NCBI GenBank assembly: GCA_024363285.1
Contig: AP024711.1
Span: 124,001 to 188,000 of the forward strand
Reading direction: 5' to 3'
DNA: 64,000 nucleotides
DNA from: Leptolinea sp. HRD-7
GTDB taxonomy: Bacteria; Chloroflexota; Anaerolineae; Anaerolineales; Anaerolineaceae
The position numbers and the translations under genes were made by a program. Below, in pieces: positions 1-64,000 of the stretch (positions are counted from its first letter, which is position 1; every line of letters starts with the position of its first letter). The notes under the pieces were generated by a model. The model saw only the letters and a list, made by a program, of their open reading frames with translations, was not told the DNA's origin and ran no database searches.

Positions 1-27
1 TGCAAATTCGTGTAATAGGGACATCTG

Positions 28-60
28 AAACCCTTAGGGTCTTTTAGACCCTAAGGGTTT
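28..60. terminator. Perfect inverted repeat at window edge
   Basis: Two 15-base arms beginning AAACCCTTAGGGTCT pair perfectly around a three-base loop. The hairpin lies just past the end of the toxin gene on the minus strand, so it may terminate that operon. The flanking T runs are only three bases long, so it may instead be a plain palindrome or a terminator for a gene beyond the edge. Confidence 0.45.
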
Positions 61-91
61 GGGCAAGGCATAATGAATCACAACAATCGAT

Positions 92-409
92 CTATCTGGT
101 TCTATCGTGGGCTATCTTGTATACCGTCTCATCACTCCGTATGGAGATGACAATGATAACCATAGACTTCTCTTCCCGCCGGAGGGTGTACACTACCCGC
201 AATCCCAGAGCCATCAGAGTGATCTTCAAATACCCGGCCAACCGGGAGGATGCATGGTTGCCCAGCGGTTTCCCAAATCCTCCTTCGGATTGGGGAAGAG
301 GATTCCCGGAAACTTTTTCAATGGCTTTTAAGACCGGGACACGTTGGGAATGGTCAAGCTTTTTCAGGTCTTCACGGGCTTCATGGGTATAGACGATTTC
401 CCAGGACAT
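92..409 (-). CDS. RelE/ParE-family toxin
   Basis: A 105-residue basic protein with the layout of RelE/ParE toxins: an N-terminal W-E-I-V-Y-T segment, a helix pair (E-A-R-E-D-L-K-K-L), a central R-L-A-G-Y-L-K strand and a late R-V-V-Y-T-L-R strand. RelE members cleave ribosome-bound mRNA and ParE members poison gyrase; the sequence does not decide between them. The start ATG overlaps the stop TGA of the upstream antitoxin by one base (TGATG), so the two are translationally coupled. The family call is from the fold-level pattern and the neighbour. Toxic activity is inferred. Confidence 0.8.
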   Translation of the reverse strand: MSWEIVYTHEAREDLKKLDHSQRVPVLKAIEKVSGNPLPQSEGGFGKPLGNHASSRLAGYLKITLMALGLRVVYTLRREEKSMVIIVISIRSDETVYKIAHDRTR

Positions 410-738
410 CAGTCAATATCCACATCGATATTTTCAAGATCTTCCGGATGAACTCCGAACTCCTGCATGATCTCTTCAGATGTGACAAAACCCGATTTTT
501 CTGCCTGCTTCATCCGCTTTTCGGCTTCAAAGTACAGCTCATAGTCTTCCAGTTGCCTGACCATTTCGTCATAGCGTTCCGGGGTAAGTAACACGCAGGC
601 AGGAACATCATTTTTGAGCACCACTTTGATGCCACTTTTTCTGACTTCATCAAAAATTTTCCCGGCTCCCCCGCGGTTAAACCGGGAGATCGGTACGATG
701 GTATTTATCAGGTTTTTAACAGATAATCGAGTGTTCAT
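409..738 (-). CDS. Phd/YefM-family antitoxin
   Basis: A 109-residue acidic protein. The N-terminal 60 residues resemble Phd/YefM antitoxins: a strand-helix DNA-binding part (I-V-P-I-S-R-F-N-R-G-G-A) followed by the typical V-V-L-K-N-D-V-P-A-C-V-L-L-T-P-E-R-Y segment. The acidic C-terminal tail is expected to wrap and neutralise the toxin encoded immediately downstream. An AAGGAG ribosome site precedes the ATG. A good promoter lies upstream with a short palindrome over its -10, consistent with the autorepression usual in this family. Confidence 0.82.
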   Translation of the reverse strand: MNTRLSVKNLINTIVPISRFNRGGAGKIFDEVRKSGIKVVLKNDVPACVLLTPERYDEMVRQLEDYELYFEAEKRMKQAEKSGFVTSEEIMQEFGVHPEDLENIDVDID

Positions 739-755
739 AATTAACTCCTTAATAC

Positions 756-784
756 AGTATAGAATAGAACATCATAAATATCAA
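756..784 (-). promoter_or_regulatory. Promoter of the toxin-antitoxin operon
   Basis: On the minus strand TTGATA and TATACT are separated by 17 bases, a good sigma-70-type match, and lie 18 bases upstream of the antitoxin ATG. A short palindrome (ATAC-A-GTAT) overlaps the -10 and could be the autoregulatory site. Confidence 0.55.
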
Positions 785-881
785 TATATTTATTGTTATT
801 TTTATTGTCTCTTTTACTAATTATAAAAATACCCCCAATTTAAAGGAAATCATTCCATTAACCACAGCGTGTACCAAAGGC

Positions 882-2615
882 CTACCCCTCCAGCACCCCC
901 GCTGACGGCACCCGCGCCTTCACCAGCCCCCGCACCTCATCCACCGTGCTCAACTTCAGCGCTTCATCCGCCAGCCCCTTCATCTCACGCGTATCCAGTT
1001 TACGGATCAGCGCCTTGACCACCGGCACCAGCACCGGCGCCATCGAGAACTCGTCCAATCCCATGCCCAAGAACAGCGGCACAGCCAGCGGCTCGCCGGC
1101 CAGCTCACCGCACACCCCTGTCCACTTGCCTACCCGGTGTGACGCTTCGATCACATCACGGATCAGGCGCAGCACGGCCGGGTGGAAGGCGTCGCACAAA
1201 CTTGCCACAGCAGGGTTCCCGCGGTCTGCTGCCATGGTGTACTGCGAAAGGTCATTGGTTCCGATGGAGAAGAAATCCACCTCGCGCGCCAGCGAATCCG
1301 CGCACAGGGCGGCGGCGGGCGTTTCGACCATGATACCCACATCCACATTTTCGGCGAAGGGTATCCCCTCGCGGGTCAATTCATCTTTGCACTCTTCCAG
1401 AACCCGGCGGGCCCGGCGTACTTCGTCAATATCTGAAACCATGGGGAACATGATCTTCAAGTTATGTCCCGTTCCCGCTCTCAGGGCGGCGCGTAGTTGA
1501 GGTTTGAAGATATCAGTCCTGCGCAGGCTCAACCGAAGGCCGCGCACCCCCAGGAAAGGATTTTCTTCCTCCTCGGTTGAAAGGTACGGCAGGTTTTTGT
1601 CACCCCCGATATCCAGTGTCCGCAGTACAACAGGCCTGTCACCAAATTCCTGCAGAATGGCTTTGTAGGCTTTGAATTGTTCCTCTTCGGTTGGCAGTGT
1701 GGAACGCCCCATATACAGGAACTCGGTGCGCAGCAAGCCGCATCCTTCCGCGCCTTGATCCACGGCCATTTTTGCCCCGGCGCGGTCACCGATATTGGCC
1801 AGAATATGCGGCCTCTTCCCGTCAATGGTGATGGCCGGCTCAAAGGCATGCTCCCGCGCCGCGTCGTGCATCTGTTTCATACGGCCGGCACGCTCCCGGC
1901 TGGCAGCAACCAGCGATTCATCCGGGTCAACGGTTACCGTGCCGGTGTAGCCATCAAGGATGATCATCGTGCCCGCCGTAATGTCCAGCACGGCGTCACC
2001 CGCGCCGTCCACGGAGGGCAGTCCCAGTCCGCGCGCCAGAATGGCGGCGTGACTGGTGACAGACCCTTTGGCCACACAGAACCCGAGCACCAGGTTTTTA
2101 TCTATCAGTATGGTATCGGAGGGCGTCAGGTCATCCGCCGTGATGATCGAAGGGACTCTCAACCCGGCGCTGGGGCTTTCCGCCACCCCCAGCAGCAGGC
2201 GGGTGACGCGGTTGGCCACGTCCAGCACGTCAATCGCGCGGGCGGCGAAATAGTCATTATCCATGGCAGCCAGTTCAGCGGCATACCCTTTACACATTTC
2301 CACAAACACCGGCTCCACATTCGTCCGGCGTTCATCCAGCCGGGCTTTCACCCGGGCGAGCAGGTCGGCATCTTCGGTGATCATCGTATGGAACTGAAAG
2401 ATCTCCGCCTGGTCTTTATCCGTATCCCGCAGGGCTTTTTGATAGATCTGCGCCAGTTGCTCACGGGCGGCAGCCAGGGCAGATTCCAGACGTTTCCATT
2501 CGGCGGCCGGATCGCGGTTTTCGAACGTTTCGATCACCAGATCCGCCCGGCGGAACGGAAAAACCGGCCCGCAGGCGATCCCTCTGGAACTGCCGATACC
2601 CTGAATAACCTTCAT
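882..2615 (-). CDS. ptsI: PTS enzyme I (phosphoenolpyruvate-protein phosphotransferase)
   Basis: Enzyme I takes phosphate from PEP and passes it to HPr in the cytoplasm, the first step of the sugar phosphotransferase system. I choose the internal ATG preceded by GAGGTCAGGAA rather than the longer frame start at 2654. With this start the protein is 577 residues, and the phosphorylated histidine in S-H-A-A-I-L-A-R is residue 189 and the catalytic cysteine in C-G-E-L-A-G-E is residue 502, both matching the Escherichia coli numbering as I recall it. PEP-binding motifs D-I-G-G-D-K and S-I-G-T-N-D-L-S-Q-Y are intact. HPr is not beside it. The PTS operon at 14.8-18.4 kb is the obvious client. An extended -10 (TGATATACT) upstream may be its promoter. 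Confidence 0.97.
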   Translation of the reverse strand: MKVIQGIGSSRGIACGPVFPFRRADLVIETFENRDPAAEWKRLESALAAAREQLAQIYQKALRDTDKDQAEIFQFHTMITEDADLLARVKARLDERRTNVEPVFVEMCKGYAAELAAMDNDYFAARAIDVLDVANRVTRLLLGVAESPSAGLRVPSIITADDLTPSDTILIDKNLVLGFCVAKGSVTSHAAILARGLGLPSVDGAGDAVLDITAGTMIILDGYTGTVTVDPDESLVAASRERAGRMKQMHDAAREHAFEPAITIDGKRPHILANIGDRAGAKMAVDQGAEGCGLLRTEFLYMGRSTLPTEEEQFKAYKAILQEFGDRPVVLRTLDIGGDKNLPYLSTEEEENPFLGVRGLRLSLRRTDIFKPQLRAALRAGTGHNLKIMFPMVSDIDEVRRARRVLEECKDELTREGIPFAENVDVGIMVETPAAALCADSLAREVDFFSIGTNDLSQYTMAADRGNPAVASLCDAFHPAVLRLIRDVIEASHRVGKWTGVCGELAGEPLAVPLFLGMGLDEFSMAPVLVPVVKALIRKLDTREMKGLADEALKLSTVDEVRGLVKARVPSAGVLEG

Positions 2616-2782
2616 TTCCTGACCTCGATGCTGGATGATAAAAACCGGTTTCAAGCGTATGAATCAGTATATCACGGTGGAAATTTCAGGTCACATGACC
2701 AACAGGTGACGAAAGCCACCCGAAAATATGACCAGGCAGGGCTTAATATAGGCGCGTACATCACAGAAGGAAGGTTAGAACA

Positions 2783-3721
2783 ATGTCAAACATTCTGGAA
2801 CTGGTCAATGTGACCAAAACCTATAAAACCACAGCGGTGGTTGACGACATCTCTTTTTCCGTGAAGCAGGGTGAGATATTCGGCCTGCTCGGCCCCAACG
2901 GCGCCGGAAAAAGCACCACCATCTCCATGGCTACCGGCGTCTTGAAACCCACAGGCGGACGCATTCTGCTTGACGGGCAGGACCTGCGCGCTGACCTCAA
3001 CCGCTCCAAACGACTGATCGGTTACGTACCGCAGGATCTGGCGCTCTACCCCACCCTGAGCGCGCGTGACAACCTGGAATTCTTCGGCCGTATCTACGGA
3101 CTATCCGGCCGCGACCTTGCCAACCGAATCTATGATGTGCTCGAGATCGTGCAGCTCACAGACCGCGCCAACGATGCCGTGGGGCATTTCTCCGGCGGTA
3201 TGAAGCGCCGCGTCAATCTGGCCGCCGGGCTGCTGCACAGCCCCCGGCTGCTGTTCCTCGATGAACCCACTGTGGGTGTTGACCCGCAGAGCCGCAATGC
3301 CATTTTCGAAAGCCTCGAAGTTCTGAACCGCGAGGGCATGAGCATTGTGTACACCACGCATTATATGGAAGAAGCCGAACGCCTGTGCGCCCGTGTGGCC
3401 ATTGTGGATCACGGTAAAGTGATCGCTATGGATACACCCGCCAACCTGATCCAACGGCTGGGCGACGGGGTGATCCGCCTCGAGCTGCAGGATGCCAATG
3501 TCGCCGGGCTTGACCAGGCGATCGGCCAACTGGATTCTGTCAAACAGGTCACCCGCCGCGGCAACCAGCTGGAGATCCAGTCACACCGCTTTGAGCAGAC
3601 GATCATCGACGCCATGCAGGTGGTCACCCGCCTGAACAGCCGCGTCACCGGCATGAACCTGATGGAAGCCAGCCTCGAAACCGTGTTCCTCAACCTCACC
3701 GGACGCTCGATCCGGGAATAA
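2783..3721 (+). CDS. ABC-2 exporter ATP-binding protein
   Basis: A 312-residue ATPase of the DrrA/CcmA type that powers an ABC-2 exporter. The Walker A motif G-P-N-G-A-G-K-S-T, signature F-S-G-G-M-K-R-R, Walker B L-L-F-L-D-E-P-T and the switch histidine in Y-T-T-H-Y-M-E-E-A all lie in the first 200 residues. The last ~80 residues form the regulatory tail common in this group. A GAAGGAAGG ribosome site precedes the ATG. The permease gene follows after 18 bases. The exported substrate cannot be told from sequence; drug, lipid and antimicrobial peptide exporters all share this design. Confidence 0.93.
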   Translation: MSNILELVNVTKTYKTTAVVDDISFSVKQGEIFGLLGPNGAGKSTTISMATGVLKPTGGRILLDGQDLRADLNRSKRLIGYVPQDLALYPTLSARDNLEFFGRIYGLSGRDLANRIYDVLEIVQLTDRANDAVGHFSGGMKRRVNLAAGLLHSPRLLFLDEPTVGVDPQSRNAIFESLEVLNREGMSIVYTTHYMEEAERLCARVAIVDHGKVIAMDTPANLIQRLGDGVIRLELQDANVAGLDQAIGQLDSVKQVTRRGNQLEIQSHRFEQTIIDAMQVVTRLNSRVTGMNLMEASLETVFLNLTGRSIRE

Positions 3722-3739
3722 TGGATAAAGGAAAAACCC

Positions 3740-5005
3740 ATGTTCAACCAGATTTTTGCCATTGCCTTGAAAGAAATCAAAGTACTGTTCCATGACCGCG
3801 GTTCGCTGATCGCGCTGTTTGGTCTACCCATCGCTTTCATTCTGGTGATGACCGTCGCGCTGGATGGCGTGTTTACCTCCGGCACCAGTGACAAACCCAT
3901 TGTGATGCTGGTATCCAATCAGGATACAGGCCCCCTGGCTGCCAGTGTGGTGAAAGACCTGCGTACCGCCGAAGGACTTTCACTGGTGGAAACATACAAC
4001 GGTTCACCGTTGACCGCCGCGAAGATCGAAGAATTGATCACCGCCAGGCAGTACATGCTGGGCGTGGACTTTCCGGCGGATTTCAGCGACGCGGTGCTGA
4101 CCTCCGGGAGCGATCCCGAAGCCGCCAAACCCCAGGTGCGCTTTATTGTGGACCCCACCGCTAACAACCAGATACTGGCGCCGGCGCGCGGGCTGGTGGA
4201 AGGGCACGTTGAGCGGGTGACATCTTTCGCGTTGATGCAATCGCAAACCCGCGCCGGTTTTGCCGCCATCGCGCGGAACGCGCCGGCCGGTCAACAGGCG
4301 TTCATGCGGCAGATCGAAGAGCAGTTCACCAGCGGGCAGGCACAGGCCGTCGGTTCAACCGGCGTGGAATACAGGGTTGTGTCGCCGTCACAGTACAAGA
4401 TCGATAAAGAGCCCACCTCGGTGGAACAGAACGTTCCGGCTTATACCATTTACGGCGTTTTCTTCATCCTGCAAACCATTGCCACCGGTTTCTTTGAAGA
4501 GAAGAACAGCGGCGCGTTCCACCGCCTGCAAGCCGCGCCCCTTTCGCGCGCCGCCTACCTGATCGGCAAAGGCCTCTCGTATTTCGCCATCAATCTGATC
4601 CAGATCGTGCTGATGTTCGCCGTGGGCGTGCTGGTCTTCCACATGAAGCTCGGGAACGCCCCTCTGGCCATGGTGGTCATCTCGGTGATCACGTCACTGG
4701 CAGCCACCGGCCTCGGCATGATGGTCACCTGCTTTGTGCGCTCACAGGAACAGGCCGGCAGCCTGGGGACTTTGCTCGGTGTGGTGCTTTCAGTGATCGG
4801 CGGTATGATGGTCCCCGCGTACGTGATGCCGGATTTCATGCAGAAGATCTCGTGGGCCACACCGCACGCCTGGGCGCTTTCCGCCTACCAGGATGTGATC
4901 GTGCGCGGGATGGACCTGCCGCAGATCCTGCCGTCACTGGGAGTGCTCAGTCTGTTTGCCCTCGGATTCTGGGTAGTGGCCATTCTGCGGTTCAAGTTTA
5001 ATTGA
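3740..5005 (+). CDS. ABC-2 type permease
   Basis: A 421-residue membrane partner of the preceding ATPase. One membrane segment near residues 20-40 is followed by a large extracytoplasmic region (about 45-220), then a block of five hydrophobic segments from about 230 to the end, as in YhaP/DrrB-like ABC2_membrane_3 proteins. The G-T-L-L-G-V-V-L-S-V-I-G-G-M-M-V-P segment near residue 350 is the usual conserved ABC-2 signature region. It sits in one operon with the ATPase and the two-component system downstream. Confidence 0.92.
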   Translation: MFNQIFAIALKEIKVLFHDRGSLIALFGLPIAFILVMTVALDGVFTSGTSDKPIVMLVSNQDTGPLAASVVKDLRTAEGLSLVETYNGSPLTAAKIEELITARQYMLGVDFPADFSDAVLTSGSDPEAAKPQVRFIVDPTANNQILAPARGLVEGHVERVTSFALMQSQTRAGFAAIARNAPAGQQAFMRQIEEQFTSGQAQAVGSTGVEYRVVSPSQYKIDKEPTSVEQNVPAYTIYGVFFILQTIATGFFEEKNSGAFHRLQAAPLSRAAYLIGKGLSYFAINLIQIVLMFAVGVLVFHMKLGNAPLAMVVISVITSLAATGLGMMVTCFVRSQEQAGSLGTLLGVVLSVIGGMMVPAYVMPDFMQKISWATPHAWALSAYQDVIVRGMDLPQILPSLGVLSLFALGFWVVAILRFKFN

Positions 5006-5048
5006 TCCGGTGTTTGCCGTCAGACAGCCCGGAAGGTAGAATAACCTC

Positions 5049-6218
5049 ATGAAAATTTCATCCGAAAAATTATTGTTGTCTTCCGGGCTTTTCGGCCTTC
5101 TCGCGATCTGGATTTCCAGCATGGCCGCGCTGGAAAACCACACCCAGCGCGTGTGGGTCAGCCTGATTTTTCTGGCAATTGGTATTCTGTTCTACCTGCA
5201 AAAGATACCGGCCAAATTACCGCATGTCCATTGGATCCGCAATATATTGATGACCGGACTCGCGACATGCCTTTTTTTCTTTAAGTCAGGCTGGAATTTC
5301 TTCCCGATTGTGTTCTTTATTCTCAGTCCGCAGGTGATGTTTAATTTTCCCTTCAAAATCGGCGCGGCCTGGTTGCTGGCTTATACGTTGATCACCACAG
5401 TTTTCATGTTCGCGTCGTCGGGCATTTCCGGGTTGATCGATCTTTTACCGTACACCGCCGGTTATGTATTCTTCGGTTTTTTTGGCTGGACGATGGTGCA
5501 GGCGCAAAAGGATCGTCAACGGAGCGAAGAGTTGCTCGCTGACCTTCAGGCAGCGCATGAAAAACTACAGCGCTATACCGAACAGGTGGAAGAACTGACC
5601 ATTACCGAAGAGCGCAGCCGCATCGCCCGCGAAATGCACGATACCCTGAGTCACCGGTTGACCATTGCCGCGGTGCAACTGGAAGGCGCCGCGCGGTTAA
5701 TCCACACCAACCCCCAACGAACGGAAACGATCATCAAAACCGTGCATGAACAGGTGAAGGAAGGGCTGGCTGAACTGCGCCGCACTGTAGCCATGATGCG
5801 CGCTCCTGTGGATGAAGACCTGCCCCTTCCGCAAGCCCTGACCCGCCTGACCACCGCTGTGAAGGAAGCCACCGGATTGAACCTGAAACTGGAAATGGAT
5901 GACTCACTGCCGGCGCTGACGTCCGGTCAACGGCACGCGTTGTTCCGCGCCGCGCAGGAAGGGTTGACCAACATCGAACGTCACGCCAGCGCCTCTGAAG
6001 CCCGCATCTGCCTGTTCCGAGAGGGTGACCGGGTAAGTCTGCTCATCGAAGATAACGGCATTGGACTGAACCCGGCCGGAAAAAAAGAAGGACTGGGACT
6101 TACCGGAATGCGCGAACGTGCCAGTTTATTGAACGGGGAGTTTGCCATCCAGCCGCGTGAAGGCGGGGGAACCCGGTTGTTCTTCACGCTGCCGGTTCCC
6201 GGGGAGGATATACAATGA
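5049..6218 (+). CDS. DesK/NarX-type sensor histidine kinase
   Basis: A 389-residue HisKA_3 kinase. The N-terminal ~160 residues hold four to five hydrophobic segments with almost no loop domain, so the signal is probably sensed in the membrane. A coiled coil (about 165-190) leads to the H-box E-M-H-D-T-L-S-H with phospho-accepting H197. The HATPase domain has the N box E-G-L-T-N-I-E-R-H-A, D-N-G-I-G-L and G-L-T-G-M-R-E-R. The gene starts 43 bases after the exporter permease and overlaps the response regulator by four bases (ATGA). By analogy with such operons, the pair probably controls the exporter. Confidence 0.93.
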   Translation: MKISSEKLLLSSGLFGLLAIWISSMAALENHTQRVWVSLIFLAIGILFYLQKIPAKLPHVHWIRNILMTGLATCLFFFKSGWNFFPIVFFILSPQVMFNFPFKIGAAWLLAYTLITTVFMFASSGISGLIDLLPYTAGYVFFGFFGWTMVQAQKDRQRSEELLADLQAAHEKLQRYTEQVEELTITEERSRIAREMHDTLSHRLTIAAVQLEGAARLIHTNPQRTETIIKTVHEQVKEGLAELRRTVAMMRAPVDEDLPLPQALTRLTTAVKEATGLNLKLEMDDSLPALTSGQRHALFRAAQEGLTNIERHASASEARICLFREGDRVSLLIEDNGIGLNPAGKKEGLGLTGMRERASLLNGEFAIQPREGGGTRLFFTLPVPGEDIQ

Positions 6219-6886
6219 AATCCACATCCGAACAACCTGTGAAGATCCGCGTGCTGCTGGCCGACGACCAACGTCTGATGCGCGACGGCCTGCGCACCCT
6301 GCTGGAACTGGAGGATGACCTTGAAGTGGTGGGGGAAGCCGAAAACGGCCGCGCCGCGCTTGAACTGGCCGCCAGCCTTAGGCCGGATGTGGTGCTGATG
6401 GACGTGCGCATGCCCGTGATGGACGGCGTGGAAGCCACCCGTCAACTCGCGGCAAGCCTGCCGGAATGCCGGGTGATCATCCTCACCACCTTTGATGACG
6501 AGTCCATCATATTCGAGGGGCTGCGCGCCGGGGCGCTGGGGTATTTATTGAAGGATGTCTCCGGCGAAGAGCTGGCCTCGGCCATCCGCGAGGTAAACCG
6601 CGGCGGCGCGTTGATACAGCCGTCGGTGGCGCGCAAGGTGCTGGCGGAATTCAGCCGCTTGCCCGCCGCGCCGTCTTCGGCGCAGATTTTGCCGGGTGAC
6701 GGGCTTTCGGAGCGCGAAACAGAGATATTGAAACTCGTGGCGCGCGGGCTTTCGAATAAAGAGATCGCCCTGCGGTTAAGCCTCACCGAGGGCACGGTGA
6801 AGAATTATGTCTCCGCCATATTGCAGAAGCTGGGGGTGCAAGACCGCACCCAGGCCGCGTTAAAAGCCCGCGGGATGGGGATATAA
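6215..6886 (+). CDS. NarL/FixJ-family response regulator
   Basis: A 223-residue regulator: receiver domain (about 6-125) with phospho-acceptor D63 in V-V-L-M-D-V-R-M-P, and a LuxR-type helix-turn-helix (about 160-220) with L-S-E-R-E-T-E-I-L-K-L and K-E-I-A-L-R-L-S-L-T-E-G-T-V-K-N-Y. The start overlaps the kinase stop by four bases, so expression is coupled. Its targets are not visible, but the ABC exporter in the same operon is the natural candidate. Confidence 0.94.
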   Translation: MKSTSEQPVKIRVLLADDQRLMRDGLRTLLELEDDLEVVGEAENGRAALELAASLRPDVVLMDVRMPVMDGVEATRQLAASLPECRVIILTTFDDESIIFEGLRAGALGYLLKDVSGEELASAIREVNRGGALIQPSVARKVLAEFSRLPAAPSSAQILPGDGLSERETEILKLVARGLSNKEIALRLSLTEGTVKNYVSAILQKLGVQDRTQAALKARGMGI

Positions 6887-6904
6887 CATCAGGATGCGGC
6901 ATTA

Positions 6905-7330
6905 ATGTATCCGGCGCGATACAGTCACCTTCCCCCTGAGGGGGAAAGGCCGGGATGAGGGGCTGGCTTGCCTGGTGAATTTTTATGGATATGTATACTT
7001 CACAGCAGACGATGGTGCGTTGAATGCGGTAACGATCTCATCCGGCAACCATCCCGCAACCTTGTCAGCAATTGGGCATTCAACAGCACCCTACAATTGC
7101 GGCAAATGGCCAGGTTGAGGGTTATTTATGCCGTGGAAGTATCCGGCGCGATACAGTTACCTTCCCCCTGAGGGGGAAGGCCGGGATGAGGGGCTGGCTT
7201 GCCTGGTGAGTTTTTATGGATAAATACACGTCCCGGCAGGCCATGGTGCGTTGAATGCGGTAACGATCTCATCCGGCAACCATCCCGCAACCTTGTCAGC
7301 GAATGGGCATTCAACAGCACCCTGCGTTTC
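6905..7330. repeat. Two tandem copies of a ~232-base composite palindromic repeat
   Basis: Two near-identical copies start at about 6908 and 7140. Each has a CACCTTCCCCCTGAGGGGGA palindrome followed by GCCGGGATGAGG, then an imperfect inverted repeat running from GGTGCGTTGAATGC to GCATTCAACAGCACC. Related units fill the gaps near 14.5, 18.6, 37.9, 46.5 and 51 kb. No gene is supported here. Open frames across it are made by the repeats. Confidence 0.85.
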
Positions 7331-7348
7331 CGGGAAGTTCTTACTCAG

Positions 7349-9301
7349 CTAATCTGCCTGCAGGCAGAGGAACTGGTATGGTTTCATCACAAAATCATCC
7401 GGCGGGAATACATCACCCGTTAGCAGATCCGTATAGTGATACCCCAGTCCGTACAGACGCAGTAAATTGGCATGTACCGGCTGTTCACGTTCAGTGAAAT
7501 TACCCAGCACCAGCACGCGTTTTTCATCTCCGATCCGCAGGTATCCAAAAACGGCCGAATTGCCCGTATCGATGACGGTCGTCTCATGGCCGGCGAGCGC
7601 GGCATGGGCTTTGCGCGCGGCAATGATCTTCTTCAACCCGTTGAAAACCCGGCCAGCCGGGGTTCTTTCATCATTTCGGGCAGCGGCGATATTCCAGTCA
7701 AATGACGGGCGGTGCACCCAGCGGCTGTCACCGGCTTTGTGCGGATCGTCACGGAAAGTGTAGTCGTTCAATGTGGCCAGCTCGTCACCCAGGTACAGCA
7801 GGGGGATGCCGCCGATGGTCATGATCACCGAATGGATCAACAGAATCCGATTGACCGCTAACTCGATCCATTCCGGCGAGTTGACCATTTCCGCCTGTTC
7901 CAACCCGGCCAGCGAGGCGCAGGTTCCGGAGATACGGCAGTCACCCGTTTTCGGGTTCTCCTGAAACGGCAATCCGCGGGCGAAAGAGCCTTCAAATCGC
8001 CCGGTGTAGAAATCATTCAGGAAACGGCGGTGATAATATCCGTTTATCCCCAGTGAGCCGGCATCTTCATCAGAAAAAGTCCATCCGATATCATCATGGC
8101 AGCGCACATAATTCACCCACGCGCAGCCGGGGTCAACCGCGAACCGCCCGCGCATAGAAGTTGACAACAGATTGACATTGCGGGTCGCCAGGCTCTCCCA
8201 CAACAGAGCCATCAACAACGGATTATACGAAAGCTGACATTCACCCGGCTTAATATATTTCGCCACTTCGTCAGGGTGCACAATGGCTTCTGATTTGAAC
8301 AGCAGCGCCGGGGCAGCAATACGCGCGCAGGCATTAAAAGCCTGGATCAGTAAATGCGCTTCCGGCAGATTCTCACAGTTGGTACCCATTTGTTTCCAGA
8401 TAAACGCCACCGCGTCGAGCCGCAATACTTCCACACCGGCATTGGCCAGTGAAAGCATCTCACGCGCCATGGCTATGAACACTTCGGGATTGCTGTAATT
8501 CAGGTCCCACTGATACGAATGGAACGTCGTCCACACCCAGCGTTTAATATCCGGGAACCAGGTGAATGCCCCCGGATGCTCATCAGGGAAGATCTCCCGC
8601 AGGGTATGCTCGTAAGCGTCCGGCATGGCCCGGTCAGGGAACATGTAATAATACCGCTCGAACACCGGGTCTCCGGAACGGGCTTTCAGCGCCCACTCGT
8701 GTTCGTTCGCGGTGTGGTTGAACACAAAATCGAGCACCAGGCTGATACCGTTCTCGCGCAGCCGTCTTGCCAGAGAAGAAAGTTCAGCCATCGAGCCGAT
8801 CTTCGGGTCAACTTCCTGATAACTGCTTATGGCGTATCCGCCGTCATTTTCGCCTTCCGGGCAGCGGAACAGCGGCATCAGATGCAGATAGGTCAGGCCA
8901 AGTTCTTTGAAGTAATCGATCTTAGAGGAAAGACCCTTAAGGTTTCCAGCGAACAGGTCAACATAACAAACGCCGCCCACCTGCCGGTTTGACTGGAACC
9001 ATAGCGGGTCTTGCTTGCGGGCAAGGTCCAGAGACTTCATCTCCGCCGGACGTTTCTGCCAGCTTTCAGCCAACGTCATCAACAAGGATTCGAGGTGGTA
9101 ATAAAAATCATACTGACTTCCATACACCTGCACCAGCGGGTTGAACAAAGCCTCAAAATGGGTTTCTAACTGGCGGCTGAACACCTTCCAGCCTTCCGGA
9201 TCTTTCTCGCGATAATCGCGGCAGGCGGATTCGATACGCGGATACAACCGGGCAAACGTCCGCCCGGCTGCATCCGTTGGAAAAGGAGATGTGACAGGCA
9301 T
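7349..9301 (-). CDS. ams: Amylosucrase (GH13 family)
   Basis: A 650-residue GH13 enzyme with the amylosucrase build: a ~90-residue all-helical N-terminal domain, then the (beta/alpha)8 barrel. D-F-V-F-N-H (residues 191-196), nucleophile D296 in L-R-L-D-A-V-A-F, acid/base E338 in F-K-S-E-A-I and the H-D-D pair at 402-404 are all present. Amylosucrases use sucrose to extend alpha-1,4-glucan and release fructose; some relatives mainly hydrolyse or isomerise sucrose. No signal peptide is seen, so it acts in the cytoplasm on imported sugar. It starts 9 bases after the permease stop and is the last gene of the alpha-glucoside operon. A sucrose hydrolase function is the main alternative. Confidence 0.88.
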
Positions 9302-9310
9302 TGCCTGGTT

Positions 9311-10420
9311 TTATCCTTTGACAGAACCTGCCATCAAACCGCGCACAAAGTAACGCTGGAGAGCAAAAAAGATGGTCAGAGGCAGGATCATGCTGATGAA
9401 CGCACCGGAGGTGAGCAGATGCCAGTCGGCGCCTTTCTCACCCACCATGGCCGCCAGCGCCACAGTGACCACGCGGTTTTTGTCACCCAAAAAGACCAGC
9501 GCCACCAGGTAGTCGTTCCATACCCACAGGAACTGGAAGATGGCAAAAGAGGCCAACGCAGGAACAGACAACGGGAAGATCAACTGGGTAAAGATGGTGA
9601 AATTCGACGCGCCGTCAATGAAGGCGGATTCGAGGATGTCACGCGGGATGGTGGAAATATAGTTGAACAAAAGATAGATGGCCAACGGCAATCCAAAGCC
9701 GGTATGCGCCAGCCACATGGCCATGTAGGTGCCATTCAAACCCAGCACGGTGTAATCTTGCAGAATAGGCACAAGAGCCAACTGCAACGGTACCACAAGC
9801 AAAGCCACCACAATGGTGAAGAAGAACTTGCGGCCCGGGAAGTTGATCCACGCGAAACCGTAAGCGGCAAACGCGGCGATCAAAATGGGAATAATAGTGG
9901 AGGGCACGGTCACGGCAATGGAATTCAGGAAGGCCACGCTGAAATTGCTGCCCTTACGCACAATGGTGTTACCTTCGGCGTCCTGGTAGCTGATATCCTG
10001 GCCGGTCAGAACATTCTTATAGTTGTCCAGTGTCAGATTAGCACCGAACCATTCCCATCTTTCCTGTTGAACTTTCAGCAAACGGGTACGTTTGTTCCCG
10101 TACCAGGTTATCTTGCGCCCGTCGGGCATAGTCACACCTTGACGCCATTCGGCGAAGGTATGGGTGACGCCGTCAATCGTGATAGGTCCATCGACATCCA
10201 CGCTGCTATCCAGTTTTATCTCGCCGGTTTCCTCAAAAGCCATGTGAGGAAGAACAGTCCACCAACCGGTGGTGAAAATATCTCGGCTGTCGCGGAAGGA
10301 TGTGACCAGAACACCAATGGTCGGGATTGTCCACAGGAGACAGATCAATATCAAGACCCCATTGACAATAATGTTGGAGGTACGAAGCTGGGCGGATTTA
10401 CTTGCGGATCTGGCAGCCAT
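9311..10420 (-). CDS. aglG: Alpha-glucoside ABC transporter permease, MalG/AglG type
   Basis: A 369-residue CUT1 permease. The first membrane segment (about 18-40) is followed by a ~100-residue extracytoplasmic insert (about 45-150) before the five C-terminal membrane segments. That insert is longer than in MalG and typical of AglG-type alpha-glucoside permeases. The EAA loop that docks to the ATPase reads E-S-A-F-I-D-G-A-S-N. Its ATG overlaps the stop of the upstream permease by one base. No ATPase is encoded in the operon, so a shared MsmK-type ATPase elsewhere is expected. Confidence 0.88.
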   Translation of the reverse strand: MAARSASKSAQLRTSNIIVNGVLILICLLWTIPTIGVLVTSFRDSRDIFTTGWWTVLPHMAFEETGEIKLDSSVDVDGPITIDGVTHTFAEWRQGVTMPDGRKITWYGNKRTRLLKVQQERWEWFGANLTLDNYKNVLTGQDISYQDAEGNTIVRKGSNFSVAFLNSIAVTVPSTIIPILIAAFAAYGFAWINFPGRKFFFTIVVALLVVPLQLALVPILQDYTVLGLNGTYMAMWLAHTGFGLPLAIYLLFNYISTIPRDILESAFIDGASNFTIFTQLIFPLSVPALASFAIFQFLWVWNDYLVALVFLGDKNRVVTVALAAMVGEKGADWHLLTSGAFISMILPLTIFFALQRYFVRGLMAGSVKG

Positions 10421-11541
10421 CAGAACGCCTTCCTTTCGCGGAATTGCCGCAGGTTGTAAACCATCACTGGAATGACGGCTATCAACAGGACAATAGCAAT
10501 GGCAGAAGCCCGTCCCGGACTGTTATACGTGAACCGTTCAATATAGAACTCATTGGCGATCACGTTGGTGCCATTGTTACCGCCGGTCATCACGCGTACG
10601 ATATCGAATAGTTTCAGGCTGAAGATCAAGATTGTGGTGGAAACCGTTATGATCGTGCCTTGAATATAAGGAATGGTGATCTTGAAGAAAGCCTGAACCT
10701 CGGAAGCACCGTCTACCCGTGCCGCCTCCAGCAGTTCAGATGGAATGCCCTTTATGGCGGAGGAAAGCAACACCATCGCGTAGCCGGTCTGCATCCATAC
10801 CATGATGATGATCAGCAGGAAATTGTTCCAGGGTGGGTTAAGCAGCCAGGCTTGAGCCTGTCCACCAAGGGCAACAACGATGGCATTCAACAGACCGATC
10901 TCCTGAATGCCCACGCCTTCCCCTTTATAGGCATACACAAACTTCCAGATGACGCCGGAACCAACGAATGAGATCGCCATCGGCAGGAAGATAATCGATT
11001 TATACAGAGACTCATATTTTGACCGATCTGCCAGTACGGCGATCAGCAGGCCAAGTATCACGCACACACTTGTGCCTACGACCATCCATAACAGGTTGTT
11101 GCGGAAAGCTTCGAGCATGATGCGGTCGGTAAAGGCGTACTTATAGTTTTCCAACCCGATGAATTTTGTGCTGGTCTCATCTAAAAACGACAGGTAAAGG
11201 GTGCGGATCACTGGCAGTGCCAGGAACCAGCCGAGCAGGGCAAGGCCGGGGCCAACAAACACATACGGCTGAATGCGGTGCACCCAACTACCCGGCAGCT
11301 TTTCCACCAGCCAGTTGGTGACATAAAACAGCAGGGCCACGCCTCCAACACCCCAGATGATGGCAACCGTAGCGATCACCAGTTTGGGCGCGTCTGAATC
11401 GCGCAGGAAGATGTACCCCTGCCAGAGAATGACGAATGTCAAAATAGGGACGATCAGGGATACCAGAATTCGCCCAATATTCGCGCCAAGCCAGGTCAGT
11501 GGCCCGGCTTTATCAGATGGTGCCAGGTTGGAAGTTTTCAT
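10420..11541 (-). CDS. aglF: Alpha-glucoside ABC transporter permease, MalF/AglF type
   Basis: A 373-residue CUT1 permease with two N-terminal membrane segments, a short loop, and the core permease domain with EAA loop E-A-A-R-V-D-G-A-S-E. The late F-D-I-V-R-V-M-T-G-G-N-N-G-T-N-V-I segment is characteristic of AglF-like proteins. It is separated from the binding-protein gene by a 205-base gap carrying a strong hairpin and is translationally coupled to the next permease. Sucrose, maltose and trehalose are plausible substrates; the linked amylosucrase favours sucrose. Confidence 0.88.
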   Translation of the reverse strand: MKTSNLAPSDKAGPLTWLGANIGRILVSLIVPILTFVILWQGYIFLRDSDAPKLVIATVAIIWGVGGVALLFYVTNWLVEKLPGSWVHRIQPYVFVGPGLALLGWFLALPVIRTLYLSFLDETSTKFIGLENYKYAFTDRIMLEAFRNNLLWMVVGTSVCVILGLLIAVLADRSKYESLYKSIIFLPMAISFVGSGVIWKFVYAYKGEGVGIQEIGLLNAIVVALGGQAQAWLLNPPWNNFLLIIIMVWMQTGYAMVLLSSAIKGIPSELLEAARVDGASEVQAFFKITIPYIQGTIITVSTTILIFSLKLFDIVRVMTGGNNGTNVIANEFYIERFTYNSPGRASAIAIVLLIAVIPVMVYNLRQFRERKAF

Positions 11542-11684
11542 GCCTGCCTCCTGTTATTTTCGGAATTACAGTAGGGAGAATGGGTCGTGTATTTCAAAAA
11601 AAAAGGATGAGTTCAGTATAGCAAAAGTGAAAAAACGCGACCGACCAGCATCAGGGGCATAACGTAGATAAATCAGGGGGATTT

Positions 11685-11716
11685 CGGGGACAGGGAAAAA
11701 TCCTTCCCTGTCCCCG
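11685..11716 (-). promoter_or_regulatory. Intercistronic hairpin between binding protein and permease genes
   Basis: A perfect 13-base-pair stem (CGGGGACAGGGAA against its complement) with a six-base loop, about 30 bases past the binding-protein stop. No T run follows, so it is more likely an mRNA-stabilising or partial-termination element that keeps binding-protein levels above permease levels, as known for malE-malF. Confidence 0.65.
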
Positions 11717-11746
11717 AGGAAACGGTCTACTTCAAACGCTCAAAGA

Positions 11747-13075
11747 TTATTTCGGCCAGGAGGCGTCAATATCCTTGAGGGCGGTATCCAGATCAATGGA
11801 GCCGCTGACGTAGGAGGTCATTTCTTTCCAGAAGGAACCGGCACCTACAGCACCCGGCATCAGGTCTGAACCATCGAAGCGCACGGAGGTGGCTTCCTGG
11901 ATCATCTTGGCGATGCCGCGGTCAACATCATTGGTGTACCATTCGAGTTTGGAATCTTTGTGCGGGGAGATGGCGCCGCCAGCTTTGACCCAACCCTCAA
12001 CGGAAGCACCGGTGGAGAAGTATTCCATGACGGCGCGAACTTCGGGGCGGTCGTTGAACATGGCATAGATGTCACCGGCTACGAGGACGGGTTTGCCATA
12101 TTTGGCATCGATACCGGGCAGATAGAAGAAGTCATAATCCACACCGGCTTTGGCATTTTCGGGGAAGAAGGTGGTGATGAAGTTACCCTGTTTGTGGAGC
12201 CAGCACTTCGGAGGATTCTCGAACATGGGTTTGGGGGCATCACCGAAGGCGGTAGTGGCGATGGCTTTGCGGCCGCCGTACACATTACCTTCACCGAACC
12301 ACAGATCAGAGACTTTCTGAACGGCGTTCTTGACTTCGGGGGAGCTGAATTTCAATTCGCCGGCAACCCACTTGTCATAGTTTTCAAGTGAGGTGGTGCG
12401 CAGCATGAATTCTTCGACCCAGTCGGTCATCGGCCAACCGGTGGCAGCGCCGGATTCAATACCAACGCACCAGGGGGTGTCACCGTCTTTTTTGATCTGT
12501 TCAGTCAAAGCCATCAGTTCGTCCCAGGTGGTGGGGACTTTGTAACCGGCTTCATCAAACGCTTTCTTGGGATACCAGACAGCGGATTTGCCATTCACAC
12601 GGCCCCAGACACCGGCCAGGATTTTGCCCTTGGGTCCGTCCATGGTGCCCATGTCGATCCAGGACTGGATGTAATTGGCCTGGAGTTTCTTCATGTCCAT
12701 GAAGGTATTCAGGTCAACAACTTTACCTTTTTTAACAAAGGTGGCCAGCAAACCGGGCTGCGGGAAGTCTACGATATCGGGGGGATTGTTGCCTTCAATG
12801 GCAATACCGATGGAAGCTTCGAATTCTTTGGAGCCGGAGTACTGGATATCGATACCGGTCTTGGATTCGAAATCCTTCATAGAGTCGTCGAATTTGACGG
12901 CATCATTGTCGGTGAAAGGACCAGCCATGGTTACGACTTTGCCCTTGAATTTACCGGCGAAAGCATCATCCAGAGCGGAGGTTCCGCCAGCCTGGGCGCC
13001 AACGACCGGGGCGATAACACCCAGTACCATGGCGGCAACAAGAATACTTCTTAAAACCAATGCAATGCGCTTCAT
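11747..13075 (-). CDS. aglE: Alpha-glucoside ABC transporter substrate-binding protein
   Basis: A 442-residue CUT1 binding protein. An N-terminal signal peptide (basic start, hydrophobic core, V-V-G-A-Q-A near residue 28) lacks a lipobox cysteine, unlike the two CUT2 binding proteins in this window. The D-I-V-D-F-P-Q-P-G and Y-P-K-K-A-F-D-E-A-G-Y-K-V-P-T-T-W-D-E segments are typical of SBP_bac_1 and AglE-like proteins. It is the first transport gene after the LacI regulator and is followed by an intercistronic hairpin. Substrate is inferred from the permeases and amylosucrase. Confidence 0.88.
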   Translation of the reverse strand: MKRIALVLRSILVAAMVLGVIAPVVGAQAGGTSALDDAFAGKFKGKVVTMAGPFTDNDAVKFDDSMKDFESKTGIDIQYSGSKEFEASIGIAIEGNNPPDIVDFPQPGLLATFVKKGKVVDLNTFMDMKKLQANYIQSWIDMGTMDGPKGKILAGVWGRVNGKSAVWYPKKAFDEAGYKVPTTWDELMALTEQIKKDGDTPWCVGIESGAATGWPMTDWVEEFMLRTTSLENYDKWVAGELKFSSPEVKNAVQKVSDLWFGEGNVYGGRKAIATTAFGDAPKPMFENPPKCWLHKQGNFITTFFPENAKAGVDYDFFYLPGIDAKYGKPVLVAGDIYAMFNDRPEVRAVMEYFSTGASVEGWVKAGGAISPHKDSKLEWYTNDVDRGIAKMIQEATSVRFDGSDLMPGAVGAGSFWKEMTSYVSGSIDLDTALKDIDASWPK

Positions 13076-13165
13076 GCTTTTCTCCTTATGGGTTGTTTTG
13101 CGTACTACAAACTCTCAAATCGGTACTGCAGGTTAAAGGAAAACCCGACGATCAACCACCTCCTC

Positions 13166-14170
13166 TCATACGGTTCCCCGTTCAATAATCTCTAACGGTA
13201 ATTTAGACATCTGCACAGTACGCCCGGGATTGGCGAGACGCGAAAGCAGCATCTCGACGGCAATCTCGCCAGATTCATCCAGGTGCTGCCGGATGGTCGT
13301 AAGGTTGAAGTATTCTGCCATATCCAGATCGTCGAATCCCATTACGGCAATATCATCCGGAATTTTCAGATCAAGCTGCCGGGCTGCCTGAATAATCGAT
13401 ATAGCCTGAAGGTCAGTGGCGGCAAAAATGGCCAGCGGCAGTTCCTGATTTTGCAGAAATACCATTGCTCGTTCTCGAGTCTTGTTAATATCATACGGCG
13501 CAATCAGTATTTGGGTATCAGGCAATTTTCCGCCCAGATGAAGCAATTCTTTACGGAAGCCATTCAGACGTAATGAAATAGGGTGAATACCGTACTCGGC
13601 TGTGGATGTGTCACCCACAAAGGCGAACCGCCGGTAGCCTTTTTTGTAGAAATAGTCCGCTGCCTGTTTGCCCCCGTCTTCGTTGTCAATTTCAACACTG
13701 CTTAACAGCGAGTGGGGATATTCCACCAGAACAGTTTCCAGGTGATGATCTAACAGGCGCTGCACATAGTGATCATCCAACTCAAGCGAAAGGATGATCA
13801 GCCCATCGAGGTTCCCGGTCAGGGGCAGCGTATCAAGGTAGTTGCTGAGGTGCTTGCTGTTGGTGACGGTGTAGATCACCAGCTCATAGGGGGTAGGCCC
13901 CAGGGCGGCGGCCACACCACGCAGGCGCTGAACAAAGGAAGGCGCGGTGAAAAACGGCGTGATCACCCCGATACGCCGCTGGGTGCGAATAGCCCGTGCG
14001 CGCGCGTCAGCCTTGGGGATAAAGCCGAGGGAATCGATGGCTTCAAGCACGGCGGTGCGGGTTTCGGGTTTGACTTTTCCCAGGTTATTGATTACGCGTG
14101 AGACCGTCGCTATACTGACATTAGCGGTCGCGGCAACATCGTAAATGGTGGGGGTGGTCGTCTTTGACAA
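13166..14170 (-). CDS. LacI-family regulator of the alpha-glucoside operon
   Basis: A 334-residue regulator: LacI helix-turn-helix (residues 8-55, T-I-Y-D-V-A-A-T-A-N-V-S-I-A-T-V-S-R) with hinge, then a periplasmic-binding-like sugar sensor domain. The start is TTG, preceded by GAAGGA at suitable spacing. It is the first gene of the operon with the importer and amylosucrase, so it probably represses its own operon until the sugar is present. A promoter and a 14-base palindrome lie just upstream. Confidence 0.92.
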   Translation of the reverse strand: MSKTTTPTIYDVAATANVSIATVSRVINNLGKVKPETRTAVLEAIDSLGFIPKADARARAIRTQRRIGVITPFFTAPSFVQRLRGVAAALGPTPYELVIYTVTNSKHLSNYLDTLPLTGNLDGLIILSLELDDHYVQRLLDHHLETVLVEYPHSLLSSVEIDNEDGGKQAADYFYKKGYRRFAFVGDTSTAEYGIHPISLRLNGFRKELLHLGGKLPDTQILIAPYDINKTRERAMVFLQNQELPLAIFAATDLQAISIIQAARQLDLKIPDDIAVMGFDDLDMAEYFNLTTIRQHLDESGEIAVEMLLSRLANPGRTVQMSKLPLEIIERGTV

Positions 14171-14205
14171 TAGTATCCTTCAGGGAGCATCTGAATATAC
14201 TTTTA

Positions 14206-14219
14206 TGTAAGGACTTACA
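14206..14219. promoter_or_regulatory. Palindromic operator upstream of the LacI-family gene
   Basis: TGTAAG-GA-CTTACA is a perfect palindrome located just after the -10 of the operon promoter, over the expected transcription start. That is the usual place for an autorepression site. Binding by the LacI protein is inferred. Confidence 0.5.
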
Positions 14220-14224
14220 GAAAT

Positions 14225-14253
14225 ATAGTACAAAATTTGCAGGGTTGAGTCAA
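14225..14253 (-). promoter_or_regulatory. Promoter of the alpha-glucoside operon
   Basis: On the minus strand TTGACT and TACTAT are separated by 17 bases, about 55 bases upstream of the TTG start of the LacI-family gene. Good consensus match. Confidence 0.6.
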
Positions 14254-14354
14254 TAGGCAATTTGAGGGAAAGCCAAATTTTAAGATAAGCACGCAAGAAA
14301 GAGTGACCGGACTCTCTTAGGACAAACCACCATACAACCAGTAATGTAGGATAT

Positions 14355-14420
14355 GGTGAACGCACATTCATGGGTTACGTCCATTGGAATTATCCAATGG
14401 ATTCCAGGAGCGCGTTCACC
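14355..14420. repeat. 66-base inverted repeat with nested hairpin
   Basis: The ends GGTGAACGC and GCGTTCACC are perfect complements, and a second stem (CCATTGG/CCAATGG) sits inside, giving a compact cruciform-like element. It resembles a short relative of the composite palindromic repeats that follow it. The stretch between the promoter (14253) and this element shows nothing else. Confidence 0.6.
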
Positions 14421-14439
14421 GCATCAAAGCCGAACCTTC

Positions 14440-14785
14440 TCATATCGGGCGCGAAAAAGTCACCTTCCCCATTAGGGGGAAGGCCGGGATGAGGGTGAGG
14501 TCTGCCGGGTGCGTATTAACTCGACGCGCTTGTCGCCCGGCAGGCCGTGGTGCGTTGAATGCGGTGACATGACGGTTCAGTAACCGCCCCGCGGATAATG
14601 TCAGCGAATGGGCATTCAACGACACCCTACGTTTTCAAGGCTGCGCAGTCACATAACTCACGCGAAAAAGTCACCTTCCACCTGAGGGGGAGGGCCGGGA
14701 TGAGGGTGACGTCTGCCGGGTGCGTATCTATGGATGTGATGCCTCTCCGGCACATCGTGGCGCGTTGCCCGCCCAACCAGCCTAA
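14440..14785. repeat. Two composite palindromic repeat units
   Basis: Two diverged units carry the CACCTTCC...GAGGGGGA...GCCGGGATGAGGGTGA block. The first also has the GGTGCGTTGAATGC to GCATTCAACGACACC inverted repeat; the second ends in a degraded GGCGCGTTGCCCGC segment. The array lies directly downstream of the PTS operon and contains no supported gene. Confidence 0.75.
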
Positions 14786-14791
14786 CGTCGA

Positions 14792-16117
14792 TTATTTAAA
14801 TAACCCCGAAATGAACGCCAGAATAGAACCTACCACCCCGAAATCGGTGTCTCCGAAACAACTGTTGAAAATGCCAATGGCGCTGATCGCGCGCAGTGAC
14901 GTTCCGGCGAGCAGCGTAAAAAGCAACCCGGTCAAGAATCCTCCCAGCACAGCTCCCTTCCACCCACCGGTGGCATTCCCAAAAACCCCGGATGTGCCGC
15001 CCACAAAGAAATGGATGATCATCGAAGGAAGAATGACTCCCCCCAGCGTACCCATCAACGCGCCGGGCGGCAGGAACGCGATCTGCAGCCCCATGGCCGC
15101 CAGCCCGCCAACTATAGACGAAAGGTAACCCACTAGAACCGCGTTTTGCCCGTACGGAAAAACCACCGGACAATCCAACGCCGGGATGGCATCAGGCACG
15201 ATCTTTTCAGCAAAACCGCGGAACGCCGGCACAATATCCGCCAGGATCATGCGTACCCCCAGCAAGATGACGCCCACACCTGCGCCAAACGTCAACCCCT
15301 GTATCAGGCAGTTCAGCCACCACGAATCACTGCTTAAAAAGCTGCGGCCGGCCTCTTCCGCGCCCTCCACCCGAACCGCCGCCAAACCGGCTACCAGATA
15401 AATGATCATCATGATCACGCCCATGGCGATCAGGGGCTCTTTCATGAAACCGAACCATCCGGGAAAATGTATATTTTCCGTGGAATCCTTCGGGTCACCC
15501 ACCTTTTCACCCAGCCAGCCGGCCAGCACATAATTGGTAGTACCAAAGTGACCCATCACAAAATCATTTTTACCGGTAATTTTCTCCATAAATGGAGCCG
15601 AAAGCCAGGGGAAAAACACCATCATAAACCCCACGATCAACGCGCTGACGGCGATCAGCGCGAAAGATGGCCCGTTTTTAAAAATTGTCAACCCGAGTAT
15701 TCCGGTAACCATTGTGGACGCGAACAATGTGTGGTGACCGGTGAGAAACACGTACTTCATGGGGGTGAAACGTGCCAGCAACAGGTTGACCAGGAACGCG
15801 AAGAAAAAGACCAGTGAGATCTGCGTTCCATACAGTTCCTGCGCTCTGGCCGTGAAAACTTCATTCACCGGCAGCGTACCCTGCAGGCCAAACCCTTCCT
15901 GCATCAAAATCCCCAGCGGTGTAATGGCATCGATAACTATTTTCGCGCCGCCGCTTAGAATTAAAAAACCCATAATGGTCTTGACCGTCCCCGTGACAAC
16001 CGCGTCAATCGGTCTTTTTAACGAAATCAAACCGGTCATAGCGATCAGGCCAACCAGAATTGCCGGTTTGCTCATGATCTGGACCAGAACATCCAGCACG
16101 GCATTCAGAATGTTCAT
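14792..16117 (-). CDS. ulaA: PTS ascorbate-family IIC component (UlaA/SgaT type)
   Basis: A 441-residue integral membrane transporter with about ten hydrophobic segments. G-H-H-T-L-F-A-S-T-M, C-P-V-V-F-P-Y-G-Q-N-A-V-L-V-G-Y and G-I-F-N-S-C-F-G-D-T-D are typical of the UlaA/SgaT superfamily, which moves and phosphorylates L-ascorbate or other sugars. It is the last gene of the PTS operon, 18 bases after IIB. No ascorbate catabolic genes are nearby, so the substrate is open and should not be taken as ascorbate from the family name. Confidence 0.9.
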   Translation of the reverse strand: MNILNAVLDVLVQIMSKPAILVGLIAMTGLISLKRPIDAVVTGTVKTIMGFLILSGGAKIVIDAITPLGILMQEGFGLQGTLPVNEVFTARAQELYGTQISLVFFFAFLVNLLLARFTPMKYVFLTGHHTLFASTMVTGILGLTIFKNGPSFALIAVSALIVGFMMVFFPWLSAPFMEKITGKNDFVMGHFGTTNYVLAGWLGEKVGDPKDSTENIHFPGWFGFMKEPLIAMGVIMMIIYLVAGLAAVRVEGAEEAGRSFLSSDSWWLNCLIQGLTFGAGVGVILLGVRMILADIVPAFRGFAEKIVPDAIPALDCPVVFPYGQNAVLVGYLSSIVGGLAAMGLQIAFLPPGALMGTLGGVILPSMIIHFFVGGTSGVFGNATGGWKGAVLGGFLTGLLFTLLAGTSLRAISAIGIFNSCFGDTDFGVVGSILAFISGLFK

Positions 16118-16135
16118 GGGACGATCCTTTGTAAA

Positions 16136-16441
16136 TTAATTCTTTTGCCGGGAAACCAGTTCCATAAAGACTGGAACCAACACGCCTTCGATCTCTTTCT
16201 CGTCAAACAGGTTATGCACTTCCACCACCGGGGCGCTTTGTGATTCTCGCAGGCGTGGGCCAAATTCAGTGGAAGTGACAAAAAGGTCAGGCCCCATCGA
16301 TTTCGCTGTACTGATATCGCCCACTTCTACCAGAAATTCTCGCTCGTCAACGCCGCTGCGTTTCAGCACCCTTTCAACACCCATTTTTACCAGTAATCCA
16401 CTTCCCAAACCCATACCACAGATGGCAGCAATCTTGATCAC
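16136..16441 (-). CDS. PTS IIB component (lactose/ascorbate type)
   Basis: A 101-residue cytoplasmic phosphocarrier. The phosphorylated cysteine is C9 in A-I-C-G-M-G-L-G-S-G, the standard IIB loop of the ascorbate/galactitol group. It passes phosphate from IIA to the sugar bound by IIC. The start is GTG with an AAGGAG ribosome site nine bases upstream. IIC follows directly; upstream is a gap of 187 bases that encodes a 30-residue membrane peptide. Confidence 0.9.
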   Translation of the reverse strand: MIKIAAICGMGLGSGLLVKMGVERVLKRSGVDEREFLVEVGDISTAKSMGPDLFVTSTEFGPRLRESQSAPVVEVHNLFDEKEIEGVLVPVFMELVSRQKN

Positions 16442-16476
16442 GAATTTTGGCTCCTTTCTGTTAAGAAATCGTATCG

Positions 16477-16569
16477 CTACTTAGCCATAATACCCAGAAT
16501 TACGGCGAACACGGCCAGCGCCAGTGCTATCCAACCGTTTCGTTCACGGCGCAACCTGTCATCCATCAT
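16477..16569 (-). CDS. 30-residue single-pass membrane microprotein in the PTS operon
   Basis: A short open frame lies between the IIA and IIB genes, in the same direction. The peptide begins M-M-D-D-R-L-R-R-E-R-N-G-W, runs into a hydrophobic helix of about 15 residues (I-A-L-A-L-A-V-F-A-V-I-L-G-I-M), and ends A-K. An AAGGAG ribosome site lies nine bases before the first ATG, as good as that of any neighbour. The charged N-terminus should stay in the cytoplasm. I know no family for it. It could regulate or stabilise IIC, or be a leader peptide for IIB. The coding claim rests on frame, ribosome site and composition. Confidence 0.6.
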   Translation of the reverse strand: MMDDRLRRERNGWIALALAVFAVILGIMAK

Positions 16570-16628
16570 GCGCGAATACTCCTTCCGGGTTTGTTTTTGA
16601 CATTATTATTATAGGATATTACACAATT

Positions 16629-17087
16629 CTAACCACCTAATGGAATGGAATAAAACACATCAAGTAATTCGCCCGGTGTCTGACAGGCTTTCAATCTGTC
16701 AATATTGCGTGAGTCGCTCAATACGGCAGCCAGCTCGGCCAGTCCCTGAATATGTTGACGGTCGTCAATGGCAGCCAGCGCCACAACCAGCCAGACCGGG
16801 TCATTTTCAACATTTCCAAAATCCACGGGAGTGGTCAATTTAATAACCGACATACTGGCTTTTACTACTCCGTCTTCCGGGCGGGCATGCGGCAGCGCGA
16901 TCCCGGGGGCTACCACGATGTAAGGCCCAAATTCAATTGCCACCCGGATCATGGCATCGGAGAACTTTTCTTCCGTGGCACCATCTAAATAGAAGAGCCG
17001 TCCGCAATAATGTACGGCTTCCTGCCAGTTGTTCACCCGCACGTCCACTGCGACCAGCGGGGGACGAAGCATTTCTCTCAGGTTCAT
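16629..17087 (-). CDS. PTS IIA component (mannitol/fructose type)
   Basis: A 152-residue PTS_EIIA_2 domain protein that accepts phosphate from HPr. The active histidine is H67 in P-G-I-A-L-P-H-A-R-P-E-D-G. It starts 11 bases past the stop of the regulator gene. It is clearly homologous to the C-terminal domain of that regulator (both share G-P-Y-x-V-V-x-P-G-I-A-x-x-H-A and W-x-x-A-V), so one was probably copied from the other. Confidence 0.92.
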   Translation of the reverse strand: MNLREMLRPPLVAVDVRVNNWQEAVHYCGRLFYLDGATEEKFSDAMIRVAIEFGPYIVVAPGIALPHARPEDGVVKASMSVIKLTTPVDFGNVENDPVWLVVALAAIDDRQHIQGLAELAAVLSDSRNIDRLKACQTPGELLDVFYSIPLGG

Positions 17088-17097
17088 AAATGCGTCA

Positions 17098-18399
17098 TTA
17101 TCCTCCCTGTTTCGCGTTCAGTATATTGAACACTTCCTGCCGGTTTGCCGCCTGCATCAAATTCTGCCGCTTAACCGGGTCAGCAAGTACGTCAGCCACA
17201 TCTTTCAGCGCGTCAACATGCTGGCTGGCATCCACCGCCGCGATGGCAATCAGCAGGCGAACAGGATCATTTTCTTCATTTCCGAAAGGTATCGGCGGCT
17301 CAAGGGTGACCAACGCCAGCGCCGGGGTGATCACACCTTCTGAGGGCAGCGCGTGGGCTACAGCTATCCCTGGCGAAACCACAAAATATGGCCCTAACTG
17401 CCGCGCCGTATTGACCATAGCCTGCCCATAACGGGGTTCAGCTACCCCGGTTTCAGCCAGAAGTTCACCCGCTTTGAGAACCGCGTCTACCCAGTTGTTG
17501 GCGTGGTAGTTTACTTTAATTCGCGCGAGAGGTAAAAATTGCGCCAGTCGTGATTGACCCCGCCGGGGAGTCAACGGGCGGGTGGGCGCTTCTGAACTGA
17601 CCGGGCGCAAGCCCAGGGAAGTGGACCGTCCAAGCATGGAATAAAATGGTTCGTTTTGCGCCCTCCGTGTGGTGGTTTTAAGCCGGAATTTATCTGGCCG
17701 AAACCACGAAACGCCGGCGGTCACTTTGTCACCCGCATCGTCATACATCACCGTTTCTATCTTCAAGACAGGGTCCCCGGTTTTTATTCCCAGCAGATCC
17801 GCCAGCATTGTAGCCGCGCGTGCCACCGATATGGTGTTATTCGCCCATTCCAGCGTGATTCCGTAATGTCGTTCTACTGTCTCTACCATACCGACATGTG
17901 TGAAATCTTCATTCATTAATCCACCAAACCGCGAAGCCGGGAAAAAGAATTCCTGAACCACTAAGGGATCACCTTTTACATGCCGGACACGTTTTAAATA
18001 AAACACGCCTTCGGCCGGTGTCAGATCAAGCAAAAGTGCCTGTTTCTCCGGCGCGGGCATAATTCGCTGTTCAAGGACCTTAGTGGTGAATGGAATTCCC
18101 ATAAACATTAAATCTTGATACACACTTAAACGCCCGGTAAACGTTGTATCATTTATGGGATATCCAACGAATGTCCCCTTACCGTGGATTTGAATGATCA
18201 ACCCTTTGTCTATTAATATGGACATGGCTTTACGCAGCGAGCCGCGGCTAACCCCCAGAGTTTCTGCCAGTTCAACCTCTCCGGGGAATTTGTGGTCGGG
18301 CCCCCATTCGCCTGATTCGATCCGTGTCTCCATCCAGGCTGCCAGTTGGCTGTAGATGGGTTGACTGCTTTTTTTGTTCACGGAAAATTGCATGGTCAC
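17098..18399 (-). CDS. GntR/HutC-type regulator fused to a PTS IIA domain
   Basis: A 433-residue protein with three parts. Residues about 8-75 are a GntR winged helix (F-P-G-E-V-E-L-A-E-T-L-G-V-S-R-G-S-L-R-K-A). Residues about 90-235 are a UTRA ligand domain. After a basic linker, residues about 290-430 form a PTS_EIIA_2 domain that keeps its histidine (H349 in I-A-V-A-H-A-L-P). The normal GntR/UTRA protein is ~240 residues. The extra domain should let the regulator sense phosphorylation as well as sugar phosphate. Start is GTG at 18399 or ATG six bases on. It heads the PTS operon. Confidence 0.92.
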   Translation of the reverse strand: MTMQFSVNKKSSQPIYSQLAAWMETRIESGEWGPDHKFPGEVELAETLGVSRGSLRKAMSILIDKGLIIQIHGKGTFVGYPINDTTFTGRLSVYQDLMFMGIPFTTKVLEQRIMPAPEKQALLLDLTPAEGVFYLKRVRHVKGDPLVVQEFFFPASRFGGLMNEDFTHVGMVETVERHYGITLEWANNTISVARAATMLADLLGIKTGDPVLKIETVMYDDAGDKVTAGVSWFRPDKFRLKTTTRRAQNEPFYSMLGRSTSLGLRPVSSEAPTRPLTPRRGQSRLAQFLPLARIKVNYHANNWVDAVLKAGELLAETGVAEPRYGQAMVNTARQLGPYFVVSPGIAVAHALPSEGVITPALALVTLEPPIPFGNEENDPVRLLIAIAAVDASQHVDALKDVADVLADPVKRQNLMQAANRQEVFNILNAKQGG

Positions 18400-18417
18400 C
18401 TGTCCTCGAAAGCAAGA

Positions 18418-18466
18418 GGTATAGTGAGGTTCATATATACTGTACCGCTAATCCGGTCATTGTCAA
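18418..18466 (-). promoter_or_regulatory. Promoter and inverted repeat of the PTS operon
   Basis: TTGACA (minus strand, 18461-18466) and TACAGT (18439-18444) are 16 bases apart. An imperfect inverted repeat, GGTATAGT and ACTGTACC with a 13-base spacer (18418-18446), overlaps the -10 and resembles the GT...AC half-sites bound by GntR/HutC regulators. Autoregulation is inferred. Confidence 0.5.
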
Positions 18467-18555
18467 CCGGTTTTGAAGCGGTTAGCAATTTTGAGAGGTG
18501 GAATTTTCGGTTGGACCAGGCAATCACATTTTCTGCGCGAGAAAGTCTCATTACA

Positions 18556-19062
18556 CCTTCACCGTAGGGTGGTGTTGACCGGATTTTTATTGACCATTCC
18601 GGATACGTGAATTCCGTCAATTCGAACGCGGGGTCAACCCATCATGGTCTGCCGGGGGCGAATCAATTGGGCGTGAAGTCTTCCCGGCAGGCTGTGGCGC
18701 GTTGCCCGCACTCAATAGTATATGGAATGCGTGCAAATGGAAATGTCTTAGATCGAGCGGTCAACAGCACCCTACCCAACCGGCTTCACCGTAGGGTGGT
18801 GTTGACCGCTTATTTATTGACCATTCTGGATACGTGAATTCCGTCAATTCGAACGCGCGGTCAACCCACCATGGTCTGCCGGGGGCACATCAAATGGGCG
18901 TGAAGACTTCCCGACAGGCTGTGGTGCGTTGCCCGCACTCAATAGTATATGGAATGCGTGCAAATGGAAATGTCTTAGATCGAGCGGTCAACAGCACCCT
19001 ACATTTGCCAGCGTCAACAGCACCCTACATTTGCCAGTGTCAACACCACCCTACTTTAAAAC
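18556..19062. repeat. Two tandem ~227-base palindromic repeat units
   Basis: Copies begin at about 18558 and 18784 with CACCGTAGGGTGGTGTTGAC. They continue through GGTCTGCCGGGGGC and GTGGxGCGTTGCCCGCACTC and end with GAGCGGTCAACAGCACCCTA. Short extra ends (GTCAACAGCACCCTACATTT and GTCAACACCACCCTAC) follow to 19054. They belong to the same superfamily as the other composite repeats. No gene is supported between 18467 and 19113. Confidence 0.8.
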
Positions 19063-19113
19063 GTTATACCCCCCGTTCTCTTTTTTCACGCTTCCCCGTA
19101 GAATAACGTTGAA

Positions 19114-19776
19114 ATGCGTGAGATTCCCCTTTTCCCGATTAATGCCGTCCTCTTTCCGGGCATGCCGCTGCACCTCTACATCTTCGAAGAACGCTACCGG
19201 CGCATGATCCGGCGGGCTTTGGAACGCGACTCGCTTCTGGGAATCGTGCTTATCAAGCAGGGCGTTGAAGCTCTCGGTCCTCTACCCCTACCCCACGCCG
19301 TGGGCACTCTGGGGCGTATCGCGGAATACAATGTGCATGAAGATGGCACCATGCACATCACCGTACTTGGATTGGAACGGTTTCAGATCATTGAACTGTA
19401 TACCGATAAGGAGCCATACCTCACCGGTCTGGTAGAAAGTAACCCGTTAGAATTCCCCAACCTGCTGAATGTTCACCGCCAATCCCGCAGTCTGGCGTTA
19501 GACTTGCGGCTTTACCTGAACGGACTTAACCGCAGCAGAATAGAACATGTTGACTTTACCCACTTTTCCCCGCCGGATGATCCGTTGAGCCTGATCTATC
19601 TGGCTGCCGCTCTACTGCAAATTCCGCCGCATGAGAAGCAACCGATTCTCGAAGCGAATTCAGTCAACGATATGATGCTCATGGTGGGGCGTCTGTACCG
19701 GCGTGAAAACGGATTAATGCCCATGATCAATTCCACCGAAGATCAATCAGCCCGGCGCATGGCCTGGTTGAATTAA
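19114..19776 (+). CDS. Lon N-terminal-domain (LON substrate-binding) protein
   Basis: A 220-residue protein matching the N-terminal domain of Lon protease without the ATPase or peptidase parts. It starts I-P-L-F-P-I-N-A-V-L-F-P-G-M-P-L-H-L-Y-I and continues with F-E-E-R-Y-R-R-M-I, the classic opening of stand-alone LON-domain proteins. These are widespread and little characterised; a role in protein quality control is a guess. A TAGAAT -10-like box ends only nine bases before the ATG and no ribosome site is visible, so the transcript may be leaderless. It converges on the next gene with a 28-base gap. Confidence 0.88.
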   Translation: MREIPLFPINAVLFPGMPLHLYIFEERYRRMIRRALERDSLLGIVLIKQGVEALGPLPLPHAVGTLGRIAEYNVHEDGTMHITVLGLERFQIIELYTDKEPYLTGLVESNPLEFPNLLNVHRQSRSLALDLRLYLNGLNRSRIEHVDFTHFSPPDDPLSLIYLAAALLQIPPHEKQPILEANSVNDMMLMVGRLYRRENGLMPMINSTEDQSARRMAWLN

Positions 19777-19803
19777 CCCGGATCGTAATTAAACAAGACT
19801 CAT

Positions 19804-22800
19804 TCAGGGAAGGTCAGCCCCGAATTGTGACGCGTCAATCCACATATAACGTTCTTCGGGAATGTTCATAGGACGCGGTTCAAACCCCCGCAGGTAAGGC
19901 TTCACCAGCACAAATGCTTTCGAGTGGGTTAAGAATACAGCCGGGGCATCATTTACAATGATCTTTTCCGCTTTGCTGTACATCGCCATGCGTTTGACCG
20001 CGTCTGGCTCCACGCGAGCTTCCTCCAGCAGACGGTCCAGCGCGGGGTTGTTGTAGTTGGATCGATTCATATCATTCCCCGAATGGAACAGTACATCGGC
20101 AAAATTCTCGGGGTCGGGGTAGTCAGCACACCAGCCTTCGGATATCAATTGACCGTGTCTGTCGGATTCAAGCACATCCTGGTAATAATCGGGGTCGATA
20201 TTCTGAATGGTGATATTGATCCCAAGATTCTCTTCCCACATCTGCGCGAGGGCGGATATTCCTTCCGGAACAGAATTTCCGTAAGATGAGGTCGATACAG
20301 TTACCGGGGGCATGTCAACCCCACCGTATCGAGATTCCCGCAACAATGTTCTGGCTTTTTCCGGGTCAAATGACAGCCCCTTGAATTCCCGGTCAAACCC
20401 GGGCAAAGCCGGTGGGTAAAGTCCGGCGGCAGGCAGCACGCTTTCACGTCCGATCTGCCGGGCGTATTTTTCTTTGTCCACCGCCATGGCAAATGCCTGC
20501 CTGACCTTCACATCGTCAAACGGGGGCATGGTTGTATCCATGGTGAAATAGCCGGTACACAGCCTGACCGTGGTTTTTAATTGCCTGCTTAATGGTTCCA
20601 ACGGGTCGGTAAAGCGGGTGAGGTTTTTGCCTCCTATATACGCGTAATCAATACGCCCGTTTTCATACAATTGCAGGCTGGTTCCCTGGTAGAGAAGGTG
20701 AAGTATAGATTTGATCCGCGGTTTATCGCCATAGAATGACTCAAACCGTTCATATTGACGATACTCACGCGCTACCTGCCGTGTGAGCCGGAAGGGGCCG
20801 GTGCCGTTGGGCGTCAGCCACCATTTACCTCCTCGTTCCACATTTTCCCGGTCCACGATGAATGTGGTGGGATAGGTCAGCTTTAGCAGGAAATACGGCA
20901 CAGGCTGCGATAGGGAGACCTTGAGAGTATGCTCGTCGATCACCGTCAGTCCTCGGATGTGGTCTGCCGCGCCGGTATGCATTTCTTTCACGCCATCCAC
21001 GTCACCCAGGTAGATCATCACCGTATCTGACCCGGTTGCTTTTGCCGCGGCACGCTCCCACGAATACACCACATCATCCGCGGTGACCGGCCGCCCGTTG
21101 TGGAACAACGCGTTCGGCTGCAGGTGGAAGGTATACACCCGGCCGTCATCCGATATATCCCAATCGCGAGCCAGATCGGGGATCAGGTTCATATCAGGGT
21201 CGTACGTCACCAGGCCGGAGAATACCAGGTCAAAACCGCTGTAACTGCGGGCGGTGGCAGGGTCATTTTCCAGCGGATTTTCCGTCTCTCCGCTGTCAAC
21301 CACCAGCAGTTCGTCGCGGGTGAAACCGTTGACCTTCGGCGCGAAAATGGATAACGAGCGGGTAAACTCGTCCACATGGTCCGCGTAATCGGCAAAGAAT
21401 TCTTTGCCCGAATACAAAACCAGCGCGATGACAGATGTGTACCCTCGCGCCGCAATCATCACCGCCCGGTACTCGCGGGCTTCCTCTGGAAATTTAAAGT
21501 CAGTGACGGTCAGCCATGCCGGCGTGCCGTCAACCAGTGTGACGGCTTTATCGTCCACATAAGTCAGGTTCACCAGTCCCTGCAGGTCGGTACTTCGCAA
21601 AGAATGAGCCACTTCGCTCAGGCTTTTGCCATCCGGTTTCGCGATGGACTTCAGGTAACCGGAAATATGGCCGTCCATGGTAAGCGCGAAAAAGAAGTTA
21701 GATGACGCCTCTGATGTGTCGATAGTCACATAAGGCAAGATTTTAATACTGACTCCGACCCCTTCGTTGGAATACAGGTCTGCGCGCGGCGGCTGTGTTC
21801 TATAAACGGTAGCTGTTGGGAACGGCGGATAATCCACCTGATAGGCCGCGTTCACCGTCAAATTCCCTGCCAGGGTAACGGCCAGAATGAACAGAATGAG
21901 AATAGAAATGCCGGTTGACTTCTTCCTTTTAATAAGGAGTAACACCACAATTATGACGGCCAGCAAAACCGCGCCAACGGCGCACAGCAACGTCAATCCT
22001 GCCGCATCAGGGGAAAGCTTTACGGGTGTTTCCGCCGCGATAGGCGTGATAACGGCTTTCGTCAACCAGGCCGACATGGCAGGCGTGGTTGTGAAAGAGG
22101 GGGCAATGGTCACGGTGGGCGTAACGGCTTTCATCGGTTCGGGTGTTACGGCCACAATAGGCCGCATCGTGGGAATTTCCGTGGGTAGGGGTGTGGAAAC
22201 CGCGGCCATTTGCCGGGAGGGTAATCCATTTAACCGGCGCCATTCGTGTTCAAAGCCGGCGAGGTCAAACCCGTAGACATCCCGGAGAGCATCATCAACC
22301 AGAATTCCGTCAGAAAGGGTTTTAAGCAGCCGGTTGATCTTCTCACGCCCGTACGTATCGATAAGGTACTTCACCATGTAGTACGACTGACTGTAAGAAA
22401 CATCGGCCTTATCCGGATCTTCCGAGAAACCGGCGGAAAGGATATTAAAGGAAAGGAGCGAATCATTCTCTATCGCGCTAGCGAACGCGCCGCGGGTGTT
22501 CGCATCGGGTTCGCCTTCACCCAGCACAGCCAATCCTTCTTCCAGCCAGGTAGGTGTATTTGAAAGGCAGGTAAAGGTGTAATTTCCTACCAGTACGTGG
22601 GTCAATTCGTGGGCCTCCGTACGTTTGGTCCACTCCATGTTCTTCAATTCCATACCGATGGCAATTTTGTTGAAACCGGTAAAGGCTAATCCACCCGTCC
22701 AACCGGCTTCATAGAGAATGGCATCACGCAGGTCCTGCGTAGACGCGTACATATACAGGTCGACCGGTTCGGTTACCGTCATTCCGGTATCGGTCTGCAG

Positions 22801-23298
22801 CCGGGATATGGCATTCAACGCGGTGACCAGGAGTTCTTCGGCCTGCGCGGCAGTAATTCCATAATAATGAACCCGCACACTGTCGCGCCCGATCACCTTC
22901 CACAGGTGGACGGAATCGATCCACGTGATTGTCTTTTTTTCACTGATGACCACGTCTCCGGATTCGGTCACCGCTTTCCACTGCCACCATACCTGCGTGC
23001 CGGGCGGCAAAGAGCCGCTGTTGCGCATGTCCCATTGCCATTTTGAGGTCACCTGCCTGCCCGGGGAAAACTGCGGCAGACTCATCGCCTGTACGTCACT
23101 GCACGTGCGTTCATCCGTTCCGTAAAGGAAGACAACATCCGAAATGGGCTCTTCGCTGGAGATGGTCACGGAAAAATCAATGGTATTTGGGAAGGCGATA
23201 TACGCATTGTTGGCGGTAAAGGTCACCGCGTTTGCCCTGGTTTCAGGGATTGGATTCAGAAATTGCAACAATGCGGCAAGCAGGAAATAGAAACGCAT
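19804..23298 (-). CDS. Fusion of a HELTH metallopeptidase and an OppA-like substrate-binding protein
   Basis: An 1164-residue exported protein. A signal peptide (1-23) leads to an extracytoplasmic domain with H-E-L-T-H at 230-234 and a following W-L-E-E-G-L-A-V glutamate near 254, the gluzincin pattern of peptidase-MA-like proteins. After a Pro/Thr-rich linker come two membrane segments (about 437-457 and 463-485) split by K-R-K-K-S. Then follows a ~180-residue domain of unknown type and, from about 670 to the end, an SBP_bac_5 (OppA/DppA) domain with G-L-V-T-Y-D-P-D and F-H-N-G-R-P-V-T-A-D-D-V. No permease or ATPase is nearby. The frame is continuous, so the fusion looks genuine unless an assembly error joined two genes. 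Confidence 0.85.
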   Translation of the reverse strand: MRFYFLLAALLQFLNPIPETRANAVTFTANNAYIAFPNTIDFSVTISSEEPISDVVFLYGTDERTCSDVQAMSLPQFSPGRQVTSKWQWDMRNSGSLPPGTQVWWQWKAVTESGDVVISEKKTITWIDSVHLWKVIGRDSVRVHYYGITAAQAEELLVTALNAISRLQTDTGMTVTEPVDLYMYASTQDLRDAILYEAGWTGGLAFTGFNKIAIGMELKNMEWTKRTEAHELTHVLVGNYTFTCLSNTPTWLEEGLAVLGEGEPDANTRGAFASAIENDSLLSFNILSAGFSEDPDKADVSYSQSYYMVKYLIDTYGREKINRLLKTLSDGILVDDALRDVYGFDLAGFEHEWRRLNGLPSRQMAAVSTPLPTEIPTMRPIVAVTPEPMKAVTPTVTIAPSFTTTPAMSAWLTKAVITPIAAETPVKLSPDAAGLTLLCAVGAVLLAVIIVVLLLIKRKKSTGISILILFILAVTLAGNLTVNAAYQVDYPPFPTATVYRTQPPRADLYSNEGVGVSIKILPYVTIDTSEASSNFFFALTMDGHISGYLKSIAKPDGKSLSEVAHSLRSTDLQGLVNLTYVDDKAVTLVDGTPAWLTVTDFKFPEEAREYRAVMIAARGYTSVIALVLYSGKEFFADYADHVDEFTRSLSIFAPKVNGFTRDELLVVDSGETENPLENDPATARSYSGFDLVFSGLVTYDPDMNLIPDLARDWDISDDGRVYTFHLQPNALFHNGRPVTADDVVYSWERAAAKATGSDTVMIYLGDVDGVKEMHTGAADHIRGLTVIDEHTLKVSLSQPVPYFLLKLTYPTTFIVDRENVERGGKWWLTPNGTGPFRLTRQVAREYRQYERFESFYGDKPRIKSILHLLYQGTSLQLYENGRIDYAYIGGKNLTRFTDPLEPLSRQLKTTVRLCTGYFTMDTTMPPFDDVKVRQAFAMAVDKEKYARQIGRESVLPAAGLYPPALPGFDREFKGLSFDPEKARTLLRESRYGGVDMPPVTVSTSSYGNSVPEGISALAQMWEENLGINITIQNIDPDYYQDVLESDRHGQLISEGWCADYPDPENFADVLFHSGNDMNRSNYNNPALDRLLEEARVEPDAVKRMAMYSKAEKIIVNDAPAVFLTHSKAFVLVKPYLRGFEPRPMNIPEERYMWIDASQFGADLP

Positions 23299-23441
23299 GA
23301 AACCTCTGTTTCTGGCCTTTTAAGACAATGAATCAGACCAGGAAAACCCCTCTATGGATACTATAGCTTATCAGAAAATGATTTGAAATACCAGAAACTG
23401 TCTATGAAAATCCATTTCATGACATGAATTATGGTAGAATT

Positions 23442-23478
23442 CTCCATAACATACCATACTGTATGGTATGTTATGGAG
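23442..23478. promoter_or_regulatory. Perfect 37-base palindrome over the tetR ribosome site
   Basis: Two 18-base arms (left arm CTCCATAACATACCATAC) pair perfectly around a single central T. The right arm ends in the GGAG of the ribosome site of the TetR gene, four bases before its ATG. It is the likely operator for the TetR dimer. In RNA it would also hide the ribosome site. Confidence 0.75.
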
Positions 23479-23482
23479 GACT

Positions 23483-24031
23483 ATGACACGATTACTTCGC
23501 GATGACTGGCTGGCTGCCGGTTTTGATGTGTTGGTGAACGAAGGAGCACCGGCGCTGACCATTGACACCCTCACCCGCAAATTGAACGTTACGAAAGGTT
23601 CGTTCTATCACCACTTTCGAAATGCGGACGACTACCAGAACGCTCTGTTGGAATCCTGGGAGCAGCAGTATACAGCCCGGGTGATCGAAATGTCCGAAGC
23701 CGCCGGCGACCCGGCTCTGGTTTTTGATCGCTTTTCCAGAGTACTGGCTTCTGAGTTGCCGGATATCGAGATTTGTTTTCGCTCATGGGCTTTTCAGGAT
23801 GAACGGGTGCGAAGCTATGTGCAACGCGTTGACGAAGCCCGTATCGCTCAGGCACGTCGCTGGTTTGAAATGATGGGTTATGACTCTACCCGTGCCGAAG
23901 GACTGGCAAGGATGCTTTACGCGTTATTAGTCGGCTGCTATTCCATTTTCCCGCCTGTTCAGGGTGAAATATTACAAAAAACCATGACCGAATTTTTGCA
24001 GATTGCGTCTAAACATAAGGAGGAAGCATGA
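23483..24031 (+). CDS. TetR-family regulator
   Basis: A 182-residue regulator. The helix-turn-helix is at about 25-50 (A-L-T-I-D-T-L-T-R-K-L-N-V-T-K-G-S-F-Y-H), followed by an all-helical ligand domain. I choose the ATG after GGAGGACT rather than the in-frame ATG at 23468, which lies inside the palindrome. The downstream membrane protein overlaps its stop by four bases, so the two form one operon probably controlled by this protein through the 37-base palindrome. The ligand is unknown. Confidence 0.92.
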   Translation: MTRLLRDDWLAAGFDVLVNEGAPALTIDTLTRKLNVTKGSFYHHFRNADDYQNALLESWEQQYTARVIEMSEAAGDPALVFDRFSRVLASELPDIEICFRSWAFQDERVRSYVQRVDEARIAQARRWFEMMGYDSTRAEGLARMLYALLVGCYSIFPPVQGEILQKTMTEFLQIASKHKEEA

Positions 24032-24732
24032 AAAAACAGGTCACCGGCATTCTTGCCGCAGCTGTTCTGGTTCTAACCACAATTTTGTTATCTCAATTGA
24101 TCGGCGCATCCGCCAGATATGGTTCAGTTGAGCATTTCGATAATGCCCTGGCGTTTGCCAGAGAGCGGCACTGGTTTTATTACAATGCCACATATGCCAA
24201 CGCCCTGATGTTGACTCTTTTCAATATGCTGCTGTATGGAAGTCTTTACGGTCTGCTTAAAAAAGAGCATCCTGAATGGACCGCCGCCGGACTGGTTTTT
24301 GTGCCATTGTATGCCATTCTGGCAACGGTATCGTATCTTTCACAAATTGTTCTGGTGCCGGTACTGATCTACCAGTTGGAAGATCCTGTAACGCAGCCAA
24401 TAGCCCTGGCTTTATTGCACCACTGGTTGCAGATATGGCCGCAATCAACGATCCAACAGTTCGATCAATTTTCCTATTTCCTTCTGGGGGTACCCGGGTT
24501 GATCTATGGTTTACTGATGTGGAATACCACGCGCCTGCGTATACCGGGTGGGTTATTTGTTGTAAGCGGTCTTTTTTGCCTGCTTATCGGGGTTGGTATC
24601 ATCACCGGGTTGCCCGCACTGGTTGGTGTGCCTTCCATGATTGGCGGGGTTGTTTCAATAATTGCCACCGGTTGGCTGGCCTTCGTGTTGTTACGAAATT
24701 CCCAAAAATTTTCTACCGTCACAACTGACTGA
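24028..24732 (+). CDS. Membrane protein of unknown function, TetR-coupled
   Basis: A 234-residue protein with about six hydrophobic segments (near 5-25, 50-75, 85-110, 145-165, 170-190 and 198-222) and a soluble stretch with A-R-Y-G-S-V-E-H-F after the first. I do not recognise the family. The ATG is inside the TetR stop region (ATGA overlap) and an AAGGAGGAAGC ribosome site lies in the end of tetR, so it is co-expressed with its likely regulator. Such TetR-linked membrane proteins are often stress or efflux related, but nothing here shows transport. Confidence 0.82.
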   Translation: MKKQVTGILAAAVLVLTTILLSQLIGASARYGSVEHFDNALAFARERHWFYYNATYANALMLTLFNMLLYGSLYGLLKKEHPEWTAAGLVFVPLYAILATVSYLSQIVLVPVLIYQLEDPVTQPIALALLHHWLQIWPQSTIQQFDQFSYFLLGVPGLIYGLLMWNTTRLRIPGGLFVVSGLFCLLIGVGIITGLPALVGVPSMIGGVVSIIATGWLAFVLLRNSQKFSTVTTD

Positions 24733-24746
24733 AACCTGCCATACAC

Positions 24747-24794
24747 AAAGTCCCTTCTAAGTTAAACTCACCACATAGAAGGGACTATTCATTT
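24747..24794. terminator. Bidirectional terminator between convergent genes
   Basis: AGTCCCTTCT and AGAAGGGACT form a perfect 10-base-pair stem with an 18-base loop, followed by ATTCATTTT on the plus side. It sits between the convergent membrane-protein and acyl-AMP ligase genes. Confidence 0.6.
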
Positions 24795-24814
24795 TAAGGC
24801 TGCGCCGGGGTTTA

Positions 24815-26497
24815 CTATCCGGCTTTGGCCATTTCTTTCAGGTATTTCTCGCGGTTGGCCGGACGCGCGGTCTTTCCACTGCTGGTTTTAACGATCCACT
24901 TCTTCGGTACCAGGTACACATGGCGCAGCGCCACAGCCGAACCTCTGGTGACGGTCTTGCGAATCTCATTGGCGATGGCTTCTTTTTCCGCCGGGTCTTC
25001 CGTATCTACTTCGGCCACAATAACCACTTCTTCCGTGCCGCTGTCATCATTGAACACGCCAAACGCCACCAGACGCCCGGGATGAACACCTTTTACTTCC
25101 ATAGCCAGTTGCTCAAGGTCAGCCGGGTAGACGTTCTTGCCGCCGACAATGATCAGGTCTTTCTTACGTCCGGTAACAAACAACTCACCGTTCAAGGTGT
25201 ACCCGTAATCACCGGTCATATACCAACCGCCGTCAACGAAAGCCTTTTTCGTAAGGTCATCGCGGTGATAGAAACCTGTGAGCATGCAATCGGATTGTAT
25301 CGCGATCTCCCCGATCTTGCGGTCAGGCAGCAACTGACCATCACTGCCGTATACGCGTACCCGGGTGTTGCTGATCGGCACACCGGATGACAGCATTCGA
25401 ATGGATTGGCGGCCTTCCACAGCCGGGCGCGCCTCCCAATCGATCTGCACACCCTCAAGATCAACCTCGTCAACGCTCATCGGGTAGCCAAAACCTGATT
25501 GGGTGATGGCAAACGTGTTTTCGGCCATTCCATAGCTGCTGCAGAGAACCGACGGATTTAACCCATACGCGGTGAACCGGGCGGCGAATTTTTCATGGGC
25601 CGCCACGCGAACAGGTTCAGAGCAGTTGATCACCCCTCGCCAGGAGGAGAGATCAACACCTTCCAGATCTCGGTCACGGGTCTTTTCGGCGCTAAACACG
25701 AAAGCGAAATTCGGCAGCCAGGTCAGCGTTCCCTTATACCGGGTGACGGATTGCATCAGGCGGTACGGTCCTCTCACCCAGTCAAAGGGTGACATCATTA
25801 CGATTTTGATGCCATACAAAACCGGCATGAGGAAGCAAGCAATAAGACCCATATCGTGGTACAACGGCAGCCAGGAGACGATCACATCGTCTGATGAAAC
25901 TTTCAGAGTATTGGAATAACAATCCAGTTGGTTAAACACACTTCGGTGTGAGAGGGCGATACCTTTTTGCAGCCCTGTTGTGCCGGAAGAATGCTGTAAG
26001 AGCACCACCTCTTCCGGTTGGCGGTTCATACCGCCCATAATAGAGAAATCCGGCTCGACCGGCACGTCATTGCCGGTAAGGATGACCGCGCGCACAGAGT
26101 CGCCTTTGTGCAGGGCAGATCGCACTTCTTCCTCAAATTCAGGGTATGTTACGATCGCAGCCGGGCGCGAAATGCTGACGAGCGATTCCAGGTCAGAGCG
26201 GTAACGTTCAGGAGAAAGTTTCTCTGTCAGGTAGGGTAATATCGAAGGTATGGCACCGTGGATTATGGCACCCCAGTAGGCATATACCAGTTCTATGGAA
26301 TGCTGCATGATCAGCACAATCACTTCACCAGGTTCAATACCATTCTTCCGGTAAAGCGCGGACCAACCCGCCGCTCCTTTCAGCAGATCGCGGTATGTGA
26401 TAGGAACGTCGTCTTTACCGGCAAACTGCACAACCAGGCTTACCTGATCGGGGTGGTTATCGTAATGACCTTTGAGAGTGGTTGTGAAATTACGCAT
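24815..26497 (-). CDS. Fatty acyl-AMP ligase-like AMP-binding enzyme
   Basis: A 560-residue adenylate-forming enzyme. The ATP motif H-S-S-G-T-T-G-L-Q-K-G, N-C-S-E-P-V-R, S-S-Y-G-M-A-E-N-T-F, G-D-Y-G-Y and the late K-T-S-S-G-K-T-A-R are in order. N-C-S-E-P-V-R and Y-G-M-A-E are the forms seen in fatty acyl-AMP ligases (FAAL), which load acyl chains onto carrier proteins rather than CoA. The open frame extends 93 codons further upstream, but that part is a translation of the intergenic repeats; the start chosen gives M-R-N-F-T-T-T-L. No carrier protein or polyketide gene is adjacent, so its partner is elsewhere. A CoA ligase is the alternative. Confidence 0.85.
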   Translation of the reverse strand: MRNFTTTLKGHYDNHPDQVSLVVQFAGKDDVPITYRDLLKGAAGWSALYRKNGIEPGEVIVLIMQHSIELVYAYWGAIIHGAIPSILPYLTEKLSPERYRSDLESLVSISRPAAIVTYPEFEEEVRSALHKGDSVRAVILTGNDVPVEPDFSIMGGMNRQPEEVVLLQHSSGTTGLQKGIALSHRSVFNQLDCYSNTLKVSSDDVIVSWLPLYHDMGLIACFLMPVLYGIKIVMMSPFDWVRGPYRLMQSVTRYKGTLTWLPNFAFVFSAEKTRDRDLEGVDLSSWRGVINCSEPVRVAAHEKFAARFTAYGLNPSVLCSSYGMAENTFAITQSGFGYPMSVDEVDLEGVQIDWEARPAVEGRQSIRMLSSGVPISNTRVRVYGSDGQLLPDRKIGEIAIQSDCMLTGFYHRDDLTKKAFVDGGWYMTGDYGYTLNGELFVTGRKKDLIIVGGKNVYPADLEQLAMEVKGVHPGRLVAFGVFNDDSGTEEVVIVAEVDTEDPAEKEAIANEIRKTVTRGSAVALRHVYLVPKKWIVKTSSGKTARPANREKYLKEMAKAG

Positions 26498-26620
26498 AAG
26501 AAAAAACCTGCCTTGAAACCGGAATTGGGTTATTCCAGTGATTTGAAATTTATTCCGCCAGGGTCTTCTGCGCGCGGAACGGGCTAATGATACCGCAAAT
26601 AATAATTTGTGATATTTCGG

Positions 26621-27025
26621 CAGGCTTTTTCCCCTCACCTTACCTCTCCCCTCCGGGGCGAGGAATTTTTTTCGCCTTTCTCCTCTCCCCATCGGGGAGA
26701 GGCCGGGGTGAGGGGCGTTCTTAGCCATCCAACCAGCCGGCGAATCAGACGTAATTCGCCTTAACAGCAAGGCCATATAAATGCAGGCTTTTTCCCCTCA
26801 CCTTACCTCTCCCCTCCGAGGCGAGGAATTTTTTCGCCCTGCTCCTCTCCCCACCGGGGAGAGGCCGGGGTGAGGGGCGTTCTTAGCCATCCAACCAGCC
26901 GGCGAATCAGACGTAATTCGCCATAACAGCAAGGCCATACAAATGCAGGCTTTTTCCCCTCACCTTACCTCTCCCCTTCGGGGCGAGGAATTTTTTTGCG
27001 CCCTGCTCCTCTCCCCACCGGGGAA
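26621..27025. repeat. Three tandem ~162-base direct repeats
   Basis: Copies of the block beginning CCCCTCACCTTACCTCTCCC start at about 26631, 26794 and 26956; the last is truncated. Each full copy carries a CCCCTCACC...GGGTGAGGGG inverted repeat and a spacer with CAGCCGGCGAATCAGACG. The spacing is near-constant (162-163), so this is a tandem duplication of one element. A second locus of the same family lies at 47.98-48.29 kb. Confidence 0.85.
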
Positions 27026-27047
27026 TTTCGTGCATATTTTAAATACA

Positions 27048-27075
27048 GCGGCGGCGTCGCTCCCAACGCCGCCGC
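27048..27075 (-). terminator. Terminator-like hairpin after the furanose importer operon
   Basis: GCGGCGGCG and CGCCGCCGC form a nine-base-pair GC stem with a ten-base loop, 28 bases past the stop of the last permease gene. The downstream side (minus strand) reads TGTATTTAAAA, a weak T tract. Confidence 0.55.
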
Positions 27076-27102
27076 CCAAATCCCCCTTCGCTCCCAAAAG
27101 AA

Positions 27103-28089
27103 TTATGAATTGGTCGATTTCTTTCCCAACTGGAACAGCATCTGAATGCCGATGAACAGCAGGGTAAGAACGCCCACGCCGATGCGTGTCCACCAGGAGC
27201 TGAGGGTCCCGTTGAACTGAAGCACCGAAACGATCGTACCGTTAATCAACACACCGAACAGTGTACCGATCACATTACCCACACCACCGGTCAACATGGT
27301 ACCGCCCATAACCACCGAAGCAATAGCGTCCATTTCCATGGTAGGCGCGTACTGTCCATAACCGGAAAGCAGTGCCAGGCTGAAGGCTATACCACCGAGA
27401 GATGAGCAAAAGCCGCTGAAAGCGTATACCAGAATGCGGGTGCGGTCGACAGGCAAACCCATCAGACGGGCACTTTGCTCATTATTACCAATGGCATACA
27501 TTGTGCGGCCAAACCGGGTATACCGGGCAATGTATATGGCCGCGAAGAAAACGACCAATGCCACCACGGAGTATATGTACACATATGATTTGCCAAATCC
27601 AGGGATCAATACTTTCTGCAGACCGATGGACTTATACAAAGGATCCGTGATGGTGACGGAGGTCAGGCTGATGATGTACGCCATACCCCGGCAGAAAAAG
27701 CTGCCCATCAGGGTTACAACGAACGCTTCCACTTTTAACCGCTGGATGATGAAGCCCTGGAATGCCCCGAATGAGACACCCATAACCAGCATCAACGGCA
27801 TAACAACGAAAGCGCTGACACCGTTCTTTAGCAGCACGGCTGTAGCCATGGTTGTAAGCGCCAACATGGAAGCGACTGAAAGGTCAATACCATTTGAGAT
27901 AACCACAAAGGTCATACCAATGGCCAGAAGCAGCAGGCTGGCATTATTAATGAAGAGGTTGAAGAAAACCTGGGGTTTCTGCATGGCCGGGTAGATCTGG
28001 CCGCAGGTTATGTAGCCCACCACAAAAATAAAGATGGTAAACAGCAAAGTTCCATTATTAAGGAGGAAGGTCTTAATTCGTGGCCACAT
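27103..28089 (-). CDS. yjfF: CUT2 sugar ABC transporter permease, YjfF type
   Basis: A 328-residue permease with about nine hydrophobic segments. I-G-N-N-E-Q-S-A-R-L-M-G-L-P-V and the A-I-A-S-V-V-M-G-G-T-M-L-T-G-G-V-G segment are typical of the RbsC/YjfF group. It overlaps the previous permease gene by 17 bases. Order and type match the Escherichia coli galactofuranose importer ytfQ-ytfR-ytfT-yjfF exactly. The linked arabinose genes suggest that L-arabinose in furanose form is also a candidate substrate. Confidence 0.9.
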   Translation of the reverse strand: MWPRIKTFLLNNGTLLFTIFIFVVGYITCGQIYPAMQKPQVFFNLFINNASLLLLAIGMTFVVISNGIDLSVASMLALTTMATAVLLKNGVSAFVVMPLMLVMGVSFGAFQGFIIQRLKVEAFVVTLMGSFFCRGMAYIISLTSVTITDPLYKSIGLQKVLIPGFGKSYVYIYSVVALVVFFAAIYIARYTRFGRTMYAIGNNEQSARLMGLPVDRTRILVYAFSGFCSSLGGIAFSLALLSGYGQYAPTMEMDAIASVVMGGTMLTGGVGNVIGTLFGVLINGTIVSVLQFNGTLSSWWTRIGVGVLTLLFIGIQMLFQLGKKSTNS

Positions 28090-29149
28090 TGCTTCCGCCT
28101 TTCTTTGAGCCCAACCGGTTGATCAAACCTTTTACCTGGTCGGAATAGAGCAGGATCACAAGCAAAACCAGAACAGCCTTGGCGGCCAGCAGTGTGTTGG
28201 CCGGAATTCCCACGGTGTACATAGTCAGGGTAAAGGTCCAGATGATCATGGCGCCCAGAATACTGGAAGCCAGTGAGAAACGGCCGCCGGCCATCAGAGT
28301 ACCACCGATAACCACCGAGAGGATAGCATCCAGTTCATAGGCCAGGCCGATGTTGTTGGCATCGCAACTATGTACGTACGAGCTAAGGATCAAGCCGGCT
28401 ATGGAACCGCAGAAACCACAGAAAGTGTACACAAACAGTTTGATGTTCTTTTCGCTGATGCCGCTGTACATCGAAGACTTTGAATTGATACCCACCGATT
28501 CGATGAACAGACCGATAGATGTCTTGCGGACCAGCACCCAGGCGATCAGGAACACCAACGCCACGATATAAATGGAAACTGGAAGGCCAAGAATAAAGCC
28601 GTTACCGAACCAGAAGTAAGGCGTGTAGTAAATGGTCATGATCTGCCCATTGGTGATAAGCTGGGCGATTCCGCGGCCAGCCACCATTAAGATCAACGTG
28701 GCAACCATCGGTTGAATGCGCACGCGGGAAACAAGAAAACCATTCCACAGGCCGCACAGAGTACCGGCCGCAATATCTGCCAGAACGATCAAAGGAAGCG
28801 GAGTGTTGGTTTTATCGGCTGTAAGGATCTCTACATCGATCAGTTTATCGCCCAGCGCGGGGTTGATGAGCACAGCACCCATAGCCGCAGAAATGGCAAT
28901 CACAGCGCCCACAGAAAGGTCAACACCGCCGGTGGCAATGACCAGCGTCATACCAATGGCCACAATAGCCAGAGGAGCGCCGTCGTTCAACACATCGATC
29001 AGGTTGCCGTACAGGTGTCCGTCAAGTATGCCAATTCGGAAAAAGCTGGGGGCGTAGATCGCGTCGAAGATCAACAGCAAGGCCAACGCGATGATCGGCC
29101 AGAAGATACGGCTGTGCCGGAATTTAGAAAAGAGTTCGTTAAACTTCAT
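28073..29149 (-). CDS. ytfT: CUT2 sugar ABC transporter permease, YtfT type
   Basis: A 358-residue permease pairing with the YjfF-like subunit. G-G-V-D-L-S-V-G-A-V-I-A-I-S-A-A and A-I-L-S-V-V-I-G-G-T-L-M-A-G-G-R are the conserved CUT2 permease motifs. The start overlaps the ATPase stop by four bases. The two distinct permeases in one operon are what separates the YtfQRT-YjfF type from RbsABC-type importers with a single permease gene. Confidence 0.9.
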   Translation of the reverse strand: MKFNELFSKFRHSRIFWPIIALALLLIFDAIYAPSFFRIGILDGHLYGNLIDVLNDGAPLAIVAIGMTLVIATGGVDLSVGAVIAISAAMGAVLINPALGDKLIDVEILTADKTNTPLPLIVLADIAAGTLCGLWNGFLVSRVRIQPMVATLILMVAGRGIAQLITNGQIMTIYYTPYFWFGNGFILGLPVSIYIVALVFLIAWVLVRKTSIGLFIESVGINSKSSMYSGISEKNIKLFVYTFCGFCGSIAGLILSSYVHSCDANNIGLAYELDAILSVVIGGTLMAGGRFSLASSILGAMIIWTFTLTMYTVGIPANTLLAAKAVLVLLVILLYSDQVKGLINRLGSKKGGSNVATN

Positions 29150-30663
29150 AGATCACCTGCCATGGTGTGCATAATGGTTTGATCATCCACTTCTTCGCCA
29201 AATTCAGCAACCAGTTTATGATCACGAAGAACCATTACACGGTGACTGCAGCGCAAGACCTCTTCAAGTTCGGATGAAATGAAAATACAGGATTTTCCTT
29301 CCGCTGCCAGATCAAGTACCAATTTCTGAATTTCTGTTTTGGCGCCCACATCGATACCGCGGGTGGGCTCATCGAGGATCAATACCTGCGGGTTGGTAGC
29401 CAGCCAGCGGGCGAGAATAACTTTCTGCTGATTGCCGCCGCTCAAGTTTTTGGTTAATTGATCGGGGGATGGGGTGACAATACCCAGCAGTTTGATGTAT
29501 TTATCCGCGTATTCATATTGTTTCTGCGTCGGAATAAATTTGAACCAACCATACCGGGCTTGCAGAGCCAGAATGATGTTCTCGCGGATGGTCAGTTCAC
29601 CAACAATACCCAGGGCTTTACGGTCTTCCGGGCACAGGGCGATACCATTGTTCAATGAATCGATCGGTGAATAACTGGTGACCTTTTTTCCGTTGATCAA
29701 CAGTTCACCCGAATCGGGAGTATCAATTCCGAAAATCAGGTTAGCCAATTCCGTACGTCCGGAACCGAGCAAACCGGCCAGACCCACCACTTCGCCTTTC
29801 TGCATGCAAAGGTTGGTGGGTTCAAGGTAATTGGTCTTACCCAGATCCTTTGCTTCCAGAACGGCCTCGCCGACAACTTTCTTTTCAGTTTTTATCTTGG
29901 CTTTTGACAGATCGTCGAGGTCAGAGACACTGCGTCCGAGCATGTTGGCGATCAATTTAACGCGGGGGAGTGATGTTGTGTCAAATGTACCTACATACTT
30001 ACCATTGCGGAGTACGGTGATTCGGTCAGTTACTTCATAGACCTGATCGAGGAAATGGGTAATGAAAACAATGCCAATTCCTTCGCTCTTTAATTTCCGC
30101 ATTACATCAAAGAGCTCTTTTGTTTCGTGCGCGTCCAGTGAAGAGGTCGGCTCATCGAGGATCAGAACACGGGCGGATTCGAATTCCAACGCGCGGGTGA
30201 TAGCAACCATCTGCTGGATAGCCACAGAATAGTTGCCCAGCGGTTTGGTCACATCAACATCAACACCGAGTTTGCGGAGTGACTTGGCCGCCATTTCGTT
30301 CATTTTTTTCCAGCTGATGTTACCCAGAAAGCCTTTAGGTTCATGCCCCAGCATAACGTTTTCAGCCACAGAAATATTAGTGCACAGGTTCACTTCCTGG
30401 TACACAGTGGTGATCCCAATTTCCTGGGCATGCATTGGGGAATGGACTTCAACGGGCTTACCGTCAAATTCGATCACGCCGGAATCCGGATGTTCAACAC
30501 CGGTAAGGCATTTGATCAAAGTGGATTTGCCGGCGCCATTTTCGCCCATCAAAGCGTGAACTTCACCGCGTTTCAGCGAGAAATCCACGTTTTCCAGAGC
30601 GTGAACCCCTGGGAAGGTCTTCGTAATACCTTTTGCACTTAATATATAAGGAGTTTCCATCAT
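29146..30663 (-). CDS. ytfR: CUT2 sugar ABC transporter ATPase (two ABC domains), YtfR type
   Basis: A 505-residue ATPase with two ABC domains in one chain. The first has Walker A G-E-N-G-A-G-K-S-T and D-E-P-T-S-S-L-D. The second has the degenerate Walker A G-L-L-G-S-G-R-T-E normal for this family, signature L-S-G-G-N-Q-Q-K and D-E-P-T-R-G-I-D. It energises import of the furanose-type sugar. A 138-base gap with a strong hairpin separates it from the binding-protein gene. Confidence 0.93.
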   Translation of the reverse strand: MMETPYILSAKGITKTFPGVHALENVDFSLKRGEVHALMGENGAGKSTLIKCLTGVEHPDSGVIEFDGKPVEVHSPMHAQEIGITTVYQEVNLCTNISVAENVMLGHEPKGFLGNISWKKMNEMAAKSLRKLGVDVDVTKPLGNYSVAIQQMVAITRALEFESARVLILDEPTSSLDAHETKELFDVMRKLKSEGIGIVFITHFLDQVYEVTDRITVLRNGKYVGTFDTTSLPRVKLIANMLGRSVSDLDDLSKAKIKTEKKVVGEAVLEAKDLGKTNYLEPTNLCMQKGEVVGLAGLLGSGRTELANLIFGIDTPDSGELLINGKKVTSYSPIDSLNNGIALCPEDRKALGIVGELTIRENIILALQARYGWFKFIPTQKQYEYADKYIKLLGIVTPSPDQLTKNLSGGNQQKVILARWLATNPQVLILDEPTRGIDVGAKTEIQKLVLDLAAEGKSCIFISSELEEVLRCSHRVMVLRDHKLVAEFGEEVDDQTIMHTMAGDL

Positions 30664-30715
30664 AACGTCTGCCTTTTGGAGCTATTCAGATATTTCAGTA
30701 TGCCGGGGTTTTCGT

Positions 30716-30750
30716 AGAGAAGCGGCGTTGGGATGCAACACCGCTTCTCT
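30716..30750 (-). promoter_or_regulatory. Intercistronic hairpin between ytfQ-like and ytfR-like genes
   Basis: AGAGAAGCGG pairs with CCGCTTCTCT and an inner GTTG/CAAC pair extends the stem to about 14 base pairs around a GGATG loop. It has no T run. It lies 52 bases past the binding-protein stop, as in the other two importer operons of this window. Confidence 0.65.
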
Positions 30751-30801
30751 GCATTATTGAACTAACGTACTTCGATGCTGGCTACAAAGTTCGCAAGGAT
30801 T

Positions 30802-31824
30802 TTAGTACTTGCGGCCGGGCAGCAGTTCGGCAGCTTTGTCGGCGTAGTAAACATCTTCTTTGGTCAGGGTTTCACGATCGTAGGGTTTGCCATTGAGGAT
30901 GTTCAGAGCGAGTTCCATGGTCTGGGGGCCGAGGAGGGGATTGCATTCGACATCGACCTGGATCCAGCCATCAGCCATAGCCTGGAAACCACCGCGGGTA
31001 CCGTCAACGGAGACGATCTTGATGTCACCGGGTTTGAGGCCGGCGGCTTTCATAGCTTCGATAGCGCCGATAGCCATGTCATCATTGTGGATGAAAGCGC
31101 CCTTGATTTCGGAACCATATTTCTTCAAGAAGGCTTCCATAACGGGTTTGCCTTCGGCACGGGTGAAGTTACCGGTCTGGGAGTCAATAATTTCGATGTT
31201 CTTGGCCAGGGTCTTGCGGAAACCTTCGGCACGGCCGGTGGCAGCGCCTGAACCGGTGGTACCGGAGAGTTCAACGATCTTACCGCCATCGGGCAGCAGT
31301 TTGTTCATTTCGGTACCGGCTTTTTCGCCTTCAATAACCATGTTGGAGCCGATGTGGGCAGCGTACAGGGAGGGATCAGCTTTGACGGAGCGGTCGACAA
31401 TGATCACGGGGATACCGGCATCTTTGGCTTCCTGGAGAACAGCGTCCCAACCATCTTCCACTACAGGAGGCAGAGCGATGATGGAAACACCCTGCTGGAT
31501 GCAGGAGCGCATAGCGGAGATCTGATTTTCCTGTTTCTGCTGGGCATCGGAGAAGATCAATTTGACGCCCAATTTTTCCGCGGTTTCCTTGAAGGAAGCG
31601 GTGTTGGCGGTGCGCCAGTCAGATTCAGCGCCCAACTGCGGGTAGCACATGGTCATATCTTTGTAGGTGATTTCTTTCGCAGCAGCGGGGGCGGCGGCGG
31701 CAGGAGCTTCGGCTTTGGGGGCTTCAGCAGCGGGGGCCGGGGTGGCAGGGGCGGCGCAGGCTACCAGGGAGGCAACCATGACCATCAACAGAGCAACGTA
31801 CGATACAACTTTCAAAACTTTCAT
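30802..31824 (-). CDS. ytfQ: Furanose/pentose-binding lipoprotein, YtfQ type
   Basis: A 340-residue binding protein. The lipobox L-V-A-C puts the lipid-linked cysteine at residue 23, followed by an Ala/Pro/Glu-rich tether to about residue 50, as expected for a monoderm. The mature domain is a Peripla_BP_4 fold with A-N-T-A-S-F-K-E-T-A, I-P-V-I-I-V-D-R-S-V and G-T-R-G-G-F-Q-A-M-A-D-G segments resembling YtfQ. First gene of the importer operon, with a ~390-base leader. Binding of galactofuranose versus arabinofuranose cannot be decided from sequence. Confidence 0.9.
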   Translation of the reverse strand: MKVLKVVSYVALLMVMVASLVACAAPATPAPAAEAPKAEAPAAAAPAAAKEITYKDMTMCYPQLGAESDWRTANTASFKETAEKLGVKLIFSDAQQKQENQISAMRSCIQQGVSIIALPPVVEDGWDAVLQEAKDAGIPVIIVDRSVKADPSLYAAHIGSNMVIEGEKAGTEMNKLLPDGGKIVELSGTTGSGAATGRAEGFRKTLAKNIEIIDSQTGNFTRAEGKPVMEAFLKKYGSEIKGAFIHNDDMAIGAIEAMKAAGLKPGDIKIVSVDGTRGGFQAMADGWIQVDVECNPLLGPQTMELALNILNGKPYDRETLTKEDVYYADKAAELLPGRKY

Positions 31825-32190
31825 CCCATTTCTCCTTCATAGAAATCAAACAAGTTTTTGGTATTGCCGAGAATGATAAAAGGCTTCTTCTTTATCTCTT
31901 CTTCTTCCGTTATCCTCCTCCCGGAAAATTCTCATTACTTTCCGGAATTTTTGTGCCCGCAACCCCTTCCTTTAAAAAAGGAGCGACTGGCAGGCGTGAT
32001 ACGAATTGGATGATTTCAAAACTGTGGTTTGGAAGAGCACTAAACCACCCAATTACCCTTTCTTGCGGTCCAGGACGATGATCCGGGTAATTCCTGGGGA
32101 AAACACACCCTGTTTTGGTTAGTACCGAATAAAGAAAACGCCAGGAAAAGATCTCTCGAGGGGTAAAAACCTGGCTACCCGCCAATTGTT
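31825..32190 (-). other. Long untranslated leader of the furanose importer operon
   Basis: From the predicted start near 32214 to the ytfQ-like ATG there are about 390 bases. A 91-codon frame crosses the region but lacks a fitting ribosome site and resembles no protein. A purine-rich GGGAGGAGGATAACGGAAGA tract lies near 31920. I see no known riboswitch. The length suggests a regulatory leader. Confidence 0.4.
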
Positions 32191-32208
32191 GATAACGTTC
32201 CCGTTATC
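32191..32208. promoter_or_regulatory. LacI-type operator at the furanose importer promoter
   Basis: GATAACGTTCCCGTTATC is an 18-base inverted repeat (GATAACG/CGTTATC around TTCC) just downstream of the importer promoter. Fourteen of 18 positions match the site at 32468-32485 when one is read on the other strand, which argues for one shared regulator. Confidence 0.72.
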
Positions 32209-32220
32209 GTTCACACTGAG

Positions 32221-32249
32221 ATATTAGCAAACGCAGAGGGCAATGTCAA
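32221..32249 (-). promoter_or_regulatory. Promoter of the furanose importer operon
   Basis: On the minus strand TTGACA and TAATAT are separated by exactly 17 bases, a near-perfect sigma-70-type promoter, followed after 12 bases by the palindromic operator. Confidence 0.78.
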
Positions 32250-32438
32250 GAGGATTCAATTAAGCCCCGCTATCTTGATTACATACATCCTGATTTTTGT
32301 CACCATTTATCACCTCATAGAGCCTTTTTTACCTTTTTTTTGACTATTTTGTCCCATATTGCGGGACGTTTTTTGTTACTGCCGGGTTTCGGGCGGCTGC
32401 ACCCGGCCCGTTTCATGTCCCTCGTGTGATAAGATTGC

Positions 32439-32467
32439 TTGACAAATATATTTCCTTTTGCTACGAT
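32439..32467 (+). promoter_or_regulatory. Promoter of the LacI-type regulator (arabinose locus)
   Basis: TTGACA and TACGAT are separated by exactly 17 bases. The operator at 32468 follows with no gap, so a bound repressor would block RNA polymerase. The promoter position also rules out the upstream in-frame ATG at 32458 as a start. Confidence 0.78.
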
Positions 32468-32485
32468 GTTATCGTTCCCGATACC
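32468..32485. promoter_or_regulatory. LacI-type operator at the regulator promoter
   Basis: GTTATCGTTCCCGATACC has the same TTCC core and near-symmetric arms (GTTATCG against CGATACC, six of seven paired) as the operator at the divergent importer promoter. It directly follows the -10 box. Confidence 0.68.
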
Positions 32486-32520
32486 GTTACCGGGAATTTA
32501 TGACAGGAAGGGACCGGACT

Positions 32521-33582
32521 TTGAATTTCAGCAAACGCCCCACCATCAAAGAAGTTGCGCAGGCCGCGGGGGTTTCCACTCAGACCGTTTCACGTGTCAT
32601 TAACGACCGTCCGGATGTAGCAGGGGAAACACGCGAAAAGATCAACCGGGTAATTGAAGAACTCGGTTATCAACCGAGCGCCCTGGCGCGCAGTCTGATC
32701 CAGCAGCGCAGTTACACGCTGGGTGTGGTTACGGCCGGCCTGAAACATATGGGGCCCTCTCGCACATTGAACGGTATTACCTTCCAGTCAGAAAAGATGG
32801 GTTATTCACTTCTGTTAAAAGAATTACCCCGGTTTGACACCGAAAACATCAAACCCCTGCTGCAGAACCTGCTTTCTCACCATGTTGACGGCATCCTCTG
32901 GGCTGTGCCCCAGGTCGGTGACAACCGTTCGTGGCTGAATGACGAACTCCCTGATCTGCCTATTCCGATCGTCTTTCTCACGATGGAAAACCACCCCGGT
33001 CTTACCATCATTAGCTTTGATAATTTCCTGGCAGGCCGCATGGCCACTGAGCACCTGCTTCAACAGGGTTACCGGCGCATCGGTCATATTGCCGGTCCCC
33101 TGGACTGGTGGGAAAGCCGCCAGCGAAAAGCCGGCTGGAAATCTGCCCTCAACGCCGCGGGCATTGAAGCCCTTGAATCACATTGCACGGAAGGCAACTG
33201 GTCATCTTCCAGTGGAGAGGCGGCCTTCAAACAACTGCTTAATCAATACCCCGATATGGATGCTGTTTTTGTGGGCAACGATCAGATGGCCATGTCTGTC
33301 ATTCAGATCGCCTGTAAAAACAATATCGATATCCCCCGCGATCTGGGCGTTATTGGTGTTGACGGCCTGTCCGAATCCGCGTACCTTTCTACCCCGCTGA
33401 CCACCATTGTGCTGGATCAATATCTGCTCGGCTGCACCGCGGTTGAAGAGATCGTTCACGCGGTGGAGCGTTCTCGCGAACATTCCGGCCATGAAAATCA
33501 GCGGACGATCATTTTGAGCCCCGAGTTGCTCGTCAGAGAAAGTTCGCTGCGCCTTAGAACTCTGGAACCCGCGTCACCATGA
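32521..33582 (+). CDS. LacI-family regulator of the arabinose/furanose locus
   Basis: A 353-residue regulator if translation starts at the TTG that follows AGGAAGGG by nine bases. It then begins M-N-F-S-K-R-P-T-I-K-E-V-A-Q-A-A-G-V-S, the normal LacI N-terminus. An ATG at 32500 lacks a ribosome site; the one at 32458 precedes the transcription start. The helix-turn-helix and hinge (to about residue 60) are followed by a sugar-binding core ending near L-T-T-I-V-L-D-Q-Y. It sits between its two matching operators and the araBDA genes, so it most likely represses both until a pentose or furanose is present. Confidence 0.9.
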   Translation: MNFSKRPTIKEVAQAAGVSTQTVSRVINDRPDVAGETREKINRVIEELGYQPSALARSLIQQRSYTLGVVTAGLKHMGPSRTLNGITFQSEKMGYSLLLKELPRFDTENIKPLLQNLLSHHVDGILWAVPQVGDNRSWLNDELPDLPIPIVFLTMENHPGLTIISFDNFLAGRMATEHLLQQGYRRIGHIAGPLDWWESRQRKAGWKSALNAAGIEALESHCTEGNWSSSSGEAAFKQLLNQYPDMDAVFVGNDQMAMSVIQIACKNNIDIPRDLGVIGVDGLSESAYLSTPLTTIVLDQYLLGCTAVEEIVHAVERSREHSGHENQRTIILSPELLVRESSLRLRTLEPASP

Positions 33583-33625
33583 TACCCGAACAACCCACTT
33601 TTCATACACAGATATCATCTCGCTC

Positions 33626-33750
33626 CATTCCCGCTCCGTGCGGGAATGCTACTGTATGGAAACCGGGACTTTCTTTCTGGCGTTTCATCTTCTCTTTGAG
33701 GGGTGCACCCTCTTTCAAACATCTTGTTAAAACGGCTTCCCGACGGGAAG
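33626..33750 (+). promoter_or_regulatory. Cluster of three hairpins between the regulator and araB
   Basis: CATTCCCGC/GCGGGAATG (33626-33648), GAGGG/CCCTC near 33695-33710 and CTTCCCG-A-CGGGAAG (33736-33750) lie in the 200-base gap before araB. None is followed by a strong T run. They may adjust expression between the regulator and the catabolic genes. No GATAAC-type operator is present here. Confidence 0.4.
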
Positions 33751-33786
33751 AATGTTCCATTTTTTAAAATAATTTGAGGAGGATCT

Positions 33787-35454
33787 ATGCCCAGATACAC
33801 AATTGGAGTAGATTTTGGTTCCGAATCCGGCCGTGCTGTGCTGGTGGATGTGAGCAATGGTAAAGAAATCGCTACATCGGTCTACCCGTATTCAAACAGT
33901 GTTATTGATGAAAAACTTCCCGAATCCGGCATCAAGTTGGAACTCGACTGGGCTTTGCAGGATCCGGATGACTATCTTCGCACCTTCCAGAATACCATTC
34001 CGGATGTGTTGAAACAGTCGGGTGTTAAACCCGAAGATGTAATCGGTATGGGTATCGATTTCACCGCCTGCACCATGCTGCCGGTGAAGAAAGACGGCAC
34101 TCCTCTGTGCAACCTGCCCGAATACCGAAAGAACCCGCACGCCTGGGTCAAATTGTGGAAACACCATGCCGCCCAGCCCGAAGCCGATAAGATCAACGAG
34201 ACAGCCCGCGCTATGGGTGAAACCTGGCTCGACCGGTATGGCGGCAAGATCTCGTCGGAATGGTTTTTCTCGAAGGTTCTTCAAATTGCCAATGAAGATC
34301 CGGCCATCTACAAAGCCGCTGACCGCCTGATCGAAGCGGCGGACTGGGTTGTGTGGCGCCTCACCGGTGTTGAAACCCGCAATTCATGTACAGCCGGCTA
34401 CAAAGCCATCTGGTCTAAACGTGAAGGCTTCCCTTCCAAAGCATTCTTTAAAGCCTTAAATCCGCTGATCGAAAATGTGGTGGAAGAGAAAATGAGCACC
34501 AATATTATCCCCATCGGCCAGAAAGCCGGCGGTCTGACGGAAGAAGCCGCTAAATGGACCGGCTTGCTCCCCGGTACTCCGGTGGCCATCGCCAATGTGG
34601 ACGCGCATGTAGCCGTGCCTGCGGCTACCGTTGTCACCCCGGGAACCATGGTGATGATCATGGGCACCTCCACCTGCGACATGGTACTGGGCACCGAAGA
34701 ACACATCGTTCCCGGTATGTGCGGTTACGTGGAAGACGGCATCATTCCCGGTTACTTCGGTTATGAAGCCGGCCAGTCTTGCGTGGGCGATCACTTTGCC
34801 TGGTTCGTGGAAAATTGTGTCCCCGCTTCTTACACTCAGGAAGCCGCTGAACGCAAGATGGATATTCACAAGCTGCTGGAAGAAAAAGCCAGCAAACTGA
34901 AACCCGGCGAGAGCGGCCTGGTAGCCCTTGACTGGTGGAACGGCAACCGCTCTGTTCTGGTAGATGTCAACCTGACCGGTATGATGCTGGGCATGACCCT
35001 GGCCACCAAACCGGAAGAAATCTACCGCGCGTTGATCGAAGCCACTGCATATGGAAAGCGCATGATCATTGAAACGTTTGTGAAAAACGGCGTGCCGATC
35101 AACGAACTGGTTGCCTGCGGCGGCCTGCCCGATAAAAACCCCATGCTGATGCAGATTTACGCCGATGTCATCGGGGTTCCCCTGAAGATCAGCGCCTCCA
35201 AACAGACACCCGCCCTGGGTTCTGCTATGTTTGGCGCGGTTGTGGCTGGCAAAGCAGCCGGCGGTTATGACAGCATTGTGGATGCCGCCAAAGCCATGGC
35301 CGCCGTCAAGGATGTGGTTTACAAACCCATCCCTGAGAACCAGAAGGTATATGAAAAGCTATATCAGGAATATGTTCTGTTACACGATTATTTTGGCCGC
35401 GGTGCCAACGATGTAATGAAACGCCTCAAAGCCATCAAGGCCAGCGCCCACTAA
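33787..35454 (+). CDS. araB: Ribulokinase
   Basis: A 555-residue FGGY-family kinase that phosphorylates L-ribulose in the cytoplasm. The N-terminal [12 protein letters not shown] phosphate loop, [21 protein letters not shown] and [10 protein letters not shown] segments match AraB. Length agrees with the ~560 of the family. A GAGGAGGATCT ribosome site precedes the ATG. araD follows after 18 bases and araA after another 15, giving the full route from L-arabinose to D-xylulose 5-phosphate. Confidence 0.96.
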
Positions 35455-35472
35455 TTCAGGAGCAAGCGAATA

Positions 35473-36114
35473 ATGTTAGAAAAGATCAAAGAAGAACTTG
35501 TATATCTTCATCAGAAGCTGGTGGAATACAAGCTCGTGGTGTGGACGGGCGGCAATGTCTCCGCGCGTGACCCGGAAACTGGCCTTATCGTCATCAAGGC
35601 ATCCGGCGTACCGTATGAAGGTATGGGCCCGCAACACATGGTGGTGATGGATATGGATGGCAAGTTGGTAGAAGGTGACCTCAAGCCGTCATCCGATGTG
35701 TACAGCCATCTGTATATCTACAAACACCGCGATGACGTCAATGGTGTGGTGCATACCCATTCCAACTATGCCACCGCCTTCGCCGCTGTCGGACAGCCCA
35801 TCCCCTGCGTGCTTACCGCCATCAGTGACGAATTCGGCTGCGACATTCCGTGTGCCGGTTTCGTTCGCATTGGTGACGAAGCCATTGGTAAAGAAGTGGT
35901 AGACCATATCGGCACATCCACCGCGTGTTTGCTGCAAAACCACGGCGTGTTTACCATCGGGAAGAACGCCAAAGCGGCGGTAAAAAGCGCTGTAATGGTA
36001 GAAGACGCCGCCCGAACCGTCTGGATGGCGAAACAACTCGGCCAGCTTATCCCGATTCCGCAGGAAGATATTGAGAAATTGCATTACCGCTACACGCATA
36101 TCTATGGCCAGTAG
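35473..36114 (+). CDS. araD: L-ribulose-5-phosphate 4-epimerase
   Basis: A 213-residue class II aldolase-fold zinc enzyme. The metal site histidines are seen in V-V-H-T-H-S-N-Y-A-T and the later N-H-G-V-F-T-I-G. K-P-S-S-D-V-Y-S-H-L is the phosphate and acid region and G-G-N-V-S-A-R the substrate loop. It is slightly shorter than the ~230 residues usual for AraD. The place between araB and araA supports the arabinose role over L-fuculose aldolase. Confidence 0.94.
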   Translation: MLEKIKEELVYLHQKLVEYKLVVWTGGNVSARDPETGLIVIKASGVPYEGMGPQHMVVMDMDGKLVEGDLKPSSDVYSHLYIYKHRDDVNGVVHTHSNYATAFAAVGQPIPCVLTAISDEFGCDIPCAGFVRIGDEAIGKEVVDHIGTSTACLLQNHGVFTIGKNAKAAVKSAVMVEDAARTVWMAKQLGQLIPIPQEDIEKLHYRYTHIYGQ

Positions 36115-36129
36115 GCGAGTGAGGAAATT

Positions 36130-37635
36130 ATGATCGATCTAAAGAAATATGATGTCTGGTTTGTCACCGGCAGTCAGCACCTGTACGGTCCTGAAGTTCT
36201 GGACCAGATTGCCGCCCATTCTAAAGAGATCGCGGCCGCGCTGGAAGCCAGCACCGCGATCCCGGTACATATTGTTTACAAACCGGTTATGACCACCGTG
36301 GAAGATATCACCCGCTTGTGCCTCGAAGCCAACGCGGATGATAAATGCGTGGGCATCATCACCTGGATGCACACTTTCTCGCCGGCGAAAAAATGGGCCA
36401 ATGGACTGAAACTCTTACAGAAACCCATGGCCCATCTGCATACCCAGTATTACCGCGAGATCCCCTGGTCTGAAATCGATATGGACTACATGAACCTGCA
36501 CCAGTCCGCGCACGGTGATCGTGAATTCGGCTTCATCGGCGCCCGCCTGCGCATGGAACGCCACGTCGTCGTCGGCCACTGGCAGGATGCCGCCGTGCAG
36601 AAAGAACTCGGTGACTGGAGCCGCGCCGCCTGCGGTATCGCGGACGCCAAGACCATGAAACTGGCCCGCTTTGGCGATAACATGCGCGAAGTGGCCGTTA
36701 CCGAAGGCAATAAAGTTTCCGCTCAGATCCAGTTCGGGTATTGCGTCAATGGGTATGGTGTTGGCGATCTCGTGAAGGTTGTCAATGAAGCCAGCGATGC
36801 CGATGTTGACAAACTGGTTAAAGAATATCTGGATACCTACGAAATAACCCCGAACCTGTTGCCCGGCAAAGAAAAACACGCTTCCCTGCGCGAAGCCGCC
36901 CGCATGGAAATTGGTATGCGCCGCTTCCTGGAAGCCGGTGGATTCACCGCCTTCACCACCACATTTGAAGACCTTCACGGGCTTCCGCAGCTCCCGGGCC
37001 TTGCCTGCCAGCGTTTGATGAACGACGGTTACGGTTTCGGCGCCGAAGGCGACTGGAAAACCGCCGCTCTGGTACGTACCATGAAGGTGATGAACGCCGG
37101 CCTGAAGGGCGGCGTGAGCTTCATGGAAGATTACACTTACCACTTCAGCCCTAAAGGCGATCGCATTCTGGGCGCCCACATGTTGGAAGTCTGCCCCTCC
37201 ATCGCCGCGGGTAAGGCGAAACTCGAGGTGCTGCCCCTGGGTATCGGCGGCAAAGCCGACCCTGCCCGTCTGATCTTTGATTCTCAGACCGGCCCCGCTG
37301 TGGCCGCTTCATTGATCGACCTTGGCGATCGTTTCCGCCTGATCGTCACCCAGGTGGATGTGGTTCCCACCGAACAACCGCTGCCCAAGCTGCCGGTAGC
37401 CCGCGCGCTGTGGAACCCGCAGCCGGACCTGAAACGTGCCGCGGCTGCGTGGATCTATGCCGGTGGCGCGCATCACACCAGCTTCAGCTACTCATTGACC
37501 CAGGATCACCTGCGCGATTTCGCCGATATGGCCGGTATTGAGTATGTGGGTATCGATAATTCTCTGGATCTGAACCGCTTCAAGCAGGAATTGAAGTGGA
37601 ACGATCTGTATTATCACATGACAAAAGGGCTCTGA
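36130..37635 (+). CDS. araA: L-arabinose isomerase
   Basis: A 501-residue isomerase converting L-arabinose to L-ribulose. The manganese-site residues are present: glutamates in G-A-E-G-D-W-K and F-M-E-D-Y-T-Y, histidines in L-G-A-H-M-L-E and G-G-A-H-H-T-S-F. The opening [11 protein letters not shown] is diagnostic. Length equals the usual ~500. It is the last gene of the araBDA set and is followed by a good terminator. Confidence 0.97.
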
Positions 37636-37673
37636 TCTTCCTCCAAAAGATTTCAGCTTTTGCATTGAACAGT

Positions 37674-37713
37674 GAAGAAGGGTTGCGGGCTGAAACGCAG
37701 CCCTTCTTCATTT
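37674..37713 (+). terminator. Terminator after araA
   Basis: A 14-base stem, GAAGAAGGGTTGCG with CGCAGCCCTTCTTC (one wobble), closes an eight-base loop and is followed by ATTTAAAG, 38 bases past the araA stop. The T run is short, but the position fits. Confidence 0.65.
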
Positions 37714-37881
37714 AAAGAAGAATTTTCCTTTTGTCCGTGTGGCTTTCGCAATTTTTTCCGGTAGGGGTTTTGCAATCGGGGTTCTTCGCTTCCAACGGGA
37801 GTTGACCTCCAATCCGGTTGCATCGCCTGCGTCACGGTGATGAAACCGCTCCATGGACGGGAATCCGTCATAATTATGTCA

Positions 37882-37964
37882 TGGTGCGTTGACCGCACTT
37901 ATAGGATTAACGAATATCTTTCATCGAATTATGTCAATAATTGAGCGGTCAACAGCACCCTGCC
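37882..37964. repeat. Single copy of the GTGCGTTGACCGC inverted-repeat element
   Basis: The element runs from GGTGCGTTGACCGC to GCGGTCAACAGCACCC with an AT-rich interior, the same end structure as the second half of the composite repeats near 46.5 and 51 kb. Here it stands alone without the CCTTCCCCC block, showing that this half is an independent unit. Confidence 0.7.
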
Positions 37965-37974
37965 GGTTACCATC

Positions 37975-38005
37975 AAAAAAACCCCCGCCCGGAAACGGGC
38001 GGGGG
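37975..38005 (-). terminator. Strong rho-independent terminator of the beta-helix gene
   Basis: CCCCCGCCCG and CGGGCGGGGG form a perfect ten-base-pair stem with a four-base loop, followed on the minus strand by seven Ts. It begins 23 bases after the stop codon. Confidence 0.92.
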
Positions 38006-38027
38006 CATTCTGACAGGCTTCAGCGGG

Positions 38028-41000
38028 TCATTTGACCAGCAGGAAGGTGCCTGTCATGTTGTGGGTCTTGGTCCACTTCAGCGCTTCACGCGCGCCGCCG
38101 AGGGCTACCCAATCGCCCAGGCCGCCGTTAGCCGTTACGTCCCAGAACAACATGATGAACTCATTGTTGATCTGGTCCGGTGACAACGGGAACACCAGGG
38201 TATCGGTGGCGCCCGCAGGCAGCTGCGTGACCACCTCATTATTGAACATTAAGGTAACCGTGAATCCGTCTACATATTTCCAAGGCTCCGGTATAGGCGC
38301 CGGGAGATCGGTATCTTTCACCAGTTCCATGCTGGCCATGTAGCCGCACATGGGTTGGTTGAAGATTGTCGCCTCTCTGCCAGGCAGAAGTTCGATTGTG
38401 CTGATTCCGTCACAAGACAGAGGCACGAACTCACCACCGGTGACCGGGATCAAGCCAGCGGCAAACGGGTTGACGATAAACGGATGGATAATCTCTGGTC
38501 CGCCGCCACCACCCGGGGTGACAGGTGGTTCGGGGTAACATTCGGTTTCATTGTTCTCAATGACCTCATGTGCCCAGGTGAACTTGTCAAACCAGCCGTT
38601 ATTCTCGATAGTGTTGGAATCCAGGGTGATCGTTGAATGCCACGGGTTCGCCACGGCATGCAAACCAAAGACTCCATTTTCCGAGAAGGTGCTGCAAACA
38701 CTGGAGATATTTCCACCGGCCTTTAACACAGCGCCGCCAATGCCATTTCCGATCGCTTCGACAAAATTCAAGTTGATATCGTGCCTGGCATTGCCGACCA
38801 GCCCGAAGGCCCAGTTGTCATTAAAGCTGCTGTCGTTGATCGTGATGGAACCATGCAGCGACTTGATGAAAGCCCCGTCGCCATTGGCCCACTTCAGATC
38901 ATACAGAGGCATCGGAGGATATCCGCCGCCGCCCTTAAGGGTGCTGGTAGTTAATATCTCTCCACCGCCAAACATCAGGAACGGGCTGAACGAGTTATTA
39001 TTGGCCGTTGTGTTGTTGATCTCCACATCTCTGTTCGCGAAGACAAACAGACCGAAACCGTCGTTATTGTCAAACTCAGAATCAGAGATGTCCACACCGC
39101 CGAACATGGTGTCGAACAGAGCGCCGTACCCGGGGGTGCCCCGGTGATCGGCGTTGTTGCTGGCGCTCACGTTATCGGCAGTAATATGCCATTTGGCATA
39201 AACCTGCAAGCCGGGGCCCCAGTTCCAATAAAAGTTGGAATCTTTCACCACGAAAGCGGATAATGTGTGGAACATCGCTCCGTAGGTACCTTCGATCATC
39301 GGAGATCCGTTTCCAAACACATCGGTTCCAGCGACTCTGGTAAATCCGCCGGCTTCGCCGTTCACACCATAATTGCGGTTATGGTTGAACTCGCTGTTCA
39401 GAATGATCAACTTGCCGTCAGTTACCAGTTTCGCGCCAAAAGCTTCTCCCTTTCCGGGCCAAATTGCCCATGGGAACGGATACCCGTTAAAGTTGGCCTC
39501 AACACCGTCTAAGAAGATGCTTCCCTTTGGTTTAGGCAGTGAAGGTTTACCGTAAGCTTTTAATTCTTCCTCTTGACCATCAGGACCATCGCGGTAGATT
39601 CCTGCCTGAGCGTACAGACCCTCGTTGTAGTTGTAGTTGAAGATGGTATCGGTGATGCGGATGTCGCTGCCGCTGTAGAGGTGCGCTCCGTAGCGGTCGC
39701 TAACAACCGGTTTACGTTCAACGTCATCACCACCATCAAGCATTACCCGGGGTTCCGGTCCGCCTTCTATAAACCACCAGCCGTTATGGTTGAATTCAGA
39801 GCCTTTGATATTAATATCACCTTTGGCGCTCGCTTCCAAACCATAACCTGACATGTTGTAAGAGAAGTAGGAGTTTAGAATGTTGATCCAGCGATTGGAT
39901 TCAAGGTAGGCGCCGTTGTTCTTATTTCCATTGGCGGTACTACCACTGACATTGATCCCGCCGGCCAGAACTTCAAGGCCGTAATCGCCGCGGTTCCAAT
40001 CCATGTGACTGTCTTTGATGGTCACAATACCGGGTGTCTTGATCTCCACGCCTTCTTCGCCATTGAAATCTGCCGTGACCTTATCAAGATACACATTGTG
40101 ATGTGAATCCACAATGAGCACCCCGTGCCCGTGCATATTTCGGTTGAAGACGCTGTCGATCAGGGTGATATACCCGCCGCCGCCATCTGACTTAAATCCG
40201 TTCCCCCATTCAGAGGTAGCCGTCACATGCTTCATAAAGATGTTACCACTGTCCACCGCGCTGATGGCGTCAATCTCACACGGATTCTTGGTACTGCAGC
40301 CGCTGTCTTCCGAGACCACGTTCACCCCATCCATATAGGTGTTCATGACCTTCTTAAGCAAGATTCCGCCTTCTTTGCCCTTTTCCAGTACACTGGTATT
40401 TTTGATCACGAGGAAGGCAAGCTTCTCGGCATTGATGCCGTATCCGCCGTCGGAATCTTTGATCTTTGAATCGGTAATGGTAACCATAAAGCTATTGGTG
40501 GCCTTGACCGCGTCTCCCTTACCCTTGTTGTTGATATTCATATTATCCAGGTTAACAATCCTGGAGTTATTGATGGAGATCGTCGGATTCGGGTCGCCAT
40601 AGAAACCGGTGGTAAGGATGAAATTGCTCAGCGAAACGGAACCCGCGATATTGCTGATCACAAACGCCTGGCTGAGGGAGGTCTGGCTGGTGGCTTCACC
40701 GGTGAACATATTGGTGACGCCGCCCACAATGACCAGATCAGTGATGAACGGGCTGGAAATTACGATCGGGCTGGTGGTATAGCGGTGATAGTCAGCCGCC
40801 ACATAAATGGTGGAATTACCGTTACCCGGAGCCGAGGCGATCATAATTGCGCCTTCAAGGGTCATGGTATGGATACAGGTGCCATCCGATGGAACATCAT
40901 TTCCGGGGCACCACATCGGGTCACCTTCTACCAGCACCTCTTCGGCTTCCACCGAAACCAATGGCAGCGGTTCACCATCAACACCAGTTACCACCAGTTC

Positions 41001-41525
41001 GGTTTCCGCCGGCAGGGCTGCCAGCACTTCAGCCGGAGTATCCAGCACCTCGTCTGCCGGCTCTTCCGCTACTTCCGCCGGTGCGACAATAGGCGCGCCA
41101 CAGGCAACCGGTTCGCCGGTAACCTCGTCAACGGCGCCTTCCACACAGGCTGGCTCTGCCGCAGCCGGAGCGGCCGGTGTTTCCACTACCGGGTCGGCTG
41201 TGGCTGCGGCTTCTGGTGCTGCAGATCCCTCCGCGGCAGCACCATTAGAAGCTGCTTCTGTAACGACAGCCTCTGCCGGTGGTTCAGCCGGTGGACTTGC
41301 CGGTGGTTCAGCCGGTGGACTTGCCGGTGGTTCGGCCTCTCCTCCGCCGGTTTCTCCACCTCCACTCGAACCTTCATCCGGGGTTGTAACTTCTTCCGTT
41401 CCGGGGCTCGTGGTTCCGCCATCTTGCGCGTATGCCACCATACCCGCGGGGAAAAGCATACCCAGTGTGAAGATCAAAATAAACGCAACTTGAAACAGGA
41501 TCACAAACTTGCTTCTTGTGACCAT
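38028..41525 (-). CDS. Large secreted parallel beta-helix protein
   Basis: An 1165-residue exported protein. The ATG after AGGAGGT gives a signal peptide (residues 1-34, ending V-A-Y-A-Q). Next comes a Pro/Ala/Glu linker to about residue 190 with tandem P-P-A-S-P-P-A-E units. The bulk (about 200-960) repeats short strands of the type I-x-I-x-x-S-x-F-x-x-N-x-x-x-G, as in right-handed beta-helix proteins such as surface adhesins and polysaccharide lyases. A ~150-residue C-terminal domain follows; no sortase or S-layer anchor is visible. Asn, Gly and Asp are rich in the helix. No catalytic site can be named. Its upstream neighbour is a response regulator in the same direction. Confidence 0.85.
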   Translation of the reverse strand: MVTRSKFVILFQVAFILIFTLGMLFPAGMVAYAQDGGTTSPGTEEVTTPDEGSSGGGETGGGEAEPPASPPAEPPASPPAEPPAEAVVTEAASNGAAAEGSAAPEAAATADPVVETPAAPAAAEPACVEGAVDEVTGEPVACGAPIVAPAEVAEEPADEVLDTPAEVLAALPAETELVVTGVDGEPLPLVSVEAEEVLVEGDPMWCPGNDVPSDGTCIHTMTLEGAIMIASAPGNGNSTIYVAADYHRYTTSPIVISSPFITDLVIVGGVTNMFTGEATSQTSLSQAFVISNIAGSVSLSNFILTTGFYGDPNPTISINNSRIVNLDNMNINNKGKGDAVKATNSFMVTITDSKIKDSDGGYGINAEKLAFLVIKNTSVLEKGKEGGILLKKVMNTYMDGVNVVSEDSGCSTKNPCEIDAISAVDSGNIFMKHVTATSEWGNGFKSDGGGGYITLIDSVFNRNMHGHGVLIVDSHHNVYLDKVTADFNGEEGVEIKTPGIVTIKDSHMDWNRGDYGLEVLAGGINVSGSTANGNKNNGAYLESNRWINILNSYFSYNMSGYGLEASAKGDINIKGSEFNHNGWWFIEGGPEPRVMLDGGDDVERKPVVSDRYGAHLYSGSDIRITDTIFNYNYNEGLYAQAGIYRDGPDGQEEELKAYGKPSLPKPKGSIFLDGVEANFNGYPFPWAIWPGKGEAFGAKLVTDGKLIILNSEFNHNRNYGVNGEAGGFTRVAGTDVFGNGSPMIEGTYGAMFHTLSAFVVKDSNFYWNWGPGLQVYAKWHITADNVSASNNADHRGTPGYGALFDTMFGGVDISDSEFDNNDGFGLFVFANRDVEINNTTANNNSFSPFLMFGGGEILTTSTLKGGGGYPPMPLYDLKWANGDGAFIKSLHGSITINDSSFNDNWAFGLVGNARHDINLNFVEAIGNGIGGAVLKAGGNISSVCSTFSENGVFGLHAVANPWHSTITLDSNTIENNGWFDKFTWAHEVIENNETECYPEPPVTPGGGGGPEIIHPFIVNPFAAGLIPVTGGEFVPLSCDGISTIELLPGREATIFNQPMCGYMASMELVKDTDLPAPIPEPWKYVDGFTVTLMFNNEVVTQLPAGATDTLVFPLSPDQINNEFIMLFWDVTANGGLGDWVALGGAREALKWTKTHNMTGTFLLVK

Positions 41526-41680
41526 AGTATTAACCTCCTGTTTGGAATGAACCAAAATCAAGAAGGCTGGAACCAGGTTAGTCGTGTTCCCCCCGGGAGG
41601 GCGGTTACATTCCAGCATTGCCGCTCCCAATCCTTCTGCCTGGCTGCCGGCTGGCAGGCCGGGTTTTTATTTGCCCAGCA

Positions 41681-42469
41681 TCACCTCCTTATTATTTTTT
41701 CCGGGTCTGTAGATACCGCCAGTTTATATCCCAGACCCTCACGGCTTACGATCAGCCGTGGATTACCAGGATCTTTCTCAAGCTGCGAACGCAGCAGAAA
41801 GATCAGGTATTTGATCCGGCTTTGCACATGGATATTGGGATCGTTCCACACGTCAAAGGCGATGGTGGCCAGGTCAACCCATTGACCCGGCCGGCGTGCC
41901 AGTGAAGCCAACACGCCGAACTCTCGCGCCGGTAAAACGGTGACCCGGCCGTCAAGAGTCACCTCACGCGTGTTACTATCGATCTCCAATCCGTTGGCCG
42001 GAAACTTGAAAATTTGTGACGGGTGCTTCACGCCGCGTTGAGCCGTAACCCGTTGAATACGTGCCACAAGCTCAGAAGGATGAAAGGGTTTGGTTATGTA
42101 ATCATCCGCGCCCTGTTGCAGCGCGCGAACGATATCATCGGTATCTGTCAACGCGGATACCACCAGCACCGGAACACTGCTCACCTTGCGGATCTGTTCA
42201 TACAACATCCAGCCGTCCATACCGGGCATCATCAGATCCAGCAGCACCGCGTCGGGGGCGTTCTGTGAAAGGCGTTTCAACGCTTCGGGACCATTGGTAG
42301 CCGAGATCACGTCTATGCCAGAACTCATAAGGATTTGTTTGATAAGGTTAACGGTGTCGATTTCATCGTCAACCACCAGAATGAGTTTGTGGTGAATATC
42401 TGAATCCAACAGGTCCAGATCAACACCTTTCTCAATCGGTGTCGAAGAAAACAGGGTAGAGGTAGTCAT
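41681..42469 (-). CDS. OmpR/PhoB-type response regulator
   Basis: A 262-residue regulator. After a ~27-residue N-terminal extension, the receiver (about 28-145) has acidic V-V-D-D-E and phospho-acceptor D78 in V-L-L-D-L-M-M-P-G-M-D-G. A winged-helix Trans_reg_C domain (about 165-260) ends in R-L-I-V-S-R-E-G-L-G-Y-K-L. The start is the ATG after GGGGAGGG, 11 codons inside the longest frame. No partner kinase is adjacent; the divergent diguanylate cyclase is the nearest signalling gene. It is likely to control the beta-helix gene 155 bases downstream. Confidence 0.92.
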   Translation of the reverse strand: MTTSTLFSSTPIEKGVDLDLLDSDIHHKLILVVDDEIDTVNLIKQILMSSGIDVISATNGPEALKRLSQNAPDAVLLDLMMPGMDGWMLYEQIRKVSSVPVLVVSALTDTDDIVRALQQGADDYITKPFHPSELVARIQRVTAQRGVKHPSQIFKFPANGLEIDSNTREVTLDGRVTVLPAREFGVLASLARRPGQWVDLATIAFDVWNDPNIHVQSRIKYLIFLLRSQLEKDPGNPRLIVSREGLGYKLAVSTDPEKIIRR

Positions 42470-42480
42470 AATCCCTCCCC

Positions 42481-42600
42481 GGAGTCGAAAATAACCGGCC
42501 ATTCTGATGGACCGGTTTCGCTACTGGCTCCCTGACACCATATCCCGTCAATTAAAAAGCGGGAAAGCGACCAATTTTTGGTGCCAGATCCTTGCTTTCA
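42481..42600 (-). ncRNA. Structured leader RNA upstream of the response regulator
   Basis: Three stems can be drawn on the minus strand. An outer TGGCACC/GGTGTCA pair encloses CCCG/CGGG. Then a long arm starting GGAG closes with CTCC next to the ribosome site and contains ACCGG(T)CCAT/ATGGCCGGT around CAGA. The compact multi-stem form touching the ribosome site resembles a cis-regulatory RNA. The conserved blocks of c-di-GMP riboswitches are absent. Confidence 0.4.
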
Positions 42601-43015
42601 ACAGAGAACGGCATGTTGAAGGCTGTTTGGTTTTTGAACAATAATGAAAGCTGTCTAAAGCATAAAGATGCTGAATAATCCCTCAACGACAAATCTCATT
42701 ATAGAAAGAACCAACAGGTTGTCAAACATATTGATTGCTGGTTAGTAAAGGGTCACGGGAATATTCTGTACATCTATGAACAATTGGATATACCTGTATG
42801 TACCTCATGGCGGCAACCGCATCGTTTGATGGAGAAAATATTAATTTTTGTTTTATTCCATTCAGGGTGTATAGTACATAATAATAGTAGGTACAAGGTA
42901 GGAACCTATCAGGACTTAGTTTCTGAAAACCAGTACCCCCTTAAAACCAAATTTCACAGAGGCTGCGGCATTTTCAGGGGGAAAACCATGATTGAGATAA
43001 TAACGGAGTGACTCT
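42601..43015. other. AT-rich divergent intergenic region
   Basis: Between the structured leader and the diguanylate cyclase there are about 400 bases without a supported gene. A possible promoter (TTGTTT, 16 bases, TATAGT) lies near 42850-42880. A 75-codon frame at 42784-43011 has no ribosome site and no recognisable sequence. Confidence 0.5.
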
Positions 43016-46000
43016 GTGAATTTTCAATACGCGAACGCGCTAATTGTAACCGCCATGATCTTCTTCTCTCTTTCAGGTGTAGCTTTTCAGCGCCGAAAAG
43101 CACCCGGAGGGTTTCCGCTGGCTGTTACTTTATTTGCGTTGGGGATTTGGACATTTTCATATGGCCTGCGGTGGACAACCAGCGACCTGCGGGAAATTTA
43201 TTTCTGGTTAAATTTGACCTATCTCGGAATTGTAACAACCCCGGCGGCTATGGTTGTTTTTACTTTCCAGTACACACAACACCCGTTCCAGTTTTCCCTA
43301 CGTCACTACGCGTTCCTGGCTATCGAACCGGTTATCACTTTGATTATTCTGTGGACCGACCCTCTGCACAACCTGTTCTTTGGCGGTTCACGTAACCCTG
43401 ATTCCATTCTCGCGGGAGGAATCTGGTTTCACTTCAACGCGGTTTATACCTATATCTTACTTATCCTCTCTATAGTAGTGCTGATCCGGCACATACAGAA
43501 TTCAATCAATGTTGCCCGTCAGCAGGGGATGATCATTCTTATCGGATTCCTGATACCGGTCATTGTCAGTGGACTTCAAATATGGCAAATTGTCCCTTCA
43601 ATAGGGTTAGATCTTACCCCCTTTGTGTTCCTTATCAGCACTTTTGTGGTAATGATCGGTTTCTTTTATTACCGTCTGTTGGATATAACGCCCATTGCTT
43701 ATTCACGCCTGTTTCAGAACTCAGCCAACGGACTTATTGTTGTAGATAGTCAATGGCGCATTGTGGATGTCAACCCTGTCGGCCGCCAGATACTGGGTCA
43801 GATGACGGCCGGCATAGGCAGTGATGTCCGCGCGGTTTTTGCCTCCCGGCCTGACATTATTCGCTTGCTGAATGGCAATGAAATGTGCTCTACTATTATT
43901 CGGTTGGAAATTGAAGGCAATGATTTGGATTATGATACGGCTTTATTTCCCATTCGAACCAATCCTACACAACCGGATGGATGGTTACTGGTGTTCCATG
44001 ATATCACCGCGTTCCGGCGAACAGAAGAAGCCCTTATGGCTTCAGAAAATAAGATCCGGTCTCTGTTTCAATCAATCACCGACCCGGTTTTGGTAATTGA
44101 CCAAAAGGGAAAGTATTTGGAGATTGCCCCCACCAAACCGAACAGTCAGATTCATGATCCTTTACGGATTGTCGGTAGATCGGTCGCGGATGTTTTTCCA
44201 AAAGAAGAAGCCCGGCAGATCATGGATGCCATTCAGGAAACATTGCGAACTCGCTCAATAGTCCATCTGGATTACCGGATGGTGATCGAGGGAAAAGAGT
44301 TCTGGTACGCTGGCAGCGTCTCACCGCTTACAGAAGATACCGTGATCTGGCTCGCGAGGGATATCACCGAGCGCAAAAAAATGGAGCAGGACCTGCGCGA
44401 ACGGGAGTTGCGTCTGGGGTTGGCGCATGAGATCGCCCATGTGGGGTACTGGGAATACAGTCTTAATGATAAACAATTCTGGGCATCAGACGAGTTTTAC
44501 AAGATCATGGGGGTGAATTCCAGAAGTGGCATTTCATCACTTGGCAAACTGGAAAAATTTTTTAGCCTCAAAAATAGAAATCACTGGTCCGAGTCATCTC
44601 GTGAGTGGTTGGAGTCTCTGCCAAACCGTGAAGTTGATATTGAGATCACGCGCAAAGGAGAGACCGAACCCCGCATACTGCACACCATCACCCGGGTGGA
44701 GTACAACGATAAAAATAAACCGGTAAAAATAGTGGGTGTGGTGCATGATGTAACCAACCAGAAGAGGGCGGAACGTGCTCTCGAAAAGCGTATGATGGCA
44801 CTCACCCTTCCGCTGGAAAAGAACCAGAACTTCGCTCTTGATGATCTGTTTAACCTTGATGACCTGCAACACATTCAGGACGACTTTTCGAACGCTCTGG
44901 GTGTGGCCTCGGTTATTACCCGGCTTGACGGTACGCCAATTACAAAATATAGCAATTTCACCCGCCTGTGCGGGTCGTTGATCCGACAAAACCCTCAGGG
45001 CTGCGCGGATTGTATTTCAATAAATGCAACCGATTCCAAAAATACGATTGACGGGAAACCTTATACTGTCCCCTGCCCAAATACGAATTTAATGCATGCC
45101 AGCGCGCCGATAATGGTTGGCGGCAAGCATATAGCCAACTGGCTGGTAGGACAGGTTCGACTGAATGGAACAAAACCCGATGCCGCTATGGCTTACATCC
45201 GCCAGCTTGGATTAAACGAAACTGACGCGCTGCAGGCATTCAATGAAATTCAGGAAGTATCGGAAGAACAATTTGAGAAGGCGACCCGGGCGTTATTCAC
45301 TCTGTCTACATATTTATCCAATACAGCCTATCAGAATGTTCAGCAGGCACGTTTTATCACCGACCGAAAAAAAGCCGAAGAAGCGTTACGCTTATCAGAA
45401 GCCAAGTTGCGATCATTGTTTACCGCTATGACCGATGTGATTATCGTCTATGGCAGCGACGGGGAATATCGCGAGATCGCCTCCACCAATTCTCAGCGAT
45501 ACTACCGTCCACCGCATGAACTGCTGCACCGCCGTATAACAGACGTATTCCCGGAAGATATCGCCACATTGTTCATGCGCACCATCCGACAGACATTGGA
45601 ATTAAAAGAAATGTCTCGTGTAGATTACAGCCTGACCATCGGCGGACGGGAATACTGGTTTTCGGCAAACGTCTCACCATTTACCGAAGATAGTGTGATC
45701 TGGGTGGCGCGGGATATCACCGATCGTAAGAAAGTGGAAGATGCCCTGCATTACCAGTCAACGCATGATACGCTGACCGGCTTGTACAACCGCCAGTATT
45801 ACGAAACCGAAATTGACCGGCTGCAGCATTCCCGTCTCTTTCCGATCAGCATTATTATGATCGATGTTGACGGGCTGAAATGGGTGAATGACCACCGCGG
45901 GCATCAGGCCGGTGACGAATTACTGCAGCGGGTTGCCGGGCTCTTAAAAAGCGCCTTCCGGCCTGAAGATATGGTCGCCCGTATGGGCGGCGATGAGTTT

Positions 46001-46267
46001 GTTGTGGTGCTTCCGCTCACAGCGGAACCGGCCGCCCGGCAGGCCATCTCACGCCTGGAAGAAATACTGGAAAAACATAACCAACTCTTCTCGCCTGAGC
46101 AGAAGCTCGGGCTCTCGATGGGGACGGCCACCGGAACTTCCGGTAGTCTGTTAACCGAAGTGTTCAAGATCGCCGATCAGGCTATGTACACGGTGAAATC
46201 CCGGAAAAAAGCACAGTCCGCCAACCCGGATTTTGTTCCTCAGGACCAGACAACATCCCGGAAGTAA
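43016..46267 (+). CDS. Membrane diguanylate cyclase with PAS repeats and a PocR domain
   Basis: A 1083-residue sensor. Residues 1-220 contain about seven membrane segments of the histidine-kinase N-terminal 7TM type. Three PAS-like domains follow (about 225-340, 345-460, 465-585), then a PocR domain (about 600-775) with C-G-S-L-I, G-C-A-D-C and V-P-C-P-N cysteines, another PAS (780-900) and a GGDEF domain (915-1075). The intact R-M-G-G-D-E-F near residue 990 predicts c-di-GMP synthesis. No EAL domain is present. The start is GTG with GGAG seven bases upstream. PocR domains bind small hydrocarbon or alcohol ligands in known cases. The output may act on the divergent beta-helix operon. Confidence 0.93.
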   Translation: MNFQYANALIVTAMIFFSLSGVAFQRRKAPGGFPLAVTLFALGIWTFSYGLRWTTSDLREIYFWLNLTYLGIVTTPAAMVVFTFQYTQHPFQFSLRHYAFLAIEPVITLIILWTDPLHNLFFGGSRNPDSILAGGIWFHFNAVYTYILLILSIVVLIRHIQNSINVARQQGMIILIGFLIPVIVSGLQIWQIVPSIGLDLTPFVFLISTFVVMIGFFYYRLLDITPIAYSRLFQNSANGLIVVDSQWRIVDVNPVGRQILGQMTAGIGSDVRAVFASRPDIIRLLNGNEMCSTIIRLEIEGNDLDYDTALFPIRTNPTQPDGWLLVFHDITAFRRTEEALMASENKIRSLFQSITDPVLVIDQKGKYLEIAPTKPNSQIHDPLRIVGRSVADVFPKEEARQIMDAIQETLRTRSIVHLDYRMVIEGKEFWYAGSVSPLTEDTVIWLARDITERKKMEQDLRERELRLGLAHEIAHVGYWEYSLNDKQFWASDEFYKIMGVNSRSGISSLGKLEKFFSLKNRNHWSESSREWLESLPNREVDIEITRKGETEPRILHTITRVEYNDKNKPVKIVGVVHDVTNQKRAERALEKRMMALTLPLEKNQNFALDDLFNLDDLQHIQDDFSNALGVASVITRLDGTPITKYSNFTRLCGSLIRQNPQGCADCISINATDSKNTIDGKPYTVPCPNTNLMHASAPIMVGGKHIANWLVGQVRLNGTKPDAAMAYIRQLGLNETDALQAFNEIQEVSEEQFEKATRALFTLSTYLSNTAYQNVQQARFITDRKKAEEALRLSEAKLRSLFTAMTDVIIVYGSDGEYREIASTNSQRYYRPPHELLHRRITDVFPEDIATLFMRTIRQTLELKEMSRVDYSLTIGGREYWFSANVSPFTEDSVIWVARDITDRKKVEDALHYQSTHDTLTGLYNRQYYETEIDRLQHSRLFPISIIMIDVDGLKWVNDHRGHQAGDELLQRVAGLLKSAFRPEDMVARMGGDEFVVVLPLTAEPAARQAISRLEEILEKHNQLFSPEQKLGLSMGTATGTSGSLLTEVFKIADQAMYTVKSRKKAQSANPDFVPQDQTTSRK

Positions 46268-46794
46268 CCTTCGCCCTCAAGGGGGAAGGCCGGGATGAGG
46301 GTGAGGTCTACCGGGTGCGAATTCGATGGACGCACACGTCACCCGGCAGACCCTGGTGCGTTGACCGCGCCCTCGTGATGTCAGGTGTTGTTATGGTGGA
46401 TTTGTACAGGATGACGCGGTCAACGGCACCCTACGTGTACGTCTAAGGTTTGCCGGGAATAGTGTCAAGCCGGCGCAAGAAAGTCACCTTCCCCCTCGAG
46501 GGGGAAGGCCGGGATGAGGGTGAGGTCTGTCGGGTGTGCTTCACCGGAAGAACAACCTTCCCGGCAGATCGTGGTGCGTTGACCGCGCCCTCGTGATGTC
46601 AGGTGTTGTTATGGTGGATTTGTACATGATGACGCGGTCAACGGCACCCTACGTGTACATGAAAGGTCTTTCGGAAATAGTATTAAACCGGCGCAAGTAA
46701 GTCACCTTCCCCCTCGAGGGGGAAGGCCGGGATGAGGGTGAGGTCTGCCGGGTGTGCTTCACCGGAAGAACAACCTTCCCGTTAGATACAAACC
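46268..46794. repeat. Tandem composite palindromic repeats between the cyclase and rtcB
   Basis: Three units, about 211 bases apart. Each has a CCTTCCCCCTCGAGGGGGAA palindrome, GCCGGGATGAGGGTGAGGTC, then (in two of them) an inverted repeat from GGTGCGTTGACCGCG to GCGGTCAACGGCACC enclosing GTGATGTCAGGTGTTGTTAT. They lie between the 3-prime ends of two convergent genes. No gene is supported. Confidence 0.85.
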
Positions 46795-47937
46795 CTACCC
46801 CTTGATCACCGCCAATGGACGCAGCCGCGTGACGATTCTTACCAGATCCTGCTGGCGGGCCATCACATCTTCAATATCTTTATAGGCGCCGGGAGCTTCG
46901 TCAAGATCATGTTTAGACCGTAAACCGTGGATGATGCCTTTCATCTTCTGTTGTTCACGCTCCAGGTTAAGTTTGCGCGTGGCTTCGTTACGCCCCATGC
47001 GCCGTCCGGCCCCGTGCGAGGATGACTGGAAACTCTCTTCACTGCCCCGCCCCTCGGTTATATAGCTATGCGCACCCATTGACCCGGGGATGATGCCCGC
47101 CTGCCCTGCCCGGGCAGACGTGGCCCCTTTGCGATGCACCAATACCCGGTGCCCGAAGTGCGTCTCTTCGGCGGCATAATTGTGATGAATGTTGACCTCA
47201 TACGTCCCCACCCCGCCGGTGACAGCCGTGATGGCTTCCATACAGCGGTGCACCATTAGCGCGCGGTTGGCGCGGGCGAATTCAAGGCAATAGTTCATTG
47301 CCGTTAGATAGTCACGGCCTTCGGGTGAATCCGCGTCTAAATACGAAAGGTCAGGGTCCGGCAAGGTAAACTTACCTTTCGCGCTCCGTTGCCTGGCCAG
47401 CCGGTGGTATTCAGTGGCGGTTTTCAGGCCGAAGTTGCGGCTGCCCGAGTGGATCATCAGCCACACAAAGCCGTCGTCACCCTGCTGGATCTCAATGAAA
47501 TGATTGCCGCCACCCAGTGTGCCCAGTTGATGGCGTGCCGAGTACAGCTCTTCCTGAATAATGCCAATATCCGGGGCGCGATCGAAGCCGTCCCAGGGCT
47601 GTGGTTCAGGGTGATGCTTGAACCCCACCGGCACGTCGGCACGAATGATGGACAGGATGTCCTGCAATTGTGTGGTGGTGACCTTCTTCAGGTCGGTGCG
47701 CACGGCGGCCATACCGCAGCCAATATCCACTCCCACCGCGTTGGGGATAACCACACCATCGGTGGCCAGCACACCACCAATGGGCATACCGTAGCCGGCG
47801 TGTGCGTCAGGCATGATGGCCACCCAGCGGAAGGTAAAGGGCAGGTTTGCCAGATTCCGCGCCTGCTGCATGGCCTGCGCGTCAATATCATCAGCCCATA
47901 GCTTGATGGGTACGCGTTCAGTAGTGATGATTTGCAT
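46795..47937 (-). CDS. rtcB: RtcB-family RNA ligase
   Basis: A 380-residue RtcB protein that joins RNA 2',3'-cyclic phosphate or 3'-phosphate ends to 5'-OH ends using GTP and manganese. The metal cysteine in G-V-D-I-G-C-G-M, H-H-N-Y-A, and the guanylylated histidine in S-S-H-G-A-G-R-R-M are intact. It is a little shorter than the ~408-residue E. coli enzyme and starts I-T-T-E-R-V-P-I-K-L-W like it. No rtcA, rtcR or archease is adjacent. RNA repair rather than tRNA splicing is its likely role. Confidence 0.94.
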   Translation of the reverse strand: MQIITTERVPIKLWADDIDAQAMQQARNLANLPFTFRWVAIMPDAHAGYGMPIGGVLATDGVVIPNAVGVDIGCGMAAVRTDLKKVTTTQLQDILSIIRADVPVGFKHHPEPQPWDGFDRAPDIGIIQEELYSARHQLGTLGGGNHFIEIQQGDDGFVWLMIHSGSRNFGLKTATEYHRLARQRSAKGKFTLPDPDLSYLDADSPEGRDYLTAMNYCLEFARANRALMVHRCMEAITAVTGGVGTYEVNIHHNYAAEETHFGHRVLVHRKGATSARAGQAGIIPGSMGAHSYITEGRGSEESFQSSSHGAGRRMGRNEATRKLNLEREQQKMKGIIHGLRSKHDLDEAPGAYKDIEDVMARQQDLVRIVTRLRPLAVIKG

Positions 47938-47974
47938 ACTGTCAGGATAACACGGTTTTTGGGGTAAAGGTTGA

Positions 47975-48295
47975 TTTCCCCTCTCCCCATCGTGGAGAGG
48001 ACGTCCAGAAGGGCGCTCTCTGCCTTTTGTCTTTCCGGTCGTCTCGGCGTGTTTTGCTATCCAATGCGTTGCTTCTCGAGCAGCCGGCTTTGTCCCCTCA
48101 CCTGACCTCTCCCCTTCGGGGCGAGGAATTTATGACTCCTTTCCCCATCGTGGAGAGGACGTCCAGAAGGGCGCTCTCTGCCTCTTGTCTTTCCGGTCAT
48201 CTCGGCGTGTTTTGCTATCCAATGCGTTGATTCTCGAGCAGCCGGCTTTGTCCCTTCACCTGACCTCTCCCCTTCGGGGCGAGGAATTTATGACC
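47975..48295. repeat. Two tandem ~157-base repeats of the CCCCTCACC family
   Basis: Copies start near 47979 and 48136 with CCCCATCGTGGAGAGGACGT, continue through TCTCGGCGTGTTTTGCTATC and end in CTCACCTGACCTCTCCCCTT plus CGGGGCGAGGAATTTATGAC. They share the CTCTCCCC...GGGGCGAGGAATT core with the array at 26.6-27.0 kb. No gene is supported. Confidence 0.8.
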
Positions 48296-48317
48296 TGTAC
48301 AGTCATGTTAATGCAAC

Positions 48318-48584
48318 TTATTCCCTGCTGCCGTAACTGGTTAACCGGTAATGCGCAAAAAATTCGTCCAGGGTCATCGGGATAAAACAATCACGCAGAA
48401 TGTGGATATCTCCACATAGCGGGCACAGGACTTCACCCGAAGTGGACGGGGCTACCAACATCATACTTATTCCGGATGTGCACTGAAAAATGCCAAAAAC
48501 GTGCATCACTCCGTTGGCGAAGATCGGGGCAGAAGTCGCGTACAGGTCTTGCAACGTGCAGACAGGCTGATACTTTTCGTCCAT
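48318..48584 (-). CDS. Small CPLCG-motif protein of unknown function
   Basis: An 88-residue protein with one C-P-L-C-G knuckle (about residues 54-58), enough for half a zinc ribbon, so a zinc-bound dimer is possible. The rest has mixed alpha/beta character (H-V-F-G-I-F-Q-C, M-M-L-V-A-P-S) and no membrane segment. A very strong GGAGGAG ribosome site seven bases before the ATG and a TTGAAA-18-TAGAAT promoter (48631-48660) support a real gene. I do not recognise a family. Confidence 0.7.
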   Translation of the reverse strand: MDEKYQPVCTLQDLYATSAPIFANGVMHVFGIFQCTSGISMMLVAPSTSGEVLCPLCGDIHILRDCFIPMTLDEFFAHYRLTSYGSRE

Positions 48585-48630
48585 CTTGCTCCTCCTTCAT
48601 TGCGTATTTAATTGGTAATGTTGTGTATTC

Positions 48631-48660
48631 ATTCTACAATCAAAACCGCCGAAATTTCAA
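48631..48660 (-). promoter_or_regulatory. Promoter of the small CPLCG protein gene
   Basis: TTGAAA and TAGAAT on the minus strand with an 18-base spacer, about 45 bases upstream of the ATG. Confidence 0.45.
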
Positions 48661-48685
48661 GAAGCGGCATATCGTATTAACGCAT

Positions 48686-48738
48686 AAAGAAGCCGGGCGT
48701 GGCATCTATGAATAAAAGTTTAATCGCCTGGCTTCTTT
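48686..48738 (-). terminator. Terminator-like hairpin after the amtB operon
   Basis: AAAGAAGCCGGGCG and CGCCTGGCTTCTTT (one wobble) form a 14-base stem around a 25-base AT-rich loop, 113 bases past the microprotein stop. The T tail is short. An alternative is an independent inverted repeat. Confidence 0.45.
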
Positions 48739-48850
48739 CACCGGATTTCGCATGCCGTCATCCGGATCCCCGCTATTCGGGAAATCTCATCTCCAGCCGG
48801 CAGGTAGACAGTCACCGCGCGACGGAGCGAGTTATTTTCACATATATGAA

Positions 48851-48958
48851 TTACTCTTCTTCACCAGTTTTGTTTTTCTTGACAACCGTTGGGACTACCA
48901 CCCACAAAAGGAAGAAAACCACAAAAGCACCGAGCGCCATCATCATTTCTTGAGTCAT
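48851..48958 (-). CDS. 35-residue membrane microprotein downstream of amtB
   Basis: A short frame on the same strand as amtB, starting 89 bases after its stop. The peptide starts M-T-Q-E-M-M-M-A-L-G, has a hydrophobic helix of about 16 residues (A-L-G-A-F-V-V-F-F-L-L-W-V-V-V-P), then K-K-N-K and an acidic tail ending E-E-E. An AGGAG ribosome site lies nine bases before the ATG. The lysines after the helix predict a cytoplasmic C-terminus. No family is known to me. Its place is where many amtB operons carry glnK, which is absent here. Confidence 0.65.
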   Translation of the reverse strand: MTQEMMMALGAFVVFFLLWVVVPTVVKKNKTGEEE

Positions 48959-49046
48959 GTCTTAATTCTCCTATTCAAAATGATCGTTCCTCTGCCGCCG
49001 GCGGGGATTTTCCCAGCGGCAGAGGTTGGTTTACAGTAATCAGTGA

Positions 49047-50432
49047 CTACAGGTCCGCGGGCAGGGTGTCTGCGGGGTAAGCCTCGAGACCGTGCTCCGG
49101 TACATCCAGTCCTTTGATCTCTTCTTCTTTGGAAGCGCGCAGTCCCATAGTGACTTTGAGCAGGGCAAAGATCGCGAAGCCCATACCCAGGCTCCAGGCC
49201 AGCACTACAGCCGCGTCAATCAACTGAGCGATAAATTGACCGGTGTTGCCCATGATCAGGCCGCTCACGCCGCCGTAGGTGCCATCCGCGAAGATACCGA
49301 CCGCGATAAGCCCCCACAGGCCGCCGAAACCGTGAACCGAAACGGCGCCGACAACATCGTCAACTTTCAGTTTGTTTTCCACGAAACCGAGAGCCCAGAT
49401 CATGACCATGGCGGCGATGACACCGATGATGACCGCGGAAAGGGTTCCCACATACGCGCACGGAGCGGTGATACCCACCAGACCGGCCAGACCGCCGTTG
49501 CAGGCAAGCGTCAGATCGATCTTGCCGGTTTTCAGCAGGCTGTAATACACGCCCACTACAGCGCCAGCTGCGCCGGCCAGGAAGGTGTTGACCGCAATGA
49601 CAGAGATACGCAGGTCAGTGGCAGCCATGGTTGAACCGGGGTTGAAACCAAACCATCCAAAGAACAGGATGAAGGTACCCAGAGCAACCAGTGACATATT
49701 GTGACCGGGAATGAATTTTGCTTTACCATCTTTGCCGAATTTGCCAAGGCGGGGGCCAACCATAATGGCGCCGGCAAGGGCTACGAAACCACCCACTGCG
49801 TGTACCACACCGGAACCGGCGAAGTCACGAGCGCCTACACCGAATGGCAGAGTGGCTAACCAGCCGCCGCCCCATACCCAGTGGCCGTAAATGGGATAAA
49901 CAATGGCAGAAATAAGGAAGGAATAAGCCAGGTACGCGGTAGTTTTGGTGCGTTCGGCTACAGCGCCAGAAACAATGGTGGCCGCTGTGGCCGCGAAGAC
50001 CATTTGGAAGAACCATAATTCCATGGTGGTGACGTCATACGCGTCGCCAGAAAGCATGAAACCGGAAAAACCAATGAAAGGGTTCCCCGATTCAAGGCCT
50101 GAAGCCAGAGCCGAACCGCCAAACATAAAGGCAAACCCAAAAGCCCAGAACGCCAGGCCGCCAATAAGACCGTCCATGTAGTTCTTGGTAAGAACAGCGA
50201 CGGTGTTCTTGGCGCGTGACAGGCCGGCTTCAACCATGGCAAAACCCGCCTGCATAAAGAACACAAGGAAGGCCGATATCAACGTCCATGAGAAGTTGAT
50301 GGAAGCCACCGGATTGGCTTCGGCTGTGGCGGCACCCGCGGGATCAGGACCGGCAGCCAGCACCGGCGCGACTGTGACCAGCAGAAGCACAAGTGCGATA
50401 ACAATGGGGGTGAAATTCATTCTGAAACGCAT
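49047..50432 (-). CDS. amtB: Ammonium transporter
   Basis: A 461-residue Amt/MEP/Rh channel with an N-terminal signal peptide (through about residue 28) and eleven membrane segments. The twin pore histidines are present in Y-G-H-W-V-W-G-G-G and S-V-H-G-F-G-G-L-W-G, and G-F-A-M-V-E-A-G is the typical N-terminal motif. The C-terminal tail (K-G-L-D-V-P-E-H-G-L-E-A-Y) is the PII-interaction region. A CAGGAGG ribosome site precedes the ATG. PII is not encoded in the window; a 35-residue membrane peptide follows instead. Confidence 0.96.
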   Translation of the reverse strand: MRFRMNFTPIVIALVLLLVTVAPVLAAGPDPAGAATAEANPVASINFSWTLISAFLVFFMQAGFAMVEAGLSRAKNTVAVLTKNYMDGLIGGLAFWAFGFAFMFGGSALASGLESGNPFIGFSGFMLSGDAYDVTTMELWFFQMVFAATAATIVSGAVAERTKTTAYLAYSFLISAIVYPIYGHWVWGGGWLATLPFGVGARDFAGSGVVHAVGGFVALAGAIMVGPRLGKFGKDGKAKFIPGHNMSLVALGTFILFFGWFGFNPGSTMAATDLRISVIAVNTFLAGAAGAVVGVYYSLLKTGKIDLTLACNGGLAGLVGITAPCAYVGTLSAVIIGVIAAMVMIWALGFVENKLKVDDVVGAVSVHGFGGLWGLIAVGIFADGTYGGVSGLIMGNTGQFIAQLIDAAVVLAWSLGMGFAIFALLKVTMGLRASKEEEIKGLDVPEHGLEAYPADTLPADL

Positions 50433-50640
50433 AAAATCCTCCTGAAGCCTTTAGGTGAGATTATATGGAATCGAATGGGTCAAACCCATACCCCATTCAG
50501 GTTAAATTAACCGTGAATTGGCAATGATTTTCGGGTTTCCTTACCCGTTGATCATGCCCCATATTACCCAAACGGGTGGCAATACCTTCTCTTAATGACA
50601 GGTTGTATAAATAGTACATTTGTGCTAGTATAGTGACAAT
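50433..50640. other. Upstream region of amtB
   Basis: About 200 AT-rich bases. A TATAAT box occurs on the minus strand 25 bases before the ribosome site, without a good -35. Nothing else is supported. Confidence 0.4.
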
Positions 50641-50739
50641 CCATCAGGGGGTGGTGAGGCCGCCAATACATGGCCCGGGTAACCCAAAGGCGCCGTTTTC
50701 CAGCCGGAAGATGGCGCCGGTGGGTTCGATTTTTTTCAA

Positions 50740-51632
50740 ATCTGGCGCGAAGGCCGGGATGAGGGTGAGGTCTGCCGGGAAAAGTGTTAAACCGCCGCGA
50801 GAAAGTCACCTTCCCCCCTCGAGGGGGAAGGCCGGGATGAGGGTGAGGTCTGCCAGGTGCGAATCACCGGAAGAACGGTCTTTCCGGCAGACCCTGGTGC
50901 GTTGACCGCGCCCTCGTGATGTCAGGTGTTGTTATGGTGGATTTGTTATATGACAGTGCGGTCAACGGCACCCTACGTGTTCGTGAAAGGTTTGCCGGAA
51001 ATAGTATTAAACCGGCGCAAGAAAGTCACCTTTCCCCTCAAGGGGGAAGGCCGGGATGAGGGTGAAGTCTGCCGGATGCGAATCACCGGACGAACGGTCT
51101 TTCCGCAGGCCCTGGTGCGTTGACCGCGCCCTCGTGATGTCAGGTGTTGTTATGGTGGATTTGTTATATGACAGTGCGGTCAACGGCACCCTACGTGTAC
51201 GTGAAAGGTTTGCCGGAAATAGTATTAAACCGGCGCGCGAAAGTCACCTTCCCCCTCGAGGGGGAAGGCCGGGATGAGGGTGAGGTCTGCCGGGTGCGAA
51301 TCACCGGACGAACGGTCTTTCCGGCGGACCCTGGTGCGTTGACCGCGCCCTCGTGATGTCAGGTGTTGTTATGGTGGATTTGTTATATGACAGTGCGGTC
51401 AACGGCACCCTACGTGTTCGTCAAAGGTTTGCCGGAAATAGTATTAAACCGGCGCGCGAAAGTCACCTTCCCCCTCGAGGGGGAAGGCCGGGATGAGGGT
51501 GAGGTCTGCCGGGAATGAATTAGATGGACGCACACGTCACCCGGCAGATCGTGATGTCCGGTCTTGTTATGATGGATTTGTACATGACGACGCGGTCAAC
51601 GGCACCCTACGTGTATGTGAAAGGATGAGGTA
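50740..51632. repeat. Array of composite palindromic repeats (four full units plus ends)
   Basis: The anchor GAAAGTCACCTT recurs at about 50801, 51021, 51239 and 51458, a period near 219. Each unit has a CCTTCCCCCTCGAGGGGGAA palindrome, GCCGGGATGAGGGTGA, a GTGCGTTGACCGCG...GCGGTCAACGGCACC inverted repeat and a linker with TTTGCCGGAAATAGTATTAA. Unit-to-unit identity is very high, pointing to recent tandem amplification. Short frames here are repeats in translation. Confidence 0.88.
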
Positions 51633-51666
51633 GAAAATGCCCCCTTCACATAACCGGGAAGGGGGC
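51633..51666 (-). terminator. Terminator of the ChvE-GguAB-type operon
   Basis: GCCCCCTTC and GAAGGGGGC form a nine-base-pair stem with a ten-base loop, followed on the minus strand by ATTTTC, 27 bases past the permease stop. Confidence 0.7.
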
Positions 51667-51692
51667 AAAGGAAAAGGGGGGATGAAAGATTT

Positions 51693-52877
51693 TTATTTTG
51701 CGCGGTTGCGGGTGGCCACATCGAAGATCACGGCAGCCGTCAACACCAGGCCTCTGATCACATACTGCAATGAAATGCCCGTTCCCATCAACTGCATACC
51801 GTTCTGCAGTGACATCATTACCAGCGCGCCGATGATGGCACCCATAATTTTGCCAATACCGCCGCCAGCCGACACACCGCCGATGTAGCAAGCGGCAATG
51901 GCGTCCATTTCGAACAGGTTGCCGGCTGTGGTGGTGGCAGATTTCAGGCGTGAAGCGAACAGAATACCGGAAAGCGCCGAAAGCATACCCATAGACCCGA
52001 ACACCAGGTACAGGATACGGCTTACGGAAATACCGCTTAATTCCGCCGCTTCAGGGTTGCCGCCCACAGCATAGATGTGACGTCCGACAATGGTTTTGTT
52101 TGCCACAAAATCATAGATTCCGGCCACCACAATAACTATTACCAGCGTCCACGAGAAACCCTGATACGATGCCAGGATCCAGGTTATGGTTCCCACGAGC
52201 GCGGAAATGACCACCAGTTTCATGACGAACATGGAAGTGGGCAGAACTTCAAAGCCGTAGCTCATCTTTTTCTGGCGGCCGCGGATCTCGTTGTAAATGA
52301 AGATTACGATGGCAATCACACCCAGCAGTAGAGAGACTTTGTGAATTCCGGGCAGGAAGGCGTCACCGCCAAAATCAGGGATGAAGCCATTGCCGATGGC
52401 ATTGAAGGTAGCATCGGGAATAATGATGGTGCCGGTGGATTCTGTCACCAGCAGGATCAAACCGCGGTACGCCAGCCAACCGGCCATTGAGGCAACGAAC
52501 GCCGGAATCTTCAGGCGAGCCACCATGAAACCGGTCAACAGGCCGGCGCAGATTCCTAAGAAAAGCGTCATGGGGATGACCACCCAGACGGGCAGGTTCC
52601 ATTGTGTCATGGCAATGGCTGCCACAGCGCCCAGGAACCCGGCCAGGAACCCGACAGACAGGTCGATCTGGCGGGCTACAATGACCAACATCATACCCAC
52701 AGCCAGCACGGCAATATAGCCCATCTGGTTAACCAGGTTGCTGATGTTACGGGCAGAAATAAATGTGCCATTGGTCGTGACGGCGAAGATTGCCATGATC
52801 ACGAACAGGGCGATATACATACCATATTCGCGGATGTTCTGCGAGAATACTTTCTTTAGATTGGCTCCAAAAGACAT
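51693..52877 (-). CDS. gguB: Multiple-sugar ABC transporter permease, GguB/XylH type
   Basis: A 394-residue CUT2 permease with about ten hydrophobic segments. R-Q-I-D-L-S-V-G-F-L-A-G-F and A-I-A-A-C-Y-I-G-G-V-S-A-G-G-G are the conserved motifs. The length and the extended loop around residues 125-185 fit GguB/XylH rather than RbsC. It follows the ATPase by 11 bases. D-xylose, L-arabinose, glucose and galactose are known substrates of relatives. Confidence 0.88.
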   Translation of the reverse strand: MSFGANLKKVFSQNIREYGMYIALFVIMAIFAVTTNGTFISARNISNLVNQMGYIAVLAVGMMLVIVARQIDLSVGFLAGFLGAVAAIAMTQWNLPVWVVIPMTLFLGICAGLLTGFMVARLKIPAFVASMAGWLAYRGLILLVTESTGTIIIPDATFNAIGNGFIPDFGGDAFLPGIHKVSLLLGVIAIVIFIYNEIRGRQKKMSYGFEVLPTSMFVMKLVVISALVGTITWILASYQGFSWTLVIVIVVAGIYDFVANKTIVGRHIYAVGGNPEAAELSGISVSRILYLVFGSMGMLSALSGILFASRLKSATTTAGNLFEMDAIAACYIGGVSAGGGIGKIMGAIIGALVMMSLQNGMQLMGTGISLQYVIRGLVLTAAVIFDVATRNRAK

Positions 52878-52888
52878 GGCGCTCCTCC

Positions 52889-54409
52889 TTAATCCGTTGC
52901 CAGTTTCATGATTTTTTCCTGGGTCGCTTCCGCGATAGGCAACTCACCTGTGATTTTTCCGGAGGAAAGGACATAGATGCGGTCACTCATTCCCAGTACT
53001 TCCAACAATTCAGACGAAATCATTATGATGCTCATACCCTGCTTGACCAGCCGGGTAATGATGGTGTAGATCTCATATTTCGCGCCAACATCGATACCGC
53101 GCGTGGGTTCATCGAGGATGAGGATGTTCGGTTTGACGAACAGCCACTTTCCCAGAGAAACCTTCTGCTGGTTGCCGCCGCTCAAGTTCCCCACTTTCTG
53201 TTCCACCGTGGGTGTCTTGATGTTCAGGTCATTGCGGTAACCGGTGGCCACTTTCACTTCGGCATTGTTATCTACCACACCGTTGTTGGCGATCTCCCGC
53301 AGGTTGGCCAGTGAGATGTTCTGTTTCACATCCTGTATCAGAATTAGTCCGTCTGTTTTGCGGTCTTCCGTCACGTAGGCGATCTTGGCATCGATCGCCT
53401 GTTTCGGGTTATGGAAAACACGTTTCTTTCCATTTACATACAGCTCGCCGGTGATCTGATAATGATCGGGGTTGCCGAAAATGCTCAACGCGAGTTCGGT
53501 ACGTCCAGAGCCCATCAGACCGGCAAAGCCCACCACCTCACCCTTCTTCAATTTAAAGTTCACGTCCTTTAAAATGGTTCGTCCAAGGGTGGGATCATAC
53601 GCCGTCCAATTACGCACTTCCAGAACAACATCTTCAGATGGTTTATGGTCTTTGGGGGGATAAACATTATTAATTTCTCGGCCGACCATGTGCTTGATCA
53701 AAACACTCTCGCTTACTTCGCCTTTTCTGGCATCGAGCGTGCAGATCGTTTTACCATCTCGCAGCACGGTGACGGTATCCGCGATGCTGATCACTTCTTT
53801 TAATTTATGAGAAATAAGCACACAGGTCACCCCGTGCTGCTTGAGTTCGCGAAGGAGTTTGAACAGGTTTTCGCAGTCATCCTCGTTCAAGGCTGAAGTA
53901 GGCTCATCGAGGATCAGCAATTTGACATTCTTGCTCAGGGCTTTGGCAATTTCAACGAGCTGTTGTTTTCCCACTCCCAGGTCTTTCACTTTGGTAGCCG
54001 GGTTTACATCCAGGCGCACGCGTTTTAGCATGTCGCCAGCCTGTTTAATAGTTTCGTCCCAGTCAATTACAGTCCCATTGCCGATCTCATGACCGAGGAA
54101 AATGTTCTCGTACACGGTCATTTCCGGAACAAGGGCCATTTCCTGATAGATGATGGCGATTCCGGCCTTTTCACTATCGGCAATACCACCGAATTTCTGT
54201 TCTTTTCCATTGAAGAGAATCTCGCCGGTGTAGGTACCGTACGGATAAACTCCACTCAACACTTTCATCAAAGTTGATTTTCCGGCGCCATTCTCACCGA
54301 CAAGGCAGTGAATTTCATTTTCAGCCACCTGAAAACTTACATTACTTAACGCCTTTACGCCCGGAAATTCTTTGGATATTTCTTTCATTTCCAGAATTGG
54401 AGTGGTCAT
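52889..54409 (-). CDS. gguA: Multiple-sugar ABC transporter ATPase, GguA/XylG type
   Basis: A 506-residue ATPase with tandem ABC domains, starting at the ATG after TGGAGCACC, 17 codons inside the longest frame. Walker A G-E-N-G-A-G-K-S-T-L, the insertion S-G-V-Y-P-Y-G-T-Y-T-G-E, L-D-E-P-T-S-A-L and the second domain's G-L-M-G-S-G-R-T-E and L-S-G-G-N-Q-Q-K are present. The Y-P-Y-G-T-Y form is typical of the GguA/MmsA subgroup. A hairpin separates it from the binding-protein gene. Confidence 0.9.
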   Translation of the reverse strand: MTTPILEMKEISKEFPGVKALSNVSFQVAENEIHCLVGENGAGKSTLMKVLSGVYPYGTYTGEILFNGKEQKFGGIADSEKAGIAIIYQEMALVPEMTVYENIFLGHEIGNGTVIDWDETIKQAGDMLKRVRLDVNPATKVKDLGVGKQQLVEIAKALSKNVKLLILDEPTSALNEDDCENLFKLLRELKQHGVTCVLISHKLKEVISIADTVTVLRDGKTICTLDARKGEVSESVLIKHMVGREINNVYPPKDHKPSEDVVLEVRNWTAYDPTLGRTILKDVNFKLKKGEVVGFAGLMGSGRTELALSIFGNPDHYQITGELYVNGKKRVFHNPKQAIDAKIAYVTEDRKTDGLILIQDVKQNISLANLREIANNGVVDNNAEVKVATGYRNDLNIKTPTVEQKVGNLSGGNQQKVSLGKWLFVKPNILILDEPTRGIDVGAKYEIYTIITRLVKQGMSIIMISSELLEVLGMSDRIYVLSSGKITGELPIAEATQEKIMKLATD

Positions 54410-54441
54410 AGGTGCTCCAGTGTTACGCTTAAAGAAAGAAC

Positions 54442-54475
54442 AAGGATGGTGACAGCCCAAGCCGTCACCATCCTT
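54442..54475 (-). promoter_or_regulatory. Intercistronic hairpin between chvE-like and gguA-like genes
   Basis: AAGGATGGTGAC and GTCACCATCCTT form a perfect 12-base-pair stem with a ten-base loop, 15 bases past the binding-protein stop. It is the third importer operon in this window with such an element in the same position. Confidence 0.65.
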
Positions 54476-54490
54476 TCAATTCAAAAAAGA

Positions 54491-55669
54491 TTACTGAATG
54501 CCGGTGAAATCAGAAGCATTGTAGTAACCGGAATCAATGAGGGCGGCTTTGACGTTCTCTTTGGTCACGGTCACAACTTCGGATTCGGTGGCGGGAACAT
54601 CGATTTTGCCGTTGTTCTCTTTACCGGGGGCGGAGGGAGTCTCACCCTTCAGGAATGCGACGGCGGTGGTGATGGCGTCGTTGACCAGGGTGCGGACGTC
54701 TTTGAACACGGTCATGGACTGTTTGCCATCGATCACGTACTGAACAGAGGCTTTCTCGGCATCCTGCCCGGTGACATAGTAGGATTTCACATCTTTGTCA
54801 GCCGCGAAGGTGTCGGCAATGGAGCGCGCGGTGCCATCGTTCGGCGCCAGAATGAACACATCGCCCTTGTCCTCGGCTTTCGCTGCCGTCAGGTTCTGTT
54901 CCGCCAGGGTCTTGGCAACAGCAAAGTCCCAGTTCGTCGTGATCTGTCCTATGATCTTGGCCTGTTCGTCACGGGTCAGTTCGGCTTTGCCCTGCAGGGC
55001 TACGGCTTCACTGGAGTTCTTGATCACAAAGGTGCCATCTGCCACTTTCGGCTGCAGTACTGACCACGCGCCGGAGAAGAACACGAACGCGTTGTTATCG
55101 GAGGCAGCTCCAGCGTACAGGTACAACGGCAGACCCTTGCCGGAACCGGCTTTGTCTACCAGGAACTGCCCCTGGGCTTTTCCAACGTTGAAGCTGTTGA
55201 ACGTCGCGAAGAAATCAACGGCATCGGTGTTGGTGATCAGACGGTCGTATGCAATGACTTTGACGCCGGCGGCTTTCGCTTTTTCAGCGGCGGCAGCGGC
55301 AGCTTTTCCATCCTGCGGGCAGATGATCAGTACTTTGATGCCTTTGGCGATCAATGCTTCAACGTTCGCGGCTTCTTTGGCGGAGTCACCCTGGCTGAAC
55401 AGGATCTCCGCTTCGTATCCGGCGGCTTTCAGGGCATCTTTGAATCGGGTCTCGTCCTGTACCCAGCGCGGTTCGTCTTTGGTGGGCAGTACGATACCTA
55501 CGGCTAACTGACCGGCAGGTGCCGCGGCTTCCGCTTTGGCGGGTTCAGCGGCAGCCGCTTCCGCTTTGGCAGGTTCCGCGGCGGGGGCAGCTGTGGGTGC
55601 GGCACAGGCTGAAAGGACAAACGTCAGCATAATTACTACGCTTATAAAAGGTAGCAACTTTTTGAACAT
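54491..55669 (-). CDS. chvE: Multiple-sugar-binding lipoprotein, ChvE type
   Basis: A 392-residue binding protein. Lipobox L-S-A-C sets the lipid-linked cysteine at residue 22, followed by a tether containing two copies of A-E-P-A-K-A-E-A. The mature domain opens V-G-I-V-L-P-T-K-D-E-P-R-W and has Y-D-R-L-I-T-N-T-D-A-V-D-F and I-A-D-T-F-A-A-D-K-D-V-K-S-Y-Y-V-T-G-Q-D-A-E, as in ChvE/XylF. It is the first transport gene after the ROK regulator. A GGAGGAAGATC ribosome site precedes the ATG. Confidence 0.9.
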   Translation of the reverse strand: MFKKLLPFISVVIMLTFVLSACAAPTAAPAAEPAKAEAAAAEPAKAEAAAPAGQLAVGIVLPTKDEPRWVQDETRFKDALKAAGYEAEILFSQGDSAKEAANVEALIAKGIKVLIICPQDGKAAAAAAEKAKAAGVKVIAYDRLITNTDAVDFFATFNSFNVGKAQGQFLVDKAGSGKGLPLYLYAGAASDNNAFVFFSGAWSVLQPKVADGTFVIKNSSEAVALQGKAELTRDEQAKIIGQITTNWDFAVAKTLAEQNLTAAKAEDKGDVFILAPNDGTARSIADTFAADKDVKSYYVTGQDAEKASVQYVIDGKQSMTVFKDVRTLVNDAITTAVAFLKGETPSAPGKENNGKIDVPATESEVVTVTKENVKAALIDSGYYNASDFTGIQ

Positions 55670-55784
55670 GATCTTCCTCCAAAATTTTGAACAATTTGAT
55701 GGTCCGACGGGACTTAAAGCAACTGCAACAGCGAAACTACATTTACTGCGTTTCCTTTGAAAACCACCTCCTTTTCAAGAAAAG

Positions 55785-57149
55785 CTATCCATTGATTACC
55801 GCGTTCTGTTCCATATCACGTAATGAATTGTAGATACTCGTCTCATTGAACGCGTTGGTAATCACCAGTGTTGCCGCGCCGATAGCCACAGCATTACTAC
55901 CCAGTTCGCCGATCACCAGATTATCCGTACGCGTGTTGAACCCCACGGTACGTTCCATTAATGATTGACGAGCCGGATCCAACAGCATTTGACCGGCATC
56001 CGCCAGATCGCCACCGAGGATGAGCAGACCGGGATTGACAAGGTTGATGATATTGGCCAGACCAATACCCAGGTACCATCCGGCTGTGGTGATGATCTTT
56101 TCACACTCGCGGTTACCCTCGCGGGCGGCTTTCACCACACCTTTAACATCCAGCTCATCCAGACGTCCGGCCCAATTAGGGTCATTCGCTAACGCGCGGC
56201 GACCGTCTGAAAGGATTCCCTGAATGCCAATATAGCTTTCCAGACAACCCCGGTTACCGCAGCGGCAACTTCGACCGTCTGCTTCGATAGTGGTATGGCC
56301 GATCTCTCCGGCTGTACCGCTGAATCCCCGGTAAACGACACCATTGATGATCAACCCGGAGCCCACACCGGTCCCCAGCTTGATGTAGACCAGATTCTCA
56401 TACCCCAGGCCGCAACCCCACCACTGTTCCGCGATGGCAGCCGCGTTGGCATCATTTTCAAAATACACCGGCACATCTTTATACACATCGCGGATGGCGC
56501 CGATGCAGCGTACGTCTTTCCATGCCGGCATGTAATGAGTAACAAATGAGCCGGTTTTCTCATCTTCCAACGGCGCGGGAAGCGTGAAGCCGATGCCTAA
56601 AAGGTCACTTTCAACCAATCCGGCTTCATCCATGATCTTGATGATCGCGTCATGGATCACCTGCAGCGATTCGGCCGGTTTGGAGAGTACATCCATGTGG
56701 CAGGAGAATCGCTTTTTCACTTCGCCTTTAAGGTTCATGATGATGATGGTAATATGGGTGGCGCCCATATCAACACCCATGATCATGCGGGCCTCATAGT
56801 TGAATTCCAACACCACGGGTTTACGCCCGCCGGACGACATTCCAATACCGCCCTCGCGTACAAACCCGCTGGAGATGAGGATGTTCACCAGTGACGATAC
56901 CGTGGGAGCGCTAAGACGGGTAAGGTTGATGATCTCGGCGCGGGTGATGGAACCCCGGTCACGGATGAGGTTGAGTGTGAGGCTCAGGTTATGGGCGCGA
57001 ACAGCCGACGTGGATGAAATTTCGGATTTCATCATCGACATGTAGGGGTATTCGATGAGCGGAGAGATGTCATTCATTAGGTTGCGGTTATGGGGGTATT
57101 TTTCAGGTTGTTTAATAAGTAGTTTTTTTAAGTCCTTTATAAAGGACAT
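55785..57149 (-). CDS. ROK-family transcriptional regulator
   Basis: A 454-residue NagC/XylR-type protein. A ~40-residue N-terminal extension precedes a winged helix (about 50-110, R-A-E-I-I-N-L-T-R-L-S-A-P-T-V-S-S-L-V). The ROK fold follows with G-V-D-M-G-A-T-H-I and the zinc cluster C-R-C-G-N-R-G-C-L-E. It heads the ChvE-GguAB-type operon and is likely its sugar-responsive repressor. The first ATG lies only eight bases after the -10 box, so the message may be leaderless; a start at one of the methionines near residue 37-40 would give the usual family N-terminus but has no ribosome site. Confidence 0.9.
   Translation of the reverse strand: MSFIKDLKKLLIKQPEKYPHNRNLMNDISPLIEYPYMSMMKSEISSTSAVRAHNLSLTLNLIRDRGSITRAEIINLTRLSAPTVSSLVNILISSGFVREGGIGMSSGGRKPVVLEFNYEARMIMGVDMGATHITIIIMNLKGEVKKRFSCHMDVLSKPAESLQVIHDAIIKIMDEAGLVESDLLGIGFTLPAPLEDEKTGSFVTHYMPAWKDVRCIGAIRDVYKDVPVYFENDANAAAIAEQWWGCGLGYENLVYIKLGTGVGSGLIINGVVYRGFSGTAGEIGHTTIEADGRSCRCGNRGCLESYIGIQGILSDGRRALANDPNWAGRLDELDVKGVVKAAREGNRECEKIITTAGWYLGIGLANIINLVNPGLLILGGDLADAGQMLLDPARQSLMERTVGFNTRTDNLVIGELGSNAVAIGAATLVITNAFNETSIYNSLRDMEQNAVING
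57132..57147. promoter_or_regulatory. Perfect palindrome at the start of the ROK gene
   Basis: GTCCTTTATAAAGGAC, a 16-base perfect palindrome just after the -10 box and overlapping the first codons. It is the likely autoregulatory operator of the ROK protein. Confidence 0.62.
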
Positions 57150-57157
57150 TAATAAAG

Positions 57158-57186
57158 AGTTTAAACGTTTCAGAAAGCAATGTCAA
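57158..57186 (-). promoter_or_regulatory. Promoter of the ROK-transporter operon
   Basis: TTGACA and TAAACT on the minus strand with a 17-base spacer. The downstream palindrome and the ATG follow immediately. Confidence 0.72.
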
Positions 57187-57294
57187 TAGAAATCTTCGTT
57201 GGAATATTGCACGAAAAAAGCATGACAAATGACACTATCCTGTTCGAGACAGGCATTTTCAACTTGATTTGTTTGGGTTGCGCGATTATCGTGA

Positions 57295-57687
57295 TTATTC
57301 ACCCTGTTTTGGACGATTGTAGTCATCCTCGTAACGGGTGATATCTTCCTGTTTCCAGTTGCCAAATGCCACTTCGAGCACCCGAGTACGTGTGCCAGAA
57401 CTGGTGAGGCGGTGTTTGGTATTGGGTGGGATCCAGAATTCTTCTCCGGCATGCGCCCGTGTGATGGTCTCACCCACCTGTATGATGGCATTGTCATCCA
57501 GTGCCACCCAGAGTTCGGCGCGGTTGGCATGGCTTTGCAGGCTCAGCCGGTGATCCGGTTCGACCACAATGTAGGTGACAGTGCATTCTTCGTTATAGGC
57601 ATATTGTTTTTGCTGTCCCCATGGGCGGTGGGTCCACTGGATCTCGGGTTTTTCTGCCGGTATAGGTTTGGGCTGATTATTGGTCAA
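57295..57687 (-). CDS. Mannose-6-phosphate isomerase-like cupin
   Basis: A 130-residue single-domain cupin matching the type II phosphomannose isomerase C-terminal domain. R-P-W-G-Q-Q-K-Q-Y opens it, S-L-Q-S-H-A-N-R-A-E-L-W gives the metal histidine and glutamate, and I-P-P-N-T-K-H-R-L the second histidine. The pyrophosphorylase half of the bifunctional enzyme is absent, so it is either a stand-alone isomerase or a sugar-binding cupin. The start is TTG, preceded by AAGGA at eight bases. Two direct GATAACGGG boxes and an inverted GTTATC/GATAAC pair upstream resemble the operators of the arabinose locus. Confidence 0.85.
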   Translation of the reverse strand: MTNNQPKPIPAEKPEIQWTHRPWGQQKQYAYNEECTVTYIVVEPDHRLSLQSHANRAELWVALDDNAIIQVGETITRAHAGEEFWIPPNTKHRLTSSGTRTRVLEVAFGNWKQEDITRYEDDYNRPKQGE

Positions 57688-57691
57688 GGGA

Positions 57692-57735
57692 GTTATCCTT
57701 TCACGATAACGGGTAAGGAGGAACGGGATAACGGG
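57692..57735. promoter_or_regulatory. GATAAC-box operator region of the cupin gene
   Basis: GTTATC (57692-57697) and GATAAC (57705-57710) form an inverted repeat, and GATAACGGG occurs at 57705 and again at 57727, 22 bases (two helix turns) apart. The same GATAACGGG sequence forms half of the operator at 32191-32208. A candidate -35 TTGACG lies at 57781-57786. Confidence 0.5.
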
Positions 57736-57814
57736 ATGATCACGGTTCTAACACAATGGATAAAAGTATTGTATAACAACCGTCAAGTATGCGGGAGCAA
57801 TCAATAATAACAAT

Positions 57815-58205
57815 CCGTAGGGGCGGATCGCATCCGCCCAATGTCTGTCGCGACTTTATCTGCCCACGGCCTTGTGCAGCAACCATCCATTCCACAGAAA
57901 TCGTTCAAATCCATGTCCAGGGCAGAATTCCAATCCATCCGTAGGGGCGGATGGCATCCGCCCAATACCAGGTGCGGCGACCTTCCATTCAACGAAATCT
58001 ATACATCATTGCCAGGTTGAACATGGCGATTTGCTCATCCATCGGATATGTCCTCCTTAATGCCTGGGCGTATGCAATCCGCCCCTACGCACAACCGGAT
58101 TTGTTGATATCCCCATTCGTGCCCACAGCCAGGTGCGGCAACCGTCACATCCACAGGAATCCTCCCGGACTTTATCCGGGCGGACTCGGTCCGCCCCTAC
58201 GCAAC
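57815..58205. repeat. Dispersed REP-like hairpins left of the RAYT gene
   Basis: At least three palindromes share CGTAGGGGCGGAT and ATCCGCCC ends: near 57819 (GGGCGGATCGCATCCGCCC), near 57941, and near 58165-58203 (TCCGGGCGGA...TCCGCCCCTACG). A half copy is near 58075. They flank the RAYT gene and are its probable substrates. No gene is supported from 57688 to 58231. Confidence 0.75.
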
Positions 58206-58231
58206 AATTGAAAATTTTGTAAAATCATGTC

Positions 58232-58738
58232 ATGGCCGAACTTCAAAACCGCAAACCAACTCGCCTGTCCGGTTTCAATTACGCCAATTCAGGGGGATAT
58301 TTCATCACTCTTGTCACTCATGAACGGAAAAAAATATTCGGTAATATCGTCAACGGCGAAATGGTGACCAATGCCATTGGCCGGATTGTGTCTGATGAAT
58401 GGGTTCGATCGGTCGAAATTCGCCCCGAGATCGAGTTGGATCATTGGTGCGTCATGCCCAATCATTTCCACGCCATCATCATAATGAAAGAATCGTATTC
58501 CCATCCCCAAGGGGGAACATTTCAAAGAACTCCAGATTCATTGGGTTCAATTGTTGCCGGATTCAAGGGTTCAGTAACAAGAAAGGTCAATGAAATCAAT
58601 GGTTCACATGGTTTTCCGGTCTGGCAAAGGAATTATTATGACCATATCATCCGTGATGATGAGGATTTAAATCGTATTCGGGAATATATCATCAACAACC
58701 CGTCAAAATGGGAATTGGATAAGGAATATTTGGATTGA
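58232..58738 (+). CDS. REP-associated tyrosine transposase (RAYT)
   Basis: A 168-residue Y1 transposase of the TnpA-REP group. The HUH motif is H-F-H in V-M-P-N-H-F-H-A-I-I (about 74-83), and the catalytic tyrosine lies in W-Q-R-N-Y-Y-D-H-I-I-R-D (about 131-142). The opening T-R-L-S-G-F-N-Y and closing Y-I-I-N-N-P-S-K-W are also typical. RAYTs cut and join single-stranded REP hairpins and are usually single-copy, vertically kept genes rather than active insertion sequences. REP-like palindromes lie on both sides here. The active residues look intact. Confidence 0.92.
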   Translation: MAELQNRKPTRLSGFNYANSGGYFITLVTHERKKIFGNIVNGEMVTNAIGRIVSDEWVRSVEIRPEIELDHWCVMPNHFHAIIIMKESYSHPQGGTFQRTPDSLGSIVAGFKGSVTRKVNEINGSHGFPVWQRNYYDHIIRDDEDLNRIREYIINNPSKWELDKEYLD

Positions 58739-58742
58739 TCCT

Positions 58743-59170
58743 TCGTAGGGGCGGATGGTACCTGTACTGGATGTATTCTTCCAGTATCCGCCCCAGATAT
58801 GTCGCGGCAACCTTCACATGCACATGAATCGACCCCATCCGTGTTCGGGGTGGACGCGGTCCACCCCTACGAAATACATTAATAATCCTCCGTAAAGGCG
58901 GATGGTACCTGTACTGGATGTATTCTTCCAGTATCCGCCCCATGCGTGTCGTGGCAACCTTCCCATCCATTCGTATCGTTCCCATCCGTGCTCGGGGTGG
59001 ATGCGATCCACCCCTACTCTGTACATTAGTCATCCACCGTAGGTGGCGGATGGTACCTGTACTGGATGTATTCTTCCAGTATCCGCCTCGGGTAAAATGC
59101 GGCAACCTACTCGTCCGCAAGAATCGTTCCCATCCATGTTCGGGGTGGATGCGATCCACCCCTACGAACA
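58743..59170. repeat. Three tandem ~147-base REP/BIME units right of the RAYT gene
   Basis: Units start near 58744, 58891 and 59038. Each has a first hairpin GGCGGATGGTACCTGTACTG...CAGTATCCGCC and a second hairpin GGGGTGGAcGCGGTCCACCC ending CCTACG. A long minus-strand frame through this block arises because the unit length is close to a multiple of three; it is not a gene. Confidence 0.85.
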
Positions 59171-59217
59171 AATATTTAACATGAACGCATTACAATTACC
59201 CGCAGGAGACTTTCACC

Positions 59218-59697
59218 ATGGCACTTTCATCATCCGCGCAAAAAGTTCAAGACTTCCTTTCCGCTTCAGGCTACGCGCATACTGTGGTGGAGCACAACCA
59301 ATCCACCCGCACCTCGGAAGAAGCCGCGGCGGCCATCGGCTGCACCGTGGCACAGATCGCCAAATCGCTGGTTTTCATCACCCGCCGCAGCAAAAAGCCG
59401 GTGATGGTCATCGCGTCTGGCCCTAACCGCGTGAGCACCAAACGTATGGCCGAAACCCTCGGCGAACCCATTGACCGCGCCGACCCCGATTTCGTCCGCC
59501 AGGTGACCGGGTACGCCATCGGCGGTATTCCCCCGGTGGGCCACGCCCAACCGCTGGACACCTATATAGATGAAGACCTGCTTGCGTTCACGGATATCTG
59601 GGCGGCGGCCGGCGCCCCCACCGCTGTCTTCAAGTTGACCCCCGCCGAGCTGGTCAAAATGACCGGCGGTACCGTGATGAAGGTTAAAGAGGAATAA
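59218..59697 (+). CDS. ybaK: YbaK/EbsC-type aminoacyl-tRNA deacylase
   Basis: A 159-residue YbaK/ProX-fold protein that hydrolyses mischarged tRNA (for YbaK, Cys-tRNA-Pro). The catalytic lysine lies in Q-I-A-K-S-L-V-F and the substrate loop in G-Y-A-I-G-G-I-P-P-V-G-H. Length is normal. An AGGAG ribosome site lies nine bases before the ATG, right after the REP array. The exact tRNA specificity within the family is not visible. Confidence 0.9.
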   Translation: MALSSSAQKVQDFLSASGYAHTVVEHNQSTRTSEEAAAAIGCTVAQIAKSLVFITRRSKKPVMVIASGPNRVSTKRMAETLGEPIDRADPDFVRQVTGYAIGGIPPVGHAQPLDTYIDEDLLAFTDIWAAAGAPTAVFKLTPAELVKMTGGTVMKVKEE

Positions 59698-59758
59698 CCT
59701 CTCCCTTTGCGGTAAAATGGGACAAATTTGAACCGATTCCCCTACCGGAGGGTTTAGC

Positions 59759-60166
59759 ATGTCTTATCGCCGTCTTTCCTTAATTACCTGTCTGGCTCTC
59801 ACCGCCGGGCTGCTTTCCGCCTGCTCCGGCGCTGCTGGCGCCGCGGCCGCCGGCCCTGAAAAAGCCGTTGAAACCTACCTCACCGCTCTGGTCAATCAGG
59901 ACGCCAACCGCCTGACCACCGCCTCATGCAAGTCCTGGGAAGAAAAAGCCAAACTGGAACTCGATTCCTTCCAGGCGGTCAAAGCCAAACTCGACGGACT
60001 GGTCTGCACCAAAGCCGGTGACGTTGACGGCGGGGTCAAAGTGACCTGCACCGGCAAGATCGTGGCCACCTACGGTAACGAAAATCAGGAAATCCCGCTG
60101 GACCGCCGTCCCTACCTGGTTTCACAGGAAGGCGGCGAATGGCGTATGTGCGGCTATACGAAGTAA
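59759..60166 (+). CDS. Small lipoprotein of unknown function
   Basis: A 135-residue exported protein. The lipobox L-S-A-C gives a lipid-linked cysteine at residue 22. The mature part has a short Ala/Gly tether and a compact domain of the DUF4878/NTF2-like kind (E-K-A-V-E-T-Y-L-T-A-L-V-N-Q-D opening), with a possible disulphide among its cysteines. A GGAGGG ribosome site precedes the ATG. Its stop TAA overlaps the ATG of the microprotein gene by one base (TAATG), and the MBOAT gene follows, so all three are one translational unit. A role in presenting or shielding an acylated envelope polymer is only a guess. Confidence 0.82.
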   Translation: MSYRRLSLITCLALTAGLLSACSGAAGAAAAGPEKAVETYLTALVNQDANRLTTASCKSWEEKAKLELDSFQAVKAKLDGLVCTKAGDVDGGVKVTCTGKIVATYGNENQEIPLDRRPYLVSQEGGEWRMCGYTK

Positions 60167-60282
60167 TGAACCGCCTCTTCAATAAAGAAAATGCCCTGGC
60201 TCTCGCCCTGGCGCTGATGTTGATCGCGCTGCTGGTGTTCACTGCCGAATCCACCCCGCTGTGGATCTATCAGGGGTTCTAG
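60166..60282 (+). CDS. DltX-like 38-residue membrane microprotein
   Basis: A short frame coupled to both neighbours: its ATG overlaps the lipoprotein stop and its stop is four bases before the MBOAT start. The peptide is M-N-R-L-F-N-K-E-N, a membrane helix of about 17 residues (A-L-A-L-A-L-A-L-M-L-I-A-L-L-V-F), then T-A-E-S-T-P-L and the C-terminus W-I-Y-Q-G-F. Firmicute DltX has the same plan: charged start, one helix, and an extracellular C-terminal motif of the F-x-Y-x-x-F type that works with the MBOAT protein DltB. Identity is inferred from plan, motif and position, not from overall similarity. Confidence 0.72.
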   Translation: MNRLFNKENALALALALMLIALLVFTAESTPLWIYQGF

Positions 60283-60286
60283 TTCC

Positions 60287-61738
60287 GTGACCATCCAGCA
60301 GATCCTCTTCGCCTTCTTTGCCGCCCTGATCTACCGCGTGATGACCATGCCCGCGGTGAAGGACGTTCCCGGCCCCCACCCCGAACGCGGACGTACCGGC
60401 GTGCTCTTCGCCGCGTCAGTGCTGGCCGTCTACGGACTGCAGCCATCCCTGCCCGTGCGCGGGCTGGACTACTGGCTGCCTACCCTCACCCTGGTGTTGA
60501 CGGTCATCTGCTGGGCGGCTGTCACCCCGGCGGAAGAACGCTCGCTGAAAGCCAACGCCCCTGCCCTGCTCGGGCTGCTGGGCGCGGCGCTGCTGGTGGC
60601 GCTTTCTCGCTTTGTGACCTTGCCCGCGGGTCTGGTCAACCTCGCCCCTCCTCCGCTGGAACAGGCCCTCATCGGGCTTGTCGTTCTGGGAGTATTGGTA
60701 TTCATATCTATACGCATTAAACAGCCTTCCGCCGGGCTGGCGCTGGGTATATTGATCGTCCTGTTCGTGGTCCTCAAGACCCCTCCCCTTGCCCTGTTGA
60801 CGTCCGCCGGGCTGCGGTCTCTCGCCGGGCAGAACACCGCCGGCGCCTCACCCATTGACATCCGCTGGCTGGGCTTTTCGTACCTGGCCTTCCGCCTCAT
60901 CCACACACTGCGCGACCGGCAATCCGGCCGCCTGCCCTCCGCCACACTGGCGGAGTACCTGACCTACGCCGTGTTCTTCCCGGCGTTCACCTCGGGGCCG
61001 ATCGACAAACTCGACCGCTTCCTGAAGGACCTGCGTACCCCCGCCGCCCTCGATTCCGGCGAGTTCGCCGAAGCCTTCCGCCGGCTGGTGCTCGGCCTGT
61101 TCAAAAAATTCGCCGTAGCCGACACGCTGGCGATCATCGCGCTCAATCCGCAGGTCGCGGGTCAGGTCACCCAACCCGGTTGGCTGTGGTTGATGCTCTA
61201 CGCGTATACCCTGCAGATCTATTTTGACTTCAGCGGCTACACCGATATCGCCCTGGCAATGGGGCGCATCCTCGGGTTCAAACTGCCCGAGAACTTCAAC
61301 AACCCCTACCTGCGCACCAACCTTACGCAGTTCTGGAACAACTGGCACATGACGCTCACCAACTGGGTGCGCGCGTACTTCTTCAATCCGGTCACTCGCT
61401 GGTTCCGGGTGAACAAACCGGAAATGTCCGTACCGCTGGTGATGGTCATCGGGCAGCTTGGAACCATGCTGCTGATTGGCCTGTGGCACGGGGTGACGGT
61501 CAACTTTGTGATCTGGGGTCTGTGGCACGGCCTGGGGTTGTTCGCGCAGAATCGGTATTCGGAGTGGGCCAAACGCTCCGCGCCGGGCCGGGTGCAGTCA
61601 ACGTGGGGGAAGAAACTGCTGGGATTCGGCAGCTGGCTGGTCACCTTCCACTATGTGGCCTTCGGCTGGGTGTGGTTCTGTCTGCCGGACATGGGGTCAG
61701 CGTTGAAGGTGTTTGCGGGGCTGCTGGGATTGGGATAG
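60287..61738 (+). CDS. MBOAT-family O-acyltransferase (DltB/AlgI-like)
   Basis: A 483-residue membrane protein with about eleven hydrophobic segments. The family motifs are intact: Y-F-D-F-S-G-Y-T-D-I-A, F-W-N-N-W-H-M-T-L-T-N-W (H354) and the catalytic histidine H401 in I-G-L-W-H-G-V-T-V-N-F. The start is GTG, four bases after the microprotein stop, so it is made only by coupled translation. DltB and AlgI move acyl groups across the membrane to envelope polymers, normally with a DltD- or AlgJ-type partner; none is encoded here. The acyl donor and acceptor are unknown. Teichoic acids are not established in this phylum. Confidence 0.92.
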   Translation: MTIQQILFAFFAALIYRVMTMPAVKDVPGPHPERGRTGVLFAASVLAVYGLQPSLPVRGLDYWLPTLTLVLTVICWAAVTPAEERSLKANAPALLGLLGAALLVALSRFVTLPAGLVNLAPPPLEQALIGLVVLGVLVFISIRIKQPSAGLALGILIVLFVVLKTPPLALLTSAGLRSLAGQNTAGASPIDIRWLGFSYLAFRLIHTLRDRQSGRLPSATLAEYLTYAVFFPAFTSGPIDKLDRFLKDLRTPAALDSGEFAEAFRRLVLGLFKKFAVADTLAIIALNPQVAGQVTQPGWLWLMLYAYTLQIYFDFSGYTDIALAMGRILGFKLPENFNNPYLRTNLTQFWNNWHMTLTNWVRAYFFNPVTRWFRVNKPEMSVPLVMVIGQLGTMLLIGLWHGVTVNFVIWGLWHGLGLFAQNRYSEWAKRSAPGRVQSTWGKKLLGFGSWLVTFHYVAFGWVWFCLPDMGSALKVFAGLLGLG

Positions 61739-61757
61739 ATTTGTTTCTATGATTATG

Positions 61758-61805
61758 AAGAGGGATCATTTTGTTGACTTCAAAAAAATGATCCCTCTTT
61801 TCTTT
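61758..61805 (+). terminator. Rho-independent terminator after the MBOAT gene
   Basis: AAGAGGGATCATTTT and AAAATGATCCCTCTT form a perfect 15-base-pair stem around a 12-base loop, followed by TTCTTT, 19 bases past the MBOAT stop. Confidence 0.85.
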
Positions 61806-63070
61806 GCAGGGTGGATGCCGGCGGGGGATTATTGCATCCTCGCATATCGATACAATTCCCGCCACATCAACCGCAGGTTTGCCGGGAAACGTACCCATCC
61901 ACAGACAATATCCAAATTGTGCCGCGGTAGATGCAAGCGGATTCAGGTCAATAATTACAGACTCATATCCTCCCGCTTGCAACTACCCTACCAGAAAATT
62001 GTGACACCTGCAGGGTTGATGCCGGCGGGGGATTAATGCGCCCATTCGCACATGGCACCATTCCCGCCGCATCAACCGCGGGATTGGGAAGATGTATCCA
62101 ATCAAAAGAAATCACCAAAATTGTGTCACGGTAGATGCAAGCGGATTCAGGTCAATAATTACAGACTCATATCCTCCCGCTTGCATCTACCCTACCGAAA
62201 ATATGTGACACCTGCAGGGTGGATGCCGGCGGGGGATTAATGCGCCCGCGCGAAACCGTCACCATTCCCGCCGCATCAACCGCGGGTCTGCCGGGAAACG
62301 TACCTATCCACAGACAATATCCAAATTGTGCCGCGGTAGATGCAAGCGGATTCAGGTCAATAATTACAGACTCATATCCTCCCGCTTGCAACTACCCTAC
62401 CAGAAAATTGTGACACCTGCAGGGTTGATGCCGGCGGGGGATTAATGTGTCCAAATAAAACCGGCATCATTCCCGCCGCATCAACCGCGGGTCTGCCGGG
62501 AAACGTACCTATCCACAGACAATATCCAAATTGTGCCGCGGTAGATGCAAGCGGATAAAGGTCTTATATTCACAGATGCATATCCTCCCGCTTGCATCTA
62601 CCCTACCGAAAAAATGTGATTTTTTGCAGGGTTGATGCCGGCGGGGGATTAATGTGTCCATTGGAGAATTGCACCATTCCCGCCGCATCAACCGCTGGTC
62701 TGTCGGGAATTTATCTCATCCATAGACAATATCTCGAATTTGCCGCGGTAGATGCAAGCGGATTTTCGCCTCAGGTTACAAGACGCATATCCTCCCGCTT
62801 GCATCTACCCTACCGAAAATGTGGTTTTTTTGCAGGGTTGATGCCGGCGGGGGATTATTGTGTCCATTGGAGAATTACACAATTCCCGCCGCATCAACCG
62901 CTGGTCTGTCGGGAATTTATCTCATCCATAGACAATATTTCGAATTTACCACGGTAGATGCAAGCGGATTTTCGCCTCAGGTTACAAGATTCATGTCCTC
63001 CCGCTTGCATCTACCCTGCCGAAAAATGTGATTTTTTACGGGGTTGATGCCGGCGGGGGATTAATGCGTC
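61806..63070. repeat. Tandem array of ~205-base two-hairpin units
   Basis: Six units with GTAGATGCAAGCGG at about 61927, 62131, 62336, 62541, 62748 and 62954 (period 202-207). Each has hairpin one (GTAGATGCAAGCGG paired with CCGCTTGCATCTAC) and hairpin two (GGTTGATGC-c-GGCGGG paired with CCCGCCGCATCAACC). Stem bases are kept while loops drift, and some stems show paired changes. The first and last units are partial. No gene is supported from 61739 to 63183. Confidence 0.88.
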
Positions 63071-63183
63071 CGTGTGATATCGTCACAATTCCCGTCCGCT
63101 TATGCGTCAACCGTGGGACGAACCCAACGGTTTTCCATCCGAGATAAATTTCCGTTTATGACGTCTAGATCTGAACGCAACGT

Positions 63184-64000
63184 TTAACCACCCACCGCTA
63201 ATAACAAACCGAATATATATCCGGCCAGGGTGCTAAATACGGCGACAAGCGCGACATATATCGCCGTCTTCTTTTTGCCCATCACACCATTCAATACCAG
63301 AATGGACTGAAGCGAAAGCTCAGGGTCTGAGAGCAGATACGCCAGCAAAGGACCGCGGGCCATGCCCAGATCCAGGAACATTTTCGCTACGGGTACTTCA
63401 ACCAGCGTGGGGAAATACATAAACACACCGAAAATAACACCCACCAGATTCGCCCAGATCGTATTTTGACCGGCAATGGTGCGCACCCAGGATTCCGGTA
63501 TGATCACTTTGACTATTCCGGCCGCGAAAACCCCGATGATCAACAACGGGAAAATCTGTTTGACGAATTTCCAGGTTTCCCACACCCACCCTGCCAGTTC
63601 GTCCTGGCTGAACGAACGGTTAGCCACAACCCCGATGGCAACAAGCAGGATTAATTCACCGATCAGTCGTCCATTGATGCCGATCACCAGAGAACCAACC
63701 TCTTCTTTTGGCGCCGCGAGCAAAATGGTCAACGCGATACAGGCAAAAGCCGCGTAAGTCCAAGCGGTAAAGCCGTCAAAGATAGACTCAAATCCTCTCC
63801 ACGCGGTGATACCGATCACCACAAGCATCAGGATCAAAATCGCTCCCTGGACCGTCAGGTTCATGGTTGACAGGAAGGAATCCAACCTGTTTTCCCACCC
63901 GGCGGATAGATGGAAAGAAGCGTACACGTTTGTAAACAAGTCGATCTGCAGCGTGCCGACAATTAACACCGCTACAAGCAGAGTGAACATTACCCATATC
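63184..64000 (-). CDS. DUF318 (ArsP_1/YraQ-type) permease, cut by the window edge
   Basis: At least 268 residues of a polytopic membrane protein; the frame is still open at the right edge, so the true start may lie outside. The segments W-K-F-V-K-Q-I-F-P-L-L-I-I-G-V-F-A-A-G, Y-F-P-T-L-V-E-V-P-V-A-K and G-x-x-x-G-P-L-L-A-Y-L-L-S-D-P-E-L-S-L-Q-S-I match the DUF318 permease family, which includes the organoarsenical exporter ArsP and many proteins of unknown substrate. No ars gene is seen within the window. Confidence 0.82.
   Translation of the reverse strand, partial: IWVMFTLLVAVLIVGTLQIDLFTNVYASFHLSAGWENRLDSFLSTMNLTVQGAILILMLVVIGITAWRGFESIFDGFTAWTYAAFACIALTILLAAPKEEVGSLVIGINGRLIGELILLVAIGVVANRSFSQDELAGWVWETWKFVKQIFPLLIIGVFAAGIVKVIIPESWVRTIAGQNTIWANLVGVIFGVFMYFPTLVEVPVAKMFLDLGMARGPLLAYLLSDPELSLQSILVLNGVMGKKKTAIYVALVAVFSTLAGYIFGLLLAVGG

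Follow-up and report, generated by a model that had tools for sequence, protein, structure and literature searches.

A conserved DltX-like microprotein beside a DltB-like MBOAT in Anaerolineae, and its probable role as a detached acyl shuttle

In Leptolinea sp. HRD-7 (Chloroflexota, Anaerolineae) a gene of 38 codons, here called X, is packed between a lipoprotein gene and the gene for an MBOAT acyltransferase, which raises the question of whether so short an open reading frame is a gene at all and, if so, what its product does. The window referred to throughout is the whole stretch of 64,000 nucleotides that was analyzed (contig AP024711.1, positions 124,001 to 188,000), and it was compared with the genomes of relatives and of more distant bacteria. 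We consider it likely that X serves a DltB-like MBOAT as a detached acyl-shuttle peptide, within a five-component, carrier-dependent envelope acylation system of the Anaerolineae. By analogy with DltX in Gram-positive bacteria, a tyrosine of X very probably ferries acyl groups through the membrane.

The locus and its smallest gene

The features of the locus, in window positions, are as follows.

59759-60166, + strand: lipoprotein gene (135 residues; stop codon TAA at 60164-60166), often the first gene of the operon
60166-60282, + strand: microprotein X (38 codons, ATG to TAG)
60262-60279, + strand: codons for W-I-Y-Q-G-F, a motif like that of acyl shuttles, by its invariance in aligned X sequences and its likeness to FXYXXF
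60287-61738, + strand: DltB-like MBOAT (483 residues, GTG start), with neither a C-terminal extension nor a fused motif
61346-61348, + strand: codon for His354 of the MBOAT, aligned with DltB His289
61487-61489, + strand: codon (CAC) for MBOAT residue His401, which aligns with the catalytic His336 of DltB
61757-61800, + strand: hairpin followed by a T-rich stretch (fold -24.2 kcal/mol, z -6.2), likely the terminator of the lipoprotein-X-MBOAT unit

The stop codon of the lipoprotein gene and the start codon of X overlap by a single base (TAATG) and a spacer of four bases (60283-60286) separates X from the MBOAT GTG, exactly, to the base, as the sequence-only reading of this DNA had placed the 38 codons. 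The translation, MNRLFNKENALALALALMLIALLVFTAESTPLWIYQGF (38 residues), contains one predicted membrane helix at about residues 10-28 (by inspection), with lysine and arginine at the N-terminus and the C-terminus P-L-W-I-Y-Q-G-F, in which we propose Tyr35 as the acyl carrier by analogy with known shuttles. X belongs to no family in Pfam or NCBIfam, a profile built from it matches no PDB chain, and the upstream lipoprotein has a weak match, under cut-off, to NCBIfam NF051431 (Rv0361_Cterm). A search of window positions 58000-64000 gave no Rfam match. The surroundings are repetitive: about six tandem 206-base units, also without an Rfam match, lie directly 3' of the MBOAT terminator (61805-63099), and three tandem 147-base units (58744-59168) adjoin an IS200-like transposase open reading frame (58232-58738).

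Conservation and joint inheritance of X and the MBOAT

Comparison with relatives indicates that X is a genuine gene. An MBOAT orthologue occurs in 35 of 61 related genomes at 43-73% identity, with one at 40% (L059), and within the first 30 loci every orthologue with a readable upstream region is directly preceded by a short open reading frame ending in P-x-W-I-Y-[QS]-G-F, the kind of frame that had been suggested as a check upstream of Anaerolineae MBOAT genes. In these relatives the X stop abuts the MBOAT start or lies a few bases from it; L034, where the upstream region is lost at a contig end, is outside the count. All 32 aligned X sequences are small single-pass proteins with the C-terminal F/W-x-Y-x-x-F feature of DltX, in the form W-I-Y-[QS]-G-F, so that W, I, Y, G and F are invariant and only the Q/S site varies. 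Within the window's genus, the dN/dS of X is approximately 0.1-0.2 (a ratio taken from the computed dN and dS values) and variation in the last eight codons is almost purely synonymous, the pattern of a gene that is, on this comparison, under purifying selection at the amino-acid level. X is present in L088, interrupted by masked N. Two later loci from metagenome-assembled genomes, L092 and L093, have no X beside the MBOAT. The L093 genome holds a second, complete and contiguous operon elsewhere (L217), in the order X, MBOAT, SGNH protein (S), acyl carrier protein (ACP) and fatty-acyl-AMP ligase (FAAL). In the L092 genome, an assembly of 4.1 Mb that may be incomplete, no X was found anywhere, which counts against a shuttle role.

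The two genes are inherited together. In a sample of 400 Chloroflexota genomes, the X profile was positive in 34, all of the window's class, and the MBOAT profile (presence at E < 1e-120) was positive in the identical 34; neither gene was found in the remaining 366. This agrees with the earlier suggestion that X may be widespread, here within the Anaerolineae. Such counts are inflated by shared ancestry; nevertheless, in G201 and G400 X and the MBOAT lie on separate contigs, and in G423 a distance of 2.1 kb that holds two GDSL genes parts them, and these unlinked cases are independent of operon inheritance. The same genomes bear on the reading of X as a short leader or translational-coupling frame that merely tunes translation of the MBOAT, which the tight packing would suit, with its one-base overlap, its four-base gap to GTG and, in many relatives, directly abutting stop and start codons. 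A leader would not be expected to show purifying selection on its amino acids with synonymous variation, nor to share its motif with fused MBOATs, and we reject this reading as very improbable because X persists when unlinked from the MBOAT.

The MBOAT, its partners and their distance from dlt

What X might supply is indicated by MBOATs that carry its motif themselves. The four other MBOATs of the window genome, which serve as an internal control, have on their own C-termini the endings FIYQAF, YIYGNF, FIYQGF and FVYQGF, and a fused motif ending is found in about 59 of 66 more distant bacterial MBOATs (pattern match, plus L139 by eye), with a separate motif-ending short open reading frame for two of the 66 (L125 and L147). 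By contrast, the motif is absent from all 25 aligned MBOATs of the present type (the window protein and 24 orthologues), which end soon after the last conserved helix. As the other MBOATs are motif-fused and this one is motif-free, X would provide in trans the element that they hold in cis. DltX is described as giving DltB what other MBOATs bear in cis, an FXYXXF motif is found in both DltX and PatA, and acyl-tyrosine shuttle chemistry, which has been shown experimentally in PatA, is ascribed to DltX as well, while non-Dlt MBOAT/SGNH pathways are described as having no DltX-like microprotein (PMC12148441); the C-terminal motif of DltX is described in two studies (PMC12148441, PMC11035591). The system shares with PatA-PatB and AlgI-type O-acetylation the combination of an MBOAT, an SGNH transferase and an F-x-Y-x-x-F acyl-tyrosine shuttle motif, but in those systems the motif is fused on extra C-terminal MBOAT helices and here it is a separate gene. 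Moreover, PatA draws on acetyl-CoA, whereas a carrier protein and ligase are present here.

The MBOAT itself falls within the superfamily (75.4 bits to PF03062, cut-off 27) and closest to DltB. It scores 222.6 bits against the NCBIfam DltB model TIGR04091, under the curated cut-off of 375, two DltB entries are its sole matches among PDB sequences, and the best matches to its modeled fold are DltB structures, with Z of 28.4 and 28.2 (8jem and 6bug) against 23.6 for the next. Together with this closest fold, both active-site histidines are in place: H354 and H401 are invariant in the 25 aligned MBOATs, in agreement with the earlier singling out of H401. In the tree, the MBOAT orthologues form a clade of their own (support 97), next to a single DltB row (89), with long branches that, like the topology tests, do not settle the order. 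Topology tests rejected neither a single clade of all split MBOATs (p-AU 0.476) nor a placement of DltB outside a group of the Anaerolineae split and the fused MBOATs (p-AU 0.409).

X itself is DltX-like in architecture and motif, a description that does not extend to common ancestry with DltX. The Pfam DltX profile (PF12459) has no match at any X in six-frame searches of 41 genomes, with B. subtilis and L. lactis controls above cut-off, and a Pfam search of 32 X proteins likewise gave no match to DltX. X is invisible to this family profile; the sequence-only reading had suggested that such a gene, too short for normal gene calling, may be unannotated. The central suggestion of that reading, a DltX-like microprotein coupled to a DltB-like MBOAT in the absence of a dlt operon, is supported.

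A third constant component is the SGNH protein S, which occurs in 35 of 35 relatives with the MBOAT and 0 of 26 without it (61 genomes; the genome sets of S and the MBOAT were compared by hand), and both are doubled in the same two genomes. Its AlphaFold2 model (pLDDT 84.8) has an SGNH fold, and S has an invariant G90-D91-S92, containing the block I serine, and an invariant C-terminal H341, which place it in the SGNH superfamily; no residue could be assigned as its catalytic acid, a point against the model proposed below. TesA-type and other SGNH enzymes match the predicted structure with Z of about 16 across 170 residues, and the DltD entries do so with Z of 14.0-14.5 across 273-282 residues, the longest alignments among the matches listed. 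S is fused to a GDSL lipoprotein-type domain, G, in proteins of 672-675 residues at L049 (6429-8444) and L078 (6183-8207), and because of these fusions it seems that S and G act together. The lipoprotein had earlier been put forward as a possible partner. It is a frequent neighbor, yet it was not found adjoining the MBOAT in 3 of 23 neighborhoods, and we reject it as the sole or key partner in favor of S, which is missing from no MBOAT genome.

The remaining components are a carrier protein and a ligase, the latter also within the window.

24815-26497, - strand: fatty-acyl-AMP-ligase-like enzyme, the putative counterpart of DltA (59% identity to the ligase of the L038 operon)

The best matches of the ligase are all FAAL/FACL models, each under its cut-off (335 bits against 600 for PRK09192; 341 against 572 for PRK07768), and the ligase of a relative matches FAALs and polyketide synthase loading enzymes among PDB sequences. 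From these families we infer an enzyme that would activate fatty acids and load the carrier protein, although its substrate may be an amino acid. It was found in 30 of 35 MBOAT genomes; the five without a match at E < 1e-160 count against the shuttle model. The carrier protein, 68% identical to that of L038, is nearest to the AmcB, OlsHI and DltC models, each under cut-off, with DltC scores of 30 bits against 68 for NF003464 and 24 against 52 for TIGR01688. A FAAL-like ligase of the PRK07768/PRK09192 subfamilies paired with a carrier recalls the FadD32-type FAAL and ACP pairs, but by gene context this pair would feed MBOAT/SGNH acylation and not a polyketide synthase, as do the pairs of polyketide and lipid pathways.

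Many relatives encode all of these parts in one contiguous operon, in the order lipoprotein, X, MBOAT, S, G, ACP and FAAL. In the window genome they are dispersed on the smaller of its two contigs (C2, 212187 bases), with the carrier at about 31.5 kb, S at 61.6 kb and the ligase at 148.8 kb; the extremes of the pathway lie more than 150 kb apart. Judged from protein families, then, the X/MBOAT system is complete, with all five dlt functions covered by different proteins, and the earlier picture of a reduced three-gene system does not hold: carrier, ligase and SGNH protein all exist, contiguous in relatives and scattered here.

Could this be a true D-alanylation system of the dlt type that has diverged in the Chloroflexota? 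The bit scores of the MBOAT to TIGR04091 and of the carrier to NF003464, the DltD-like overall fold of S and the tree that joins the MBOAT with DltB all speak for it, and there are real likenesses: a detached single-helix microprotein with a C-terminal aromatic-x-Tyr-x-x-Phe, a short DltB-like MBOAT without a fused motif, and a dedicated carrier protein, adenylating ligase and membrane-anchored SGNH protein. Conversely, the profiles for DltA (TIGR01734) and DltD (TIGR04092) have no match in the window genome, with positive controls detected, the DltX profile is negative, the DltB and DltC scores are far under their curated cut-offs and the ligase scores as a fatty-acyl-AMP ligase rather than as DltA. 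The dlt systems known are mostly of Firmicutes, acting in teichoic acid D-alanylation, with the microprotein gene preceding dltA, whereas here the host is a chloroflexotan, X precedes the MBOAT, and GDSL lipoproteins and a small lipoprotein are additional parts. With X unmatched by Pfam DltX, and MBOAT, carrier and S either below or without Dlt profile cut-offs, we reject true Dlt membership and regard a diverged dlt system as unlikely.

Proposed acyl transfer and wider occurrence

We propose a model for the detached acyl shuttle that follows PatA/PatB and DltX/DltB/DltD (PMC12148441, PMC11035591). It starts from an observed gene set, with its joint inheritance, invariant motif and fold types, and infers from the known systems the reaction steps as well as the presence of an acyl group and an acceptor polymer. 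The FAAL-like ligase would adenylate a carboxylic acid and load it onto the dedicated carrier protein, from which the MBOAT, by analogy with DltB-DltX and PatA, would take the acyl group on the cytoplasmic side and, through His401, esterify Tyr35 in the C-terminal end of X, which would face the outside. The acyl-tyrosine would then pass the group to the serine of membrane-anchored S, which would move it onto an envelope polymer.

Membrane enzymes are often stabilized by small single-pass proteins, and it is conceivable that X instead acts on the MBOAT as a subunit with a structural or regulatory task, serving assembly, tetramer state or recruitment of S without carrying acyl groups. A role of this kind has been suggested for DltX and DltD (PMC11035591). 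The invariant residues of X fall almost entirely in its C-terminal motif, corresponding to the peptide that is acylated in PatA, and the MBOAT contains no other copy of it, for which reasons we judge a purely structural subunit to be quite unlikely. When X of L025 was joined to the MBOAT by an 8-residue linker in place of its stop, AlphaFold2 modeled the MBOAT well and the X helix with pLDDT of about 76; the motif fell below 50, a confidence too low to place it, and the fusion lends the acyl-shuttle model no support.

To our knowledge, DltX is the sole recognized detached acyl shuttle. In the literature searched, in which coverage of DltX was partial, we found no report of a FAAL joined with DltB or another MBOAT, and the Anaerolineae pathway with its different loading enzymes appears to be undescribed so far. 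It would represent a second conserved case of a detached shuttle, with activating and transfer enzymes other than those of dlt, and it leads one to expect acyl-tyrosine chemistry in the Chloroflexota, about whose cell envelope little is known.

The system also allows a direct test of whether splitting of the motif goes with carrier-protein donors. A strict rule to that effect is weakened by at least one exception, since an acidobacterium (L104, 8001-10872) encodes a fused MBOAT (FLYFQF) directly followed by an ACP and by a FAAL that shares 47% identity with the ligase of the Anaerolineae, so that use of a carrier protein does not by itself demand a split motif.

A small motif-ending open reading frame near a short MBOAT provides a search sign for further cases. 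The Patescibacteria loci L147 (3875-5160) and L125 (2294-3657), of Peregrinibacteria and Chisholmbacteria, encode MBOATs without a fused motif, one 36-codon X each (FIYNNF and FIYVDF) and adjacent SGNH genes; no carrier protein was seen on these contigs. We somewhat favor the view that detached acyl-shuttle microproteins extend beyond D-alanylation and mark a wider MBOAT/SGNH class, to which the split pairs of Patescibacteria would also belong, with an interchangeable carrier-loading enzyme that would be DltA in Firmicutes, FAAL-like in Anaerolineae and an amino acid:[carrier protein] ligase in Paenibacillus sp. Soil766. If this is true, acyl groups other than D-alanine reach envelope polymers by way of tiny genes that family profiles miss. 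The Paenibacillus locus (L204, G451:C24, 6201-9968) is a further non-Dlt split system with an FG-GAP protein, an ACP, a ligase resembling amino acid:[ACP] ligases (155 bits, cut-off 357), a weakly DltD-like protein, a 35-codon X ending in FIYEKF and a 391-residue MBOAT under the DltB cut-off.
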